From Caulobacteraceae bacterium PMMR1 (GTDB lineage: Bacteria; Pseudomonadota; Alphaproteobacteria; Caulobacterales; Caulobacteraceae): 64,000 nt of DNA. Position 1 is the first letter of the stretch. Every line of letters begins with the position of its first letter. Positions 1 to 64,000 of the stretch are shown here, one piece after another. Where the stretch lies: positions 372,001 through 436,000 of the forward strand of contig JPOM01000001.1 in assembly GCA_000733915.1 (NCBI GenBank), written 5' to 3'. The notes under the pieces were generated by a model. That model was given only the letters and a program-made list of their open reading frames with translations. It searched no databases and was not told the DNA's origin. A program made the translations under genes and the position numbers.

Positions 1-125
1 GGGCGGAGGCGTTCGCACGCCGGGCGCGGCTCGAGCAGCGCGATATCAACCGCGACCGCCGCGACCTGCGTCACGACCGTCGCGACCTGCACCGGGATCT
101 GCACCGGGATCGCTGGGGCTACTGA
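1..125 (+). CDS. C-terminal fragment of an Arg/Asp-rich protein
   Basis: An open frame enters from the left edge and ends at a TGA. The last 40 residues are dominated by Arg, Asp, Leu and His in a loose repeat of the type RDRRDLRHDRRDLHRDL, ending in RWGY. The start lies outside the window, so family and length cannot be judged. Similar Arg/Asp repeat tails occur in small exported proteins of alphaproteobacteria, but that is only a resemblance and no function is assigned. A strong hairpin follows the stop. Confidence 0.6.
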   Translation, partial: AEAFARRARLEQRDINRDRRDLRHDRRDLHRDLHRDRWGY

Positions 126-141
126 GTCCGGACCCAGCGTA

Positions 142-190
142 GGCGCCCGCGGCGGAGATCCTGTGCCAGCCCCTCCCCGCCGCGGGCGCC
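142..190 (+). terminator. 14-bp perfect inverted repeat, terminator-like
   Basis: GGCGCCCGCGGCGG at 142-155 is perfectly complementary to CCGCCGCGGGCGCC at 177-190, with a 21-nt loop. It lies 16 bases after the stop of the partial gene and before the aminopeptidase gene. There is no T-run, so it may act as a Rho-assisted terminator or a 3'-end stabiliser rather than a classical intrinsic terminator. Confidence 0.55.
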
Positions 191-323
191 GCCTGACCGG
201 CGCCGGATCGGACCATGACCAAAGCTTAATCCCGATCCGGCTTGACCACAGGCCGGACCGGGGCGGATGACGCGCTCCGGACGCATGCGCGCGGCGAGGT
301 CGCCAGGCGCGCGGGAGGGCGTG

Positions 324-2963
324 ATGATCCGCAAATTCCTGCTCGGCGCGGCTTGCCTGGCTGCCCTGTCCACCGCAGCCCACGCGCAGGCGGCGTCCGC
401 CGCGCCCCAGGCGCCCGTGCCCAGGGGCAAGCTGCCCGACGCCGCGCGGCCGACCGCCTACCGCCTGAACTTCCGCATCCTGCCGGATCAGGCGAACTTC
501 TCCGGCCACACCGAGATCGATGCTCAGCTGAAGACGGCGACCTCGCAGCTCTACCTGCACGGCAAGGGCCTGAAGGTCGCCAAGGTCACGGCCAGGGTCG
601 GGTCCGAGGCCGTCCCGGCGACCTGGACCGAGGTCGATCCCTCCGGCGTCGCGCGGCTGGACTTCGCCCGCCCGCTGCCGGCCGGCCCCGTGACGCTGGC
701 GTTCGACTACGAGGGCGGCTTCCGGGACAACCCCTCGGGCCTCTATCACATCAAGGTCGGGGACCAGTGGTACAGCTGGACCCAGTTCGAGAGCACCGAC
801 GCCCGGGCCGCCTTCCCCGGCTTCGACGAGCCCGGCTTCAAGACGCCCTTCACCGTCTCGGTCGAGACCCGCTCGGGCCTGAAGGTGATCTCCAACGCCC
901 CTGAGGCCGCTGTCGTGCGCACGGGCGAGTTCGAGACGCACCGCTTCGAGCCGACCAAGCCGCTGCCGACCTATCTGGTGGCGATCGACACCGGGCCGTT
1001 CCTGCATCCGACCACGACCATCCCGCCGAACGCGCATCGCAGCCATCCCCTGCCGCTGGACGCGGCGGCGACCCAGGCCCAGGCCGGCAAGCTCGACTAT
1101 GTCCTGGCCGAGACGCCGCGCATCGTGGGCCTGCTGGAGAGCTACTTCGGCCAGCCCTTCCCCTTCCCCAAGCTCGACCAGATCGCCTCGCCCAGCATGC
1201 CCGGCGCGATGGAGAACGCCGGCGCGGACACCTATGCCGACGAGATCATCCTGCTGGACAAGACCGCCACCCCCGGCCAGCGCGCCGCCTTCGGCATGGT
1301 GGTGAGCCACGAGCTGGCGCACCAGTGGTTCGGCGACCTCGTCACCCCCGCCTGGTGGGACGACATCTGGCTGAACGAGAGCTTCGCCAACTGGATGGGC
1401 TATCGCATCGGCAACGCGTGGCGCCCGGAGCTCGACATCGGCGTGGGCGCCGTCGGCGAGGGGCTCGCCGCCATGACCACCGACGCGCTGGAGGTCGGCC
1501 GCCCGATCCACCAGCATATCGAGACCAACGACGAGATCGACGGCGCCTTCGACCAGATCACCTACGGCAAGGGCGGCCAGGTCATCGCCATGATCGCGGC
1601 CTATATGGGCGACGAGAAGTTCCGGGATGGGGTGCGGCTGCACCTGTCGCGCCACCGCTATGGCAATGCGACCACCGAGGACTTCTTCAAGGCCCTGGCC
1701 GATTCCGGCAAGGACCCGCGCATCCTGGCCGCGATGCGCAGCTTCGTGGACCAGCCCGGCGTGCCGGTGGTTCGCTTCGAGCGTCAGGGCGGGCGGCTCG
1801 TCGCCACCCAGTCGCGCTACGCCTTCCTGGGCGGCGCGCCCAAGCCGCAGCTCTGGACCATCCCGCTCTGCCTCAGCGCCGCGCCGGGCCAGCGCCAATG
1901 CACCCTGCTCGACCAGGCCAGCGCGCCGGTCGCCGCGCCCCAGGGCGCCTATCTGATGCCCAACGCCGGGGGGACGGGCTACTACCGCTTCGACCTTCCC
2001 CGCCAGGACTGGCAGGCGCTGATCGCGGCCGTGCCGACCCTGCCGGTCGCCGAGGCCCTGGCCGAGGAGGACAGCCTGTGGGCGTCCTTCGCCGCCGGCC
2101 GCGCCCCCGCCGTCGACCTGGTCGCGGAGGCCAAGGCGGCCGCCCGCCATCCGAACTCCGCGATCAGCGTGGCCCCGCTGGGCCGCTTCGCCGAGCTTCG
2201 CCTGCGCGGCGTGCTCCCGCCCGAGGCGGTGGCCGACTACCGCCGCATGGTGGAGGCGCTCTACGCGCCCAAGCTGAAGGCCGTCGGGCTGGACCTGCGG
2301 GTCGGGGCTTATGCGAGCGAGACGCCGGAACAGCAGCGGGTGCGGCAGGCCCTGGTCGGCGCCCTGCGCGAGGCGGAGGACCCGGAGCTGAACGAACGGC
2401 TGATCAAGGCGGCGGAGCGCGCCCTCGCCGGCGACGCCGCGGCGCTGGACCCGGCGTTCATGCAGCCGGCCTTCATCGCCTACGCCCGGGCCGGCGGTCT
2501 GCTCGCCGCCAAGACGCTGCTGGAGCGGGGCCTCTCAAGCGAGGATGCGGTCCTGCGCAGCGCAGCGCTCGGGGCCGCCTCACGGACCGGCCGGCAAGAC
2601 GCGGCGCAGTGGATCCTCAGCCTCGAGGATCCCCGCCTCCGCCCGCCGGAGCGGCTGCAGCTGATCTTCGGCCTGGTGTTCACCCCGGAGACCCGCGACC
2701 TCGGCTCCGACTGGTTGCTGAACAACTACGAGGCCTTGGCCCGGGGGGCGAACGGCATCTTCTTCTTGAACGGGATCACGCGCGCGTTCCAGGCGCAATG
2801 CTCCGCCTCCCGCGCCGAGGAGATCCGCGCAAAGCTCGAGCCCCGGGTGCGGGCGGCGGGGGTGGGCCTGCTGGAGTTCGAGCGGACCCTCGAAGACATC
2901 CGGCATTGCGCGGCGCTGAAAGACGCCCGCGGGGCGGAGCTCGCGGCGGCCTTGAAGGGCTGA
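324..2963 (+). CDS. secreted M1 family zinc aminopeptidase
   Basis: A protein of 879 residues that removes N-terminal residues from peptides. The N-terminus MIRKFLLGAACLAALSTAAHAQ is a typical Sec signal peptide, so it acts in the periplasm or outside the cell. It carries the M1 hallmarks: GAMEN exopeptidase motif at 294-298, zinc site HELAH at 329-333, third zinc ligand E352 in NES exactly 18 residues after the second His, and the transition-state Tyr near 414 in TYGKGG. The region after about 520 matches the ERAP1-like C-terminal helical domain. The ATG at 324 is chosen because it begins the signal peptide; an in-frame ATG at 267 would add 19 residues and bury it. PepN-like enzymes are of similar size. 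Confidence 0.92.
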   Translation: MIRKFLLGAACLAALSTAAHAQAASAAPQAPVPRGKLPDAARPTAYRLNFRILPDQANFSGHTEIDAQLKTATSQLYLHGKGLKVAKVTARVGSEAVPATWTEVDPSGVARLDFARPLPAGPVTLAFDYEGGFRDNPSGLYHIKVGDQWYSWTQFESTDARAAFPGFDEPGFKTPFTVSVETRSGLKVISNAPEAAVVRTGEFETHRFEPTKPLPTYLVAIDTGPFLHPTTTIPPNAHRSHPLPLDAAATQAQAGKLDYVLAETPRIVGLLESYFGQPFPFPKLDQIASPSMPGAMENAGADTYADEIILLDKTATPGQRAAFGMVVSHELAHQWFGDLVTPAWWDDIWLNESFANWMGYRIGNAWRPELDIGVGAVGEGLAAMTTDALEVGRPIHQHIETNDEIDGAFDQITYGKGGQVIAMIAAYMGDEKFRDGVRLHLSRHRYGNATTEDFFKALADSGKDPRILAAMRSFVDQPGVPVVRFERQGGRLVATQSRYAFLGGAPKPQLWTIPLCLSAAPGQRQCTLLDQASAPVAAPQGAYLMPNAGGTGYYRFDLPRQDWQALIAAVPTLPVAEALAEEDSLWASFAAGRAPAVDLVAEAKAAARHPNSAISVAPLGRFAELRLRGVLPPEAVADYRRMVEALYAPKLKAVGLDLRVGAYASETPEQQRVRQALVGALREAEDPELNERLIKAAERALAGDAAALDPAFMQPAFIAYARAGGLLAAKTLLERGLSSEDAVLRSAALGAASRTGRQDAAQWILSLEDPRLRPPERLQLIFGLVFTPETRDLGSDWLLNNYEALARGANGIFFLNGITRAFQAQCSASRAEEIRAKLEPRVRAAGVGLLEFERTLEDIRHCAALKDARGAELAAALKG

Positions 2964-3050
2964 CCTCGCGCTTCGCCCGCCATTGACCGGCGGCGCGGCG
3001 CCTGGGATTGCTCGGACGCGGCCGAGGCGCGGCGCTGAGAGGGACGCGGG

Positions 3051-4139
3051 ATGAGGCTGAACGACGGGGTGGCCCGCAACGCCCTCGTGATCGTGGCGGT
3101 GCTGATGAGCGCCTATGGCCTCTATTGGCTGCGGGCGATCCTGACCCCGTTGGCGCTCGCGCTCTTCCTGCTGATCATGGTGGACGGCCTGGCGCGCACG
3201 ATCGGCAAGGCGCTGCCCATCGCGGGGTGGGCGGCCCTGCCGCTGGCGCTCCTGGTCTCGACCGTGGCGCTGGGGCTGACCGTCTGGCTGGTGGTGGACA
3301 ACGCCGCGGGCTTCGCCACCGAGCTCGCCGCCGCCGCGCCCAAGCTGAACGAGGCGATCGCCCGGCTGGCGGGCCTGTTCAACGTGCGCGTTCCCCCGAC
3401 AGTGCAGTCGCTGATCGACCAGCTGAACCCCAGCCAGTACATCGGCGACGTGGCTCGTGCGCTGCAGAGCTTCGCGTCGGGCGCCGGCGCGGTGCTTCTC
3501 TACCTCGGCTTCCTGATCGCGTCCCGCACGGGCTTCCGGCGCAAGGTCAATGCGCTCTTCCCCGACAGCGACGACCTGGCCCACGCCAGCGCGGTGTTCA
3601 TCCGCATCCGCGACGCGGTGGAGCGCTATCTCTGGGTCCAGACGGTGACCGGCGCGGTGATCGCGATCGCCTCCGGCGTGGTCATGGCGGCTCTGGGGCT
3701 GCAGAACGCGGTGTTCTGGGCCTTCCTGATCTTTGTCTTCTGCTACATCCCGGTGATCGGCGGCCTGATCTCGGGCGTGCTGCCGCCGCTCTTCGCGCTG
3801 CTGCAGTTCGACACCTACTGGCAGGCCATCGCGCTCTTCGCCGCTCTGCAGATCATCCTCTTCGCCGTGGGCAGCATCCTGCTTCCGCGGATGCAGCAGG
3901 ACAGCCTGAACATCGATCCGGTGGTGGTGCTGCTCAGCCTGGCGCTTTGGGGCGCGATCTGGGGCATTTCCGGCATGTTCCTGTCCACGCCGCTGACGGT
4001 GATGGGCATCCTGATTCTGGCGCAGTTCCAGGGCTCGCGCTGGATCGCCGTGCTGCTGTCCGGCGACGGCGAGCCGGAGACCGAGCCGGTCCTGCCCCGC
4101 CCGGCCCACGCCGCGCCCTCGCCCCGGCCGGACGCCTGA
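3051..4139 (+). CDS. AI-2E family (PerM/TqsA-like) membrane transporter
   Basis: A 362-residue integral membrane protein. Paired hydrophobic helices lie at about 10-65, two more follow, and a dense C-terminal block of helices runs from about 195 to 330. The soluble segment at about 85-150 (FATELAAAAPKLNEAI onward) matches the AI-2E permease family, which is linked to export of autoinducer-2 or, in PerM and related proteins, to other small solutes or ion gradients. The substrate cannot be read from sequence. The C-terminal tail is Pro/Ala-rich. It begins 87 bases after the aminopeptidase stop on the same strand. Confidence 0.85.
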   Translation: MRLNDGVARNALVIVAVLMSAYGLYWLRAILTPLALALFLLIMVDGLARTIGKALPIAGWAALPLALLVSTVALGLTVWLVVDNAAGFATELAAAAPKLNEAIARLAGLFNVRVPPTVQSLIDQLNPSQYIGDVARALQSFASGAGAVLLYLGFLIASRTGFRRKVNALFPDSDDLAHASAVFIRIRDAVERYLWVQTVTGAVIAIASGVVMAALGLQNAVFWAFLIFVFCYIPVIGGLISGVLPPLFALLQFDTYWQAIALFAALQIILFAVGSILLPRMQQDSLNIDPVVVLLSLALWGAIWGISGMFLSTPLTVMGILILAQFQGSRWIAVLLSGDGEPETEPVLPRPAHAAPSPRPDA

Positions 4140-4232
4140 CCCGGCCGCGCCATCGCCCAGCGCGCGACATTACGGCCCTTTCACTGGCGCTCCTGCGCCG
4201 GCTGACGCTAAGCCGGGCGCTGGAGGGCCCTC

Positions 4233-5126
4233 ATGACACTGGCGGACGTTTCACCTGACACCTTTGCAGGGCGACCGACGCTCGCGGGGCGGGCGCTCGC
4301 GGGCGGGCTCGCCCTCCTCGGCCTGGTGCTTTGGGGGCTGGGCGTCTTCGGCGCGGCCCAGCTGATCCAGCTGAGCCTTCACGCGCCGCTTCGACCCAAG
4401 CCGGAGCTCAGCGGGTTCAGCGTGGCGGTGGAGCTCGCCGTCGCCGCTCCGGCGCTGCTCGTGGCCCTGGGGCTCGGGCGGTTGCGGGGCGAGGGCCTGG
4501 ACCGCTTCGGCTTTTCCCGCCGGGGGCTGGGCCGGGACCTCGCGATCGGCCTCGGCACGGGCCTGGGGCTCATGTCCTGCATCGTGGTCACCCTCTACGT
4601 CCTGGGCGCGCTGCAGTTCGGGCCGGTCAGCCAGGCCGCGCCGACGCTCGCCCGCAACGCCGCCGTGGGCGCCCTGCTGTTCGCCCTCGTCGGCCTGGCC
4701 GAGGAGGCGGCGTTCCGCGCCTACGTGCTGGTGCAGCTGTCGCGGGCGGTCGGCTTCTGGCCCGCCGCCCTGACGCTGGGCGCCCTGTTCGGCCTCAGTC
4801 ACAGCGGCAACCCGGGCGAGAACCCGACCGGGCTCTTCACCGCCGGCCTGTTCGCGGTCGTGGCCGCCTACAGCTTCCGGCGCACGGGCGCGCTCTGGTT
4901 CGCCATCGGCTTCCACGCGGCGTGGGACTTCGCCCAGAGCGTGCTGTTCGGCGTGCCGGACTCCGGCAGCGTCATCAAGGGCGCGCTGAGCGAGGCCAGG
5001 GTCCTGGGCCCGGCGTGGCTGACCGGCGGGGCCGCCGGTCCCGAGGGCGGCGTCCTGACCTTCGTCGCCCTGGCCATGACCGCGCTGGTGATCCGCTTTG
5101 GTCTGCCCCGCCGAAGCCCCGCCTAG
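4233..5126 (+). CDS. CPBP family intramembrane metalloprotease
   Basis: A 297-residue polytopic membrane protein of the CAAX protease/bacteriocin-processing (CPBP, Abi) family. The three family motifs are present: EEAAFR at 157-162 (EExxxR), H190 in GLSHSGNP, and H228 in FHAAWD. These residues form the proposed metal and catalytic site within the membrane. Family members include Rce1-like proteases and bacteriocin self-immunity proteins; the target here is unknown. Its last 4 bases overlap the stop of the convergent gene at 5123. Confidence 0.88.
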   Translation: MTLADVSPDTFAGRPTLAGRALAGGLALLGLVLWGLGVFGAAQLIQLSLHAPLRPKPELSGFSVAVELAVAAPALLVALGLGRLRGEGLDRFGFSRRGLGRDLAIGLGTGLGLMSCIVVTLYVLGALQFGPVSQAAPTLARNAAVGALLFALVGLAEEAAFRAYVLVQLSRAVGFWPAALTLGALFGLSHSGNPGENPTGLFTAGLFAVVAAYSFRRTGALWFAIGFHAAWDFAQSVLFGVPDSGSVIKGALSEARVLGPAWLTGGAAGPEGGVLTFVALAMTALVIRFGLPRRSPA

Positions 5127-5695
5127 CGCAGCAGGCGCTGGACCTCGCGGGTGAAGCCCGCCGACTGCACGAGGTAGTAGCTGAAGATCACGCGCCGGCC
5201 CTGCGCCATGCCGGCCAGGGGCTCCATGCCGGCCGGCAGCTCGAACTGCGGCGCGATCGTCCCGCCCGCCTTGGGCAGCGGCACGGGCTGGCCGCCAGTT
5301 TTCCTCACCCCCGGACACAGGCGCTGGGCTCGCTCCGCGCAGCGCAGGTGCAGCGGCGGCATGTTGCTGGCGTAGCGCAGCTCCCCGGACGGCAGGGGCA
5401 CGAAGCGGCCCGCCACCGTGGGGAAGATGAAACGATCCCTGGGCGGGGTCGGCCGGCCGCAGACCTGGCACAGGTGCTGGACCAGGCCGCGTCTTTGCCG
5501 CTCCAGGTGCATGCCCTTCAGCAACGGCGCGCCTTGGCCGGGCTGCTCGATCTGGCGCGCCTCGTCATAGCCCTGGAACAGGGGCGAGGCGTCCAGGCCA
5601 AAGCGGTCCTCGCCCGTCCAGGCCACGACCCAGGGCACGGTCTCGCCGATGCGCCACTCCGAGGCGGTCGGGACGGCCGGCGGGGCGGCGGTCAC
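5123..5695 (-). CDS. conserved hypothetical protein with possible zinc site, coupled to lysA
   Basis: A 190-residue soluble protein that I do not recognise. It has C76-x2-C79 (HLCQVCGRP) followed by H116-x2-C119 (LHLRCAER), a spacing that could bind one zinc ion and recalls HNH or treble-clef folds, but no catalytic HNH triad is evident. There is no signal peptide or membrane segment. Its ATG overlaps the lysA stop in an ATGA arrangement, so translation is probably coupled to lysA. The codon pattern is like that of the neighbours. The stop overlaps the convergent CPBP gene. Confidence 0.8.
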   Translation of the reverse strand: MTAAPPAVPTASEWRIGETVPWVVAWTGEDRFGLDASPLFQGYDEARQIEQPGQGAPLLKGMHLERQRRGLVQHLCQVCGRPTPPRDRFIFPTVAGRFVPLPSGELRYASNMPPLHLRCAERAQRLCPGVRKTGGQPVPLPKAGGTIAPQFELPAGMEPLAGMAQGRRVIFSYYLVQSAGFTREVQRLLR

Positions 5696-6978
5696 AGCCA
5701 GGGGGCGCGGGGCTCGCCCGCCAGCATGTTGTCATAGGTCGGGCGGGGGCGGACCACCGCCCAGCGGTCGCCCTTCACCAGCACCTCGGGCACGAGGAGC
5801 CGGGCGTTGTAGGTGCTGGACATGACCGCGCCGTAGGCCCCCGCCGTCAGGAAGGCGACCAGGTCGCCGGACTTAAGCTCGGGCAGGCGGCGGTCCCGGG
5901 TGAAGGTGTCTCCCGTCTCGCAGACCGGGCCCACCACGTCGTAGAGGCGCTCGGGCGCGCCGGGGGGCGGGGGGCGGACGGGCGCGATGGCGTGGAAGGC
6001 GTCGTACATGGCGGGGCGGATCAGGTCGTTCATGCCCGCGTCCAGCACCAGGAAGCGCCGTCCCTCCGGCCGCGCATGGACGTAGATCACCCGCGCGAGG
6101 AGCACGCCTGCGTTGGCGGCGATCGCGCGCCCGGGCTCGAAGGCGAGCTCCACGTCGAGCCCGTCCATGACGCGCAGGACCATGTCCGCGTAGTCCCTGG
6201 GCGAGGGCGGGGCGGGCTGGTCGAAGTAGGGCACGCCCAGGCCTCCGCCGAGATCGAGCCGGCGCACCTGAAGGCCTTGGCCGCGCAGCCGCTCGGCGAG
6301 GCTCCGCATCTGGCGGAAGGCGGCTTCCAGCGGCCCAAGCTCGGTGATCTGGCTGCCGATGTGGCACGCCAAGCCCACCGGGGTCAGGGCGCGATGGGCC
6401 GCCGCCCGGGCGTAGAGGCGTTCGGTCTCGCTGATGGAGACGCCGAACTTGCTGGCCCCCTGGCCGGTGGTGATCTTGGCGTGGCCGCCCGCGCCCACGT
6501 CGGGATTGATGCGCAGCGCCACAGTCGCGGCGACGTCCTTGTCGTCGGCGATGCGGGCGAGGAGGTCGAGCTCGGGCTCGCTCTCCACGTTGATCTCGGC
6601 CACCCCGGCCTCAAGCGCGAAGGCCAGCTCGGCCGCCGTCTTGCCCACGCCCGAGAAGACGATGCGCCCGGGGGGAACGCCCGCCGCGAGGGCCCGGCGG
6701 ATTTCGCCCTCCGACACCGTGTCCGCGCCCGCGCCCAGCCTGGCCAGGGTGGCCAGCACCGATAGATTGCCGTTCGCCTTCACCGCATAGGCGATTAGCA
6801 CCGGGTGCGGCCAGGCGGCGAAGGCCTCGGCGTAGACCCGCCAGTGCCGCTCCAGCGTCGCGGTGGAATAGACGTAGGCCGGCGTGCCCACCGCGTCGGC
6901 TATGGCGCTCAGCGGCACGCCCTCGCAGTGCAGTTCGGGAGCGCCGTTCGGCCCCGGGCGCAGGTCGAAGTGGTTCAC
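5692..6978 (-). CDS. lysA: diaminopimelate decarboxylase
   Basis: A PLP enzyme of 428 residues that decarboxylates meso-diaminopimelate to L-lysine, the last step of lysine synthesis. K67 in AYAVKAN is the expected PLP Schiff-base lysine. The glycine loop GGGLGVPY (about 244-251), EPGR (281-284) and the second-subunit catalytic Cys C353 (CETGD) are all present. The start is GTG, 25 bases after the shifted-frame stop of the lptM-like gene. It forms an operon argH-lptM-lysA plus the downstream unknown gene, an arrangement widespread in alphaproteobacteria. Confidence 0.96.
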   Translation of the reverse strand: MNHFDLRPGPNGAPELHCEGVPLSAIADAVGTPAYVYSTATLERHWRVYAEAFAAWPHPVLIAYAVKANGNLSVLATLARLGAGADTVSEGEIRRALAAGVPPGRIVFSGVGKTAAELAFALEAGVAEINVESEPELDLLARIADDKDVAATVALRINPDVGAGGHAKITTGQGASKFGVSISETERLYARAAAHRALTPVGLACHIGSQITELGPLEAAFRQMRSLAERLRGQGLQVRRLDLGGGLGVPYFDQPAPPSPRDYADMVLRVMDGLDVELAFEPGRAIAANAGVLLARVIYVHARPEGRRFLVLDAGMNDLIRPAMYDAFHAIAPVRPPPPGAPERLYDVVGPVCETGDTFTRDRRLPELKSGDLVAFLTAGAYGAVMSSTYNARLLVPEVLVKGDRWAVVRPRPTYDNMLAGEPRAPWL

Positions 6979-7003
6979 GCCCCGAGCGGCTCCGCCCCCG
7001 GGA

Positions 7004-7377
7004 TCAGTTGGGCGGCGTCAGGGTCGGGGGCGAGCCGACCTTGTCGTTGTTGGAGCCCGGGATCGGAGCCTGGCGGATCGAGGTCAGCTGCTCGTTGGGA
7101 TCGCGCAGGTCCCGCGCCGTGCGGGGCGCGTCGTCGGGGACGTCGGCCGCGGGGTGCGGTTCCCCTGGGCGGCGGCGTTGCGGGCGGCGGCGCGGTCCTG
7201 GGCCTGCTGGCTGCGCACCGCCTGCTGCTCGCGGTATTCCGCCTTGGCGCGGGCGCCGAACAGCGGCGCGGGCTGCTCCAGCGGCCCCTGCTTGCCGCAG
7301 CCCGTAAGCGCCGCCGCCGTCGCCGCGGCGACCAGGGCCCTCGCCGTCCGCCCGCCTCGACCGATGATCCCCGTCAT
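7004..7377 (-). CDS. lptM: LptM (YifL)-like lipoprotein with apparent frameshift
   Basis: A small lipoprotein whose ATG overlaps the argH stop (ATGA). A short N-terminal stretch leads to the lipobox LTGC followed by GKQGPL, the LptM signature. LptM assists maturation of the LptDE lipopolysaccharide translocon and is usually encoded next to lysA. The open frame itself ends at 7084 with a Thr/Pro/Arg-rich tail, but the neighbouring frame continues smoothly as [16 protein letters not shown] ... [15 protein letters not shown] and stops at 7004, just before lysA. The total length is one base short of a multiple of three. One lost base around 7140-7165 (a CAGGGGAACC run, for example) would reconcile the frames. 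Confidence 0.75.
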
Positions 7378-8780
7378 TTCAGCTTTTCCTTCCAGCGCGC
7401 GATCTGCGCCCGGACCTGATCCGGGGCCGTACCGCCGTAGCTTTGCCGGCTTGTGACCGACGCCTCGGGCCACAGCACCTCGAACACGTCGGAGGTGATC
7501 TGGGGCTCGATCGCCTGCAATTCCTTCAGCGGCAGGTCGCCCAGGTCAACGCCCAAATCCTCCGCGCGCTTCACGGCGCGGCCGGTGATGTGGTGCGCCT
7601 GGCGAAAGGGCAGGTTCAGCCGCCGCACCAGCCAGTCGGCCAGGTCCGTCGCCGTGGAGAAGCCGCCCCCCGCCGCCTGGGCCATGCGCTCGCGCACGGG
7701 CTCCAGGTCCGCGACCATGCCGGCCATGGCGGCCAGCGCCAGCCAGAGCGCATCGAAGGCGTCGAAGACCGGCTGCTTGTCCTCCTGCATGTCCTTGGAA
7801 TAGGCCAGGGGGAGGCCCTTCATGACCAGCGTCAGGCTGGTCAGGGCCCCGAAGATGCGCCCTATCTTGGCGCGCACCAGCTCGGCGGCGTCCGGGTTGC
7901 GCTTCTGCGGCATAATCGAGGAGCCGGTCGTAAAGGCGTCCGACAGGCGCACGAAGCCGAACTGGGGCGTGACCCAGAGCACGATCTCCTCCGCCAGGCG
8001 CGACAGGTGCACGGCGGCGATCGAGGCGGCGGCGAGCGCCTCCAGGGCGAAGTCCCGATCCGAGACGCTGTCGAGCGAATTGGCGGTCGGCCGCTCGAAG
8101 CCCAGGGCCGCCGCGGTCGCGTCGCGGTCGATCGGGAAGGGCGAACCCGCCAAGGCCGCGGCGCCGAGCGGGCTCTCGTTCAGCCGTGCGCGGCAGTCCT
8201 GGAAGCGCCCCGCGTCGCGGCCGAACATCTCCACATAGGCCATCAGGTGGTGGCCGAAGGTGACCGGCTGGGCGGGCTGCAGGTGCGTGAAGCCCGGCAT
8301 CAGGGTCGCGGCGTGCGGCTCGGCCTTGGCCAGCAGGGCGCGCTGCAGCGCCGTCAGCCGGCGCACCGTGTCGTCGCACGCCTGGCGCACCCACAGGCGA
8401 AAGTCCACCGCGACCTGGTCGTTGCGCGACCGCGCCGTGTGCAGCCGCCCCGCCGCCTCGCCGATCAGCTCGGCCAGGCGAGCCTCCACGTTCATGTGGA
8501 TGTCCTCGAACTCCTCCCGATAGGGGAAGGTCCCATCGGCGATCTCCGCCTCGATGCGGTCGAGCCCGCGATGGATCGCCTCGGCGTCTTCGCTTGCAAT
8601 GACGCCCTGCTTGGCCAACATCGCAGCGTGCGCGCGCGAGCCCTGAAGATCCTGCGCCGCGAGCCTCCGGTCGAAGCCGATCGAGACGTTGATCGCCTGC
8701 ATCAGCTCGGCGGGCTTCTGCTCGAATCGGCCGCCCCAGAGGCTTTGACCCTTGTGAGGACGGGAGGCCGAGTCGGGCAT
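7374..8780 (-). CDS. argH: argininosuccinate lyase
   Basis: A 468-residue enzyme that splits argininosuccinate into arginine and fumarate, the last step of arginine synthesis. It belongs to the fumarase/aspartase superfamily: WGGRFE near the N-terminus, HTARSRNDQ at about 114-122, GFTHLQPAQ at about 163-171, and the superfamily signature [11 protein letters not shown] at 286-296 with the catalytic serine. The length is normal. The ATG at 8780 shares bases with a divergent ATG of the thioredoxin gene (CATG), leaving no intergenic space if both starts are used. Confidence 0.97.
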
Positions 8781-9404
8781 GAGCGAGGCGGGTCCTGAGG
8801 CGGGCAGGCGCGCGCGCGCCTGGGCTGGGTCGGCTGGGTTCTGGGCGGCGCCTTGGTGCTGGGCGCAGCGGCGGCGCTATACGTCATTGCGGGCTCGCTC
8901 GCCACACCCGACCCCTATGCGGGCTTGCGCAGCCTGGCGCACGGCGAGATGGCGAAGCTGCGGCCCGCTCCGGCCGGCGCGGGCACGCCTCCGGTCGCCT
9001 TCAGGGGGCCGGACGGCGCGCCGGTGCGCCTGAGCGACTTCCGCGGCAAGGTGCTGGTGGTGAACCTCTGGGCCACCTGGTGCGCGCCCTGCGTGAAGGA
9101 GATGCCGACCCTGGCCAAGCTGCAGCAGGCCTATGCCGGCAAGCCGGTGCAGGTGATTGCGCTCAGCCAGGACTCGCCGCGCGACGCCGACAAGGCCCGC
9201 GCCTTCATCGCCCGCAATCCTCCGCTGGCCTTCTACCAGGACGCGGCCTTCGCCATGGCGCCCGCCGCCAAGCCGCAGATCCAGGGCTTCCCGACGACCC
9301 TGATCTTCGACGCCCAGGGGCATGAGCGCGCCTATCTGGAGGGGCCGGCCGACTGGTCCTCGCCCGAGGCGCGGGCGGTGATCGAGTCCGCCCTGGGCCA
9401 TTGA
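8779..9404 (+). CDS. TlpA-type thioredoxin-like protein with apparent N-terminal frameshift
   Basis: A membrane-anchored thiol-disulfide oxidoreductase. The thioredoxin fold carries WATWCAPC, the redox CxxC motif, followed by the cis-Pro region QGFPTTLIF. TlpA/ResA-like proteins reduce periplasmic disulfides, for example in cytochrome maturation. The intact frame can only begin at a TTG (8853), which cuts into the transmembrane segment. An ATG at 8779 in another frame encodes a plausible start ([13 protein letters not shown]), and the shift to [15 protein letters not shown] would occur in the CG-repeat at 8809-8820. The 626-base length implies one missing base or two extra ones. Confidence 0.78.
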
Positions 9405-10582
9405 GCGTCCGCGACGGCCCCCAGACGGGGTCTCCGGCCCGCTCCCGGGCTCGTTCCCCGGCCGATCCGCGCGGGGCGATCCGCGCGCGGGCGCTCCAGC
9501 TCGGTTTCGACGCCTGCGCCTTCGCGCGCCTGGACGGTCCCTGGCCCGCGGGCGAGCGGCTGCGCGCCTTCGTGCAGGCCGGGCGGCACGGGACCATGGG
9601 GTGGATGCAGACCACGCTGGAGCGGCGCATGCATCCCACGGCCCTCTGGACGGAGGCGCGCTCCGCCGTGGTGCTGGGGCTGAACTACGGCCCGGACGGC
9701 GACCCCCGCGCCCTGCAGGCCCGGCCCGAGCGCGCCGCCATCTCCGTCTACGCCCACGGGGACGACTATCACGCGCTGATCAAGGGCCGGCTGAAGCAGC
9801 TCGGCGGCTGGATGGCGGCGCGCTTGGGCGGCGAGCTGAAGGTCTTCGTGGACACCGCGCCTCTGATGGAGAAGCCGCTGGCGGAAGCCGCCGGCCTGGG
9901 CTGGCAGGGCAAGCACACCAATCTGGTGTCGCGGGCGTTCGGCTCCTGGCTGTTCCTGGGGGCGATCCTGACGACGCTGGAGCTCGAGCCCGACGCCGCG
10001 AGCGGTGGGGACGGGGCCTGCGGCAGCTGCCGCGCGTGCCTGGACGCCTGTCCGACCGACGCCTTCCCCGCGCCCTACCAGCTCGATGCCCGGCGCTGCA
10101 TCTCCTATCTGACCATCGAGCACGCCGGCCCGATCCCGCGCGAGTTCCGGCGCAAGCTCGGCAACCGCGTCTACGGCTGCGACGACTGCCTGGCGGCCTG
10201 CCCGTGGAACAAGTTCGCGAGCCAGGCGCGCGAAGCCCGGCTGCAGGCGCGCGAGGTGCTGCGCGCCCCGGCGCTCGCCGACCTCGCCGCCCTGGACGAC
10301 GCGGCCTTCCGGGCGCTCTTCGCGCGCTCGCCGGTGAAGCGCATCGGCCGCGATCGCTTCGTCCGCAACGTGCTCTATGCGATCGGCGCCTCCGGGCAGG
10401 GGGACCTCGCGCCGGCGGCGGAGGCGCGGCTGGACGACGCGAGCGCCCTGGTGCGGGGCGCCGCGGCCTGGGCGCTGCAGCAGCTCAGGCCGGCGCGCTT
10501 CGCCGCCCTCGCCCCCGCCCGCCTGGCCGCCGAGCCGGACCCGGAGGTCCGCGCCGAGTGGGCTCAGCCCCTCAGCCCATAG
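9401..10582 (+). CDS. queG: epoxyqueuosine reductase
   Basis: A 393-residue cobalamin and iron-sulfur enzyme that converts epoxyqueuosine to queuosine in tRNA (wobble position of Asp, Asn, His and Tyr tRNAs). It has the DUF1730 N-terminal domain with GRHGTMGWM (about 64-72) and KHTNLVS (about 168-174). Two 4Fe-4S clusters follow ([14 protein letters not shown] and [11 protein letters not shown]), then a C-terminal HEAT-like repeat. The TTG start overlaps the thioredoxin stop (TTGA), so the first about 30 residues are less certain. Its 3' end overlaps the convergent DUF6456 gene by 19 bases. Confidence 0.94.
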
Positions 10583-11181
10583 TGTCGGGCCAGCCGCAGC
10601 AGGGCGAGCTTCAGCGCCGTCCTGCCGGTCTGCGGCGGCAGGCCCAGCGCCGCCTCGGCCGCGGCGAGGTCGCCGCCGTTGCGGCAGACCTGCTCAAGCA
10701 TCGCCCGCGAGGCGGGGTCGAGGGACGCCAGCGCTGCTGCCCCCGCCGCGCGCGCGGGGCCGCGGCGAAGGTCGCTCCAGAGCCGCGCCCCGGCCTTCGC
10801 CTGCAGGCTCGACAGCCAGGGCCGCCCCTCGGCGTCGTCATGCCGGGCGAGGCGGGCGAAGGGCGACGGCGGCTCCGGTCCCGTCTCCGGTCCCGTCTTC
10901 GGCCCCGAAGAGGGCGTCGACGGCCCGGCGGCTCTCGCCCGCGCCGTCCAGCCGCCCTCCGCGCGGGGCTCAAGACCCGGGTCTGCCGCCAGGCGCTCAA
11001 ACGTCGCCGCCCCGAATTTGAGCGCCGCGCGCCGGCGCCGGTCCGCCGAGGTGCGCAGCGAAAAGCGCCCCTGACCCGGAGCCTCGATCCAGCACTCCGC
11101 CCGCCGCAGCAGGCGCCGCACGCGCTCCGCCTCCCGCTCGACGTCCTCGGGCTCCTCGGCCTCCTCGGGCGCCACGGTCAC
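10564..11181 (-). CDS. DUF6456 domain-containing protein
   Basis: A protein of about 205 residues. The N-terminus is acidic ([15 protein letters not shown]), the middle is Pro/Gly/Ser-rich, and the C-terminal about 80 residues (from about 125) match my recollection of DUF6456: [30 protein letters not shown] and a final LRLARHYGL. No biochemical role is known to me. The GTG start overlaps the stop of the upstream DnaA-like gene (GTGA), so both are translated together. This pairing suggests a DNA-related or regulatory role, but that is inference. Confidence 0.75.
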
Positions 11182-11516
11182 AGGGGCAAGCCCTCGGCGG
11201 GCAGGGCGCGCAGGCACGCCTCCAGCCGCTCCAGCCCCTGGTCGAAGTCGCGCCGGTCGCGCAGGTCCTCCACGCACTGCACCGCATGGCCCGCAGTGGT
11301 GCGGTCGCGCCCGAACGCCCGGCCCACGCGCCACAGCGGCCAGTCCAGGCCCGTATGCGCCAGGTACATGGCCACCATCCGCGCCCGCGCCGCCTTGGCC
11401 ACGCCCCGGGTCGGCCGGCCGATGTCCGCCGCGCTCACGCCCGTCGCCAGGGCGACCAACTCGGCCACCAGCACCGCCAGGCTGCGGTCGCGCGCGGCCT
11501 CCGTCTCGTTCCACAT
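11178..11516 (-). CDS. DnaA domain IV-like helix-turn-helix protein
   Basis: A 112-residue protein resembling only the C-terminal DNA-binding domain of DnaA. RMVAMYLAHTG leads into a helix-turn-helix and then GRDRTTAGHAV at 69-79, which mirrors the DnaA signature (GRDHTTV-HA). There is no AAA+ domain, so it cannot act as an initiator. Known small relatives in alphaproteobacteria are poorly characterised and might compete for DnaA boxes or act as regulators. It is the first gene of a two-gene operon with the DUF6456 protein and is divergent from the acyltransferase gene. Confidence 0.8.
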   Translation of the reverse strand: MWNETEAARDRSLAVLVAELVALATGVSAADIGRPTRGVAKAARARMVAMYLAHTGLDWPLWRVGRAFGRDRTTAGHAVQCVEDLRDRRDFDQGLERLEACLRALPAEGLPL

Positions 11517-11575
11517 GCTCGCTACTCTCTTGCTTCCCGCTCCGGCGTCGGGCGAAGCCGTCCGCCGAGATCCGG

Positions 11576-11606
11576 AACATAGCACCCCTGCGACGCGCGA
11601 GGATAA
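11576..11606 (-). promoter_or_regulatory. possible promoter of the DnaA-like/DUF6456 operon
   Basis: On the minus strand, TTATCC (11606-11601) and TATGTT within GCTATGTTC (11581-11576) sit about 19 bases apart, and the latter resembles the Caulobacter -10 consensus GCTANAWC. GGATA-N7-TATCC at 11601-11617, AT-rich in an otherwise GC-rich region, overlaps the -35 and could be an operator. Predicted transcription would begin about 50 bases before the ATG. Confidence 0.35.
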
Positions 11607-11663
11607 TATTCCTATCCGGAGGCGGGAGCGGGCGCCCGCCCGCGGCGGGGCGAAGCCGCCGCG

Positions 11664-11691
11664 TTGCGCTGTCGCGCGACGCCGCCTACTC
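11664..11691 (+). promoter_or_regulatory. possible leaderless promoter of the acyltransferase gene
   Basis: TTGCGC (11664-11669) and CTACTC (11686-11691) are 16 bases apart, and the ATG follows the -10 by only 6 bases. Transcription would then begin at or next to the start codon. Confidence 0.35.
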
Positions 11692-11697
11692 AATCGC

Positions 11698-12639
11698 ATG
11701 GCCCGGACGCGTGCGCCCCTTCTCCGCGACCTCGGCTGGCGGCTCGAAGCCTTGGCGTTCGACGCTGCGAGCGCGGTGGCGCGGCTCTTCCCGCTGGAGT
11801 GGGTCTCGGCGGCGGGCGGCGCGCTCGGCCGCTGGCTGGGGCCCCTGACCCGCGCGCACAAAGTGGCGGCGCGCAACATCGAGATCGCCTTTCCCGACCT
11901 GACGCCCGAGGCCCGCGCGGCCCTGCTGCGCGACCAGTGGGACAACACCGGGCGGACCTTCTTCGAGTTCCCGTTCATGGACCGGATCACCCCCGCCTCG
12001 GGCCGGGTGGAGGTGGTCGGGCGCGAGCGCCTGGTCGCCCTGGCCCGGGAGAAGCGCCCAGCCGTGCTGATCTCCGGCCACTTCGCCAACTGGGAGGTGA
12101 TGGCCGCCTGCATCGTGGACTCAGGCCTGGATTGCCAGATCACCTACCGCGCGGCCAACAACCCCTATGTCGACCGCCGCATCAAGGAAGGCCGCGCGCG
12201 CTATGGCGTGCGCCTGTTCGCGCCCAAGGGCTCGGACGGCTCGCGGGAGCTGCTCGCGGCCTTGGCCAAGGGCGAGGCGGTCGCCTTCCTCAACGACCAG
12301 AAGTTCAACGGCGGCGTCGCCGCGCCCTTCTTCGGACGCCCGGCGCACACGGCCTTCGCCTCCACCCGGCTGGCGCTGCGCTTCGATGCGGTGATGCAGC
12401 CCATGGTGGTCGAGCGGCTGCCCGGGGCCCGCTTCCGGGTGATCGTGCCGGAGCCGATCCGGCTGCAGAACACCGGCGACCGCGAGCGCGACCTCCGCGC
12501 CGGGGTCGAGAAGATCAACGCCTTCGTCGAGGCCCAGGTGCGCCGCCGCCCGGCGGAGTGGTTCTGGGTGCACCGCCGCTGGCCGAAGGAGGTCTACCGC
12601 GCCCCCGAGCCGGTCCCGGCGGCGTCCGCCTCAGCCTAG
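11698..12639 (+). CDS. LpxL/HtrB-family lipid A lauroyl acyltransferase
   Basis: A 313-residue inner-membrane acyltransferase of the LPLAT family. It shows the conserved N-A-x-R-N-I-E-I-A-F-P region (RNIEIAFPDLTPEAR), the catalytic H-x4-E motif HFANWE (H128, E133) and a C-terminal EWFWVHRRWPK block characteristic of LpxL/LpxM. It should transfer a secondary acyl chain to lipid A, although which position cannot be told. The ATG at 11698 is chosen because the frame upstream lacks family similarity. Its stop overlaps the convergent response regulator gene by 4 bases. Confidence 0.9.
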   Translation: MARTRAPLLRDLGWRLEALAFDAASAVARLFPLEWVSAAGGALGRWLGPLTRAHKVAARNIEIAFPDLTPEARAALLRDQWDNTGRTFFEFPFMDRITPASGRVEVVGRERLVALAREKRPAVLISGHFANWEVMAACIVDSGLDCQITYRAANNPYVDRRIKEGRARYGVRLFAPKGSDGSRELLAALAKGEAVAFLNDQKFNGGVAAPFFGRPAHTAFASTRLALRFDAVMQPMVVERLPGARFRVIVPEPIRLQNTGDRERDLRAGVEKINAFVEAQVRRRPAEWFWVHRRWPKEVYRAPEPVPAASASA

Positions 12640-13172
12640 ATCTCGAGTTCCCTCACGATGCGGCTGCGCAGGTGCGCCGGGTCGTCGGCCCGCCGCCACG
12701 GCCCGGCGAAGTCGGGCAGCGGTCGCCGGCGGCGGCAGGGTCCGACGTAGCTCTGCGCCTCGACGAAGGGGCGCGGCTGGGTCAGCACCGCGCTCATGCG
12801 GCTCAGGACGGCGCGGGCGGTCACGGGCTTGGCCACGACGTCGTTGACGCCGGCGTCGCGCGCCTCCTCCACCCGCGCCCTCTCCGCATGCCCCGTCATC
12901 ATGACGATCGGCAGGCGCCGGTCGGGGCTGTTCGGGTCCCGCCGGATGCGGCGGGTGAAGGCGACCCCGTCCATGGGGCGCATCACGAAGTCGACGAAGG
13001 CGAGGTCCGCGCGCCAGTCGCGCAGCACGGCGCAGGCCTGGGTCCCGTCCTCGGCCTGCCGGATGTCGCGCACGCCGGCTCCGGCCAGCATGGCGGCGAG
13101 GATCTCCCGCATGCGCGCGTTGTCGTCCACGATCAGCACCCGGAGCCTGGGCGCGATGGCGCTGAGCGGCAT
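12636..13172 (-). CDS. single-domain response regulator
   Basis: A CheY-like receiver of 178 residues. Acidic pocket residues D16 and D17 (VDDN), phosphoacceptor D61 (FVDFVM), conserved T93 (MMTGHA) and K115 (VVAKPV) are all present. The receiver fills residues about 10-130; the Arg-rich tail of about 50 residues has no recognisable output domain. The ATG at 13172 is preferred because a GAGG ribosome-binding site lies about 10 bases upstream; an in-frame start at 13217 would add an Arg/Gln-rich leader. No partner kinase is adjacent. It may signal through protein contacts, as DivK and similar proteins do. Confidence 0.86.
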   Translation of the reverse strand: MPLSAIAPRLRVLIVDDNARMREILAAMLAGAGVRDIRQAEDGTQACAVLRDWRADLAFVDFVMRPMDGVAFTRRIRRDPNSPDRRLPIVMMTGHAERARVEEARDAGVNDVVAKPVTARAVLSRMSAVLTQPRPFVEAQSYVGPCRRRRPLPDFAGPWRRADDPAHLRSRIVRELEI

Positions 13173-13282
13173 TGCCCGCCTGTCCTCTTGCGGCTGACGA
13201 CGTCGACGCTGCGACAAATAGGACTAGATTTCAGGCTCGCTACAGCCTTCCCCGACAGAAATCCCGGACGGTCCCGCGGGGT

Positions 13283-14125
13283 TCAGGCCGATGCGCCCAC
13301 CATCAGGCTCGGGTCCATGTGCCGCCCGCGCCAGGTCATGCGCCAGCAGAGGTGAGGGCCCGTCGCGCGCCCCGTGCGGCCCACCGCGCCGATCATCTGG
13401 CCGCGCGCGACCCGCTGGCCCGCGGCCGCCTGCTGGGCGGACTGGTGCAGGTACATGCTGACCAGGCCCTGGCCGTGGTCGATCAAGGTCAGGCCGCCTT
13501 CGAAGTGCATGGCCGGCTCGGCCAGCACGACCAGCCCCGGCGCGGGGGCCCGGATCGGGGTTCCCTCCGGCGCGGCGAGGTCCACGCCATAGTGCGGGGT
13601 CTTGGGCACGCCGTTCAGGATGCGCTGCGGCCCGAAGGCGGAGGTGCGGATCGCGTGCTCCAGCGGCCAGATGAAGCCGCCCGCGAAGTCCTCGCTGTCG
13701 TCGCGGGAGCCCAGCGCCGCGGTCTTCAGCGCCAGTTCGCGCCTGATCCGCTCGAGCAGCGCCGGGTCCGAAGGCGCGACCTGGTCCTCGGGCAGGCCGT
13801 CGATGCGTTGGACGTCGTAGGCCACCGGCGCGATCTGGACCGCCTGGCGGGCCAGGCCCTGAGGCGTCCGCACCGAAATCTCCGCCAAGGCCGGCGCGTC
13901 GCGGTCGAAGCCCACCACGAACAGCCCCGAGGCCGAAGCCCGCCCGACCTCGACCCCGTCCGCCAGCACCTGGGCGCGGGGCGCGGAGCGGCCGAACAGG
14001 AACCCGCCCTGCTGCGGCTTGCCGGTCAGGACGAGGGGCGGTGCGGCGGGCTCGGCGCGGCCGCCAGCGGGGGCGAGCAGGGCGGCGCCTGCGCTGCGCG
14101 TGAGGGCGCGTCGGGTCAGGCTCAT
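13283..14125 (-). CDS. M23 family metallopeptidase (LytM-like)
   Basis: A 280-residue exported protein that likely cleaves peptidoglycan cross-links or activates amidases. The N-terminus has a Tat- or Sec-like signal (MSLTRRALTRSAGAALLAPA). A beta-rich domain occupies about 30-110 and the LytM domain about 160-275, with zinc-binding motifs PHYGVDLAA (HxxxD) and GPHLCWRM. The second motif has HLCW rather than the usual HLHF, so the HxH third ligand is replaced and hydrolytic activity is uncertain. Its start overlaps the DUF2093 gene stop by 4 bases. Confidence 0.85.
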   Translation of the reverse strand: MSLTRRALTRSAGAALLAPAGGRAEPAAPPLVLTGKPQQGGFLFGRSAPRAQVLADGVEVGRASASGLFVVGFDRDAPALAEISVRTPQGLARQAVQIAPVAYDVQRIDGLPEDQVAPSDPALLERIRRELALKTAALGSRDDSEDFAGGFIWPLEHAIRTSAFGPQRILNGVPKTPHYGVDLAAPEGTPIRAPAPGLVVLAEPAMHFEGGLTLIDHGQGLVSMYLHQSAQQAAAGQRVARGQMIGAVGRTGRATGPHLCWRMTWRGRHMDPSLMVGASA

Positions 14126-14346
14126 GCGGAGCGGCGGCCCTGAGTCTCGGTCCAGCGCTGCAGCGCCTCGGCCGGGCCGGCGTAGGCCTCCTGCAGGTCG
14201 GGGCTCCAGTAGCGCAGCGCCGCCATCGGGATGCGCTGGCCGGTGACCGCGCAGAGCACATAGCGCCCCGGCCGCATGACGACATAGTCGCCATGGCCGT
14301 AGTGCAGCACGGCGGGCCCGTCCATGTTGCGGTCGAAGGCGTTCAT
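14122..14346 (-). CDS. DUF2093 domain-containing protein
   Basis: A 74-residue protein whose centre (YVLCAVTGQRIPMAALRYW, then EAYAGPAEAL) matches the alphaproteobacterial DUF2093 family. The C-x3-G-x2-I pattern is typical. The function is unknown. The ATG at 14346 (MNAFDRNMDGP) is preferred over an ATG 12 codons upstream because family members begin close to the conserved core. It is coupled to the M23 gene by a 4-base overlap and lies 57 bases downstream of xseA on the same strand. Confidence 0.82.
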   Translation of the reverse strand: MNAFDRNMDGPAVLHYGHGDYVVMRPGRYVLCAVTGQRIPMAALRYWSPDLQEAYAGPAEALQRWTETQGRRSA

Positions 14347-14403
14347 CGCCTCAGTGTAGGGCGGCCGGCGCGCCTTCGCCACTGCGTCGAGGGTCTCAGC
14401 GCC

Positions 14404-15972
14404 TCAGAACAGATCACCCTGCAGCGCGCGTGCGCCGGCTGGGCGCGCCGCCCGGGGCTTGGGCGAAGGCCGGCTGGCCGCGGCGAGCGCGGGAGCGTGG
14501 GCGGCGCCCGCCTCGCCCTGCACCACCGCGTCCGCGGCGTCGCGCGCAAAGACCAGGCGCACCCGCTCGCCCGGACTGAGCTCGGCGGCGGCGTGCACGA
14601 GCGCCCCGGACGCCGCGTGCACCCGGGCGAAGCCGCGCTCCAGCGGACGGTCGGGGTCGAGGGAGCGCCGCAACTGCTCCAGGCGCGCCAGCCGGTCCGA
14701 CGCCCCCGCAAGCTGGCGCTCGATCGCCGCCGCCATGCGCGCCTGCAGCGCCGGCAAGCGCGCGTGCTGCTCCGCCCGGGCGTGGCTGCGGCGCGCCGCC
14801 TGGTGCAGCCGGCGCGAGAGATCGGCCAGGCGCTCGCCCTTGGCCGCGATGGGACGGCGGAGCAGGGCAAGGCCGAGCCGCGCCGCCTGGCCGGCGAAGG
14901 CGCGCTCGTGCGCCGCCACGTTGCGCGACAGCCCCGCCGCAAGCCCCCGGCTCGCGCCGTCCAGCCGCTGGGCGGCGAGCGCCAGGAGGTCCTCCGGCCG
15001 GCCGAGCCCCCGCGCCGCCGCCGTCAGGCGCGTCCGCCGGGACTCCAGCTGATGGGTCGCGGAGCGGAGCATCCGCGCCTCCAGGCCCAGGAGCTGCGCC
15101 TTCAGGTCCGCCAGCACCGGCGTCGCCATCTCCGCGGCGGCGGTGGGCGTGGGCGCCCGGCGGTCGGAGACGAAGTCGATCAGGGTGGTGTCGGTCTCGT
15201 GCCCCACCGCCGAGATCAGGGGGATGCGGCTGGCCGCCGCCGCCCGCGCCAGGGCCTCGTCGTTGAAGGGCCAGAGGTCCTCCACCGAGCCGCCGCCTCG
15301 GGCCACGACCAGAACCTCGGGGCGGGGGACCGCGCCCGCCCCGTCCAGGGCGTTGAAGCCGCGGATGGCCGCGGCGACCTGGGCCGAGGCGTGCTCGCCC
15401 TGGACCACCACGGGCCAGACCAGGACGTGCATCGGCCAGCGGTCGCGCACCCGGTGCAGGATGTCGCGGATGACCGCGCCCGTGGGGCTGGTGATCACGC
15501 CGATGACCGCCGGATGCCGGGGCAGGGGACGCTTGCGCTCCGCTGCGAACAGGCCCTCTCCCGCCAGCTTGGCCTTCAGCCGCTCGAGCTGGGCCAGCAG
15601 CGCGCCGACGCCCGCCGCCTCCATGCTCTCGATCACGATCTGGTACTTGGACGAGGCCGGATAGGTGGTGATCCGCCCGGTGACCACGACCTCCAGGCCC
15701 TGCTCGGGCCTGACCTTGAGCGCCCGCACCGAGCTCCGCCAGACCACGCCGTCCAGGCACGCGTCATCGTCCTTCAGCGACAGATAGATGTGGCCGGAGC
15801 TGGGGAAGGTGACCTTGGAGAGCTCGCCCCTGAGGCGCACGAAGCCGTAGGCGTCCTCCAGGGTGCGTTTCAGCGCGAACGCCAGCTCCGAAACGGAATA
15901 CGGCCTGGCGTTGCCGTCCGGCGCGGGCGGCGAAGCGGCGGGCGATGCCACGGGACTCATCTCGGCGACCAT
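14404..15972 (-). CDS. xseA: exodeoxyribonuclease VII large subunit
   Basis: A 522-residue catalytic subunit of ExoVII, which degrades single-stranded DNA into oligonucleotides. It has an N-terminal OB fold ([34 protein letters not shown]), the catalytic domain with [13 protein letters not shown] and [14 protein letters not shown], then HETD and [10 protein letters not shown] long Arg/Ala-rich coiled-coil follows, where small subunits bind. The Ala/Arg-rich tail is longer than in E. coli. xseB is not adjacent. The start at 15972 has a G-rich ribosome-binding site; ATG 15960 is an alternative. Confidence 0.94.
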
Positions 15973-16000
15973 AGGACCCCCGGCCTGCCCTGGCGAGCGC

Positions 16001-16987
16001 TCACAGCATCGCGAGCAAGGCGCGCAGCGCCGCGACGAGCGCCAGCGGCTGGTCCAGCAGCACGTGGTGATCGGCCTGCGGAATGGGCACGAAGGGCGTG
16101 CCGAAGGCGGCGTGGGCGCGCGAATAGTCGATCACGTCCGGCGTCATGAGCAGCGACTGCTCGCCCCAGACGAAGGCCAGGCGGCACTGCGCCCGCGCCA
16201 GCTCCTCGCCGGACTCCCACGCCCGGCTGAAGTCCATCTTGGACCAGATGAAGGGGTCGAAGCGCCAGGTCCAGCCCATCGCGCCGGCCTCCCCGCCCTC
16301 GCCTTCGGGCAGGGGCGCGGGGTGCAGGGCCTCGCGCGCGATGTAGTCGACGGCGAAGGCGTTCGGGCACCCCTGGGGCGGCATCAGGCGGAAGCGGGCG
16401 AGCGCCTCGGCCAGCGTCGGATAGACCCGGTTGGGCTGGCTGCGCTGGGGCGGCCCGCGCCATTGCCGCTCGGGCGGGCGCGCGCCTGAGTCCACGATGA
16501 TCGCGGCGCGCAGCCGTCCGCCGTCGGAGGCCGCCATGCTGGTCGCCGTCGCCGCGCCGAAGGAGTGGGCGATCACGACGGGTTTCTCGCGGCTGTCGAA
16601 CAGGCCGGCGGCCTCAGCCCCCGCCCAGGCCTCGGCCTTGAAGATGTCGATGGCGTAGCGCTCGCGCCAGTCGGAACGCCCCATGCCCGACCAACTGATC
16701 GCGGCGCACCGGAATGCGCCGGCGAAGAAGGGCGCGATGAAGCTCCACCAGTCCGCGTGCGCTCCGTTGCCGTGCAGGAACAGCAGCCCCGGCCGGCCGC
16801 GCTCGCCCCAGGTCAGGAGCTCGATCTCCGCCCCCGCCACCCTGACGCGGCTGCGCTCGGGCGGCTGCGCCAGCGCGTGCTCGAACCAGTCGGGCCGCGG
16901 CGGCAGGGCGCCGGCGTAGGCGCCCAGCGGCGAGGTGACGAGGGGGTCCTTGAGGCGGCGGTCGCGCTCGGCGTCGATATCGGTCAT
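16001..16987 (-). CDS. alpha/beta hydrolase
   Basis: A 328-residue alpha/beta-hydrolase-fold enzyme. The oxyanion region [10 protein letters not shown] (about 73-82), nucleophile elbow AHSFGA with S142, and C-terminal His region [10 protein letters not shown] (about 300-310) make up a plausible Ser-Asp-His triad. There is no signal peptide. The substrate is not evident; it could be an ester, lactone or epoxide-like compound. It is transcribed alone, 28 bases upstream of the xseA start on the same strand. Confidence 0.87.
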
Positions 16988-17108
16988 CGGCCCCGGTTAG
17001 AGCGGGCGCCCCAGGGGACGGCAAGGGGCGAGGGCGCCCGAACCGCTTTCTTCGGGGGCGCGGTCCGGCCTAAGCTGGCGACCCAGAGCCGCCCAGGGAG
17101 CCGCCGCC

Positions 17109-18059
17109 ATGTCAGACCTCGACCCGCACATCGACGCCATGCTGAAGGCGGCGGCCGCCAACAGGCTGCCGCCCATGAAGGATCGCCCGCTGGCCGAGGT
17201 GCGCGAGGGTTTTCGCATCCTGGGCGTCGGCAAGGACCCGGACGCGCCTCAGATGCAGGTGCGCGACCTTTCCGTCGACGGCGCGGCGGGACCGCTGAAG
17301 GCCCGGCTCTATACCCCGTCGGGCGCGCCTAAGGTCTCGGCCGGCCTCGTGTTCTTCCACGGCGGCGGGTTCGTGATCGGCGACCTCGACACCCACGACG
17401 CCCTGTGCCGGCGGCTGGCGGACCGGTCAGAGGTGCGCATCCTGTCGGTCGACTACCGCCTGGCGCCCGAGCACCCCTTTCCCGCCGCCTATGAGGACGC
17501 GCTCGCCGCGACGCGCTGGGCGTTCGACCACGCGGCCGAGATCGGCTTCGAAGCGCGCCGCATCGCCGTGGGCGGCGACAGCGCCGGCGCCATGCTGGCC
17601 GCGACGACCGCGATCCAGTTCCGCGACCAGGGCCTGGGCCCGCTGGCGTTCCAGCTGCTGCTCTACCCCGGGGTGCTGACCGAGACGCCGACCGCGTCCA
17701 TGCAGCGCTTCGGCGAGGGCTACTTCCTGACCGCGGAGGACATGCTGTTCTTCGACCGGGCCCTGTTCCCGACCGAGCAGCACCGGCAGGACCCGCGCTA
17801 CTGGGCGCTGGCCAAGGCGCCGCTGCAGGGCGTCGCGCCCATGCTGGTGACCACCGCCGGCTTCGACCCGCTGAAGGACGGCGGCCGCCTGTTCGCCGAG
17901 CGCGCCCGGGCCGAGGGCGTGACGGCGGACTATCTCGACTTCCCGAGCCTGATCCACGGCTTCTACAACATGTGCCACCTGTCGCCGGCGGCGGCGCGGG
18001 CGACGGCGGAAACAGGGCGGCGGCTTGGCGAGGCCATGGGCGCCCTGGAAGAGGTTTGA
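17109..18059 (+). CDS. alpha/beta hydrolase, hormone-sensitive lipase family
   Basis: A 316-residue cytoplasmic esterase. HGGGFVIG (oxyanion hole, 84-91), VDYRLAPEHPFPA and GGDSAGAM with nucleophile S158 mark the HSL (family IV) esterases, which typically hydrolyse short-chain esters. The catalytic His lies near the C-terminus in SLIHGFYN. The stop overlaps the next gene's TTG start (TTGA). A second, more distant HSL enzyme is encoded at 30934-31836. Confidence 0.9.
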   Translation: MSDLDPHIDAMLKAAAANRLPPMKDRPLAEVREGFRILGVGKDPDAPQMQVRDLSVDGAAGPLKARLYTPSGAPKVSAGLVFFHGGGFVIGDLDTHDALCRRLADRSEVRILSVDYRLAPEHPFPAAYEDALAATRWAFDHAAEIGFEARRIAVGGDSAGAMLAATTAIQFRDQGLGPLAFQLLLYPGVLTETPTASMQRFGEGYFLTAEDMLFFDRALFPTEQHRQDPRYWALAKAPLQGVAPMLVTTAGFDPLKDGGRLFAERARAEGVTADYLDFPSLIHGFYNMCHLSPAAARATAETGRRLGEAMGALEEV

Positions 18060-18885
18060 ACTACCGCCACGCCTTCCATGCCGGCAACTTCGCCGACCTG
18101 GTCAAGCACGCCCTGCTCCTGGCGCTGATCGCCGGGCGGCCGCCGGGCGTTGCGCCGCTCACGGTGGTGGAGTCCCATGCCGGGGCGGGGCTCTACGACC
18201 TCGGCGACGGGCCGGCTCAGGCGTCGCGGGAGGCGCAGGCCGGCATCGGACGCCTGCTGGCCGAGCCGGAGCCGCCCGCCGCCTTCGCCCCCCTGGTCCG
18301 GATCGTGCGGGCGCTGAACAGGGGCCCGACCGCGCGGCTCTATCCGGGGTCGCCGCTCCTGGCCTGGCGGACGCTGCGGCGCGGGGACCGCTGGCGGGGG
18401 TTCGAGCTGCGTCGCGAGGAGGCGGCGGCCCTCAAGGCGCTCGCCCGGCGCGAGGCGCCCCAGGGGATCGACGTCCAGGCGGAGGCGGGGGACGGCTTTG
18501 CGGGCGGGATCACGGCGCTGCCGGCGCAGGGCAAGGGCCTGCTCCTTATCGACCCGCCGTTCGAGCGTGGCGACGACTACCTCCGGTCCGCCGAGCTCGC
18601 CCGCGCCGCCCGCGCTCGCAACCCCGACGTCGCCGTGGCGATCTGGACGCCGCTGAAGGACCTCGACACCTTCGACCGCTTCCTGACGGCGCTTCGCGAA
18701 GCGGCGGCGGGCGGCTTTGCAGCCCAGGCGCGGCTGCGGCCCCTCTCCGACCCGCTGAAGATGAACGGATGCGCCATGACCGTGCTGGGCGCCCCCGAGG
18801 CGGCCCTGTCGCCGCCGCCATCTGCCGCCACGTCGTGGAGCTGAGCGGCGAGGCCGGGGGCGCGGCGGTGCTGGAGCGGCTCTGA
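18056..18885 (+). CDS. rlmJ: 23S rRNA (adenine(2030)-N6)-methyltransferase with apparent frameshift
   Basis: RlmJ methylates A2030 of 23S rRNA. The TTG start (MNYRHAFHAGNFADLVKHALL) matches the highly conserved family N-terminus. LIDPPFERGDDY holds the DPPF catalytic motif, and NGCAMTVL is the expected C-terminal strand. The open frame ends at 18844 with a low-quality tail (PPPSAATSWS). The neighbouring frame supplies a far better end (AAAICRHVVELSGEAGG ... LERL) and stops at 18885. Total length is one base short of a multiple of three; the shift lies around 18800-18820 in a GC-rich run. The catalytic domain is unaffected. Confidence 0.82.
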
Positions 18886-19011
18886 CCCGCAACCCGCGCC
18901 GCGGCTCACGGGTTAGGCAGCCGAAGACCGGGCGTGCGTTTCGCAGTGCAACACCGCTGCAGCTCTGCTATGCTGCGGCGCACAATAATCTCGCCTGGAT
19001 GGAGACCCGCC

Positions 19012-19808
19012 ATGCAATCCGAGTTCGCGTCCCCCTCGTCCGAGACCGCGCCCGCCCGCCGCGCCCTGTACGTGGGCGTGGGCCTGGCCTCGCCCCTCTG
19101 GCCCGCGTTCGCCCTGGCCGCCGGGGCCGGCATGGCCGCCTGGTGGTGGCTGCAGCTGAGCCGCGGAAGCGTGCTGGCGCCGATGGGCCGGAGCCACCTG
19201 GAGGCCGGGCGGGGAAGCCCCCATCCCGAGCCGCCGCGGCCGACCGACGTCGACGAGGGCCGGGCCGTGGCCGAGGGTGCAGCGCACCCGCAGGACGTGA
19301 TGGCGCACACCGTGGTCCCCCCCGAGGCGCCGGACGCGGTGGCCCATCCCCTGGACGACAGCCTGCCGGTCTCCGCCGCCGAGGTCATGGCGCACACGCC
19401 GCCAGAGACCGCAGGCGTGCGCCTGGCGAAGGACGGGGCGGCGGTTCCCGCCAACGACGGCCCCGCCGCGGACGCCGCGCCCCCGCCGGCGCTCCACGCC
19501 CCGCCGGGATCACCCCTGAGATCACCCCTGAGATCACCCCTGTGCTGGACACCTCCGCCAAGGCGACGGCGGACGCGGCGCTGGGCGTACAAGGCGAGCC
19601 GAGGCGGATCTCTCGCCGGGTGATCAGCAGCGTCGAGCACTCCGCCGCCGCGGCGGAGCCCACGCGCGTGTCGGCCCCTGCCTCGCCCGCCGTCTCGCCT
19701 CAGCTGGGCGATGCGGCGCTCGCGCCCTCGGCCGCCGCGGCGGCGGAGTCCGCGTCAAAGCCCGCGCCCCGCAAGCCTGCAGCCCCGAAGTCGCCGCCCA
19801 AGGCCTGA
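19012..19808 (+). CDS. membrane-anchored Pro/Ala-rich protein with apparent frameshift
   Basis: I do not recognise the family. The N-terminal part has one hydrophobic segment (about residues 27-48: PLWPAFALAAGAGMAAWWW) and then a low-complexity region with a repeated V/M-AH motif (VMAHT, VAHP, VMAHT). The frame from the ATG continues to 19623 but turns Pro/Arg-rich after about 19500. The adjacent frame continues as ITPEITPEITPVLDTSAKATADAALG ... and ends in an Ala/Pro/Lys tail at 19808. The combined length is one base short of a multiple of three, implying a lost base near 19495-19510. The Lys/Ala/Pro tail resembles phasin or histone-like tails, only loosely. Confidence 0.6.
19508..19543 (+). 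repeat. three tandem copies of a 12-bp unit
   Basis: The unit gatcacccctga occurs three times head to tail (the last copy ends in t). In the frame of the downstream part it encodes ITPE-ITPE-ITPV. The 12-bp unit keeps frame, so copy-number change would only lengthen or shorten the protein. It sits beside the apparent frameshift of the host gene. Confidence 0.85.
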
Positions 19809-19814
19809 GCGCCG

Positions 19815-20477
19815 TCAGGCGCTCTTCGCCACGCTCTGGAACAGGATCGCCCCGTCCGACGAGCCGAGCTCGGCCTCGAAGGCGCGATCCGGGTGCGGCA
19901 TGAGGCCGAGCACATTGCCGCGCGCGTTCACGATGCCGGCGATTCCCCGCGCGGAGCCGTTCGGATTTTCTTTGTAGCGGAAGACGACCTGGCCCTCGCC
20001 CTCCAGCCGGTCCAGGGTGTCCTCGTCGGCGTAGAAATTGCCCTCGCCGTTGCCGACCGTCATCTGCACCGTCCGCCGCCCCGCGTAACCCGCGGTGAAG
20101 CGGGTCTGGGCGTTGGCGACCTCCAGCTCCACGGGCTTGCACACATATTTCAGCCCCGCGTTGCGCAGCAGGGCGCCGGGCAGCAGGCGGGCCTCGCACA
20201 GCACCTGGAAGCCGTTGCAGATGCCGACCACGGCCGCGCCGCGCCTCGCCGCCGCCTTCACCGCCTCCATCACGGGGCTCAGCGCCGCCACCGCGCCGCA
20301 GCGCAGATAGTCGCCATAGGAGAAGCCGCCCGGCAGGACGATCAGGTCGAGGTCGGGGTCGAGCTCCCGCTCGGCGTGCCAGACGAACTGCGCCTTGGCG
20401 CCGGTGGACCGCTCGATGGCGGCGGCGCAGTCGCGGTCGCAGTTGGACCCGGGAAAGACGATGACGGCGGACTTCAT
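19815..20477 (-). CDS. purQ: phosphoribosylformylglycinamidine synthase subunit PurQ
   Basis: A 220-residue class I glutamine amidotransferase that supplies ammonia for FGAM synthesis in purine biosynthesis. FPGSNCDRD at the N-terminus, [10 protein letters not shown], catalytic Cys in GICNGFQ (about 87) and MPHPDRAFE near the end (His and Glu of the triad) are all intact. It works with PurS, encoded just upstream, and with PurL, which is not in this window. It is separated from purS by 97 bases without a gene. Confidence 0.97.
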
Positions 20478-20574
20478 GGGTGCGGGCCTGCGGACGGGGA
20501 GTCGAGATGGCGAGGGGAGACGGCGCCCCGACCCGCGCCGGTCGCCGCGGCCAAAAGGCGGCCTCGGCCGGCCA

Positions 20575-20829
20575 TCAGGCGATCTCCACCCGATAGCTCT
20601 CGATGATGGTGTTGGCGAGGAGGCGCTCGCACATGTCGCGCACCTCGGCCTCGGCGCCGGCGGGGTCGGCGGGGTCGAGGGCGAAGCGGATGGTCTTGCC
20701 CACGCGCACGTCCGACACGCCCGGCCAGCCCAGGCCGTGCAGCGCCTTCTCCACCGCCTTGCCCTGCACGTCGAGCACGCCGGGCTTCAGGAACACCTCC
20801 ACCGTCGCCTGCAGCCGTCCCTCCGCCAT
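20575..20829 (-). CDS. purS: phosphoribosylformylglycinamidine synthase subunit PurS
   Basis: An 84-residue subunit that bridges PurQ and PurL in the FGAM synthase complex. [23 protein letters not shown] and the closing [14 protein letters not shown] are diagnostic of the family, and the length is normal. The ATG overlaps the purC stop by one base (TGATG), giving tight coupling. Confidence 0.95.
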
Positions 20830-21584
20830 CAGTGCACTCCGCCTTGGATCACGGTCGGCATCTCCTTCATGATGCCGAGCCGGCGCGCCACTTCCGTATA
20901 GCTCTCGATGACGTTGCCGAGGTCGCGGCGGAAGCGGTCCTTGTCGAGCTTCTCGTTGGTGGCGGAGTCCCAAAGCCGGCAGCTGTCCGGGCTGATCTCG
21001 TCGGCCAGCAGCACGCGGGAGAAGTCGCCCTCCCACACCCGGCCGTACTCGCACTTGAAGTCGACCAGGGTGATGCCGACGGCGCCGAACATGCCGCACA
21101 GGAAGTCGTTGACCCGCAGGGTCATGGCGAGCATGTCGTCGATCTCCTGGGTCGAGGCCCAGTTGAACGCCGTGATGTGCTCCTCGGTGACCATCGGATC
21201 GTTCAGGGCGTCGTTCTTGTAGTAGAACTCGATGATGGAGCGCGGCAGCTGCTGGCCCTCGGGCAGGCCCAGGCGCTGCGACAGCGAGCCGGCTGCGATG
21301 TTGCGGCAGACGACTTCGAGCGGGATGATCTCCACTTCCTTGATCAGCTGCTCGCGCAGGTTCAGCCGCTTTATGAAGTGGTTCTGCACGCCGATCCCGT
21401 TCAGGCGCGTCATGATGTATTCGGAGATGCGATTGTTCAGGACGCCCTTGCCTTCCAGAACCGCCTTCTTCTGAGCGTTGAAGGCGGTCGCGTCGTCCTT
21501 GAAGTACTGGATCAGGGTGCCAGGCTCGGGCCCTTCGTAGAGAATCTTGGCCTTGCCTTCATAGATCTTCTTGCGGCGGGTCAT
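20829..21584 (-). CDS. purC: phosphoribosylaminoimidazolesuccinocarboxamide synthase (SAICAR synthase)
   Basis: A 251-residue ATP-dependent ligase that joins CAIR and aspartate to form SAICAR in purine synthesis. [15 protein letters not shown] at the start, [28 protein letters not shown] and the [10 protein letters not shown] tail are all family features. It is first in purC-purS-purQ. The ATG at 21584 is used because the conserved core begins at once; upstream in-frame sequence is Arg/Ser-rich and unrelated. Confidence 0.97.
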
Positions 21585-21674
21585 GGGGGATGGCCTCCCT
21601 CTGCGCCGGGCGGTCGAACACGAAAGCGGCGCTGCCGAGAGTTCGGCGCGCCGGCTCGACTCGGCCCCGGGGCG

Positions 21675-21702
21675 AATATAGGTCTTCCCGACATTAGGGG
21701 AA
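21675..21702 (-). promoter_or_regulatory. possible promoter of purC-purS-purQ
   Basis: On the minus strand TATATT (21680-21675), preceded by CC and followed by C, makes a good Caulobacter-type -10. TTCCCC at 21702-21697 lies 16 bases upstream as a weak -35. Predicted start is about 85 bases before the purC ATG. The sequence also overlaps the upstream region of the divergent channel gene. Confidence 0.4.
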
Positions 21703-21709
21703 TGCGAAG

Positions 21710-22678
21710 ATGGGCGCAAACGCGGCCGGGGAGCTGAAGGCCGGGCCGGACGTCGACATCGGCCTCGACGACGAGGACCAGCGCGCCGCCCCCGCCCCGC
21801 CCCGCCCGTCGATTCCCCGCATGGCCTCGCCCGACGGCCTGCGCCGCGTCGTGGTCAAGGGCCGCGCGCCGGGCGGGTGGCGCGACATCTATCACGGCGC
21901 CCTGACCGTCTCCTGGGGGTGGTTCGCGCTCATCGCCTTTGCGATCTACCTGGGCTCCAACCTCGTCTTCGCCGCCGCCTATGCGCTGGACCCCAACGGC
22001 ATCGCGGGTCCGGGCCGCGGCTTCCTGCGGGCCTTCTTCTTCAGCGTCCAGACCATGGGCACGATCGGCTACGGCGCGCTCACGCCGGGCGACCTCTGGG
22101 GCAATCTGGTCGTCACCTTCGAGAGCTTCTATTCGCTGGGGCTGACGGCGGTGGCGACAGGGGTGATTTTCGCCCGCGTGTCGCGCCCCACCGCCCGCGT
22201 GATGTTCAGCCGCGTCGCCCTGATCTCGCTCAACGAGGGCAGGCCCACCTTCATGTTCCGCGCCGCCAACCAGCGCCGCAACCAGATCCTGGAGGCGCAG
22301 GTCAGTCTCTCGCTGGTGCATCAGGTGGTCACGGCGGAGGGCCAGGTCCTGCGCCGCATCGACGAGCTGAAGCCGGTGCGCGCCCGCTCGCCCATGTTCG
22401 CCCTGACCTGGACGGTGATGCACGTCATCGACGAGGCGAGCCCGCTTCACGGCTACACGCGCGAGCGGCTGGAGGCGGATCAGGCGGAGATCGTGGTCGT
22501 GCTCTCCGGCGTAGACGAGACCTTCGCCGACCGGGTGCACGCGCGCTATTCCTATGTGGCCGAGGACATCCTGTACGACCACGCTTTCGCCGACGTGCTG
22601 TCGATCGCCCCGGACGGCCAGCGGGTGGTCGACTACGGCGTCTTCCACGACGCGCAGCCGCGATCGTCGTTGTCCTAG
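21710..22678 (+). CDS. inward-rectifier (Kir-type) potassium channel
   Basis: A 322-residue prokaryotic Kir homologue. A hydrophilic N-terminus (about 60 residues) with the slide-helix region precedes TM1 (about 68-92), a pore loop with selectivity filter TIGYG at 118-122, and TM2 (about 128-153). A C-terminal immunoglobulin-like cytoplasmic domain (about 160-310) contains [19 protein letters not shown], as in KirBac channels. It would conduct K+ across the inner membrane. An AGGGGA ribosome-binding site precedes the ATG. It is divergent from purC. Confidence 0.93.
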
Positions 22679-22686
22679 GCGGCGCC

Positions 22687-22716
22687 TTGAGGTCGCCCGG
22701 GTTCCGCGCCCATAGT
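22687..22716 (+). promoter_or_regulatory. possible leaderless promoter of the GNAT gene
   Basis: TTGAGG (22687-22692) and CATAGT (22711-22716) are 18 bases apart, and the ATG follows 7 bases after the -10. Transcription would start at or within one base of the start codon. Confidence 0.4.
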
Positions 22717-22723
22717 CCGGCGG

Positions 22724-23209
22724 ATGAGACCCGACGCCGCCCTGCGGCCCGCGACGGCGCTGGACGCGATGGCGGTCGCAAGATGGTTCCGCACGGCGGA
22801 GGAGGCTGTGCTGTGGGCCGGGCCGGGCGCGCCCTGGCCGGTGCCGCCGCTCTGGCTGGCGCGGGAGTTCGACCATCCGGTCCGGCGGCACTACGCCTTC
22901 ACGCTCTCAGGCCGGCTCGCGGGGGTGTTCAGCGTCGTGTTCCATCCGGCGCAGCGGCGCGCGCACCTGATCCACGTGGCGCTGGCGCCGGAGCGGCGAG
23001 GGCAGGGGCTCTCGCGCGACCTCCTGCAGGGCGTGCGCGAGGTGGCGCTGAGCCAGGGGGCGGCCGAGCGGCTGACGCTGAACGTCTTCGAGCGCAACGC
23101 GCCCGCGGTCGCCGCCTATCTCCGGGCGGGGTTTCGCGCCTACGCCCGCGCGCCGGCCGGCCGCGAGGGTCCCGACGCCGTGCTCCGCATGGCCCTGGCG
23201 CTGGACTGA
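22724..23209 (+). CDS. GNAT family N-acetyltransferase
   Basis: A 161-residue acetyltransferase of the GCN5-related fold. The acetyl-CoA pyrophosphate loop is seen in APERRGQGLSRDLL (R/Q-x-x-G-x-G/A type, about residues 85-98), followed by LNVFERNAPAVAAYLRAGF, the typical late beta-strand and helix pair. The substrate is unknown. The gene stands alone and converges with the M13 peptidase gene. Confidence 0.86.
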   Translation: MRPDAALRPATALDAMAVARWFRTAEEAVLWAGPGAPWPVPPLWLAREFDHPVRRHYAFTLSGRLAGVFSVVFHPAQRRAHLIHVALAPERRGQGLSRDLLQGVREVALSQGAAERLTLNVFERNAPAVAAYLRAGFRAYARAPAGREGPDAVLRMALALD

Positions 23210-23246
23210 GCCGGCGGGCGCAAGGCCGCCTGAGGCCGGGGCCGCC

Positions 23247-25301
23247 TCACCAGATCCGGACGCGCTGCTCCGGCGGCAGGTAGTACTTGCCGGACTTCAC
23301 CCCGAAGGCGTCGTACCAGGCGTCGATGTTGCGGGTCGGGCCCACGACGCGGAACTCCGGCGGGCTGTGCGGGTCGGACGCCATCTGGGACTTCAGGGCG
23401 TCGTCGCGCACCTTCTCGCGCCAGGCCTGGGCGAAGGCCATGAACAGGCGCTGGTCGCCGGTGAAGCCGTCGATCACCGGCGCCGGCTGGCCCTTCAGCG
23501 AGGCGTGGTAGGCGTCCAGCGCCATCAGCAGGCCGCCGAGGTCGGCGATGTTCTCGCCCATGGTCAGCTTGCCGTTGATGTGCATGCCCGGCACGGCTTC
23601 GTAGGCGTCGTACTGCTCGCCGAAGGTCTTGGCCTGGGCCTCGAAGCGCTTGGCGTCCTCCGCCGTCCACCAGTCGCGCAGCGCGCCGGTCTCGTCGATC
23701 TTGCGGCCCTGGTCGTCGAAGCCGTGGGTGATCTCGTGGCCGATGATCGCGCCGATCGCCCCGTAGTTCACCGCCGGATCGACCGACGGATCGAAGTAGG
23801 GTGCCTGCAAGATGCCGGCCGGGAAGACGATCTTGTTCTCCAGCCCGCCGTTATAGGCGTTCACGGTCTGGGGCGTCATGCCCCACTTCTTGTGATCGAC
23901 CGCCTTGCCAAGGTCTTCCACGCTGTAGGCCCACTCGAAGGCCTGGCTGCGGCGCACGTCGCCGAATAGGTCCGTCGGGTCGATTTTCAGGCCCGAATAG
24001 TCGCGCCACTTGTCAGGATAGCCGACCTGCACGTCCATTTTGGCGAGCTTTTTCAGCGCCTCGGCCTTGGTCTGGGCGCTCATCCAGGTGGCGCGCTCGA
24101 TGCGGCCGGCCATGGCCGCCTTCAGGTTCGCCACCAGGTCCTGCATCTTGGCCTTGGAGTCGGCGGGGAAATACTTGGACACATAGACCCGCCCGACCGC
24201 CTCGCCGAGACTGCCGTCGATCAGGCCCACGCCGCGCTTCCAGCGGGGGCGCTGCTGCTCCTGGCCGGTCAGCGCCTTGGTCAGCTCGAAGCGGCTGTCG
24301 ACAAACCGCTTGGACAGGAACGGCGAGGCCCCGTCGACGACATGGAACGTCTGCCAGGCCTTCAGCACCTCGAGCGGGGTCTCGGCGTAGATCCTGGTGA
24401 TCTTCTGCACCGCCGTGGTCTCGCCCAGCACGACCGTCTGCGGGCGCCCCGTGCCCGAGGCGGCGAAATACGCGGCCCAGTCCAGGCCCGGGGCGAAGGC
24501 CTGCAGCTTGGCCACGCTCATCGGGTTGTAGAGCTTCTCCAGGTCGCGGCGATCGGCGGCGGCCCAGCTGACCTCGGCGATGCGGGTCTCAAAGTCGAGC
24601 ACGCGCTTGGCGTTCCCGGCCGGGTCGGGATAGCCGACCATCTTTAGCGCCCGCGCGATGTAGGCCACATAGGCCGCCTTCTGGGGCGCGAACGACTTGG
24701 AGAGGTAGTAGTCGCGGTCGGGCAGGCCCAGCCCGGCCTGCTCGATCCAGAGCACGTTCAGGTCCGGCCGCTTGGCGTCGGGCTGCACGCTCAAGCCCAC
24801 GATCGAGGTCCCAAAGTCGCCGTTCGCCTGGCCCATGCGGCGGGTGAAGGCGGTCTTGGTCCGGATCGCGGCGATGCGGGCGAGCTCGGGGCGGAGCGGC
24901 TTGTCGTCCAGCGCCTCCACCCGCGGCTCGTCCATGAAGGCCTTGTAGAGGCTCCCGACCTTGGCCTCGATCTCGTTGGTCGGATGCTCGGCCGCCTGCT
25001 CGATCACGGTGCGGAGCTGGGCGGTGGAGCGGTTGAAGACGTCGTAGCCGACGCCGGCGTCGGCCTGGTCGGCGGGGATGACGGTCTTGGCCAACCAGGC
25101 GCCGTTCTCGGTCTTGAAGAAGTTGTCGCCCGGGGGCACGGAGGGATCCCGCCCGGAGAGGTCCACGCCCCACGTTCCGTATTTCGGCGCCGTTATGGAC
25201 TCTTGCGCCAGGGCCCCATCTTGCGCCAGCGCCCCGGGGGTGAAGGCGGGCGCGCAGGCGACGGCGGCCGCGCAAACGGCGGCGAGCAGGATGGTCCGCA
25301 T
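23247..25301 (-). CDS. M13 family zinc metallopeptidase (neprilysin/PepO-like)
   Basis: A 684-residue exported endopeptidase. The signal peptide (MRTILLAAVCAAAVACAPAF) includes a Cys, so it may be a lipoprotein. The catalytic motif HEITH at 522-526, third zinc ligand E583 in GENIADLGG, NAYNGGLENKIVFPAGILQ (substrate-binding NA-Y region) and a C-terminal RVWxx-like ending (EQRVRIW) define M13. It degrades small peptides in the periplasm. A promoter-like sequence lies just upstream. It is about the usual length for bacterial PepO. Confidence 0.94.
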   Translation of the reverse strand: MRTILLAAVCAAAVACAPAFTPGALAQDGALAQESITAPKYGTWGVDLSGRDPSVPPGDNFFKTENGAWLAKTVIPADQADAGVGYDVFNRSTAQLRTVIEQAAEHPTNEIEAKVGSLYKAFMDEPRVEALDDKPLRPELARIAAIRTKTAFTRRMGQANGDFGTSIVGLSVQPDAKRPDLNVLWIEQAGLGLPDRDYYLSKSFAPQKAAYVAYIARALKMVGYPDPAGNAKRVLDFETRIAEVSWAAADRRDLEKLYNPMSVAKLQAFAPGLDWAAYFAASGTGRPQTVVLGETTAVQKITRIYAETPLEVLKAWQTFHVVDGASPFLSKRFVDSRFELTKALTGQEQQRPRWKRGVGLIDGSLGEAVGRVYVSKYFPADSKAKMQDLVANLKAAMAGRIERATWMSAQTKAEALKKLAKMDVQVGYPDKWRDYSGLKIDPTDLFGDVRRSQAFEWAYSVEDLGKAVDHKKWGMTPQTVNAYNGGLENKIVFPAGILQAPYFDPSVDPAVNYGAIGAIIGHEITHGFDDQGRKIDETGALRDWWTAEDAKRFEAQAKTFGEQYDAYEAVPGMHINGKLTMGENIADLGGLLMALDAYHASLKGQPAPVIDGFTGDQRLFMAFAQAWREKVRDDALKSQMASDPHSPPEFRVVGPTRNIDAWYDAFGVKSGKYYLPPEQRVRIW

Positions 25302-25334
25302 GTTGGCGAGGGGTCCCCGAAAAGCGTGCGACCG

Positions 25335-25364
25335 TAGAATGGATCGCCCGCGCCCGCCTTCAAC
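25335..25364 (-). promoter_or_regulatory. possible promoter of the M13 peptidase gene
   Basis: On the minus strand TTGAAG (25364-25359) and TTCTAC (25340-25335) are 18 bases apart. Predicted transcription starts about 26 bases before the ATG at 25301. Confidence 0.4.
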
Positions 25365-25387
25365 TTAAATCGCCGTAACCTGAAGGG

Positions 25388-26521
25388 TTATAGCACGCCC
25401 AGCGCTTGGGCGGTCTCGGCCGTATAGGCCCCCTCGCGCAGGTGCTGGTCGCGCTGGAAGCGCGCCATGGCCTGGCGCGTGCCCTCGGTCAGGAGGCCGT
25501 CGGCCGGCCCCTGGTAATAGCCGCGCTGGGCCAGGGCGACCTGCGCCTTGGCGACCAGGGTGTCGCCCCGCACGCCGACGGACGCTTGCGCCTGGGCCGA
25601 CGCATAAGCCGGCGGCTCGCGACGGGGCGCATAGGCCGGGGCGGCGGGCGGCTCAGCCTCGCCGTAGGTCGTGCGCTTGGCGGCCGGATGATACGGGTGC
25701 GGCGCCGGCGGCTGGTAGGGCTGGGGAGCGGGCGTATAGCCCGGCTCGTCCTTCTTCTCGCACTGGAACTCCTGCCACTCGAAGCGGCTGGCGCTCACGA
25801 CGCGGGTCTTGGTGACGTAGCGATAGGTCGCCGGCGCCGTGTAGGTCTCGGTCCGCTCGGGCTGGACCACCACGCGCACCTTCACCACGCCGTACTCGGC
25901 CGGGATGATGCGCTTCTCGACGTGGGCGTCCACGTCGATGACCTGGCGGGTGAGGGTGCGGGTCTCGGCGGGGACAGGAATCTCCACCGTGCGGCCTGGC
26001 GACTTCAGCACCTGGCGGGTGACGGTCTTGTACTCGGCGGGCACCGCGACGAGGCAGAGCACCTCGCCGGTCGGCAGCGTCTTCACGGCGGAGTAGCTCA
26101 CCCCTCTGGGCGGCTTGCCGGGGCGCCACTCGTTATGCGCCTCGCGCACCAGCACCTGCTCCGTGATCGTCTCGTACTCGGCCGGCACGACCTCGGTGCG
26201 GGTGGTCGCGGGGCGGACCACGACCGTCTCTGTGACGGTCCTGTAGGTCGCCGGGATGGTGATCAGCTCGGTGCGCGCCTCGCGCAGCACCACGCGGCGC
26301 TCCTCCTCGCCATAGACGGCGGGGATGACACGCTTCTCGATCCGCTCGGGGGTGTCGACGATCCTGTCCTGGTAGGTCTCGGTCTGCTCGGGCAGGAACA
26401 CCCGCTGATAGCAGTGCCCGGGCGTCGCATTCGGCGGCAGGTCGGCCGGCTCGGCGAAGGCTGCGCCCGCGCACAGGATGGCGGCCGCGCTCGCGGTCCA
26501 CAGGACAGATTTCACGATCAA
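25388..26521 (-). CDS. exported 23-residue-repeat protein with peptidoglycan-binding domain
   Basis: A 377-residue protein with a signal peptide (cleavage about 23). Residues 66-250 consist of repeats beginning with [VI]PAxY followed by a T-V-T-x-x-V-V-V pattern. The PA positions 66, 89, 112, 160, 183, 206 and 229 are exactly 23 apart, apart from one 25-residue insert holding PTGEVLC. A Pro/Tyr-rich linker (260-310) leads to a C-terminal PG_binding_1 domain (about 321-377, with AQVALAQRGYYQGPADG). Paired Cys (C37, C156, C254) may form disulfides. It probably sits on the cell wall as a beta-rich rod; the function is unknown. The start is TTG. A paralogue lies beyond purB. Confidence 0.85.
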   Translation of the reverse strand: MIVKSVLWTASAAAILCAGAAFAEPADLPPNATPGHCYQRVFLPEQTETYQDRIVDTPERIEKRVIPAVYGEEERRVVLREARTELITIPATYRTVTETVVVRPATTRTEVVPAEYETITEQVLVREAHNEWRPGKPPRGVSYSAVKTLPTGEVLCLVAVPAEYKTVTRQVLKSPGRTVEIPVPAETRTLTRQVIDVDAHVEKRIIPAEYGVVKVRVVVQPERTETYTAPATYRYVTKTRVVSASRFEWQEFQCEKKDEPGYTPAPQPYQPPAPHPYHPAAKRTTYGEAEPPAAPAYAPRREPPAYASAQAQASVGVRGDTLVAKAQVALAQRGYYQGPADGLLTEGTRQAMARFQRDQHLREGAYTAETAQALGVL

Positions 26522-26684
26522 ACCCCCAGACTGAACAGCGCCCCGGCCGCCTTGGTAGACGAAGGGTTAACGTCCAGCAATGAAAAGTTAAGCCGTTTCA
26601 CCTCGCACACGAAACTTACGCGGGTCTTGGGCTGTTTTGTCGCGGCCGCGCCCCCGCTTGCGCCGTCCGGCGGCACAGGACGCG

Positions 26685-27992
26685 TCAGACCTCCCCGAAC
26701 ACCCGGGCGAAGATGACGTCCACGTGGGCGAAGTAGGGCTGAAGGTCGAAGAGCGGCTCCAGTTCGGCGCGATCGACGTGGCGGCTGACGTCCGGGTCGG
26801 CCTCAAGCATGTCGATGAACCGTCCCTCGCCGCGCCAGACCTTCATGGCGTTGCGTTGCACGGCGGCATAGGCGTCCTCGCGGCTCATGCCCTTTTGCGT
26901 CAGGGCCAGGAGCACCCGCTGGCTGTTCACCAGCCCCCCCAGCCGATCGAGGTTGCGCGCCATGTGCTCGGGATAGATCACCAGCCGCTCGATCACCCCG
27001 GCCAGCCGCCGCAAGGCGAAGTCCAGGTGCACCGTCGCGTCCGGGCCGATGCCGCGCTCCACCGACGAGTGGCTGATGTCGCGCTCGTGCCAGAGCGCCA
27101 CGTCCTCCAGCGCGGGCACCACGGCGGAGCGGACCAGGCGCGCCAGTCCGGTCAGGTTCTCCGTCAGGACCGGGTTGCGCTTGTGCGGCATGGCGCTGGA
27201 CCCCTTCTGCCCGGGGTCGAAGGGCTCTTCCGCCTCCAGCACTTCAGTCCGCTGCAGGTGGCGGATCTCCACCGCCAGCCGCTCGACGGATGCGGCCACG
27301 ACGGCCAGGGCGGCGAAATAGGCGGCGTGGCGATCGCGCGGGATCACCTGGGTGGAGACGGGCTCCACCGCCAGGCCCATCTTCTCCGCCACATGGGCCT
27401 CCACCCGGGGATCGACGCTGGCGAAGGTGCCGACGGGGCCGGAGATGGCGCAGGTCGCGATCTCGAAGCGCGCCATGGCCAGCCGCTCCTTGGCGCGCTG
27501 GAACTCGGCATAGTGGCTGGCGAGCTTCAGGCCGAAGGTGGTGGGCTCGGCGTGGATGCCGTGGCTGCGCCCCACCACCGGGGTGCGCCGGTGCTCCAGC
27601 GCCCGCCGCTTCAGCGCCGCCAGCACCAGGTCGACGTCCTCGATCAGCATGTCGGCGGCGTCGCGCAGCTGCACCGCCAGGCAGGTGTCCAGCACGTCGG
27701 AAGACGTCATGCCCTGGTGCAGGAAGCGCGCCTCGGGCCCGACGATCTCGGCCACGTGGGTCAGGAAGGCGATGACGTCGTGCTTGGTCGTGCGCTCGAT
27801 CTCGTCGATGCGCGCCGCGTCGAAGCGGGCGTCCTTGCCCTTGGCCCAGATGGCCGCGGCGGCCGCCTTGGGGATCACGCCGAGCTCGGCCATGGCGTCC
27901 GCGGCGTGGGCCTCGATCTGGAACCAGATGCGGTAGCGGGTCTCGGGCGACCAGAGGGCGACGGCCTCGGGCCGGGCGTAGCGGGGGATCAT
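26685..27992 (-). CDS. purB: adenylosuccinate lyase
   Basis: A 435-residue fumarase/aspartase-superfamily lyase acting twice in purine synthesis (SAICAR to AICAR, adenylosuccinate to AMP). YARPEAVALWSPETRY at the start, HQGMTSSDVLDT, VVGRSHGIHAEPT and the signature GSSAMPHKRNP at 264-274, with the flexible catalytic serine loop, are all present. It is not in the purC-purS-purQ operon, lying 5 kb away between two paralogous repeat-protein genes. Confidence 0.97.
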   Translation of the reverse strand: MIPRYARPEAVALWSPETRYRIWFQIEAHAADAMAELGVIPKAAAAAIWAKGKDARFDAARIDEIERTTKHDVIAFLTHVAEIVGPEARFLHQGMTSSDVLDTCLAVQLRDAADMLIEDVDLVLAALKRRALEHRRTPVVGRSHGIHAEPTTFGLKLASHYAEFQRAKERLAMARFEIATCAISGPVGTFASVDPRVEAHVAEKMGLAVEPVSTQVIPRDRHAAYFAALAVVAASVERLAVEIRHLQRTEVLEAEEPFDPGQKGSSAMPHKRNPVLTENLTGLARLVRSAVVPALEDVALWHERDISHSSVERGIGPDATVHLDFALRRLAGVIERLVIYPEHMARNLDRLGGLVNSQRVLLALTQKGMSREDAYAAVQRNAMKVWRGEGRFIDMLEADPDVSRHVDRAELEPLFDLQPYFAHVDVIFARVFGEV

Positions 27993-28113
27993 CTCGGGAG
28001 GCGAACCTGTCGGGGTTTTGCGCCTGTGGCGCGAAGACTGCAGGGCGATGGGCGCAGGCGCCCCGACGTGTCAAGCCGGGACGCCCCGTGATGCAACCTC
28101 GCGAGGACCGCCG

Positions 28114-28944
28114 ATGTCCAACAATTCCGCCAAGGCCGCCGCCGCGCTCGCGCTCACCCTCTCGGCCTGCCTCGCGGGCGGCGCCCACGGGCAGGAGGCC
28201 CCGCCGCCCGACGGCGTGCCGGGCCGCTGCTACGGCCGGGTGCAGCTCGCGCCGGCGACCGTGCGCGAGGGCGCCGGCCGGGTGCTCGTCTCGCCTGCGC
28301 GGGTCGAGCGCCGGCGCGTCCCCGCCCACGACGTCTGGACCGTGCGCCGCACCCTCGTCGGCCTTGGCCCGCCGGTTCGGGTCGCCGTCCCCGCCGTCTG
28401 GCGACTGGAGACCCGCCGCACCCTGCTCGCCCCCGCCCGCGTCGTTTGGCGGCGCAAGGCCCAGCCCGGCTTCGCCTACGACGTCCCCCGCCCCGGCGTG
28501 CAGGCGCTGGAGCCCACGGGCGAGGTGCTCTGCCGTGTGGTCCAGCCCGCGCGCTGGCGCGTCGAGCACCGCCGCGTGCTGCTGCGGCCCGCCCGGGTGG
28601 AGCTCCGTCCCGGCCGTCCGCTCTATCGGATCGAGCGCGTGCGCACCCGCGTCGCGGCCCGTGTCGAGCTCGTGCGCATCCCCGCCGTCTGGCGCGAGAC
28701 CGCCGGCTTAGCCCGCGTTCAGGCCCGCGCCGGCTGGGCGGAGGTGCTGTGTCAGGGCGCGGTCACGCCCGCCTTCCTTGCGCGGGTGCAGGCGAGCCTG
28801 CTGGCGCGCGGCTACGACCCGGGCGCGCCGGACGGGGCCGCCCGCGCCGAGACTTTCGCGGCCCTGCGCCGGTTCCAGCACGACCGCGGCCTGGGGGAGG
28901 GCCAGCTGACGGTGGAGACGGCCCGCGCGCTCGGCCTGCTCTGA
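28114..28944 (+). CDS. exported Arg/Val-rich repeat protein with peptidoglycan-binding domain
   Basis: A 276-residue paralogue of the protein at 25388-26521. Shared features in the same order are a signal peptide with a possible lipobox (LSAC, Cys 19), C-Y-x-R-V (residues 39-43), repeats beginning V/I-PA-x-W (69, 92, 189), PTGEVLC at 134-140, and a C-terminal PG_binding_1 domain (about 218-276). Tyr of the PA-x-Y core is replaced by Trp or Asp, and the repeats have become very Arg-rich (RRTLLAPARVVWRRK), which should favour binding to anionic envelope polymers. This charge role is inference. It is divergent from purB. Confidence 0.83.
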   Translation: MSNNSAKAAAALALTLSACLAGGAHGQEAPPPDGVPGRCYGRVQLAPATVREGAGRVLVSPARVERRRVPAHDVWTVRRTLVGLGPPVRVAVPAVWRLETRRTLLAPARVVWRRKAQPGFAYDVPRPGVQALEPTGEVLCRVVQPARWRVEHRRVLLRPARVELRPGRPLYRIERVRTRVAARVELVRIPAVWRETAGLARVQARAGWAEVLCQGAVTPAFLARVQASLLARGYDPGAPDGAARAETFAALRRFQHDRGLGEGQLTVETARALGLL

Positions 28945-29162
28945 GCCGCCGGTCTCAGCCGCGAGGTCTCGCCGGAGACATGCGCCGCGGCTTGCTGCTC
29001 CGTGCTTTCCGCTTGCAGGTACGCACCTCTTGATGCGCTACTTGGACATGGAGACGCGACCGAGCTGCTCGCAGGATCGACGCTCGCACAGAGGCCCGCG
29101 AGGGGCCGAATGGAGGATTAGATGGCTGTGAGCAACTGCGGTATGGCGGCGGTCAGCCCAAA

Positions 29163-29471
29163 GTGGACGCTGAGGCGGCCGCTGCGCCCGAGCTGGACGC
29201 GTGGGAGTGGGGATTGGTCTCTCACGTCATGGACGACGAGGGCATGGCGCTGCTGACCGACCGGGATCTCGGCGAGCGGATCATTTCCGCGGATCGGCTC
29301 TGCATCGGCATCGTCGAATGGGCGGACGGCGCGGCCGAGGCGGAGATGCTGCGGCCCGAGGCGGTGGCGCAGCGCGCTCGGCGATGGTCGGACGTTGAGC
29401 GCTGGGCGCTCATGATCCGGGCGCGAGCCGAGGCGACTCGCTCGCGCCCCGCCCGACCGGCATCCGAATGA
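29163..29471 (+). CDS. hypothetical protein, first gene of a coupled trio
   Basis: A 102-residue acidic protein rich in Ala, Glu and Trp (LDAWEWGLVSHVMDDEGMALL), with no signal peptide, membrane segment or motif that I recognise. A GTG at 29163 is the first usable start; ATG 29229 is an alternative that would drop 22 residues. The frame is open further upstream but has no ATG there. Its stop overlaps the next ATG (ATGA). The 218 bases before it, from 28945, hold no gene that I can support. Confidence 0.6.
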   Translation: MDAEAAAAPELDAWEWGLVSHVMDDEGMALLTDRDLGERIISADRLCIGIVEWADGAAEAEMLRPEAVAQRARRWSDVERWALMIRARAEATRSRPARPASE

Positions 29472-29920
29472 GCTACCTAATCCGCCTGACCCTCGACACT
29501 GGCCATCGCTCCCGGGTCGGCCCTGAGGTGGTGACGGAGGCTAAGCGCGTTTCGCTCCGGCCGGTGATCGCGCAGGCCCTGTCGGCGCCGAGACGCCGCG
29601 TCGAGGTCCGCTCGGGCTGGCCCTATCGCCTGTCCGCGACGGCTGGAGGGCGCTCGGCCCTGATCGCCACCGTCTGGGGCGAGGCGGCGGGGCTGGAGGC
29701 GCCCGTCCTCACCTTTGGCGTGGCACGCAACTCGCGCGCCGGCGCCGGCCTCTGGCGCGTGCTGACGGATGGCCGCGCGCTGCATCCGGCCGCGACCAGG
29801 CCGCCCGCTCCCTGGCTGGCCGTGCACATGGAGATCGCCGCGCCCCTCATCCCGCGCGAGGACCTCACCGAGATGCCCGAGCTTGAGCGGGGCGTCGCCT
29901 GGACCTGGCTGGACCTATGA
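29468..29920 (+). CDS. hypothetical protein, second gene of a coupled trio
   Basis: A 150-residue soluble protein without recognisable domains. It has mixed beta-like segments (YLIRLTLDTGH, ALIATVWGEAAG, APVLTFGVAR) and a closing MPELERGVAWTWLDL. It overlaps both neighbours by four bases (ATGA each time), so the trio should be translated as one unit. Its repeated association with a transposase-like gene is unproven; here it may simply be island cargo. Confidence 0.65.
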   Translation: MSYLIRLTLDTGHRSRVGPEVVTEAKRVSLRPVIAQALSAPRRRVEVRSGWPYRLSATAGGRSALIATVWGEAAGLEAPVLTFGVARNSRAGAGLWRVLTDGRALHPAATRPPAPWLAVHMEIAAPLIPREDLTEMPELERGVAWTWLDL

Positions 29921-30345
29921 CCGAGCTCCAGCGGCTCTATCCCGACGACAAAACCTGCGCGATGCACCTGGAAAGGGCTCGTTGGCCGGACGGCTTTTGC
30001 TGCTCCCACTGCGGGGCGCCCGGCGCGCCTTACCGCTCCACGACGCGGCCGAGCGTCCTGCGCTGCCGAGCCTGCCGCAAGGATAATCGCCTAGCCGTGG
30101 GGACGGTCATGGAGGGGTCGCACCTGCCGCTGCGCCTGTGGTGCTGGGCGGCGCACCTCGTATGGGATCGGCCGGACCTCAGCGCCGCCGAGCTGCAGCG
30201 GCAGCTTGGCCTTAGCCGCTACGCGACCGCCTGGATGATGGGTAACCATCTGCGCGCTCGCGTGGCCGCTCTCGGTGCGGATCGCGTCGCCGCGGCCGAC
30301 CCTCATGCGTGCCTTAGCCTGCTAGGGCGCGCGACTGGCGACTGA
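29917..30345 (+). CDS. IS1595-type transposase N-terminal part (zinc ribbon plus HTH), DDE domain absent
   Basis: A 142-residue protein matching the front end of IS1595/ISXO2 transposases: YPDDKTCAMHLERARWPDGF, a zinc ribbon C29-x2-C32 ... C50-x2-C53, GTVMEGSHLPLRLWCWA, and a helix-turn-helix region (LSAAELQRQLGLSRYATAWMM). The DDE catalytic domain that should begin near residue 145 is missing, and nothing in the following 590 bases encodes one. It is therefore either a remnant or a domesticated DNA-binding protein. Translational coupling to two upstream genes, and the lack of obvious terminal inverted repeats, favour the latter slightly. Similar zinc-ribbon N-termini can also stand alone. 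Confidence 0.75.
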   Translation: MTELQRLYPDDKTCAMHLERARWPDGFCCSHCGAPGAPYRSTTRPSVLRCRACRKDNRLAVGTVMEGSHLPLRLWCWAAHLVWDRPDLSAAELQRQLGLSRYATAWMMGNHLRARVAALGADRVAAADPHACLSLLGRATGD

Positions 30346-30933
30346 CTTACTTCGTCCGCACGACTTAGCGATTTGGGCCCCGCTTTCTCAGAAGGCGCCT
30401 TCTTGTCGTAACGTGGCCCGGCCTGGGCCTGGCGCCTGTGCTCAGGCCTTGGCGCGGTGCGGCTCAATGCGCTGCCGCGGCGGCCCGCTCTGTCCAATGT
30501 ACAGGGCCGCTCCGAAGCCCGCGCATTCGCTAGATTAATCACCCGATGGTTGGGACAACCGACCGGCTCGCCGATGATCGCCTGAACTCGCGATCCCCGC
30601 GTCAGGGTCAACCCAGTCACCCAGCGGCGCTGCGATACGGTGATGAAGCGGTGAGTGCGCGGGCGGTGGGCCGCTACCCCCACACGTCCAAGACGGCGCA
30701 TCGAAAATGACTCGCCCGCGCACGGAGAAGCTACACCTCCCGCGGCCCGGGTTCAACCGGCCGGCTCGTTCCAGCGGAGCGGCGATGAGGCGGTGAGTGC
30801 GCGGGCGGTGGGTCGTTAACCCCACTCGAGACGGTTCAACGAATGGCTCGCCCGCGCATGCGCAAAATACACCGACCGTGGGCCGGGTTCAACCAGCCGG
30901 CTCGCCGGCGATCTCCTGAGCTTGCGATCCCGC
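30346..30933. repeat. 588-base non-coding region with tandem hairpin-forming repeats
   Basis: No supportable gene. Two degenerate direct copies, offset by 136-142 bases, span about 30630-30768 and 30770-30904. Each has GTGCGCGGGCG (30655-30665; 30797-30807), then a GTGGG/CCCAC hairpin with an 8-nt loop (30666-30683; 30808-30825), then the complement of the first arm (30713-30723; 30849-30858). Each ends in GGGTTCAACC-NN-CCGGCTCG (30749-30768; 30885-30904). A partial third end (CAACCGACCGGCTCG) is at 30556-30570, followed by a segment repeated at 30905. A 14-bp palindrome AGAAGGCGCCTTCT is at 30390-30403. This could be structured RNA, a REP/MITE-like element or island debris. Confidence 0.75.
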
Positions 30934-31836
30934 TCAGCCGCCGAGCTTCTCGCGCATCCAGTCGCCCGCGACGGCGATGGCGCGCCGGCCCTGCGCCAGG
31001 TCGCCGGCCATCCAGTGCCAGACGTGGATCATCTCCGGCCAGATCTCCAGCCGCACCTCCACCCCCGCCAGGCCCGCGGCCTCGGCCAGGCGCGTGCTGT
31101 CCGACAGCAGCACCTCTTCCGCGCCGCAGTGGATCAGAAGCGGCGCCAGGTCGCGGAGGTCGCCATGCACGGGCGAGGCCGTGGGCGTCCTTGGGTCGGC
31201 GCCCGCAAGATAGGCCCGCGCCATGTCGTCCAGCCCCGCCTTGGTGCAGAACGGATCGGACTCCGCCTTGTGCTCATAGGCGCGCCCGCCCTGGGTCAGG
31301 TCCGCCCAGGGGCTGATGCAGAAAAGGCCCGCGGGCTGGGGCAGGCCGGCGTCGCGCAGCGCCAGCGCCGTCGCCACGGTCAGGCCGCCCCCGGCGCTGT
31401 CTCCGGCGAGGACGATCCCCGTCGCGGGCGCGCCCTGGTCGAGCAGCCAGCGATAGCTCGCCACCGCATCCTCCACCGCCGCGGGATACGGATGCTCCGG
31501 GGCGAGCCGGTAGTGCGGGACGAGCGCGAAGGCCTGGGCCGCATGCCCGAGCTGGGACGCCAGGTGCCGGTGCGTGCGATGGCTGCCCATGACATAGCCG
31601 CCGCCGTGCAGATACAGGATCGCCGCGCCGAGCTGGCGGCCCTCGGGCGCGATCCGCTCGGCCGGGACCCCGTGAGCCTGGACCTCTTCGGCGACCCAGC
31701 CGTCTTGCATCGAATAGAGCGAGGCCATCGCCTCGTAGGTCGTCCGCTGTTCCTCGAGGGTCAGGGTGAGCCCGGGTTCGCGCAGATAAGCGAGGCGATC
31801 GCGCAGGGCGGCGATCTCGGGGTCCTTCCAGGCCAT
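30934..31836 (-). CDS. alpha/beta hydrolase, hormone-sensitive lipase family
   Basis: A 300-residue esterase. HGGGYVMG (77-84), HYRLAPEHPYPAA and GDSAGG with nucleophile S147 identify an HSL-type enzyme; the catalytic His is likely in EMIHVWHW near the C-terminus. The ATG at 31836 is chosen because AAGGAG lies about 7 bases upstream; an in-frame start at 31860 would place that site inside the gene. It is related in family, but not closely in sequence, to the esterase at 17109-18059. Confidence 0.9.
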   Translation of the reverse strand: MAWKDPEIAALRDRLAYLREPGLTLTLEEQRTTYEAMASLYSMQDGWVAEEVQAHGVPAERIAPEGRQLGAAILYLHGGGYVMGSHRTHRHLASQLGHAAQAFALVPHYRLAPEHPYPAAVEDAVASYRWLLDQGAPATGIVLAGDSAGGGLTVATALALRDAGLPQPAGLFCISPWADLTQGGRAYEHKAESDPFCTKAGLDDMARAYLAGADPRTPTASPVHGDLRDLAPLLIHCGAEEVLLSDSTRLAEAAGLAGVEVRLEIWPEMIHVWHWMAGDLAQGRRAIAVAGDWMREKLGG

Positions 31837-31959
31837 TGGCGGCTCCTTCGCAAGGGTCAACCGGCATCTTCAGCCGATAATCGACCGGTGTCACGACCCG
31901 CCCCGCCGCGCCGCCGCGCGCGCGGGCCCGGGGCGCGGCGCCGCCCGCCCACCAAAGGC

Positions 31960-31988
31960 TTGAGGCCTGGCCCCGCGCCAGCCTAAGC
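31960..31988 (+). promoter_or_regulatory. possible leaderless promoter of COG4223-hemY
   Basis: TTGAGG (31960-31965) and CTAAGC within GCCTAAGC (31983-31988) are separated by 17 bases. The ATG follows 7 bases later, so transcription would begin at the start codon. Confidence 0.45.
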
Positions 31989-31995
31989 TCGCCCC

Positions 31996-32886
31996 ATGAC
32001 CGCCTTCAGCGACCCGGCGTCCCGTCCTGATCCCCTGGCCGATCCCTTGGGCCGCAGGCGCGGGCTCTCCAGCCCCGCCCTGTGGCTGATCGTCTACGGG
32101 ACGGTCTGCCTGCTGATCGGGGTGGCGCTGGGCGTGGTCGGCGGCCGCGCCTGGCCCGGCAAGACGGCGGAGCGCCCGCCCGCCCGCGCCGTCGTCGCGC
32201 CCTCAGCAGCCGCTCCGCCCGCCGTTCAAGGCGCGGCGCTCCCGGCCGGAACGCCCCAGGCCGCCGCGCTGCAGGCCGCAGCGCCCCAAGCCGCCGGCGC
32301 CCAGGCCGCCGCCCCGTCCGACGCCCGCCTCGCCGCCCTGCAGGCGCGGGTGGAGGCGACCGCCGCCGCCGCCGAGGCCGCGCTCGCCTCGTCCCTGCTG
32401 GCTCAGGCGGCGGAGACCTCCCGCCCGTTCCGCGCCGAGCTCGATCAGGCCGACCGCCTGCTGCCGGGCTCGCCCGACATCTCGGCCCTGCGCTCGGTGG
32501 CGGCTGCGGGCGCGCCGTCCGTCGCGACCCTGGCGGCGGAGTTCCCCCTGGCGTCCTCCCGCGCCGCCGCCGCCGCCCGGGGGCTGAACGCGAAGGGCGC
32601 CTGGTCGCGGCTGATGGGGGCGTTCTCGGGCCTGGTCACCCTGCGCCGCATCGACAAGCTGACCGGCAACAGCCCCGACGCGGTCCTCGCCCGGGCTGAG
32701 CGGCGGGTGCGCGACGACGACCTCGCCGGAGCCTTGGCCGAGCTGGAGATGCTGCCGCGCCCGGCCCAGGACGCCCTGGCCGACTGGCGGGTGAGGGCGG
32801 GCCGCCGGCTGGAGATCGAACGGCGCATCGCCGCCATCCGGCAGCAGGCGCTGCAGCGCCTGGTCCTGCTCGGGCGCGCTGCATGA
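31996..32886 (+). CDS. COG4223/mitofilin-like membrane protein
   Basis: A 296-residue protein with one N-terminal transmembrane helix (about 28-50: PALWLIVYGTVCLLIGVALG), an Ala/Pro/Gln-rich linker with repeated A-Q-A/P-Q-A units, and a helical periplasmic domain with coiled-coil character (about 105-296). It matches the alphaproteobacterial COG4223 proteins, distant relatives of mitochondrial mitofilin, usually found between hemD and hemY. Here hemC and hemD are absent, and only the pair with hemY is kept. The stop overlaps the hemY ATG by 4 bases. Confidence 0.78.
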   Translation: MTAFSDPASRPDPLADPLGRRRGLSSPALWLIVYGTVCLLIGVALGVVGGRAWPGKTAERPPARAVVAPSAAAPPAVQGAALPAGTPQAAALQAAAPQAAGAQAAAPSDARLAALQARVEATAAAAEAALASSLLAQAAETSRPFRAELDQADRLLPGSPDISALRSVAAAGAPSVATLAAEFPLASSRAAAAARGLNAKGAWSRLMGAFSGLVTLRRIDKLTGNSPDAVLARAERRVRDDDLAGALAELEMLPRPAQDALADWRVRAGRRLEIERRIAAIRQQALQRLVLLGRAA

Positions 32887-34373
32887 TCCGCGCCTTCGCC
32901 CTGGCCGTCGTCGCCGCCCTGATCCTGGCGGCCCTGGCCGCACTGGCGGGCCAGCCGGGCCAGCTCAGCCTGGAGTGGCTGGGGTGGCGGGCGGATACCT
33001 CGGCGGCGGCGGCGCTGGTGCTGTTCGCGGCCGCGACCCTGCTGGCCGTGCTGGCCTGGTCGCTCCTGATCTGGCTGCTCGCCGCGCCCCGCCGCGCCGC
33101 CCGCGCCCGCGCCGAGGCCCGCCGCCGCGAGGGGCTGGAGACCCTGTCCCGCGGCTTCGTGGCCGCCGCCTCCGGCGACGCGTCCGAGGCGCGGCGGCTG
33201 GCGCTCATCGCCGGGCGGACGGCGGAGGACACGCCCATCCTCGCCCGCCTCCTGACCGCCCAGGCCGCCGAGGTCGCCGGCGACGACGCCGCCGCCCAGG
33301 CCGCCTACGCCGCCATGCTGGGCTTTCCGGAGCTGCGCCTGGCGGGGCACCGGGGCCTCATGCTGCTGGCGCTGCGCCGGGGCGACCCGGGCGAGGCCGT
33401 CCGCCAGGCCTCCGCCGCCTACGCCCTGGCCAAGTCGGCGCGCTGGGCCTGGCGCGCCTTGCTGGACGCGCGGCTGGCCGCCGGGGACTGGGCCGCGGCC
33501 CTGCAGCTCGTGGAGGACGGCGCCAAGCGCAAGATCGCGCCCCCCGTGGTGGCCGAGCGCACCCGCGCCGCCCTCCTGGCCGCGAGCGCGGCGACGCTGG
33601 AGACGGACCCCTCCGCGGAGGCCCGGGCCCTAGCGCTGGAGCAGGCGAGCGAGGCCGCCAAGCTCCGGCCCGGGTTCGCGCCGGGCGTCGTGGTCGCCGC
33701 ACGGCTGCTCGCCGCCGCCGGCAGGAGCTCGCGCGCCGCCAGCCTCATCGAGCAGGCCTGGAAGACCGCGCCCCATCCGGCCCTCGCCCTGGCGTACCGC
33801 GACCTGGTCAGCGACGAGACCCCGCCCCAGCGCGCGCGCCGCCTGCAGGGTCTCGCCGCGCAGAACCCGGAGGCGCGGGAGAGCCGCATCCTCATGGCCG
33901 AACAGGCGCTTCTGGCCGGCGACCCCGCCGCCGCCCGCGCGGAGCTGGAGCCGCTGGAGGCCGAGCCCGTCACGCGCCGCACCGCCGGCCTGATCGCCCG
34001 CGTCGCCTTCGCCCAGAATCGCCGGGAGGAGGCCCGCGCCTGGGTCGCCCGGGCGCAGGCGGCGCCGGAGGAGCCGGACTGGTCCGACCTCGACCCCGAC
34101 GGGCGGGCCTTCCACTACCGCCGGGCGGACTGGGCGCGACTGGTGGCGACCTACGGCGAGACGGGCGAGCTGACCCACCCGCGCCTGGAGCGCCAGGAGC
34201 GGACCATCGCCCTCGCCCCCGACCTGCCGCTCGTCTATGCGCCCGCGCCGGCGCTGGTGGCGGCGGAGGCGGGCGGCGGCTTCGCGCCCCTGCCCGACGA
34301 TCCGGGCTTCGACCCGGAGGAGGACGAGGCTGACGACGCTCCCGCCCTGTCCGCGGGCGGGTGGCGGCGCTGA
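32883..34373 (+). CDS. hemY: HemY-like heme biosynthesis-associated TPR protein
   Basis: A 496-residue inner-membrane protein. Two N-terminal helices (about 3-25 and 38-62) precede Ala/Arg/Leu-rich TPR-like repeats through about 410. This is the proteobacterial HemY (not the Bacillus protoporphyrinogen oxidase), which associates with protoporphyrin metabolism, although its exact role is unsettled. WARLVATYGETGELTHPRLERQER is a conserved late block; the acidic tail (DPEEDEADD) is variable. It forms an operon with the COG4223 gene through an ATGA overlap. Confidence 0.85.
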   Translation: MIRAFALAVVAALILAALAALAGQPGQLSLEWLGWRADTSAAAALVLFAAATLLAVLAWSLLIWLLAAPRRAARARAEARRREGLETLSRGFVAAASGDASEARRLALIAGRTAEDTPILARLLTAQAAEVAGDDAAAQAAYAAMLGFPELRLAGHRGLMLLALRRGDPGEAVRQASAAYALAKSARWAWRALLDARLAAGDWAAALQLVEDGAKRKIAPPVVAERTRAALLAASAATLETDPSAEARALALEQASEAAKLRPGFAPGVVVAARLLAAAGRSSRAASLIEQAWKTAPHPALALAYRDLVSDETPPQRARRLQGLAAQNPEARESRILMAEQALLAGDPAAARAELEPLEAEPVTRRTAGLIARVAFAQNRREEARAWVARAQAAPEEPDWSDLDPDGRAFHYRRADWARLVATYGETGELTHPRLERQERTIALAPDLPLVYAPAPALVAAEAGGGFAPLPDDPGFDPEEDEADDAPALSAGGWRR

Positions 34374-34376
34374 GCC

Positions 34377-35042
34377 TCAGTCGACCAGCTTGGCGGCCTT
34401 GAGGGTCCGGTAGGCCTTTAGCACCCGCTGCAGCTTGTGCTCCATGGAGCGGTCCCCGCCGTTGCTGTCGGGGTGGCAGCGCTTGACCAGGTCCAGGTAG
34501 CGGGCGCGGATGACGGCGGGGGCGCTGGCCTCGTCCAGGTCGAGGTCAGCCAGGGCCTTGCGCTCCAGCCGGCCGAGGGTGCGCATGCGCTGCGCCGCCT
34601 CCGCCGCCTGGGCCTGACGCCGGCGCGCGGCGGAGAAGATGCCGAACGGGTCGCTGAAGCTCTGGCCCGCGCCCTGGCCGCGCCCGAACATGGCGGCCGC
34701 TTCGCGGGAGCGGTTGGAGGCCTTGAACGACCAGGTCGGGCGCTCGCCGGTGGCGCGGGCTTCCTGATGGGCGCGGATCTCGCCCTCGCTCATGCCGGCG
34801 AAGAAGTCCCAGCTCTTGTTGTACTCGCCCGCGTGGCCCTGGCAGAAGGCGTAGTGCTCGCCCAGGCGCTCGCGCGACTTCGGAGCCCGCGCGGTGGCGG
34901 CCTTGCGGCAGCCCGGCCATTCGCAGGCGGTCTCGCCGGGCTTCAGGCGCAGGACGTCGGCCTCCGCCGCCTCCTCTTCCGGACGGGGCGGGCGCACGCG
35001 GATGTCCACCACGCGGGGCTTGTACTTGAACGCGCCGGGCAT
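34377..35042 (-). CDS. J-domain (DnaJ-like) protein
   Basis: A 221-residue protein with the J domain at the C-terminus (about 160-221) and an intact HPD motif in KRCHPDSNGGDR, so it can stimulate a DnaK ATPase. The N-terminal half holds a conserved block (CEWPGCRKAATARAP, SWDFFAGMSEGEI) with two cysteines (C37 and C42). This is typical of an alphaproteobacterial J-domain family whose clients are unknown. It converges with hemY, leaving a 3-base gap. Confidence 0.88.
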   Translation of the reverse strand: MPGAFKYKPRVVDIRVRPPRPEEEAAEADVLRLKPGETACEWPGCRKAATARAPKSRERLGEHYAFCQGHAGEYNKSWDFFAGMSEGEIRAHQEARATGERPTWSFKASNRSREAAAMFGRGQGAGQSFSDPFGIFSAARRRQAQAAEAAQRMRTLGRLERKALADLDLDEASAPAVIRARYLDLVKRCHPDSNGGDRSMEHKLQRVLKAYRTLKAAKLVD

Positions 35043-35072
35043 CTGGGGAGTCTAGGCGCGCCGCGCCGCTGA

Positions 35073-36497
35073 TCAAGGATTGACAGGCGCGGAAGCGGGC
35101 GTCTCGCGCGTCGCCCGCCAGGCCGCGGCCAGGCCGATCAGGGCCAGGGGCGCGAGCGCGAAGAAGAGCGGGAAGGCCGTGCGTCGGGCGAGCTCCGGCG
35201 TCAGGCCCTCGCCCACCCCGAGCGCGTTGGCGATCAGCCCCGCGAAGGCCGCGGCCAGGGCGTTGCCCATCTGCTGCACGTTGGAGACGGCCGCCGCGCC
35301 CAGGCCCTGCTCGTCGCTGGGCAGGTCGGCCAGGATGAGCTCGATGACGAGGGCGTAGCTGAGGCCGAAGCCTGCGCCCATAAGGCCGGCCATGGCGGCG
35401 GAGACGACGACCGGCGCGGGCGCAAGCACGGCGGCGAGCCCGAAGGCCCCAAGGGCGACCGCGACCGCGCCCAGGCGGATCGAGCGCCGGCGCGCGGCGC
35501 CCGTCAGGTGCGACACGACCCAGGACGCCAGCGTCCAGCCCAGCGCCTCGCAGCCCACGACATAGCCCGACGTCAGCGCGCTGACCCCGTGCAGCGCCTG
35601 CAGATAGGCCGCGCCGTAGACGCTCCACACGATCACGGCGGCGAACTGGAAGAAGGTGGCGGCATAGGCGGCGCCGGCGACCGTGCGCGGGTCCGCGGCG
35701 CTGCGCGGCAGCAGGCGGAAGCGCGCCCGCCGGTCCAGGGCGAGGAACCCCGCAAAGAAGCCGAGCGCGACCAGCGCTGTGGCTGACCCTAGCCCCGGCC
35801 CGCGCGCCACGCTGGCGAGCGCCATGGCCAGGACGGCGGCGATCAGCACCAGGAGCTGGCGGAGCGGCGAGCCCTCCGGACCCGGCTGGCCGCGCTCGCC
35901 GCCGAAACGGACCAGGGCGATGGGCGCGAAGACCAGCGCCTGGACCGCGAAGGCCCAGAAGGCGCCGCGCCAGACGCCGGCGTCTGCGAAGACGCCGCCG
36001 AGCAGGGGCCCGAGCAGCGTCGCCGCCGCCCAGACGCCGGCGACCGCGCTGAACACCTTGGGCCGGATGCGCTCGGGAAAGACCGCGCCGATGGCGACCA
36101 TGTTCATGCCGCCGAGCCAGCCCGCCGCCAGCCCCTGCACCAGCCGCCCGCCCAGGAAGGCGAACATGCCCGGCGCGGTGGCGCTCAGGGCGCAGCCGGC
36201 CGCATAGACGCCCGCCGCGACCGCCAGGCCGCGTCCGACGCCCAGGCGCTCGGCCGCCCGCCCCGCGGTGGCGCCCGCGACGATGGAGCCCAGCACGAAG
36301 GCGGTCACCGCCCAGCTGAAATAGCGATAGCCGCCAAGGTCGCCCACGACCTTGGGCATCAGGGTCACCGAGACCAGGGTGTCGGCGGCCCCCAGCCAGA
36401 CGCTGAACAGGATCAGCGCCAGCGTCGGCAGGCGCGCCGGCGTGACGAGCTCGGCCCATCCGCCCGGACCCTCGGCAGGGGCGGCGGAGGCGGTCAT
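35073..36497 (-). CDS. MFS transporter, DHA2-like drug exporter
   Basis: A 474-residue membrane protein with 12 or more helices. The motif in SVWLGAADTLVSVTLMPKVVGDLGG (split here: motif D1-like region near residues 30-55), GGRLVQGLAAGWLGG, and the loop after TM2 with GRAAERLGVGRG place it in the major facilitator superfamily, close to the multidrug-exporting DHA2/EmrB type. Proton-coupled efflux of small molecules is likely; the substrate is unknown. Its ATG overlaps the stop of the upstream aldolase gene (ATGA). Starts upstream of 36497 would run into that gene. Confidence 0.87.
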   Translation of the reverse strand: MTASAAPAEGPGGWAELVTPARLPTLALILFSVWLGAADTLVSVTLMPKVVGDLGGYRYFSWAVTAFVLGSIVAGATAGRAAERLGVGRGLAVAAGVYAAGCALSATAPGMFAFLGGRLVQGLAAGWLGGMNMVAIGAVFPERIRPKVFSAVAGVWAAATLLGPLLGGVFADAGVWRGAFWAFAVQALVFAPIALVRFGGERGQPGPEGSPLRQLLVLIAAVLAMALASVARGPGLGSATALVALGFFAGFLALDRRARFRLLPRSAADPRTVAGAAYAATFFQFAAVIVWSVYGAAYLQALHGVSALTSGYVVGCEALGWTLASWVVSHLTGAARRRSIRLGAVAVALGAFGLAAVLAPAPVVVSAAMAGLMGAGFGLSYALVIELILADLPSDEQGLGAAAVSNVQQMGNALAAAFAGLIANALGVGEGLTPELARRTAFPLFFALAPLALIGLAAAWRATRETPASAPVNP

Positions 36498-37519
36498 GCG
36501 ATCGCCTTCAGGTCCGCCGCCAGCGCGTCGACGGACTCCGGCGTCGTCGCCCAGGAGCACATGAAGCGTACGCTGCCGTCGGTGAAGCGATAGACGAACC
36601 AGCCCCGCGCGCGCAGCGCCTGCAGCCGGTCCTCGGCCATGTCGACGAAGACGCCGTTGGCCTCCACCGGATGGCGCACCGGGAAGGGCGTCAGGGCGGC
36701 CAGTCTGCGGGCCATGGCGTTGGCGTGGGCGGCGCGCGAGATCCAGGCGCCGCTCTCCAGCATGCCGATCCAGGGCGCCGACAGCATGCGGCCCTTCGAG
36801 GGCAGCTGCCCCGCCTGTTTCAGGCGCGCATCGAAGCGGCGGCTGAGCGCGGGGTCGAACAGCACGACGGCTTCCGACAGGGGCATGCCGGCCTTGGTTC
36901 CGCCGAGCACCGCGGCGTCCACGCCCAGCCGCTTCAGCGCCTTCAGGTCGAAGCCCGCCGCGACGGCGTTGGCGATCCGCGCCCCGTCCAGGTGCACCGC
37001 CAGGCCCCGCGCCTTGGCGGCCGCGATCAGCGCCTCAAGCTCGGCCTCGGCATAGACCCTGCCGTACTCGGTGGCCTGGGTCAGCGACAGGGCGGCGGCC
37101 GACTGGCGATAGGAGACCTCCGGCGCCTGCAGCGCGGCCTCAAGCGCGCCGGCCTCGATCCGCCCCGACGGGCCGGGCAGCGGGATCAGCCCCAGGCCGT
37201 GGCCGAAGAACCCCGGCGCGCCCGTCTCGTCGGTGCAGACATGGGCGTGCGCGTGGGCGAGCACCGCCTCGAAGGGCCGGCAGAGCGCCGCCAGGATCAC
37301 CGCATTGGCGGCGGTGCCGGAGGCCACGAAGCGCACGTCGGCGTCGGCGTCGAGGACGCTCCGCACCCGCTCCGCCGCCCGGGCGGTGACGCGGTCCGTG
37401 CCGTAGCCCGACGCGAACCCCGCATTGGCGGCGATCAGGGCCTCGAGGGCCTCAGGGCAGGCGCCCGCGACGTTGTCGGAGGCGAAATCGTAGCGGGCGG
37501 TCGCGCTTGGGTCCGTCAT
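36494..37519 (-). CDS. ltaE: low-specificity L-threonine aldolase
   Basis: A PLP enzyme of 341 residues that cleaves threonine or allo-threonine to glycine and acetaldehyde. DFASDNVAGACPEALEAL is the family N-terminus, HLDGARIANA holds the PLP-contacting Asp and Arg, and K209 in LGGTKAG is the Schiff-base lysine. The length is normal. It is the first gene of a pair with the MFS exporter; this pairing does not by itself reveal a pathway. Confidence 0.93.
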   Translation of the reverse strand: MTDPSATARYDFASDNVAGACPEALEALIAANAGFASGYGTDRVTARAAERVRSVLDADADVRFVASGTAANAVILAALCRPFEAVLAHAHAHVCTDETGAPGFFGHGLGLIPLPGPSGRIEAGALEAALQAPEVSYRQSAAALSLTQATEYGRVYAEAELEALIAAAKARGLAVHLDGARIANAVAAGFDLKALKRLGVDAAVLGGTKAGMPLSEAVVLFDPALSRRFDARLKQAGQLPSKGRMLSAPWIGMLESGAWISRAAHANAMARRLAALTPFPVRHPVEANGVFVDMAEDRLQALRARGWFVYRFTDGSVRFMCSWATTPESVDALAADLKAIA

Positions 37520-37562
37520 GGGGCGGGCTTAAGCACCCGCCCCCTTTGACAGCAAGGCCGGC

Positions 37563-38489
37563 TCAGGCCGCGGCGGGCGCGTCCTTGGCCGTCAGCGCCT
37601 TGTAGATGGCCGCCGGCGGGGTCCCCATCAGCGGCAGGAGGATCGCATAGACCAGGGCGTTCAGCATCAGGGCCACGATGGCGGGCAAGGCGGTCAGCTC
37701 GGCCACCGTCTCAGCCTGGCGATGGAACGCCAGCCCCGCGGAACTGAAGCCGAACGCGATCGCCAACACCAGGGCGACCAGCATGGACGCGACCAGTCCC
37801 GCCACCAGGGTCGTCAGGGCCGCCAGCACATAGGCGCCCAGCATCGGCCAGAACTGGCCGCGCGTGAGCGTCCAGGAGCCGAAGAGGTTGATCTTCTTGC
37901 TGTCGAAGGTGAGCGCTGCGGCCAGCGACAGGCGCACGAGGACGAAGATCGTGGCGCAGAAGAGCGCGACGGCGAAGGCGATGGCCAGGGTCGGAACCAG
38001 CCAGGGCGCGCCGTGGACCGCACCGGCGATCGCGGCGAGGGCGAACGCCCCGGCGACGATTACGACGACGACGCCGAGATAGGCTCCGAGGGCGACCACC
38101 GCCGTCAGCAGGATCAGACCGATCTGGCGCAGCTCATCGCCGCCGAACCAGATGAAGCCGAAAAAGTCCTCGCGCGGGCGCAGGACCACCCGGTTCATGG
38201 CGCAGGTGAACACGGCCGAGGCCAGGATCGAGACCAGGATCGGGACCGGATAGAAGGTCGCCAGGCGGCTCAGCATGGCCAAGGCGGCCTTCGGGTCCCG
38301 GGCGTGCGTCGCGCCTTCAGCCGTCATCTTCGCGAGCAGGGCGGCCATTCCGGACGCCGCCATATAGTAGCCCAGCCCGCCGATGAAGATCGCGTGCAGC
38401 AACGCCCAAAGCAGGACCGAGAACGGGTGGCGGCGCACGACGCCAAAGCCCGTGAACGCCACGTCCGTGGCCGAGAACTTCGCTTTCAT
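37563..38489 (-). CDS. polytopic membrane protein of unknown function
   Basis: A 308-residue protein with about six or seven hydrophobic helices: about 22-46, 78-100, 120-175 (two or three) and 215-290. A conserved-looking cytoplasmic start (FSATDVAFTGFGVVRRHP) and a charged Lys/Ala tail flank them. It resembles the membrane domain found in glycerophosphoryl diester phosphodiesterase-like proteins, but no catalytic domain is attached. ATG 38489 is preferred; an in-frame start further up (38714) would run across the tRNA gene. Confidence 0.8.
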   Translation of the reverse strand: MKAKFSATDVAFTGFGVVRRHPFSVLLWALLHAIFIGGLGYYMAASGMAALLAKMTAEGATHARDPKAALAMLSRLATFYPVPILVSILASAVFTCAMNRVVLRPREDFFGFIWFGGDELRQIGLILLTAVVALGAYLGVVVVIVAGAFALAAIAGAVHGAPWLVPTLAIAFAVALFCATIFVLVRLSLAAALTFDSKKINLFGSWTLTRGQFWPMLGAYVLAALTTLVAGLVASMLVALVLAIAFGFSSAGLAFHRQAETVAELTALPAIVALMLNALVYAILLPLMGTPPAAIYKALTAKDAPAAA

Positions 38490-38633
38490 CCTGACCCCCC
38501 GAGGCCCCTCAGCCCCTCGCCGCCCGAAGATCACGCTCGCTAAGGATGACACCACGAGACGACGCTTCTGTGAAGCTGTCCACAGCCCGTCGCCCCGGGG
38601 GCGGGGATCGGCGTGAGGGGAAGGCGCTGGTCT

Positions 38634-38707
38634 TGGAGCGGGCAGCGGGAATCGAACCCGCACGAGCAGCTTGGGAAGCTGCCAGGCTACCACTACATCA
38701 TGCCCGC
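38634..38707 (-). tRNA. tRNA-Gly (anticodon CCC)
   Basis: Read on the minus strand: acceptor GCGGGCA pairs with TGCCCGC. The anticodon arm GCAGC-TTCCCAA-GCTGC gives anticodon CCC (glycine, codon GGG), and the T arm carries GCGGG-TTCGATT-CCCGC. The D arm TAGTGGTAGCCT fits. The discriminator is T and CCA is encoded in the DNA (38636-38634). The gene is 74 nt including CCA. It lies between the unknown membrane gene and the divergent CDF transporter. Confidence 0.96.
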
Positions 38708-38786
38708 CTGACACCCTGCCTATAGCGCCCCGGGCGGGGGCGGGGCAACAGGCGCGCAGGCCCCGGGGCCGCGGCGTTCGCCCGTC

Positions 38787-38815
38787 TTCACCTCGGGGCG
38801 GGATAGGGGCTATAG
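38787..38815 (+). promoter_or_regulatory. possible leaderless promoter of the CDF transporter gene
   Basis: TTCACC (38787-38792) and CTATAG within GGCTATAGC (38810-38815) are separated by exactly 17 bases, and the ATG is 6 bases after the -10. Transcription at the start codon is predicted. Confidence 0.45.
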
Positions 38816-38821
38816 CGCGAC

Positions 38822-39844
38822 ATGGCCGCCCGACACGCCCCCGCTCACAGCAGCAATCCCGCAGCGGGCGGCGATCGCGCCGCTCGGCCGCACGGCCAAA
38901 GCCACGATCACGACCACGATCACCCTCACGATCACGACCACAGGCTTGGCCGTCACCATCACCACGCGCCAGCGCGCTTCGGGCGCGTTTTCGCCGTCGG
39001 CGCGGCCCTGAACCTCGCCTTCGTGCTGGCCGAGGCGGCCTTCGGCTTCGCCGCCAACTCCGTGGCGCTGCTGGCCGACGCGGGCCACAACCTCGGCGAC
39101 GTGCTGGCGCTGCTGGCCGCCTGGGCCGCGAGCCGCCTCGCCGGCGCCCCGCCCAGCACGCGCTACACCTACGGCCTGAAGGCCACCTCGATCTGGGCGG
39201 CGCTGTTCAACGCCGTGGCCCTGATGGTGGTCACCGGCGGCATCGCCTGGGAATCGATCCGGCGGCTGTTCGAGCCGGCGAGCGCTCATGCCGCGACCGT
39301 CATGGCGGTGGCGGCGGCCGGCATCGCGGTGAACGGCTTCACCGCCTGGCTGCTCTCCCGGGAGTGGCGGGAGGACCTGAACGCCCGGGCGGCGCTCGCC
39401 CATATGCTGGCGGACGCGGCCATCGCCGCAGGGGTGGTGGTCGCCGGCGCGCTGATGCTCCTGACCGGCCAGGGCTGGATCGACCCGCTGGCTTCGCTGG
39501 CGATCTCCGCCATCGTGGTCTGGGGCGCCTGGAGCCTCTTGCGCGAGAGCGCGGACATGGCGCTGGCCGCCGCCCCGCCCGGCATCGACCCCCTGGCGGT
39601 GGCGGCCTTCCTCGAGCGGCTGGACGGCGTCGCGGCCATCCATGACCTGCACATCTGGCCGCTCTCGACCACCGAGACCGCCCTGACCTGCCACCTCGTC
39701 ACCCCCGCCGGCGCGCCCGGCGACGCCTTCCTGCGCGAGACCTGCGCGGAGCTGAAGCGACGCTTCCGCATCGGCCACGCCACCTTGCAGGTCGAGACCA
39801 GCGTCGAAGCGGACTGCCCGCTGGAGCCCGCCCACGTCGTCTGA
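38822..39844 (+). CDS. cation diffusion facilitator (zinc/cadmium/cobalt efflux)
   Basis: A 340-residue inner-membrane antiporter exporting divalent metals, most likely zinc, in exchange for protons. The hydrophilic N-terminus (about 20-50) is strikingly His/Asp-rich (HDHDHDHPHDHDH, HHHH), a likely metal-binding region. Six helices follow; metal-site residues appear as LADAGHNLGD in TM2 and HMLADAAIAAG in TM5. A C-terminal cytoplasmic domain (HDLHIWPLSTTETALTCHL) is typical of ZitB/CzcD proteins. No metal regulator is adjacent. Confidence 0.93.
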   Translation: MAARHAPAHSSNPAAGGDRAARPHGQSHDHDHDHPHDHDHRLGRHHHHAPARFGRVFAVGAALNLAFVLAEAAFGFAANSVALLADAGHNLGDVLALLAAWAASRLAGAPPSTRYTYGLKATSIWAALFNAVALMVVTGGIAWESIRRLFEPASAHAATVMAVAAAGIAVNGFTAWLLSREWREDLNARAALAHMLADAAIAAGVVVAGALMLLTGQGWIDPLASLAISAIVVWGAWSLLRESADMALAAAPPGIDPLAVAAFLERLDGVAAIHDLHIWPLSTTETALTCHLVTPAGAPGDAFLRETCAELKRRFRIGHATLQVETSVEADCPLEPAHVV

Positions 39845-39907
39845 GCCGCTGGACCGGCGAGCTCTAACGCCGCCCGTCCCGCCGCCCAGCCGTCCCGCCG
39901 GCCGCCC

Positions 39908-43207
<3,300 letters not shown>

Positions 43208-43402
43208 GGGTCTCGCGCGCGCAGGGGCCGACGGCGCGCCCGCCCCTGTCGAGCGAGGGGCGCGCGTCCCGGGAACCGGCCGGACGTGGGGCTAAGGGGG
43301 CGGTCTAGCGAGGCGGGGCGCGCGGCGCAACCTCGCGCGGAACCGCACCCGGCGCGGGCCGGCCTATCGGCGCCTTCGCAGGCGCGCTAACCTCGCCGGC
43401 TC

Positions 43403-46090
43403 ATGAATCGCCCCGAGCCGAACCTGAAGGCCGCCGAGCAGGCGACGCCGGTCATGGCCCAGTTCTTCGAGGCCAAGGCGCGACAGCCCGACGCGCTGGT
43501 CTTCTTTCGCATGGGCGACTTCTACGAGCTCTTCTTCGACGATGCGGTCCGGGCGTCGCAGGCGCTCGGCATCACCCTGACCTACCGCGGCAAGCACGCC
43601 GGGGCGGACATCCCTATGGCGGGGGTGCCGGTGCATGCGGCGGAGGCCTATCTCGCCAAGCTGATCCGCGCAGGCTTCAAGGTCGCGGTCTGCGAGCAGA
43701 TGGAAGACCCGGCGGAGGCGCGCAAGCGCGGCTCCAAGGCGGTGGTGCGGCGCGACCTGGTGCGGGTGGTGACCCCCGGGACCCTGACCGAGGACAGCCT
43801 GCTGGACGCCCGCGGCGCGAACCGGCTGGCGGCCGTGGCGATGCGGGCCGGCCAGGCGGCGCTCGCCTCGGTGGAGCTCTCCACCGGCGAGGTGGAGGTG
43901 CTGCGGCTGGAGAAGGCGACGCTGGGGCCCGCCCTGGCCGCGTTCGCGCCTTCGGAGCTGCTGGTCCCCGACCGCCTGTTCGCCGATCCCGAATCGGCGG
44001 CGCAGCTGAAGGCCGCCCCCGGCTGCACCCAGCCCCTGCCCAGCGCCCTGGCCGAGCCCGCGGCGGCGGAAGCGCGCGTGAAGCGGCTCTACGGCGTGGA
44101 GACCCTGGACGGGTTCGGCGGCTTCTCGCCCGCGGAGGTGTCCGCCCTCGGCCTCATCGCGGCGCACCTGGAGACCACCCAGGCCGGGCGCATCCCGCCG
44201 CTGCGGCCGCCCCGCCGGGCCGAGGGGACCGAAGCCATGGCCATCGACCCGGCGACCCGGGCGAGCCTGGAGATCGATCGCGCGACCTCCGGCGCCCGCG
44301 AGGGCAGCCTGCTCGGCGCCATCGACCGCACCGTGACCGCGCCGGGCGCGCGCAAGCTCGCCGACCGCCTGGCGCGCCCGCTGCTGGACCCGGCCAGGAT
44401 CGCTCAGCGCCTGGACGCGGTGGAGCGGCTGCTGGAGGCGCGCCCGCTCCGGCGCGAGCTCAGGGCGGCGCTCAAGGGTTCGGGCGATATGGCGCGGGCG
44501 CTCTCCCGGCTCGTCCTGGGGCGGGGCGGGCCGCGCGACCTCGGCGCGCTCAAGGCGGGGCTCAGGACCGGAGAGGCCGTCTGCGCCCTCGCGCTGGCCG
44601 CCGCCGAGCCGCTGCAGCCCCTGCCGGAGGAGATCGCCCAGGCGCTGGAGGCGCTGGACCCGCACCGCGCCCCTACGCTGGCCGCCTTCGCCGCAAAGCT
44701 GGAGGCGGCGCTCGCCCCCGACCTGCCGGCGCTCCCCCGGGACGGCGGCTTCATCGCGGCCGGCTTCCGGCCCGAGCTCGACCAGGCCCGCGCTCTGCGC
44801 GACGACAGCCGGCGGGTCATCCTGCAGCTGGAAGCCGACCTCGCCGCAGAGGCCGGCCAGCCGCTCAAGATCCGGCACAATGCGGTGCTGGGCTACTTTG
44901 TCGACGCCACCGCCAAGCAGGCGGAGGCGCTGCTCCGGCCGCCGCTGAACGCCCGCTTCATCCACCGCCAGACCACCGCCAATCAGGTCCGCTTCACCAC
45001 CACCGCCCTGGCCGAACTCGACGCCCGCATCGCCCAGGCGGCGGAGCGGGCGCTCGCGATTGAGCTCCAGGCCTTCGAGGACCTGCGCCAGGAGGCCCAG
45101 GCGCTTGCGCCCGCGCTGCAGGCCGCGGCCGAGGCTCTGGCCGTGCTGGACGTCGCCGCCGCGCTCGCGGAGTGGGCGGAGGAGGCCGGCGCCGCCCGCC
45201 CGGTCGTAGACGACAGCCTCGTCTTCGAGGCCGAGGCCGCGCGCCACCCGGTGGTCGAGGCCGCCGTCCGCCGCGAAGGCGAGGCCTTCACGCCCAACGA
45301 CTGCAGGCTCGACGGGGCGGGCGAGGTCTGCGCGAGGCTCGCCGTCGTCACCGGTCCCAACATGGCGGGCAAGTCGACCTTCCTGCGCCAGAACGCGCTC
45401 CTGGCCGTGCTCGCCCAGGCCGGGTGCTTCGTGCCGGCCAAGCGGCTGAGGCTGGGCGTGGTCGATCGCCTGTTCAGCCGCGTGGGCGCCGGCGACGACC
45501 TCGCGCGGGGGCGCTCCACCTTCATGGCCGAGATGGTGGAGACCGCCGCCATCCTGACCCAGGCCACGCCGCGCTCGCTGGTGATCCTGGACGAGATCGG
45601 GCGCGGCACCGCGACCTACGACGGCCTGGCCATCGCCTGGGCGGCTGCCGAGCACCTGCACGACCACAACCGCTGCCGGGCGCTCTTCGCCACGCACTAC
45701 CACGAGCTCGCCCGGCTCGAGGGGCGGCTGGCGCATGTGTGCAATCTGTCGATGCGGGCGCGGGAGTGGAACGGCGAGCTCGTCTTCCTGCACGAGGCCG
45801 CGCCGGGGGCGGCGGACCGCTCTTACGGCGTGCAGGTGGCCAAGCTCGCCGGCGTGCCCGCCGCCGTGGTCGCGCGGGCGCGGGAGGTGCTGGATCGCCT
45901 GGAGCGGGAGCCCGGATCGCCGACGCGACTGGACGACCTGCCGCTCTTCGCCACCGCCGCCGAGCCCGCCGCGCCCGCCTTCCGCCCGGGGCCCAGTCCG
46001 CTGGAGGCCGCGCTGAAGGACCTCGACCCGGACTCCATGAGCCCGCGGGAGGCGCTCGATGCGCTCTATCGCCTGAAGGCCTTGGCCTGA
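43403..46090 (+). CDS. mutS: DNA mismatch repair protein MutS
   Basis: An 895-residue mismatch-recognition ATPase. The mismatch-reading F-x-E motif is F40-Y-E42 (GDFYELFF). Connector, lever and clamp domains follow, then the ATPase with Walker [10 protein letters not shown] at 651-659, Walker [10 protein letters not shown], and the signature [19 protein letters not shown] is the conserved switch. A possible -10 (CTAACC, 43387-43392) is only 10 bases before the ATG, so its leader would be very short. mutL is not nearby. Confidence 0.97.
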
Positions 46091-46181
46091 TCGGGAAAAT
46101 CGCGCGACATCGCCCTGCAATCTTGCCCAAGTCTTCGCACGTTCAGGGCGCGTTCAGCGGCCCCGGGCTAGGGAGAGGACC

Positions 46182-46529
46182 ATGATCACCCGATCCGCCA
46201 TGCTTGCGCTGCTGTTCGCGGCCGTCATGACCGGCGAGGGGCGTGCGGCCCAGGCCCAGCCCTACTCCCGCGACAGCCTGGGGGCGGACTGGCGCGAGCG
46301 CACCGACGACGCGCGCCAGGGCGTGCGCCAGGGCCGGCTGATCCCGCTCGCCCGGGTCGTGGACGACCTCCGGCGCCGCCAGCCGGGTCGACAGCTCGAC
46401 GCCGGCCTGGAGACCGGCCCCGACGGGCGGCCCGTCTATCGCGTGCGCTGGGCCACCGATCAGGGCCGGCGCATCGACTTCCTCGTGGACGCCGAGACCG
46501 GCGCCGTCATCTCCGCCTCGGGCGGCTAG
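46182..46529 (+). CDS. exported PepSY domain protein
   Basis: A 115-residue protein with a signal peptide (MITRSAMLALLFAAVMTGEGRA) and a PepSY domain (about 45-112). RLIPLARVVDDLRRRQPG leads to RVRWATDQGRRIDFLVDAETGAVI. PepSY proteins modulate peptidases or sense periplasmic signals. It is directly upstream of a two-component pair with only a 16-base gap, so it is probably an accessory sensor or regulator of that system, as seen in several proteobacterial PepSY/OmpR operons. Confidence 0.86.
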   Translation: MITRSAMLALLFAAVMTGEGRAAQAQPYSRDSLGADWRERTDDARQGVRQGRLIPLARVVDDLRRRQPGRQLDAGLETGPDGRPVYRVRWATDQGRRIDFLVDAETGAVISASGG

Positions 46530-46545
46530 TGAGGGACTGCAACGC

Positions 46546-47220
46546 TTGCGCATCCTGCTCGTCGAAGACGATCCTGACCTGTCCCGCCAGCTGAAGGCCT
46601 CGCTGGCGGACGCCGGCTACGCCGTGGACCATGCGCCGGACGGCGAAGAGGCGCAGTTCCTGGGCGAGACCGAGCCCTATGACGCCGTCGTGCTCGACCT
46701 CGGCCTGCCCAAGGTGGACGGGGTAAGCGTGCTGGAGCGCTGGCGGCGCGAGGGCATGGCCACGCCGGTGCTGATCCTGACCGCCCGCGCGGCCTGGTCG
46801 GAGAAGGTGCAGGGCTTCGACGCCGGCGCCGACGACTATCTCACCAAGCCCTTCCACACCGAGGAACTCCTGGCGCGGCTGCGGGCGCTGGTGCGGCGCG
46901 CGACCGGCCACGCCAGCCCCACGCTCAGCTGCGGCGGCCTGCGCCTGGACCCCCGCGCCGCGCGGGCCAGCGTCAACGGCGAGCCGCTGCGCCTGACGTC
47001 GCTGGAGTACCGTCTGCTGCACTATCTGATGATGCACCAGGGCCGGGTGATCAGCCGCACCGAGCTGGTGGAGCATCTCTACGACCAGGACTTCGACCGG
47101 GACTCCAACACCATCGAGGTGTTCATCGGCCGCCTGCGCAAGAAGATCGGACCCGACCGGATCGAGACCGTGCGCGGCCTCGGCTACCGCCTGACGCCTC
47201 TGGCGGGCGAGGCGGCGTGA
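46546..47220 (+). CDS. OmpR/PhoP-family response regulator
   Basis: A 224-residue transcription factor. The receiver (1-115) has D8/D9, phosphoacceptor D51 in VVLDLGLPKVDG, and K101 in YLTKPF. The winged-helix output domain (about 128-222) contains LTSLEYRLLHYLMMH and NTIEVFIGRLRKKIG. The start is TTG, read as Met by analogy with the conserved MRILLVEDD. It is co-transcribed with the PepSY gene upstream and the sensor kinase downstream, forming a complete signalling cassette. It resembles PhoP/FeuP types; the stimulus is unknown. Confidence 0.93.
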   Translation: MRILLVEDDPDLSRQLKASLADAGYAVDHAPDGEEAQFLGETEPYDAVVLDLGLPKVDGVSVLERWRREGMATPVLILTARAAWSEKVQGFDAGADDYLTKPFHTEELLARLRALVRRATGHASPTLSCGGLRLDPRAARASVNGEPLRLTSLEYRLLHYLMMHQGRVISRTELVEHLYDQDFDRDSNTIEVFIGRLRKKIGPDRIETVRGLGYRLTPLAGEAA

Positions 47221-47266
47221 GGCCTGACCGGGGCGGCTTGGCGCGCCCGTCCGGCTTCGGGGCGGG

Positions 47267-48658
47267 ATGAGGGCGAGGCTGCTCTTTCCCCGGAACTCCC
47301 TGGTCGGCCGCCTGATCTGGCTGGCCGCGGGCTGGAGCCTGATCGTGCTGGTCGCCATGGGCGTGGCGCTCACCGCCTTCTTCCACGACGCCGCGGTCTC
47401 GCGCATCGACCGCACGCTAGCGGGGCTGATCGACAGCCTCTACTCGGGCTCCACCGTCGATCCCGGCGGCGAGGTCGTGGCGCCCCCGCTCACCGACGAG
47501 CAGGCGCTCAGGGTCTATTCCGGGCGCTACTGGCAGATCGCCGACTTCCACGGCGGCCGCCTGCACCCGGTGTCGCGCTCCCGCTCGCTGTTCGACGCCG
47601 ACCTGTCCGCCCCGCCCAAGGTCATGGCCGAGGCGCGCGCCCGGCCCGGGCGGCCGGTGTTCTACGACTCCACCGGTCCGGCGCAGAACGGCAAGGAGCC
47701 GACGCGGGCGGCGTTGCAGATCGTCTTCCTGCCCGGCCACCCCGGTCCCGTCGCCATCTTCGTGGCCGAGAACCGCGCCAGCCTGGAGCAGGACGCCCGC
47801 CGCTTCGCCTGGCGGATCGCGGTCTCGCTCGTGATCCTGGGCGCGGGGCTGGTCGCTGCGGTGGTGCTGCAGGTGCGCGTGGGCCTGCGCCCCCTGTTCA
47901 GCATGGGCCGGGAGGTGGCGGAGGTCCGCACCGGCCGGGCGCAGCGGATCGGCCGCGACTATCCGGCGGAGCTCGCCCCCCTGGCCGGCGAGCTGAACGC
48001 GCTGCTCGACCACAACCAGGAGACGGTGGAGCGCCAGCGCACCCACGTCGGCAACCTGGCGCACGCCCTCAAGACGCCGCTTGCGGTGATGCTGAGCGAG
48101 GCCGATCGCCATCCCGGTCCCCTGGCCGAGGTCGTGCGCCGCCAGGCTGCGGCCATGCAGGGCCAGGTGGAGCGGCACCTCCGCCGCGCCCGCGCCGCCG
48201 CCCGCTCCCAGGCCTCCGGCGAGCGCACGCCCGTGGACGAGGTGATGGAGGAGCTGGCGCGCATGCTGGGCTCGGTCTTCCGCACGCGCGACCTCGACTG
48301 GGACAGCGCCCCGGGCCTGTGCTTCCGCGGCGAGCGCCAGGACCTGCAGGAGATGGTCGGCAACCTGATGGAAAACGCCTGCAAGTACGGCCGCTCCGCC
48401 GTGATCGCCCGCGCCGAGCCGGTCGCGCGGGGGCGGCTCAGCATCGTGGTGGAGGACGACGGCGATGGCCTGCCGGAGGACCGCTACGGCGAGGTGCTCA
48501 AGCGCGGCGCGCGGCTGGACGAACAGGCGCCGGGCTCGGGCTTGGGGCTCTCGATCGCGGACGAGCTGGCGCGGGCCTACGGCGGGACGCTCGCGCTTGG
48601 GCGCTCTAAGGCCCTGGGCGGCCTGCGGGTCGAGCTGACCCTGCCTGCGGCGGACTAA
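47267..48658 (+). CDS. sensor histidine kinase
   Basis: A 463-residue membrane kinase. TM1 (about 15-40), a periplasmic sensor (about 41-180), TM2 (about 184-208) and a HAMP-like linker ([17 protein letters not shown]) lead to the HisKA H-box [10 protein letters not shown] with H266. The CA domain has the N box ([10 protein letters not shown]), G1 (DDGDGLPE) and G2 (GSGLGLSI), all intact. The FeuQ/PhoQ-like sensor suggests detection of divalent cations, peptides or envelope state, which is unproven. It is paired with the OmpR-type regulator upstream. Confidence 0.94.
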
Positions 48659-48673
48659 GCCGGCCTCCCTGTT

Positions 48674-48710
48674 CCGCGCACCCCTGTCCCGCGCACCCCT
48701 GTCCCGCGCC
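48674..48710 (+). repeat. 2.5 tandem copies of a 15-bp unit upstream of uvrC
   Basis: The unit ccgcgcacccctgtc occurs at 48674-48688 and 48689-48703, and a third partial copy starts at 48704. It overlaps the region where the -35 of uvrC would lie, so copy number might influence promoter spacing or context. Confidence 0.85.
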
Positions 48711-48722
48711 CCCTCCGCGGGC

Positions 48723-48728
48723 CTATAT
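48723..48728 (+). promoter_or_regulatory. possible -10 element of a leaderless uvrC promoter
   Basis: CTATAT, preceded by GC and followed by C (GCCTATATC), matches the Caulobacter -10 consensus and lies 7 bases before the uvrC ATG. No good -35 is seen 17 bases upstream (TGTCCC), where the tandem repeat lies. Confidence 0.4.
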
Positions 48729-48735
48729 CGGGCGC

Positions 48736-50682
48736 ATGAGCGAGGTCCCTGTCCTGGACGACGGCGTCATCTGCGACGCGCCCGATCACAGCGCACCGGC
48801 GCAGGCCGCCCGCAAGGGCGCGGCCCTGATCAAGGACGAGGTGCGCCGCCTGCCCGACGCGCCGGGCGTCTACCGCATGATCGGCGAGGACAACGAGGTC
48901 CTCTACGTCGGCAAGGCGCGCTCGCTGAAGAAGCGCGTGGCGCAGTACGGCTCGGGCCGGGTGCACAGCCAGCGGCTGGCGCACATGGTCAGCCTGACGC
49001 GATCCATGGAGTTCGTGACCACCCGCACCGAGACCGAGGCCCTGCTGCTGGAGTCCAACCTGATCAAGCACCTGAAGCCGCGCTTCAATGTGGTGCTGAG
49101 AGACGACAAGAGCTTCGCCGAGATCCTGCTGCGTCGCGACCACCCCGCGCCCCAGATCCGCAAGCACCGCGGCGCCCATACCATCGCGGGCGACTACTTC
49201 GGCCCTTTCGCCTCCACCTGGGCGGTGAACCGGACGGTGGCGATCCTGCAGAAGGCGTTCCTGCTGCGCTCATGCTCCGACAGCGTGTTCGACAGTCGCT
49301 CGCGCCCCTGCATGCTGCACCAGATCAAGCGCTGCTCGGGCCCCTGCACGGGCGAGATCGCCCAGGCCGACTACCTGGCCCTGGTCGAGCAGGCGCACGC
49401 CTTCCTGACCGGCAAGAGCCGGGCGGTGCTGGCGCGCCTCTCCGAGGAGATGGGCCAGGCGGCGGAGAACCTGGAGTTCGAGCGCGCCGCGCGGCTGAGG
49501 GACCGCATCCGGGCGCTCTCCGCCATCTCCATGGAGCAGCAAATCAACCCGGAGTCGGTGGAAGAGGCGGACGTCTTCGCCCTGCACGCCGAGGGCGGCC
49601 AGGCCTGCGTGCAGGTGTTCTTCTTCCGCGCCGGCCAGAACTGGGGCAACCGCGCCTACTTCCCCCGGGTCGCGAGCGCGCTCTCCGACCTCGACGAGGG
49701 CGTCGATCCGGACGCGGCGGTGCTCGACGCCTTCCTGGGCCAGTTCTACGACGCCCAGCCGGTTCCGCGCCTGATCCTGCTCAGCCACGACATCCCCAAC
49801 CGCGAGCTCCTCGCCGAGGCGCTGTGCGTCAAGGCCGGCCGCAAGGTCGAGATCGCGGCCCCCCGCCGCGGCGAGAAGCGCGAGCTGGTCCAGCACGCCC
49901 TGACCAACGCCCGCGAGGCGCTCGGCCGCAAGCTGGCCGAGGGCTCGGCGCAATCCAAGCTGCTGGCCGGGGTCTGCGAGGTCTTCGGCCTGGAGCAGCC
50001 CCCCGAGCGCATCGAGGTCTACGACAACAGCCACATCATGGGCACGAATGCGGTCGGCGGCATGATCGTGGCCGGGCCCGAGGGCTTCCAGAAGAGCCAG
50101 TACCGCAAGTTCAACATCAAGGGCGCCGAACTCGCCCCCGGCGACGACTACGCCATGATGCGCCAGGTGCTGCAGCGCCGCTTCGGCCGCCTGGTCAAGG
50201 AGGAGGAGGAAGGCGGAAGCCCGCCCCGCCCCGACCTGGTGCTGATCGACGGCGGCGCGGGCCAGCTGGCGGCGGCGCGCGAGGCGATGGCGGACCTCGG
50301 CCTCGACGACATCGTCGTGGTGGGCGTGGCGAAAGGACCCGACCGCGACGCGGGGCTTGAGCGCTTCTTCCTGCCGGGCCGGGAGCCGTTCATGCTCGAG
50401 CCGAAGAGCCCGGTGCTCTACTATCTGCAGCGCCTGCGCGACGAGGCGCACCGCTACGCGATCGGCAGCCACCGCGTCCGCCGCAAGATGGACCTCAAGA
50501 AGAACCCCCTCGACGAAATCGAGGGCGTCGGGCCCGCCCGCAAGCGCGCGCTCCTGCACGCCTTCGGCTCCGCCCGGGGCGTCAGCCGCGCCTCCGTGCC
50601 GGACCTGGTGAAGGTGGAGGGCGTGAACGAGGCCCTGGCCCAGCGCATCTTCGCCCACTTCCACCCGGCCGGGCGGGGCTGA
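48736..50682 (+). CDS. uvrC: UvrABC excinuclease subunit C
   Basis: A 648-residue nuclease that makes the 3' and 5' incisions in nucleotide excision repair. The N-terminal GIY-YIG-type nuclease has [19 protein letters not shown] and the TEALLLE region. A UVR domain (about 245-280, [15 protein letters not shown]) binds UvrB. The C-terminal RNase H-like domain has [16 protein letters not shown], and a tandem helix-hairpin-helix ends the protein ([14 protein letters not shown]). The ATG at 48736 is the first and fits the family start. The gene ends 9 bases before the convergent DsbA-like gene. Confidence 0.97.
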
Positions 50683-50691
50683 GGCGCGCGC

Positions 50692-51435
50692 TCAGCCCTT
50701 CTTGAGCGCCTTGCGCTGGGCCTCGATGGCGGCCTGCAGCGCCTCGGCCTGCCAGCCGGGCAGCATGGTGTCGCCGACGATGAACGCCGGCGTGCCGTTC
50801 ACCCCGATGGCGGCGGCGAGGGCGTGCACATCGCTCAGCTGGTCGGAGATGGCCTTGCTCTGGCCCGCGGTCCGGGTCGCCGCCGGGTCCAGCCCCTGGG
50901 TCTTCAGCACGCGCGCGATGGCGTCCTCGTCCAGCGCCTTCTCCTGCAGCAGGGCCTGATAGAGGTCGAAGGCCTTGCCCGTGCCCTTGCTGGCGAGCAC
51001 GGAACGCGCGGCCTGCTCGGAGCTCTCCGACAGGATCGGGAACTCCTTCAGCACCAGGCGCACGTCAGGATTGTCCTTCAGCAGGCGCACGACCCCCGGC
51101 CCGGCCACCTTGCAGTAGGGGCAGCGGTAGTCGAAGAACTCCACCACCGTGACGGCGCCCTTGGCGTTGCCGGCCACGACATCGCGCGGATCGCGCTCGA
51201 GCTTGTCGCGGTTCTGGCGGATCGCGACCTTGGCGGCGGCGTTCTGTTCGGCCTGCTTGCGGGTTTCGGCCTTCTCGATCGCTTCGGCGATCACCTCGGG
51301 ATGGGCGAGCAGATAGGCGCGCACCTTCTCGCCGAAGGCCTGGTCCTCGGCGGGCTTGGAGCAGCCCGCGGTGGGCGCCGCGATCAGGGCGGCGCAGAGG
51401 GCGGCGGCGGGGGCGAGGCGCATGAGGCGGAACAT
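50692..51435 (-). CDS. DsbA/Com1-like thiol oxidoreductase, probable lipoprotein
   Basis: A 247-residue exported oxidoreductase. The signal peptide ends in a lipobox-like TAGC (Cys25), suggesting a lipid anchor. A helical Ala/Glu/Lys stretch (about 30-80) precedes the DsbA fold with the redox motif C105-P-Y-C108 in FFDYRCPYC, the Com1/BdbD pattern. GVNGTPAFIVGD carries the cis-Pro. It should introduce or isomerise disulfides in periplasmic proteins. The M48 protease gene, encoded upstream on the same strand, is 51 bases away and may share its transcript. Confidence 0.92.
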   Translation of the reverse strand: MFRLMRLAPAAALCAALIAAPTAGCSKPAEDQAFGEKVRAYLLAHPEVIAEAIEKAETRKQAEQNAAAKVAIRQNRDKLERDPRDVVAGNAKGAVTVVEFFDYRCPYCKVAGPGVVRLLKDNPDVRLVLKEFPILSESSEQAARSVLASKGTGKAFDLYQALLQEKALDEDAIARVLKTQGLDPAATRTAGQSKAISDQLSDVHALAAAIGVNGTPAFIVGDTMLPGWQAEALQAAIEAQRKALKKG

Positions 51436-51486
51436 GGCTTTAGGCTCGTTGACGGCGGGTTGACGGCGGGTGGCGAGGGGGGGAGG

Positions 51487-52911
51487 TCAGCCGGTGCGGC
51501 CGAGCTGCTTCAGGTCGTCCGCCGAGGGCTTGGAGACCAGGACGATGTCGGTCGCGCGACGCCATTGCGGCGTGTTCTTGGGCAGGTACTCCCGCGCGCG
51601 CATGGCGAAGATGCGCGCCTGGGTCAGGTCGCCCGTGGAGAAGTGCTCCTCCGCCGCCGCCAGCCGCGCCTGGCCCTCGTCGTGCTTGGCGGCGTAGGCC
51701 TGGCTCATCAGCCGCCAGGCGAAGGTGTTGTCCTTGTCGTGCGCCAGCGCCTTCTGCAGCTCGGCCAGCACCTCGTCGGCGCGCTTGCCCTCGTCCTGCG
51801 CCAGGATGGCCTGGGCGAGGTTGATGCGGAGCAGGGGCGCGTCGGGCTTCAGCTCCACCGCCTTGCGGTGCGCGGGCTCCGCCTCCTTGGCGCGGCCGGC
51901 CTCGAACAGCACCTGGCCTTTCAGCTCCCAGAGGTAGGGGTTGTTCGGATAGTCGGCCAGGAGCGCGTCCAGCTTCTTCAGCGCCGTCTCGGTCTCGGTC
52001 GCCTTGTAGTAGGCGATGGCGCGGGCGTAGCGCGCCGGGAACGAGGTGTCGGTCTCCTTGAACTTGATGAAGGTCTGCTGCGGCGGGTCGATGAAGGCGG
52101 CGAGCTTGGCCTTCATGACCTGATGCTCGGCGATCAACTCCGGAGAGTCCGTCTCGCCATAGTGCTTCTGCTCCTCCGCCCGGCGCCGCAGCGACTCGAT
52201 CCGCTCGGAGCTGATCGGGTGGCTCTGGAAGAAGGGATAGCGGCGCGCCTCGGAGAAGACCTCCTCGTAGCGGAAGTTGTCGAAGAACTCGACGAGACCG
52301 CGGGACGAGTAGCCGGCCCGCTCCAGATAGGTGATCGCCGCCTGGTCGGCGCGGCTCTCCTGCTCGCGGGAATAGGTGAGCGCGCCCAGCGTGCCGAAAT
52401 AGCCGGACGAGCCCACGAGCACCGCGCCCGCGTCCGGCGCCCCGGCGATGGCGGCGAGCACGCCCAGGCCCAGGGTCAGCAGGAAGGGCGCCATGCCCGC
52501 CCGCATCATCTCGCCTTCGCGCACGGTGTGGCCGCCCGCCGCGTGGCCGGTCTCGTGGGCGATGACGCCTTCGAGCTCGTTGGGCGTCTTGGTCTCGATG
52601 ATCAGGCCGGTGTTCACCGCCATCAGGCGGCTGCTGACGGTGAAGGCGTTCAGCGACCGATCGCCGATCAGCAGGACCTGCATGTCCTTGGGGTCCAGGC
52701 CCGCGGCCTTGAAGATCGGGTCGGCCTCCTTGTGGATGGTGGCCTCGATCTCGGTGTCGCGGATGACGTTCAGCCCGCCGCCGGAGTCCTGTGCGGCCGC
52801 CAGCGCCGGGGCCAGCGCGAAGGCGAGCGCCCCGGCGGCGACGCAAAGGCGCGCCCACGAAAGACCGCGGCCCGCGCGCGGCCGGGAGGGGAATGGGATC
52901 AGGCCTGCCAC
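51487..52911 (-). CDS. BepA-like M48 periplasmic metalloprotease with TPR domain
   Basis: A 474-residue exported protein. The signal peptide ends near AAAQ (about 41), the M48 catalytic motif is HETGH at 119-123, and the third ligand is in the EQESRADQAA region. C-terminal TPR-like repeats (about 300-450) follow. This combination matches BepA/YfgC, a quality-control protease and chaperone of outer-membrane protein and LptD assembly, which fits the presence of lptM and DsbA-like genes in the window. The length is close to E. coli BepA (487). A low-complexity acidic stretch is absent. Confidence 0.92.
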   Translation of the reverse strand: MAGLIPFPSRPRAGRGLSWARLCVAAGALAFALAPALAAAQDSGGGLNVIRDTEIEATIHKEADPIFKAAGLDPKDMQVLLIGDRSLNAFTVSSRLMAVNTGLIIETKTPNELEGVIAHETGHAAGGHTVREGEMMRAGMAPFLLTLGLGVLAAIAGAPDAGAVLVGSSGYFGTLGALTYSREQESRADQAAITYLERAGYSSRGLVEFFDNFRYEEVFSEARRYPFFQSHPISSERIESLRRRAEEQKHYGETDSPELIAEHQVMKAKLAAFIDPPQQTFIKFKETDTSFPARYARAIAYYKATETETALKKLDALLADYPNNPYLWELKGQVLFEAGRAKEAEPAHRKAVELKPDAPLLRINLAQAILAQDEGKRADEVLAELQKALAHDKDNTFAWRLMSQAYAAKHDEGQARLAAAEEHFSTGDLTQARIFAMRAREYLPKNTPQWRRATDIVLVSKPSADDLKQLGRTG

Positions 52912-52970
52912 CGCGCGGTCGCTCCTCGCACCTCACGCCCGCCCAGCACGCCCGATCCCCTCATACCGCC

Positions 52971-55712
52971 TCAGCCCAGGCGGCGCCACCAGCCGCGACG
53001 CGGTTGCGTCGGGGGCGCGCTGATCTCCGCGGGATCGGGTGCGGGCGGACGAGCCGGCGCGACCGGCTCCCGCTCGGGCGACGCCGCGGCGGGAGACATC
53101 GCTGGGGACATCGCTGGAGCCGTCTCTGGGGACGCCTCGGGGGCGGCGGGCGCCGGCTCCGGCGCGATCGCGGGCGCTTCGGCCTGGAGCGGGCTGGCGT
53201 CCGGTTCGGCCGGAGCCGCCTCCGGAGTCGCTTCGGCCGCCGCCTCCGCCGCCGCCGCCTGAGCCGCCTTGCCGCGGGGCGCCCGGGGCGCGCGCGGCTT
53301 GCGGGCGCGGGCCGGCTTGGCCGCCGTCGCCTCGCTCACACCGTCTTCGCGAGAGGCCCCGTCTTCGGGGGCCTCCTGGCTGATCGGCGTCTCGACAAAG
53401 GCGCCCTGGGCGGCGGGCGCGGGCTCGGCTTCGGCGTGCGCCTGCCCGGCGACCTCCGGCTCGGCCGTGCGCTCGGCGTGGGCGGCGAAGGCGACCGCGG
53501 GCGGTCCGGCCTCCATCGGGTCCTTCCAGACGTAGGGGTCCTCGTCGCGGCCGACGCGCGGCGGCGTGACCCAGGCGTAAGGGTCTTCGGCGCGGCGCTC
53601 GGGCCCGCCCTCCTCGCGCATGCGACGCCCGCCCCGGCGTCCGCGACGGCGGCGACGCCGCGCCCGCTCGCTGTCCTCGGCCTCCGCCCCGTCGGCCCGA
53701 GCGACGAGTTCGCCGCCTTCGCTGGCCTCCGCATCGGCGTCGGCTTCGTCCTCGTCGCCATCGGAGTCCGGGTCCCGGGCCGCCCGCGCCTCGCCCGGGC
53801 CGGCGTCGTCGCGCCCGCGCCCGCCGCGGCGGCGGCGCCTGCGGCGGCGCCCGCGCTCGCCGTCGGCGGACTCCGCCTCGCGCCCAGCGCTGCGCGCGCC
53901 GCTGCGCTCGCCCGGCGCTTCGGCCGCGTCGTCCTCGTCCTCCTCCACGTCGGGCTCGTCGAAGACCGCCTCGTCGGCCTCGTCCGCCTCGAAGGCCTGG
54001 GACGCGGCGACCTCGATGCGCGGCGCGTTGAAGGTCGTGCTCTCCAGCCGCGGGGCGCCCTCGACGGCGGCCGTGCGCTCGATCTCATGCTCGGCGTGGG
54101 TCAGCGCGGCCTCGACCGCGACGGCGACCTTCAGGCCCTGCACCTGCTCGAGCCGCGAGAGATGGGCGCGCTTCTCATTCAGGATGTAGAGCGCTACGTC
54201 GGTGGGCAGGCGCAGGGTGATCGCGCCCGGACCGCCGCGCACCGCCTCCATCTCCACCGCCCGCAGCGCGGCCAGCGCGCTCGACTCCACCGAGCGCACC
54301 CGGCCCGTGCCCTGGCAGTGCTCGCAGACGTGGGTCGTGCCCTCCAGCACGCCGGAGCGGCGGCGCTGGCGGCTGATCTCCATCAGCCCGAAGCTGGAGA
54401 TCTTGCCGATCTGAACCCGGGCGCGGTCGTCCTTCAGGCAGTCCTTCAGCTTCTTTTCGACGGCGCGATTGTTCTTCGCCTCGTCCATGTCGATGAAGTC
54501 GATGACGATCAGCCCGGCCAGGTCGCGCAGGCGCAGCTGGCGCGCGGCCTCCTCGGCCGCCTCCAGGTTGGTCTTGAGCGCGGTGGCCTCGATGTTGCGC
54601 TCGCGGGTGGACTTGCCAGAGTTGACGTCGATGGCGACGAGCGCCTCGGTCTGGTTGATCACCAGGTAGCCGCCCGAGCGCAGGGGCACCACGGGGGAGT
54701 GGATCTGGGCCAGCTGGTCCTCGATCCGGTGCGCCACGAACAGCGGCGTCGGCTCCTTGTAGTGGATGACCTTCTTGGCCTGGCTCGGCATGATCATGCG
54801 CATGAAGTCGCGCGCCTCGCGATAGCCGGCCTCGCCCTCGACCAGGATGCCGTCGAGGTCCTTGTCGAACATGTCGCGCACGGCCCGCTTCACGAGGTCC
54901 TCTTCCTCGTAGATCAGCGCGGGGGCGATCGACTTCAGCGTCGTCTCTCGGATGTTCTCCCAAAGGCGCAGCAGATAGTCGTAGTCGCGCTTGATCTCCG
55001 CCTTGGTGCGCTTGGCGCCGGCGGTGCGGATGATCAGGCCCATGCCCTGCGGCACGTCGAGCTCGTCCACCACCTTCTTCAGACGCTTGCGGTCGGTGGC
55101 CGTGGTGATCTTGCGGCTGATGCCGCCGCCCCGCGCCGTGTTCGGCATCAGCACGCCGTAGCGACCCGCCAGGCTGAGGTAGGTGGTCAGGGCGGCGCCC
55201 TTGTTGCCGCGCTCCTCCTTGACGACCTGCACCAGCATGATCTGGCGGCGACGGATGACCTCCTGGATCTTGTAGCGGCGGAGCAGGCGCCGCCGACGGC
55301 GCTCCAGCTCCTCCTCCATGACGTCGTCGTCGTCGTCCTCGACGGCGTCATCGCCCTGGGAAGCCTCCGCGCCCTCGTGGCCCCGGCCGCCGCCGTTGCC
55401 GTGGCGGCGGGCGTGCTCCTCTTCCTCCTCCGCCTCCTCGCGCATCAGCGCTTCGCGGTCGGCGATGGGGATCTGGTAGTAGTCGGGGTGGATCTCGTTG
55501 AAGGCCAGGAAGCCGTGCTTGTTGCCGCCGTATTCGATGAAGGCGGCCTGCAGGCTCGGCTCTACGCGCGTGACCTTGGCGAGGTAGATGTTGCCCCGCA
55601 GCTGCTTGCGGGACTGGCTTTCGAAGTCGAGCTCCTCAATCCGGTGCCCGTCCAACACCACGACACGCGTCTCTTCCGCGTGGGAGGCGTCGATCAACAT
55701 ACGCTTGGTCAT
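52971..55712 (-). CDS. rne: ribonuclease E
   Basis: A 913-residue endoribonuclease at the core of the degradosome. The S1 domain (about 35-165) is interrupted by an acidic/Arg insertion (about 91-146: EEAEEEEEH, DDDDD, RRRRR) typical of alphaproteobacteria. The catalytic core has IDVNSGKST and FIDMDEAKNN with metal-binding Asp, and the zinc link is C463-E-H-C466. The rest (about 520-913) is a disordered acidic/Arg/Pro/Ala scaffold that in Caulobacter binds partners such as RhlB and aconitase. The start MTKRMLIDASHAEETRVVV is conserved; GGAG lies upstream. Confidence 0.96.
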   Translation of the reverse strand: MTKRMLIDASHAEETRVVVLDGHRIEELDFESQSRKQLRGNIYLAKVTRVEPSLQAAFIEYGGNKHGFLAFNEIHPDYYQIPIADREALMREEAEEEEEHARRHGNGGGRGHEGAEASQGDDAVEDDDDDVMEEELERRRRRLLRRYKIQEVIRRRQIMLVQVVKEERGNKGAALTTYLSLAGRYGVLMPNTARGGGISRKITTATDRKRLKKVVDELDVPQGMGLIIRTAGAKRTKAEIKRDYDYLLRLWENIRETTLKSIAPALIYEEEDLVKRAVRDMFDKDLDGILVEGEAGYREARDFMRMIMPSQAKKVIHYKEPTPLFVAHRIEDQLAQIHSPVVPLRSGGYLVINQTEALVAIDVNSGKSTRERNIEATALKTNLEAAEEAARQLRLRDLAGLIVIDFIDMDEAKNNRAVEKKLKDCLKDDRARVQIGKISSFGLMEISRQRRRSGVLEGTTHVCEHCQGTGRVRSVESSALAALRAVEMEAVRGGPGAITLRLPTDVALYILNEKRAHLSRLEQVQGLKVAVAVEAALTHAEHEIERTAAVEGAPRLESTTFNAPRIEVAASQAFEADEADEAVFDEPDVEEDEDDAAEAPGERSGARSAGREAESADGERGRRRRRRRRGGRGRDDAGPGEARAARDPDSDGDEDEADADAEASEGGELVARADGAEAEDSERARRRRRRGRRGGRRMREEGGPERRAEDPYAWVTPPRVGRDEDPYVWKDPMEAGPPAVAFAAHAERTAEPEVAGQAHAEAEPAPAAQGAFVETPISQEAPEDGASREDGVSEATAAKPARARKPRAPRAPRGKAAQAAAAEAAAEATPEAAPAEPDASPLQAEAPAIAPEPAPAAPEASPETAPAMSPAMSPAAASPEREPVAPARPPAPDPAEISAPPTQPRRGWWRRLG

Positions 55713-56094
55713 AGAAGGGATCTCCGCGGCGCGCGGCGGGAGCCTGTCCCGGGCGCCGGACGGGGCCGGCGCGCAGCGTCGTCGCTCCGCCGCGCGGGGC
55801 CGAAGCGGCCTCTGCGGAGCGGACTTGGCGATGAGCGGCGCGGCCCATGGGTTTTGATTCCTGAGGCGCGGAATAGCGCCTGAGCGGAAAGGGGTGCGTG
55901 TCGCCGGTCGAACCGGGTCGGCGCGGCTGCGCGCATCCTTGGCCGGGCGGAACGTCGCGGCCGCGATGCTGGCGCGGGAGAGACTCTGCAACACTGCGCG
56001 CCAAAAGGAAAGCGACGCACTGAGGTCTGGCTTGTTTAAGCATTTGTCTACGGAGCGCTTGCGATACAAGCGCTTCACGACAGAGGCGGTCTAG
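55713..56094. promoter_or_regulatory. 382-base divergent region, rne leader plus amiC upstream region
   Basis: No gene is supported here. The stretch next to rne (about 55713-55960, minus strand) is GC-rich and could be a long 5' leader; in several bacteria RNase E controls its own mRNA through such a leader, so this is an inference. The half near amiC is AT-richer. It holds a perfect 8-bp inverted repeat, AGCGCTTG-CGATA-CAAGCGCT, at 56054-56074, only 20 bases before the amiC start, which could be an operator or an mRNA hairpin. Confidence 0.5.
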
Positions 56095-57318
56095 GTGGCG
56101 GTTCAGACGACAGCCGGGCGAGGGCGCGCGCGCAGGCCGGGGGCCCGGACCCTGGCCGGCGGGCTGGCGCTGATCGCCGTGCTGGCCGCGGCCGCGGCCT
56201 CCCGCGGCGAGACCGGCGCGGGCCTGCTCAAGGTGCGCCTGGGCGGCGATCCCGAGCGCGCCCGGGTGGTGCTGGAGCTCGACCGCGCCGTGAGGGGCGA
56301 GGCGGCGGAGCCGGCGTCCGCGGACCGGCTGAGCCTGCGCCTGCCGCACGTCGCGACCGCCGGCGACATGGCGGGCCCGGGCCAAGGCCTGGTGCGGGGC
56401 TGGCGCGTCGCGGGACGGGGCGGCGCGGCGGTGCTGAGCCTGGAGCTCGCGCGGCCGGGCGTGGTGCGGCGGCGCTTCCTGCTGCCGCCCGGCGACGGCG
56501 TCTTGGTCTACCGCTACGTCATCGACGTGGAGGCGCAGGGGCAGCCTCAGCTGCAGCGCGCCGCGCTCCGCCGTCGGCCGCCCGTCCCGGCAACGGGGCC
56601 TGAGCCTGCGCCGCCCGCCCTCGACGCCGGGCCGCGGGTGATCGTCATCGACGCCGGGCACGGGGGCAAGGACCCGGGTGCTCAAGGCCTTTTCGCGCAC
56701 GAGAAGGACATCACCCTGGCCGCCGCCCGCGGGCTCAAGGCGCGCCTGGAGCGCACCGGGCGCTACCGCGTGGTGCTGACCCGCTCGGGCGACGTGTTCG
56801 TGCCGCTGGAGGAGCGGGTGCGCCTGGCCCGGCGCGCCAACGCCGACCTCTTCATCTCCCTGCACGCCGATGCGGACGCCGATCCGCTGGTGCGCGGCGC
56901 GACCGTCTACACCCTGTCGGACAAGACGGCGGACCACGTGCAGCGCAAGCTGACCGGCGGCGGCGACTGGATCATGAGCGTGCGCCTTCCCGCCCGCGAC
57001 GAGCAGGTCAACCGCATCCTGCTCGACCTGACGCAACGGGAGACGAAGAACCGCTCCTCGATCTTCGCGGAGAGCCTGCTCGACCGGGTGTCGGAGGAGG
57101 CGCCCCTGCTCCGTCGCAGCCACCGCGATGCGGGCTTCGTGGTGCTGCTGGCCCCCGACGTGCCCGCCGTGCTCATGGAGATGGGCTTCATCACCAACGC
57201 CGGCGACGAGCGCGCCCTGGCCGACCCCGCCCGCCGCGGCCGCCTCATGCAGGCGGTGGGCGACGCCATCGACGCCTACTTCGCCCGGGCCAGCGCGCCC
57301 CAGATCGCCATGCGCTGA
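56095..57318 (+). CDS. amiC: N-acetylmuramoyl-L-alanine amidase with AMIN domain
   Basis: A 407-residue periplasmic amidase that cleaves the sugar-peptide bond in peptidoglycan during cell separation. The start is GTG, followed by an Arg-rich N-terminus and a hydrophobic signal (GLALIAVLAAAAAS). An AMIN domain (about 40-145) is followed by Amidase_3 (about 180-400) with VIDAGHGGKDPGA (zinc H189), SLHADADADPL and LMEMGFITN. In relatives it lies upstream of the penicillin-binding protein 1A gene, which is not the neighbour here. EnvC/NlpD-like M23 proteins activate such amidases. Confidence 0.94.
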   Translation: MAVQTTAGRGRARRPGARTLAGGLALIAVLAAAAASRGETGAGLLKVRLGGDPERARVVLELDRAVRGEAAEPASADRLSLRLPHVATAGDMAGPGQGLVRGWRVAGRGGAAVLSLELARPGVVRRRFLLPPGDGVLVYRYVIDVEAQGQPQLQRAALRRRPPVPATGPEPAPPALDAGPRVIVIDAGHGGKDPGAQGLFAHEKDITLAAARGLKARLERTGRYRVVLTRSGDVFVPLEERVRLARRANADLFISLHADADADPLVRGATVYTLSDKTADHVQRKLTGGGDWIMSVRLPARDEQVNRILLDLTQRETKNRSSIFAESLLDRVSEEAPLLRRSHRDAGFVVLLAPDVPAVLMEMGFITNAGDERALADPARRGRLMQAVGDAIDAYFARASAPQIAMR

Positions 57319-57324
57319 GCGGGC

Positions 57325-57344
57325 CTGCGGCGAAAACGTCGCAG
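57325..57344 (+). terminator. stem-loop after amiC
   Basis: CTGCGGCG-AAAA-CGTCGCAG forms an 8-bp stem with one G-T pair and a four-base loop, 6 bases after the amiC stop. There is no T-run, so it may end transcription weakly or protect the 3' end. Confidence 0.45.
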
Positions 57345-57390
57345 CGGCAACGGTTTAGAAAGGGCGCTCCCCTAGGTTGGGCTGGAACCT

Positions 57391-58188
57391 TTGGAAGCCG
57401 AACGCTTCGCCATGCCGAACCAGGGCCTGCTCGCCGTCCCGACCCCCGGCCGAAGGTCGCGACCGCGCGCCTCCCGCGCCGCGGTCGCCGCCTCCAGCGC
57501 GCAGGAGGGCCGCCGCACCTTCCTGCGGCTGGCCAGCCACGAGCTGCGCACGCCCCTGAACGCCATCATCGGCTTTTCCGAGATCATTGCGTCCGAACTC
57601 TACGGCCCGCTGAGCGAGCCGCGCTACCGCGAGCACGCCCGGCTGGTGCACCAGAGCGGGCTGAAGCTTCTGGGCCTAGTCAACGACATCTTGGAGATGG
57701 CGCGCCTTCAGTCCGGCGCGGCGGACCTGGAGCTGCAGCCCGTCCGGCTGGACCAGGCGCTGGCCGATGCGGCCGCCGCAGCCATGCGCGAGTTCGCCGG
57801 CCGGGGCGTGAGCTTCGACTGGGCCGAGGCGCCTGAGCTCACCGTGCGGGCCGATCCCCAGGCGCTCGGCGCGGTGCTGACGCACCTGCTGCACCATGGC
57901 GCGCTCAGGCTGCCCGGCGGCGGGACCCTGTCGCTGCGCCTGCGCTGCCTGCACGACCGGGCCATCGTGGAGATCGCCGACGACGGCGAGCGCCTGCCCT
58001 TCGACCATCTCGCCCGCCTGCTGCAGCCCTTCGCCCAGGGCGACGACGCCCTGACCGGCGCGGCCAATCCGGGCGGCCTGCGCCTGCCGCTGGCGCGGCT
58101 GCTGGCCGAGGCGATGCAGGGCCGCCTGCGCCTGCGCCCCGGCGTGGACGCCGGCCTGGTGGCGGTGCTGAGCCTGCCCCTGGCCTGA
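57391..58188 (+). CDS. PdhS-like HisKA protein with degenerate ATP-binding domain
   Basis: A soluble protein of 265 residues (or 258 if it starts at ATG 57412). The H-box LASHELRTPLNAIIGFSEII with H50 and the following SELYGPL, NDILEMARLQSG match the HisKA of the DivJ/PleC/PdhS group, which handles DivK in Caulobacter-type bacteria. The CA domain is altered: the N box is LLHHGALR (Asn replaced by His), G1 reads DDGERLP (second Gly lost) and the G2 region is NPGGLRLPLA. ATP binding is therefore doubtful. It may work as a phosphotransfer or scaffold protein, as ChpT does. There is no membrane segment. Confidence 0.82.
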   Translation: MEAERFAMPNQGLLAVPTPGRRSRPRASRAAVAASSAQEGRRTFLRLASHELRTPLNAIIGFSEIIASELYGPLSEPRYREHARLVHQSGLKLLGLVNDILEMARLQSGAADLELQPVRLDQALADAAAAAMREFAGRGVSFDWAEAPELTVRADPQALGAVLTHLLHHGALRLPGGGTLSLRLRCLHDRAIVEIADDGERLPFDHLARLLQPFAQGDDALTGAANPGGLRLPLARLLAEAMQGRLRLRPGVDAGLVAVLSLPLA

Positions 58189-58205
58189 GCCGGCCCGCCG
58201 CACGG

Positions 58206-58233
58206 TTCCCCGCGGCCTTGCGAGGCCCTATTT
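58206..58233 (+). promoter_or_regulatory. possible promoter of sufE
   Basis: TTCCCC (58206-58211) and CTATTT (58228-58233) are 16 bases apart, and the ATG at 58242 follows 8 bases after the -10. Transcription would begin at or just before the start codon. Confidence 0.35.
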
Positions 58234-58241
58234 GGGCCTGC

Positions 58242-58673
58242 ATGCCGTCCCCCATCGAGCAGGACCTGGACGCCCTCGTCGACGAGTTCGATCTGCTGGG
58301 CGACTGGGAGGAGCGCTATCGCCACGTCATCGACCTCGGGCGCGGGCTTGAGCCGCTGTCGGAGGCGGAGCGCTGCGACGCCAACAAGGTCCGCGGCTGC
58401 GCCAGCCAGGTGTGGCTCGTGACTGAGCGGACGGCGGACGGGCGGCTGAGGTTCCGGGGCGACAGCGACGCCCATATCGTGCGGGGGCTGATCGCCATCG
58501 TGCTGCGCCTCTATGACGGGCGCACCCCGGAGGAGGTGCTGGCCTTCGACGCCCGGGCCGCCTTCGACCGCCTGGGCCTGGCGGGCTCGCTCTCCAGCCA
58601 GCGCTCCAACGGGCTCGCCGCCATGGTCGAGCGCATCCGCCGCGACGCCCGGGCCGATGCCGCCGCAGCCTGA
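58242..58673 (+). CDS. sufE: SufE-family sulfur acceptor protein
   Basis: A 143-residue protein that takes persulfide sulfur from the SufS cysteine desulfurase for iron-sulfur cluster assembly. The reactive Cys is C53 in KVRGCASQVWL, and the fold motif DLLGDWEERYRHVIDLGRG precedes it. HIVRGLIAIVLRLYDGRTPEEV is conserved. The ATG at 58242 is chosen because it starts the family core; the in-frame extension to 58218 has no similarity. suf genes are not adjacent. Its end overlaps dusB by 17 bases. Confidence 0.92.
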   Translation: MPSPIEQDLDALVDEFDLLGDWEERYRHVIDLGRGLEPLSEAERCDANKVRGCASQVWLVTERTADGRLRFRGDSDAHIVRGLIAIVLRLYDGRTPEEVLAFDARAAFDRLGLAGSLSSQRSNGLAAMVERIRRDARADAAAA

Positions 58674-59700
58674 GGCCGCGCCCCCCGAGAGCGCTTTGCC
58701 GGGCGTGCGCATCGGCGATGTGCTCGTGCCGGGCCGCGTGTTCGTCGCGCCCATGACCGGCGTCTCCGACCTGCCGTTCCGGCGGCTCGCCGCGCGCTTG
58801 GGGGCGCCTTACGTGGCCACCGAGATGGTCGCCTCGGCGGAGTTCGCCAGGGGTCGCCCCGACGTGGTGCGCCGCGCCGCCGTGGGCGAGGGCCTGCCCC
58901 TTACGGTGATCCAGCTGGTCGGCGCCGATCCCTTGGCCATGGCCGAGGGCGCGCGCCTGGCTGAGCGGGCGGGCGCGGACCTGATCGACCTCAACTTCGG
59001 CTGTCCGGCCAAGGAGGTGACCGGCGCCGCCTGCGGCTCGGCCCTGATGCGCGACCTGGAGCAGGCGCGGCGGATCATCGGCGCGGCGGTCGCGGCGACC
59101 TCGCGCCCGGTGACGCTGAAGATGCGGCTGGGCTGGGACGAGGCGTCCCGCAACGCGCCCGCATTGGCCGAGGCGGCGCAGGCGCTGGGCGTGCAGGCGA
59201 TCACGGTGCACGGCCGCACCCGGGCGCAGTTCTACCGGGGCGTCGCGGACTGGGCGGCGGTGCGCGAGGTGCGCCAGGCGATCCGCCTGCCGCTGGTCGT
59301 GAACGGCGACGTGACCGATGCGGAGTCTGCGCGCGCCGCCCTCGCCGCCTCCGGGGCCGATGCGGTGATGATCGGGCGCGGCGTCTATGGCCGGCCCTGG
59401 CTCGCCGCCGCGATCCAGCAGGCGCTCGACGGGCGCCAGCCCTTCGCCGAGCCCGGGCCGGACGAGCGGCTGGGGCTGGTTCTCGACCACCTGGCGGAGA
59501 GTCTGCGTTTCTACGGCGAGGGGCTCGGCCTCAAGGTCTTCCGCAAGCACCTGGCCTGGGCGATCGAGGCCGCCCCCTGGCCGGCCAGCGCCGAGGCGCG
59601 GCGCGCCGCCCGCGCGCGCCTGTGCCGCCTGGAGCAGGCCTCGCAGGTGCAGGCCGCGCTCACCGCCCTGTGGCTGGAGCCCGAGCGCCTGGCGGCTTAG
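58657..59700 (+). CDS. dusB: tRNA-dihydrouridine synthase
   Basis: A 347-residue flavoenzyme that reduces uridine in the tRNA D loop. An FMN-binding TIM barrel is seen with FVAPMTGVSDLPFRRLAARLG, catalytic C126 in VTGAACGSALM, NFGCPAKEV, ITVHGRTRAQFY, VVNGDV and IGRGVYGRPW. A C-terminal helical domain binds tRNA. The subfamily assignment to DusB fits the sequence. In Caulobacter relatives dusB precedes ntrBC; here the next gene is a convergent phosphatase, with a 4-base overlap. Confidence 0.93.
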   Translation: MPPQPEAAPPESALPGVRIGDVLVPGRVFVAPMTGVSDLPFRRLAARLGAPYVATEMVASAEFARGRPDVVRRAAVGEGLPLTVIQLVGADPLAMAEGARLAERAGADLIDLNFGCPAKEVTGAACGSALMRDLEQARRIIGAAVAATSRPVTLKMRLGWDEASRNAPALAEAAQALGVQAITVHGRTRAQFYRGVADWAAVREVRQAIRLPLVVNGDVTDAESARAALAASGADAVMIGRGVYGRPWLAAAIQQALDGRQPFAEPGPDERLGLVLDHLAESLRFYGEGLGLKVFRKHLAWAIEAAPWPASAEARRAARARLCRLEQASQVQAALTALWLEPERLAA

Positions 59701-60482
59701 ACCAGCAGCCGCGCCAGGATCGCCGCCCGCCGGGCCGCGTCCACGCCGAGCGCCTGCTCCAGATAGGCGTCCAGGCTGCCGTAGCGGGCGGTGATCGCGT
59801 CCAGCGCCGTCGCCAGATAGTGCGGCTCCACGCCCAGGAAGGCGCGCACCGCCGCTTCGGACGGCGTGCGTCCATAGGTCTCGGCGATGTGGGCGGTCAC
59901 CTCCGGCAGACGCCGCTCGATGCGCGCCGCATCGTTGGTGAGCAGATAGTCCGCGATCAGGTCCTCGCGGCTCACGCCCGCCAGGTGGTGGGTCAGGGCG
60001 GCGAGCAGGCCCGTGCGGTCCTTGCCCGCCGCGCAGTGGATCAGGACCGGGGCGTCCGTCGTGGCCAGCGCCTCGAAGTAGCGCCGGAACAGGTCCAGGT
60101 GGCGCGGCTCGAAGGGCGAGTGGCGGTAGTGGTCGCGCATGAAGGCGTCCACGCTCTGCGGCGTCAGGTCGGTGGAGCGCAGGAAGGCCACGTGCGGCGG
60201 ATCGGTCGTGTCGCCGGTGTCGTTCTCGATGACGCGGCCTTGAAAGGCCGGGGGCCGGCGCGAGGGCTGGGCGAGCCGCTCGGCCCGGCGGCGCAGGTCC
60301 ACGATCGTGTTGACGCCGAGCGCCTGCAGGCGCTGGAGGTCCGCCTCGCTGGCGCTCGCGTGGTGGGCGGAGCGGAACAGCCGCCCCCGCGCCAGGCGGG
60401 CGCCGTCCCGGCCGGGATAGCCGCCGTAGTCGCGGAAGTTCTCGATCCCCTCGAAGGCGAGCAGGCGGTCGGCGGGGCTCAT
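59697..60482 (-). CDS. tyrosine-protein phosphatase (IphP/PTP-like)
   Basis: A 261-residue protein of the Y_phosphatase3 family. NFRDYGGYP near the N-terminus and the P-loop [10 protein letters not shown] with catalytic C140 and R146 are present. FRSAHHA and the C-terminal helices are conserved. Family members act on phosphotyrosine and also on phospholipids. There is no signal peptide. Its ATG overlaps the gshB stop (ATGA), so it is downstream of gshB in an operon, a pairing that I cannot explain functionally. Confidence 0.92.
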
Positions 60483-61426
60483 GGCGCGCGCATCGCCTCG
60501 ATGCGGTCCCACATCAGGGCGGTGGCGTCCACGCCGGTGAAGCGCTTCAGCTGCTGCGCGCCGGTGGGCGAGGTCACGTTGATCTCGGTCAAATAGTCGC
60601 CGATCACGTCCACGCCCACGAACAGCAGCCCTCGCCGCCTCAGCTCCGGCCCGATGAGGGCGCAAAGCTCCCGGTCGCGCGCGCTCAGCTCCACCGCCTC
60701 GGCGCGCCCGCCCACGTGCAGGTTGGAGCGCACGGCCCCCTGCTGGGGAATGCGGTTGATCGCCCCCGCCGGCTCCCCGTCCACCAGCAGGATGCGCTTG
60801 TCGCCCCGGGACACGGCCGGGAGGAAGGCCTGGACGATCACCGGCTCGCGGCTGGCGGCGAAGAAGAGTTCGAGCAGGGAGTCCAGGTTCGGGTCGTCGG
60901 GCCGGAGACGAAACACGCCTGCGCCGCCGTTGCCGTAGAGCGGCTTCACGATCACGTCGCCCTGACGGGCGCGGAAGTCGGCGATGGCGGACGGGTCGCG
61001 GGTGATCAGGGTCGGCGGCTGCACCCCCGGAAAGGTGGTGACCAGCAGCTTCTCGGGCGCGTCGCGGACCTCGCGGGGGTCGTTCACCACCAGCGTCTTG
61101 GGATGCACGTGCTCCAGGATGTGCGTCGCGGTGATGTAGGCCATGTCGAAGGGCGGATCCTGGCGCATCAGCACCACGTCCACCGCGGCGAGGTCGAGCA
61201 TGGCCGGATCGCCCTGGCGGGGCACGGCCCCCGCCTCAGGCGCGACGTCGAGCAGGGGCCGGGCGCGACAGGTCACGCGGCCGTCCTCCAGCGCCAGGCT
61301 CTCCGGTTGGTAGGTCTGGACGGCGTGGCCGCGCTGCAGCGCGTTCCAGGCCATCAGGACGGTGGTGTCGGCCGTCGGGTCCACGCCCTCGATCGGGTCC
61401 ATCTGGATAGCGACCTTCAGCGGCAT
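60479..61426 (-). CDS. gshB: glutathione synthetase
   Basis: A 315-residue ATP-grasp ligase that joins gamma-glutamylcysteine and glycine. [22 protein letters not shown] is the family start; [34 protein letters not shown] (ATP loop), [21 protein letters not shown] and [12 protein letters not shown] are all present. The length is normal. A gene-free gap of 184 bases separates it from the sirB1-type gene upstream. Confidence 0.97.
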
Positions 61427-61610
61427 CGCACCCCCTCGCGCATGACGCGGGCGCCCGAGGCGATCAGGCCAGGCCGGCCGCTCATCGCATCCTGCGCCGC
61501 AACGTCGACATCTGGCGCGCGCCTCCGTCCAGGACCCGGTCCCGTAGCCGGAGCACGCCCGAGCCGCGCCTCATGGCAGGGGCGGCCGCGCGAGGCAATT
61601 CGCGCCGACC

Positions 61611-62471
61611 TCAGTTCAGGCGCAACCGCACCCGGTCGCGCGCAGCGCGGGCGGCGACGGCCTCCGCCCCCTCCAGGGTCTGCGCCCTGGCCAGCGCGTC
61701 CAAGGCGCCCGAGAGCCGCCCCTGCTTCTCCCGCGCCTGGGCGACGTCGAGCCAGGGGCGGTGGTCGGCCGGATCGAGCAGCGCCCGCCGGAGCGCGGAC
61801 CGCTCCGCCAGCGGCCAGTCGCCGGACCGCATGGCGCGGGCGAAGATCACGTTCTGCAGCCGCACCAGGATCTGGCGGTCCTTCACGGGGGCCATCAGGC
61901 GGTCCAGACGGTCGGCGGCCGAGGGCGGAAGGCCGGTCGCCAGGGCGCGCTGCACCAGCTCCGAGGGCATGACCACGCGGCCGCCTGCGAAGGGATCCAG
62001 CGCCATCGGGCCCTCGCCGGTCTCGATGCGCAGCATGAAGTGGCCGGGGAAGTCGACGCCTGCGACCTTCAGATTGGCGCGCCGCCCCGCCTCCAGATAG
62101 ACGATGCCCAGCGCCACGGCTCCGCCCTTGCGCCGATCACAGACCGAGATCAGGTCGGCGTTAGTCGGGTCGTCGCGGGTGATCACGTCCCCGCTCAGGC
62201 GCATGTCGCCGCCCAGCGCCTCGCAGAGCGCGTCCTCAGGCAGTTCCGACCTGAGCCGGTCCTTCAGCCGCGCCGTCGCCTCGTCCAGCAGGAGGCGGGC
62301 GGGCTCGGGACTGCGGTCAGGCCGCTCGTGCAGCGCGCAGCTGATCGCCGCCTCGAACAGCGGAAAGCGGGCGTCGGGCGCTGCGCCGGCGGCGGCAAGG
62401 GCGTGCTCCACCTCCGATCGCGTGGACGGCGCGCCCCCTACCGCCCGCTCCATGAGTTGCTCGCCGGCCAT
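61611..62471 (-). CDS. SirB1 family transglutaminase-like protein
   Basis: A 286-residue protein with the transglutaminase-like core (Transglut_core2). Conserved segments are LISVCDRRKGGAVALGIVYLE, VAGVDFPGHFMLRI and DPFAGGRV. The ALGIVY core, where active enzymes often carry a Cys, has none, so catalytic activity is uncertain. A TPR-like tail (about 200-286) follows. SirB1 and YgdD-like proteins are often genomic neighbours of rsmI/yraN or prmC. The start overlaps the yraN end by 34 bases; ATG 62453 would reduce this to 16. Confidence 0.85.
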   Translation of the reverse strand: MAGEQLMERAVGGAPSTRSEVEHALAAAGAAPDARFPLFEAAISCALHERPDRSPEPARLLLDEATARLKDRLRSELPEDALCEALGGDMRLSGDVITRDDPTNADLISVCDRRKGGAVALGIVYLEAGRRANLKVAGVDFPGHFMLRIETGEGPMALDPFAGGRVVMPSELVQRALATGLPPSAADRLDRLMAPVKDRQILVRLQNVIFARAMRSGDWPLAERSALRRALLDPADHRPWLDVAQAREKQGRLSGALDALARAQTLEGAEAVAARAARDRVRLRLN

Positions 62472-62857
62472 GCGTCGGCAATATGACGGGGTCTTCGGCC
62501 GGGCGCGAGCGCCACCATGTCGAGGCGGACATTCAGTCGCGATCCGCCGCCCCACTTCGCCGCAAAACGCTCGCCGGCGCGGCGCAGGCGATCGCGCTGG
62601 TCGGGGGTGACCGCCTCCAGCGCCTCCAGCAGGGTGCGCCGCGCCTTCACCTCCACCACCGCCAGCACCGCGCCCTTGCGGGCCAGGAGGTCGATCTCCG
62701 CCTCCGGCGTGCGCAGCCGCATAGCGAGAATGCGCCAGCCCTTCAGCATCAGCCAGGCCGCCGCCAGGATTTCGGCGGCGCGGCCGTCCCTGCGCGCTCG
62801 GCCGCCCCGCAGGCGCCGGGCGGCGGCGCGCTCGGCGGGCCGCTCGCGGCGTCTCAC
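62438..62857 (-). CDS. YraN family (UPF0102) endonuclease-like protein
   Basis: A 139-residue protein with the restriction-endonuclease-like core E-I-D-L-L-A ... V-V-E-V-K-A-R (EIDLLARKGAVLAVVEVKAR), an intact D and ExK pair. The N-terminus is Arg-rich (MRRRERPAERAAARRLRGGRARRD) and the expected RHIADAW tail is present. Its DNA or RNA target is unknown. It is tightly coupled to rsmI upstream by a 4-base overlap, as in many bacteria. Confidence 0.92.
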   Translation of the reverse strand: MRRRERPAERAAARRLRGGRARRDGRAAEILAAAWLMLKGWRILAMRLRTPEAEIDLLARKGAVLAVVEVKARRTLLEALEAVTPDQRDRLRRAGERFAAKWGGGSRLNVRLDMVALAPGRRPRHIADAWPASNSWSGR

Positions 62858-63717
62858 CCCTCGCCCCTCAGCGCCAGGGCGCGGCGATAGAGCTCCCGCC
62901 GGGGCAGGCCCAGCGCCTTGGCCACCTCGCCGGCGGCCTCCGACGGGCTGAGCCGCTGCAGCGCCTCGGCCAGCGCGCGGTCGGCGTCCGCCTCGCTCGC
63001 GGCCGCCTCCCGGCCCGGGGCGACCAGCACGACGATCTCGCCCTTGGGGCGGTCCAGGCGCGGGTCGGCGGCGAGCTCGGGCAGGGGCGCGCGGATGCAG
63101 GTCTCGTAGAGCTTGGTCAGCTCGCGGCAGACGGCCGCCTCGCGCGGGCCGAACACCGCGGCCATGTCGGCGAGGCTGTCGGCCAGGCGCGGCCCGCTCT
63201 CGTAGAGCACCAGCGTCGCGCGCACCGCGGCCAGCTCCTCCAGGAAGGTGCGCCGGGCGGCCGGCTTCGCCGGCGGAAAGCCGGCGAACAGGAAGCGGTC
63301 GGTGGGCAGGCCGGCCATGGCCAGGGCCGCCAGGCTCGCCGAGGCGCCAGGGACGGGGATCACCCGGGCGCCGGCTTCAAGCGCATCCTGCACCAGGCGA
63401 AAGCCCGGGTCGGAGACGGTGGGCGTGCCGGCGTCGGAGGTCAGGGCGATCCGCCCGCCCTCGGCCAGACGCTGCAGCACGCGGGGCCGCGCCTGCGCGC
63501 CGGCATGGTCGTCGTAGCGCTCGACCTTGGCCTTGATGCCGTAGGCGCCGAGCAGGCGCGCGGCGACGCGGGTGTCTTCGGCGAGCACCAGGTCTGCGCC
63601 CGCGAGCACGTCGAGGGCGCGCAGCGTGATGTCGCGCAGGTTCCCGATCGGGGTGGACACCACATAGAGCCCCGGCTGGAGCGGCTCAGCGTCGGGATCG
63701 GGGCGCCAGGGGGCCAT
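62854..63717 (-). CDS. rsmI: 16S rRNA (cytidine(1402)-2'-O)-methyltransferase
   Basis: A 287-residue SAM-dependent methyltransferase of the tetrapyrrole methylase fold acting on C1402 of 16S rRNA. GLYVVSTPIGNLRDIT, LAEDTR, LTSDAGTPTVSDPG, PVPGASASLAALAMAGLPTDRFLFAGF and ESGPRL are diagnostic. C-terminal DUF-like helices (LPRRELYRRAL) are present. It is first in rsmI-yraN-sirB1. Confidence 0.97.
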   Translation of the reverse strand: MAPWRPDPDAEPLQPGLYVVSTPIGNLRDITLRALDVLAGADLVLAEDTRVAARLLGAYGIKAKVERYDDHAGAQARPRVLQRLAEGGRIALTSDAGTPTVSDPGFRLVQDALEAGARVIPVPGASASLAALAMAGLPTDRFLFAGFPPAKPAARRTFLEELAAVRATLVLYESGPRLADSLADMAAVFGPREAAVCRELTKLYETCIRAPLPELAADPRLDRPKGEIVVLVAPGREAAASEADADRALAEALQRLSPSEAAGEVAKALGLPRRELYRRALALRGEG

Positions 63718-63818
63718 GAGGACCCCTTAGGCCCCCCCGCCGCCCCTGGCCAGAACGGAACGGGAGCGGAGGATCGCGCCGCCGCTCCCGCCTGGCCTCG
63801 GCTCGGGCGGGCCCGCCC

Positions 63819-64000
63819 TCAGGTCCGAAGCCGCTTCAGGATCGCATGGGCGGTGGCCAGGTCGAGCCCGCCCTCCCGCCGCAGGGTGCGCAGCGCCTCC
63901 AGCGACCTGTTGCGCGCCTTCAGCGTGCGCACCTCCTCCACCAGCTCAGCGGGGAGGCCGTTCAGCGCCGCCGTGACCTCCGCCTGGGTGGGCGGCGCCT
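63819..64000 (-). CDS. C-terminal fragment of a hypothetical protein
   Basis: The minus strand is open from the right edge to a TGA at 63819. The visible 60 residues are helical and charged (VEEVRTLKARNRSLEALRTLRREGG, split by Gly/Asp, then ATAHAILKRLRT). The start is outside the window and I do not recognise the family. A gap of 101 bases separates its stop from the rsmI start on the same strand. Confidence 0.55.
   Translation of the reverse strand, partial: APPTQAEVTAALNGLPAELVEEVRTLKARNRSLEALRTLRREGGLDLATAHAILKRLRT

Follow-up and report, generated by a model that had tools for sequence, protein, structure and literature searches.

In type III toxin-antitoxin operons such as ToxIN, the RNA antitoxin is encoded upstream of the toxin gene and is co-transcribed with it. 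Mu-like phages carry a conserved RNA motif, the Mu-gpT-DE motif, which lies downstream of gpT. In ToxIN the toxin is an endoribonuclease, and the antitoxin is made up of multiple RNA repeats (PMC8860590). Among the MuF polymorphic toxins, small open reading frames (ORFs) lie behind 89.4% of 191 toxin genes and were taken as immunity genes (Jamet et al., 2017; PMC5576092). MuF C-terminal domains of the kind considered here were placed in the BECR class of RNases by Iyer et al. (2017; PMC5512222), who describe Mu gp30 as carrying an inactive MuF-C that acts 'probably via RNA binding'; their account of this domain names no RNA partner, and the terms 'small RNA', 'antisense' and 'noncoding' do not occur in the main text of that paper.

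The firm result of the present analysis is a phage RNA family without an Rfam match, copies of which are orphaned in a bacterial chromosome in which no MuF was found. The orphaned copies lie in the window, by which we mean the whole 64,000-nucleotide stretch of DNA analysed. The most likely role of the RNA is that of a specific partner of the MuF C-terminal domain (MuF-C). Word matching in the open-access literature found no published description of it, and the family is apparently undescribed.

Tandem copies in the window

Two units holding the copies c2 and c3 lie side by side in the window, with a decayed third copy, c1, nearby (Table 1). The c2 and c3 units share 79% identity over 131/125 nucleotides (E 1e-26), which is far above chance level. 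The preliminary description, which read the plus strand, had reported a pair of long-range arms in each of two copies, enclosing GTGGG-8-CCCAC with a differing loop; arms, stems and loops are all present where it placed them (P1, P2 and P2 loop in Table 1). It had also called the hairpin covarying, and this the two copies do not bear out: their stems are identical save for one C-to-T change, which turns a G-C pair into G-T, and there is no compensatory change. The folding energies are ordinary for the base composition (z-scores of -0.5 and -1.9 on the plus strand, and of -0.3 and -1.5 on the minus strand). With no pair changed on both sides and ordinary folding energies, the window alone is unable to show covariation, which emerges solely once phage homologues are added.

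Table 1. Positions of the RNA copies, their helices, predicted promoters and neighbouring features in the window.
Feature	Position	Strand	Remarks
Unit with c2	30636-30770	-	about 130 nt; minus-strand element
Unit with c3	30778-30906	-	about 130 nt; minus-strand element
c1, decayed third copy	30453..30572	-	unit about 30453-30597; GAGCCA core lost
RNA copy c2	30657..30723	-	model R3: 48.2 bits, E 2.5e-8
c2 P1	30655-30665 with 30713-30723	-	GTGCGCGGGCG with CGCCCGCGCAC
c2 P2	30666-30670 with 30679-30683	-
c2 P2 loop	30671-30678	-	ccgctacc (plus strand)
Predicted -10 box of c2	30728..30733	-	TAGCTT; p 0.005 vs random positions
Predicted -35 box of c2	30751..30756	-	TTGAAC; 17-nt spacer
RNA copy c3	30799..30859	-	model R3: 52.7 bits, E 2.6e-9 in 64 kb
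c3 P1	30797-30807 with 30849-30859	-	arm CGCCCGCGCAT at 30849-30859
c3 P2	30808-30812 with 30821-30825	-
c3 P2 loop	30813-30820	-	tcgttaac (plus strand)
Predicted -10 box of c3	30864..30869	-	TATTTT; p 0.0025 vs random positions
Predicted -35 box of c3	30887..30892	-	TTGAAC; 17-nt spacer
42-nt direct repeat beside c1	30556..30597	.	upstream of c1 on the minus strand; 83% identical to 30890-30931
42-nt direct repeat beside c3	30890..30931	.	reaches the 3' end of the convergent hydrolase gene
Convergent hydrolase gene	30934-31860	-

The third, partial recurrence that had been noted is real and longer than claimed, extending over 30517-30597, but the motif given for it is incomplete: position 30556 reads CAACC-GA-CCGGCTCG, and GGGTT is absent. 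This stretch of c1 is 74% identical to 30850-30931 on the c3 side (E 4e-8). As an RNA, c1 scores 10.9 bits on the plus strand with R1, the model of c2 and c3 (E 0.42), has no match with R3, the model built from phage sequences, and has a median identity of 0.42 to the 38 phage and prophage RNAs described below.

A genome-wide search for the unit confirmed the array and found no other locus in the host. In the 2.67-Mb genome blastn returned this single locus, the 39 remaining rows being short GC-rich matches, and the covariance model of c2 and c3 found no second locus either. A REP or MITE family, for which dispersed genomic copies are expected, had been among the earlier suggestions and is set aside on this single locus. 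Beyond the host, blastn against 60 relatives gave short GC-rich matches only, and against plasmids and phages none.

Relatives in Mu-like phages

Two convincing matches were obtained with R1, L169 and L171, in genomes of one genus in the same family; these share the core CGGGCGG[A/T]GGG..CG..AATG.CTCGCCCG. Scanning viral contigs with a pattern brought in L176 and a copy of L171. The second model, R2, found further members, the flanks of which placed the start of the element at the stop codon of MuF, the Mu gp30 head protein; the MuF identity was confirmed for L169, L180 and L181. Relatives of MuF were then fetched from viral contigs, giving 82 loci. R3, built from 38 phage and prophage sequences and none from the window, matches the RNA in 42 of these 82 Mu-like phage loci, and it detects both c2 and c3 on the minus strand (Table 1). 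Judged by this model, c2 and c3 are members of a phage-type RNA family. Among the phage RNAs, c3 comes closest to L169 and L196, and c2 to L270 and L196.

The RNA is rare in the bacterial genomes scanned, all under strict filters. Among 390 genomes of the family, R3 at E<=0.05 found matches in nine: the window's own genome, four genomes of a single genus (52-65 bits) and four with weak matches (29-35 bits). The scan of 385 genomes of the class with R2 gave three others, one of which was retained by R3 (L187/L298), and that of 229 genomes of the order with R3 gave one other. No MuF was found next to two probable members, L307 1501-1575 (+), 41.5 bits, and L298 78-143 (-), 46.6 bits; the latter begins at a contig end and has no clear promoter. 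Weak model matches were not counted (L170, L172, L173, L174, L182, L185, L188, L189, and further L183, L184 and L277-L280).

Searched against Rfam 15 at the gathering cut-off, the window yielded only a tRNA at 38637; at relaxed E values the window stretch and the phage elements (10 of the 82 viral loci scanned) gave sub-threshold matches to other places only. A match to AS1726 at 30424-30484 (-) reaches 26.9 bits against a cut-off of 50; it is GC-rich and probably due to chance.

Fold, covariation and coding strand

The fold comprises helices P1, P2 and P3, and the P1-P3 junction forms a pseudoknot with the P2 loop: the junction 3' of GAGCCA pairs with the loop in the variants CGGA/UCCG, CGUU/AACG, CGUC/GACG and UGGU/ACCG. 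We assessed this fold on an alignment (A5) of the 38 phage and prophage sequences, which holds no window sequence and from which near-copies, L181 and L243 were left out. P1, P2 and P3 are maintained by compensatory changes: of 745 cells 95.6% are paired, where shuffles give 76.7 +/- 1.0, and the covariation score of 0.548 compares with 0.194 after shuffling and with at most 0.115 in slid-partner controls; 15 of 20 pairs have changed on both sides. The rows were collected with R2, which holds both window copies, so the nested pairs lean towards that model. The pseudoknot is absent from R2; in its columns (29-34 with 66-70) 87.9% of cells are paired, and two of the four pairs show changes on both sides in the alignment. 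The covariance analysis over all copies that the preliminary description had proposed therefore finds strong covariation among the 38 homologues, and where broken stems in other copies were to speak against structure, the stems are kept, largely through compensatory changes.

On the minus strand G-U pairs outnumber A-C oppositions by 32:4, an excess that neither plus-strand RNA nor double-stranded DNA predicts and which points to a minus-strand RNA. As far as comparative sequence evidence can establish it, the element is a structured RNA of the minus strand. The earlier idea of a small RNA under structural selection is thus supported by covariation, wobble pairs, model matches and the predicted promoter, but on the strand opposite to that on which it was conceived. 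Coding on the plus strand (an ATG in the 3' arm, M[AST]RP in phages) was considered and rejected: L176 would have just eight codons, the differences between c2 and c3 have by eye no third-position bias, and pairing, wobble and promoter all indicate a minus-strand RNA.

The same observations bear on whether the element is DNA that folds in single-stranded form, such as an att/attC-like site, a REP or a MITE. Such an element would account for the palindromes and tandem copies, and it would fit the cassette-like swapping of the C-domain alongside; the excess of G-U pairs, however, favours an RNA of one strand, a promoter stands at a fixed distance from the element, and the host genome has a single locus. 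We consider this reading very improbable.

A predicted promoter for each copy

A sigma70-like promoter directed into the RNA is predicted 5-10 nucleotides ahead of P1, in c2 and c3 as in the phage loci. Compared with random places in the same locus it reaches p<0.05 in 33 of the 38 loci (those failing are L175, L169, L196, L240 and L215), its score averages 10.07, compared with 0.92 for the mirror side, and 33 of 40 cases (the 38 loci and the two window copies) have a 17-nucleotide spacer. A strict consensus scan, at 9 of 12 matches, gave no promoter in the window at c2 or c3. The prediction is thus that c2 and c3 each have their own sigma70-type promoter, with a start at the P1 stem. Support for the att-like site suggested earlier was not seen; the repeated GGGTTCAACC is most plausibly the -35 region in reverse complement.

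Position of the RNA gene behind MuF

In pattern scans, which are independent of MuF, 26 of 28 viral contigs have the RNA immediately after the MuF stop; 12 of these 28 also belong to the MuF-fetched set, and several contigs are near-copies of others. In the scan yielding 2 contigs, L176 has it behind MuF and L175 does not; a scan of 12 contigs has 11 directly behind MuF, and one of 14 has all 14, while a fourth found nothing. The RNA gene is convergent to the MuF gene in Mu-like phages, and in 40 of 42 R3-positive loci the model match begins between -4 and +25 nucleotides relative to the MuF stop. The two exceptions are L237, in which the gene is broken in frame, and L243, which has a tandem pair of RNAs behind MuF at a spacing of 138, the first copy being adjacent here also; the remaining 41 loci have a single match. 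In the published Ochrobactrum phage POA1180 the RNA lies behind gp04 (47.9 bits). Phage Mu lacks this RNA behind its gp30, the end of which overlaps the start of gp31.

Copies also occur away from MuF. The prophage of L171/L175 has the RNA behind an apparent tail-protein gene (named by eye), with MuF absent from about 20 kb of flanking sequence in each direction. A Mu-like contig, L285, has two full RNAs and a partial third at a spacing of 141 (3023-3327, minus strand), on the same strand as the GemA, gpT and protease I genes and between GemA and another ORF that has no Pfam match; no MuF was found on this 4.5-kb contig. By eye, its array contains two pseudoknot classes, CGGA/UCCG and CGUC/GACG.

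The convergent position invites comparison with lambda OOP RNA, a cis-acting antisense RNA that tunes late mRNA. Minus-strand transcription into the 3' end of MuF could act in the same way, and both the narrow placement of the RNA at the MuF stop and a promoter directed towards MuF would suit such a regulator. The conserved part, however, folds compactly into a pseudoknot, includes unpaired bases that are also conserved, and meets MuF only at its end; the L285 array is away from any MuF found; and the RNA co-varies with a protein domain. On this balance we think a cis-acting antisense or regulatory role improbable.

A second type of RNA was seen by eye behind MuF on the minus strand in L244, L246, L255, L262, L267, L261 and L233. 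Its layout is the same (P1, a pseudoknot to the P2 loop, P3), the models do not match it, and most members have TTGACT or TTGACA boxes, for example TTGACA-17-TATTCT in L261.

Association with the MuF C-terminal domain

All 62 phage-locus proteins scanned contain PF04233, and the phage loci combine this MuF domain with an exchangeable C-terminal domain, as in a MuF polymorphic toxin; in the host genome no such protein was found. The co-occurrence of domain and RNA was counted in 62 of the 82 viral loci; the 20 left out, 7 of them RNA-positive, are near-copies, loci with genes cut at a contig end or broken in frame, and L268, which has no RNA match. The models find the RNA at 35 of 51 MuF genes with the C-terminal domain and at none of 11 without it (Fisher p 2.6e-5); 42 of the 51 define the domain profile and the other nine match it at E<=0.002. 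Among the 16 domain-bearing genes without a model match, 11 are RNA-like by eye and five are not (L197, L220, L241, L256 and L257); L241 has the C-domain by profile search at E 2.9e-10, and no RNA was found there. Taking one member per 70% cluster, p is 0.11 by model matches and 0.0066 when the by-eye RNAs are added. Within a single cluster of N-terminal parts (at least 70% identity to the first member) nine loci have domain and RNA and four have neither, and on the tree of N-terminal parts the RNA label switches several times.

The divergence of the RNA follows that of the C-domain (34 loci; 32 for the protease). RNA distance correlates with C-domain distance at r 0.63, and at a partial r of 0.60 given the N-part (permutation p 0.0002), against 0.02 for the N-part given the C-domain (p 0.41); for the downstream protease the values are 0.06 given the C-domain (p 0.21) and 0.14 given the N-part (p 0.03). 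In two pairs, L214/L208 and L242/L238, the N-parts are 96-97% alike and the C-parts about 20% alike, and the RNA distances, 0.42 and 0.35, compare with 0.40 for the mean pair; in L242/L238 the N-part distance is 0.03 and the C-part distance 0.83. A polymorphic-toxin tip and its partner would diverge together in this way, although close linkage would give the same: the RNA gene touches the C-domain gene, and linkage alone could therefore explain a shared history.

The C-terminal domain is predicted to be BECR/RelE/BrnT-like. An AlphaFold model of the 118-residue domain of L204 has a pLDDT of 96, and the top rows of a VIA-align comparison with this predicted fold are RelE, BrnT, CdiA-CT, YoeB and related proteins, at Z 5.0-6.7. 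The top 14 are mostly of RelE, YoeB, BrnT and CDI type together with a 'sequence-specific ribonuclease', plus one ParDE and one unnamed Helicobacter protein; the Z scores are middling, and the weight comes from the agreement among rows. Foldseek alone gave no match for the L204 domain model at E<=0.001, and Pfam PBECR3 (PF18812) matches one of 35 domains, at E 0.009.

Of 28 RNA-bearing domains, 15 have the aligned catalytic-type His and 13 have another residue in its place, whereas all 28 keep the Ser/Thr column. These figures come from an alignment (A8) of 42 rows, which omits L254, L241 and seven of the 35 RNA-bearing proteins; the C-parts of these seven, longer or divergent, match the A8 profile at E 1e-10 to 0.002. 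With the His in only about half of the domains, many may be inactive as RNases and would need no antidote. The RNA might instead be a ligand or cofactor, with a BECR-like MuF-C serving to bind RNA so that the phage recruits its own transcript to head assembly, packaging or delivery. The replaced His beside a retained Ser/Thr suits this role, as do the tracking of the C-domain by the RNA and the RNA binding suggested for the inactive MuF-C of Mu (PMC5512222). Phage Mu itself, however, is without such an RNA behind gp30, and an RNA with its own promoter and with copies away from MuF better suits a role in trans. We hold a ligand or assembly RNA to be unlikely as the explanation, and rank it second because the catalytic His is so often lost.

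State and surroundings of the window copies

The host genome has no match to PF04233, in a search that was positive in six of 14 control genomes; c2 and c3 are therefore orphan copies, the same RNA in a different context. Both contain the GAG(C/U)CA core. In c3, P1 and P2 are kept and the pseudoknot, CGUU/AACG, is complete, while P3 is shortened, most of it being deleted. In c2, P1 and P2 are kept, P3 is changed to CGUC/GACG (by eye; the alignment places P3 partly), and the pseudoknot has one A-G mismatch.

These details can be read in two ways. The window copies may be a phage relic without present function, as the missing MuF, the decay of c1, the short P3 of c3, the mismatch in the c2 pseudoknot and the adjoining fragment of an IS1595 transposase would lead one to expect. 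On the other side, c2 and c3 have diverged by 21% and yet retain P1, P2, the core and a -35/-10 pair with 17-nucleotide spacing. We regard a relic as nearly as likely as copies that still act in the host.

The transposase fragment beside the array (29917-30345, plus strand) is the N-terminal part of an IS1595-family protein (PF12760), relatives of which have open frames of about 320 amino acids in many members of the family. Directly before it on the plus strand are two small ORFs, 29163-29471 and 29468-29920, without Pfam or PHROG match; these were considered as a remnant of a MuF C-terminus, and hhalign against the C-domain gave nothing. In seven genomes of the family whose gene order was compared, mitofilin and HemY adjoin each other, but neither the hydrolase nor the transposase fragment nor either of the small ORFs turned up next to this pair.

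Discussion

We propose that the RNA is an antidote that binds MuF-C and that the window copies are an orphan tandem array; taken as a whole this is our best explanation, held tentatively and at somewhat under an even chance. The RNA would be transcribed from its own promoter in lysogens and would bind the MuF C-terminal domain, holding or neutralising it, in the manner of a type III RNA antitoxin that occupies the place of the immunity gene in polymorphic-toxin systems. The window copies would have been left in, or captured by, a chromosome without MuF, where they could bind MuF-C brought by an incoming phage. We rank an antidote or immunity role first because of the co-exchange of RNA and domain, the independent promoter, the position, and the orphan or tandem copies. 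Among the observations against it, the link between domain and RNA is not strict, with 16 of 51 domain-bearing genes lacking a model match, and several RNAs lie away from MuF (the L175 prophage, L285, L298, L307 and the window).

The system could be a polymorphic toxin with RNA immunity, in which RNA and domain are exchanged together as a cassette and the orphan arrays of the window and L285 would confer immunity to related phages. Mu-like phages would then deliver MuF-C, and the cognate pseudoknot RNA would protect lysogens. This fuller account is possible, and we view it with more doubt than the antidote as such.

An RNA family without a match in Rfam 15 thus occupies 42 of 82 Mu-like loci at a known cargo site, the MuF C-terminus. 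Iyer et al. (PMC5512222) supposed that MuF-C binds an RNA, for which a specific candidate is now at hand, and with it one can test directly which factor neutralises MuF effectors carried in virions or acts as their partner. Should the RNA prove to confer immunity, it would do as RNA what immunity proteins do in polymorphic-toxin systems, and hosts would carry orphan arrays of it.

The known systems resemble this one in part. From the Mu-gpT-DE motif, going by its customary description, the RNA differs in location, lying behind gp30, and it has no Rfam match to such a family. It shares with type III toxin-antitoxin systems (ToxIN, CptIN) the combination of a pseudoknotted RNA with an RNase-like protein domain and, at times, tandem RNA copies (here the window, L243 and L285, against a single copy in 41 of 42 loci). 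In those systems the RNA lies upstream and is co-transcribed, whereas here its gene lies downstream in convergent orientation and has a predicted promoter to itself; the protein is part of the virion, its predicted fold best matches the RelE/BrnT type, and the RNA matches no Rfam family. The PBECR/MuF-C domains (PMC5512222) are alike in being MuF C-terminal domains with a predicted BECR-type fold. The MuF polymorphic toxins of temperate phages, as described in PMC5576092, likewise have a MuF N-terminus, an exchangeable C-terminal domain and a partner gene directly after it; in the Mu-like phages studied here, what stands directly behind MuF is the gene of a putative structured RNA.
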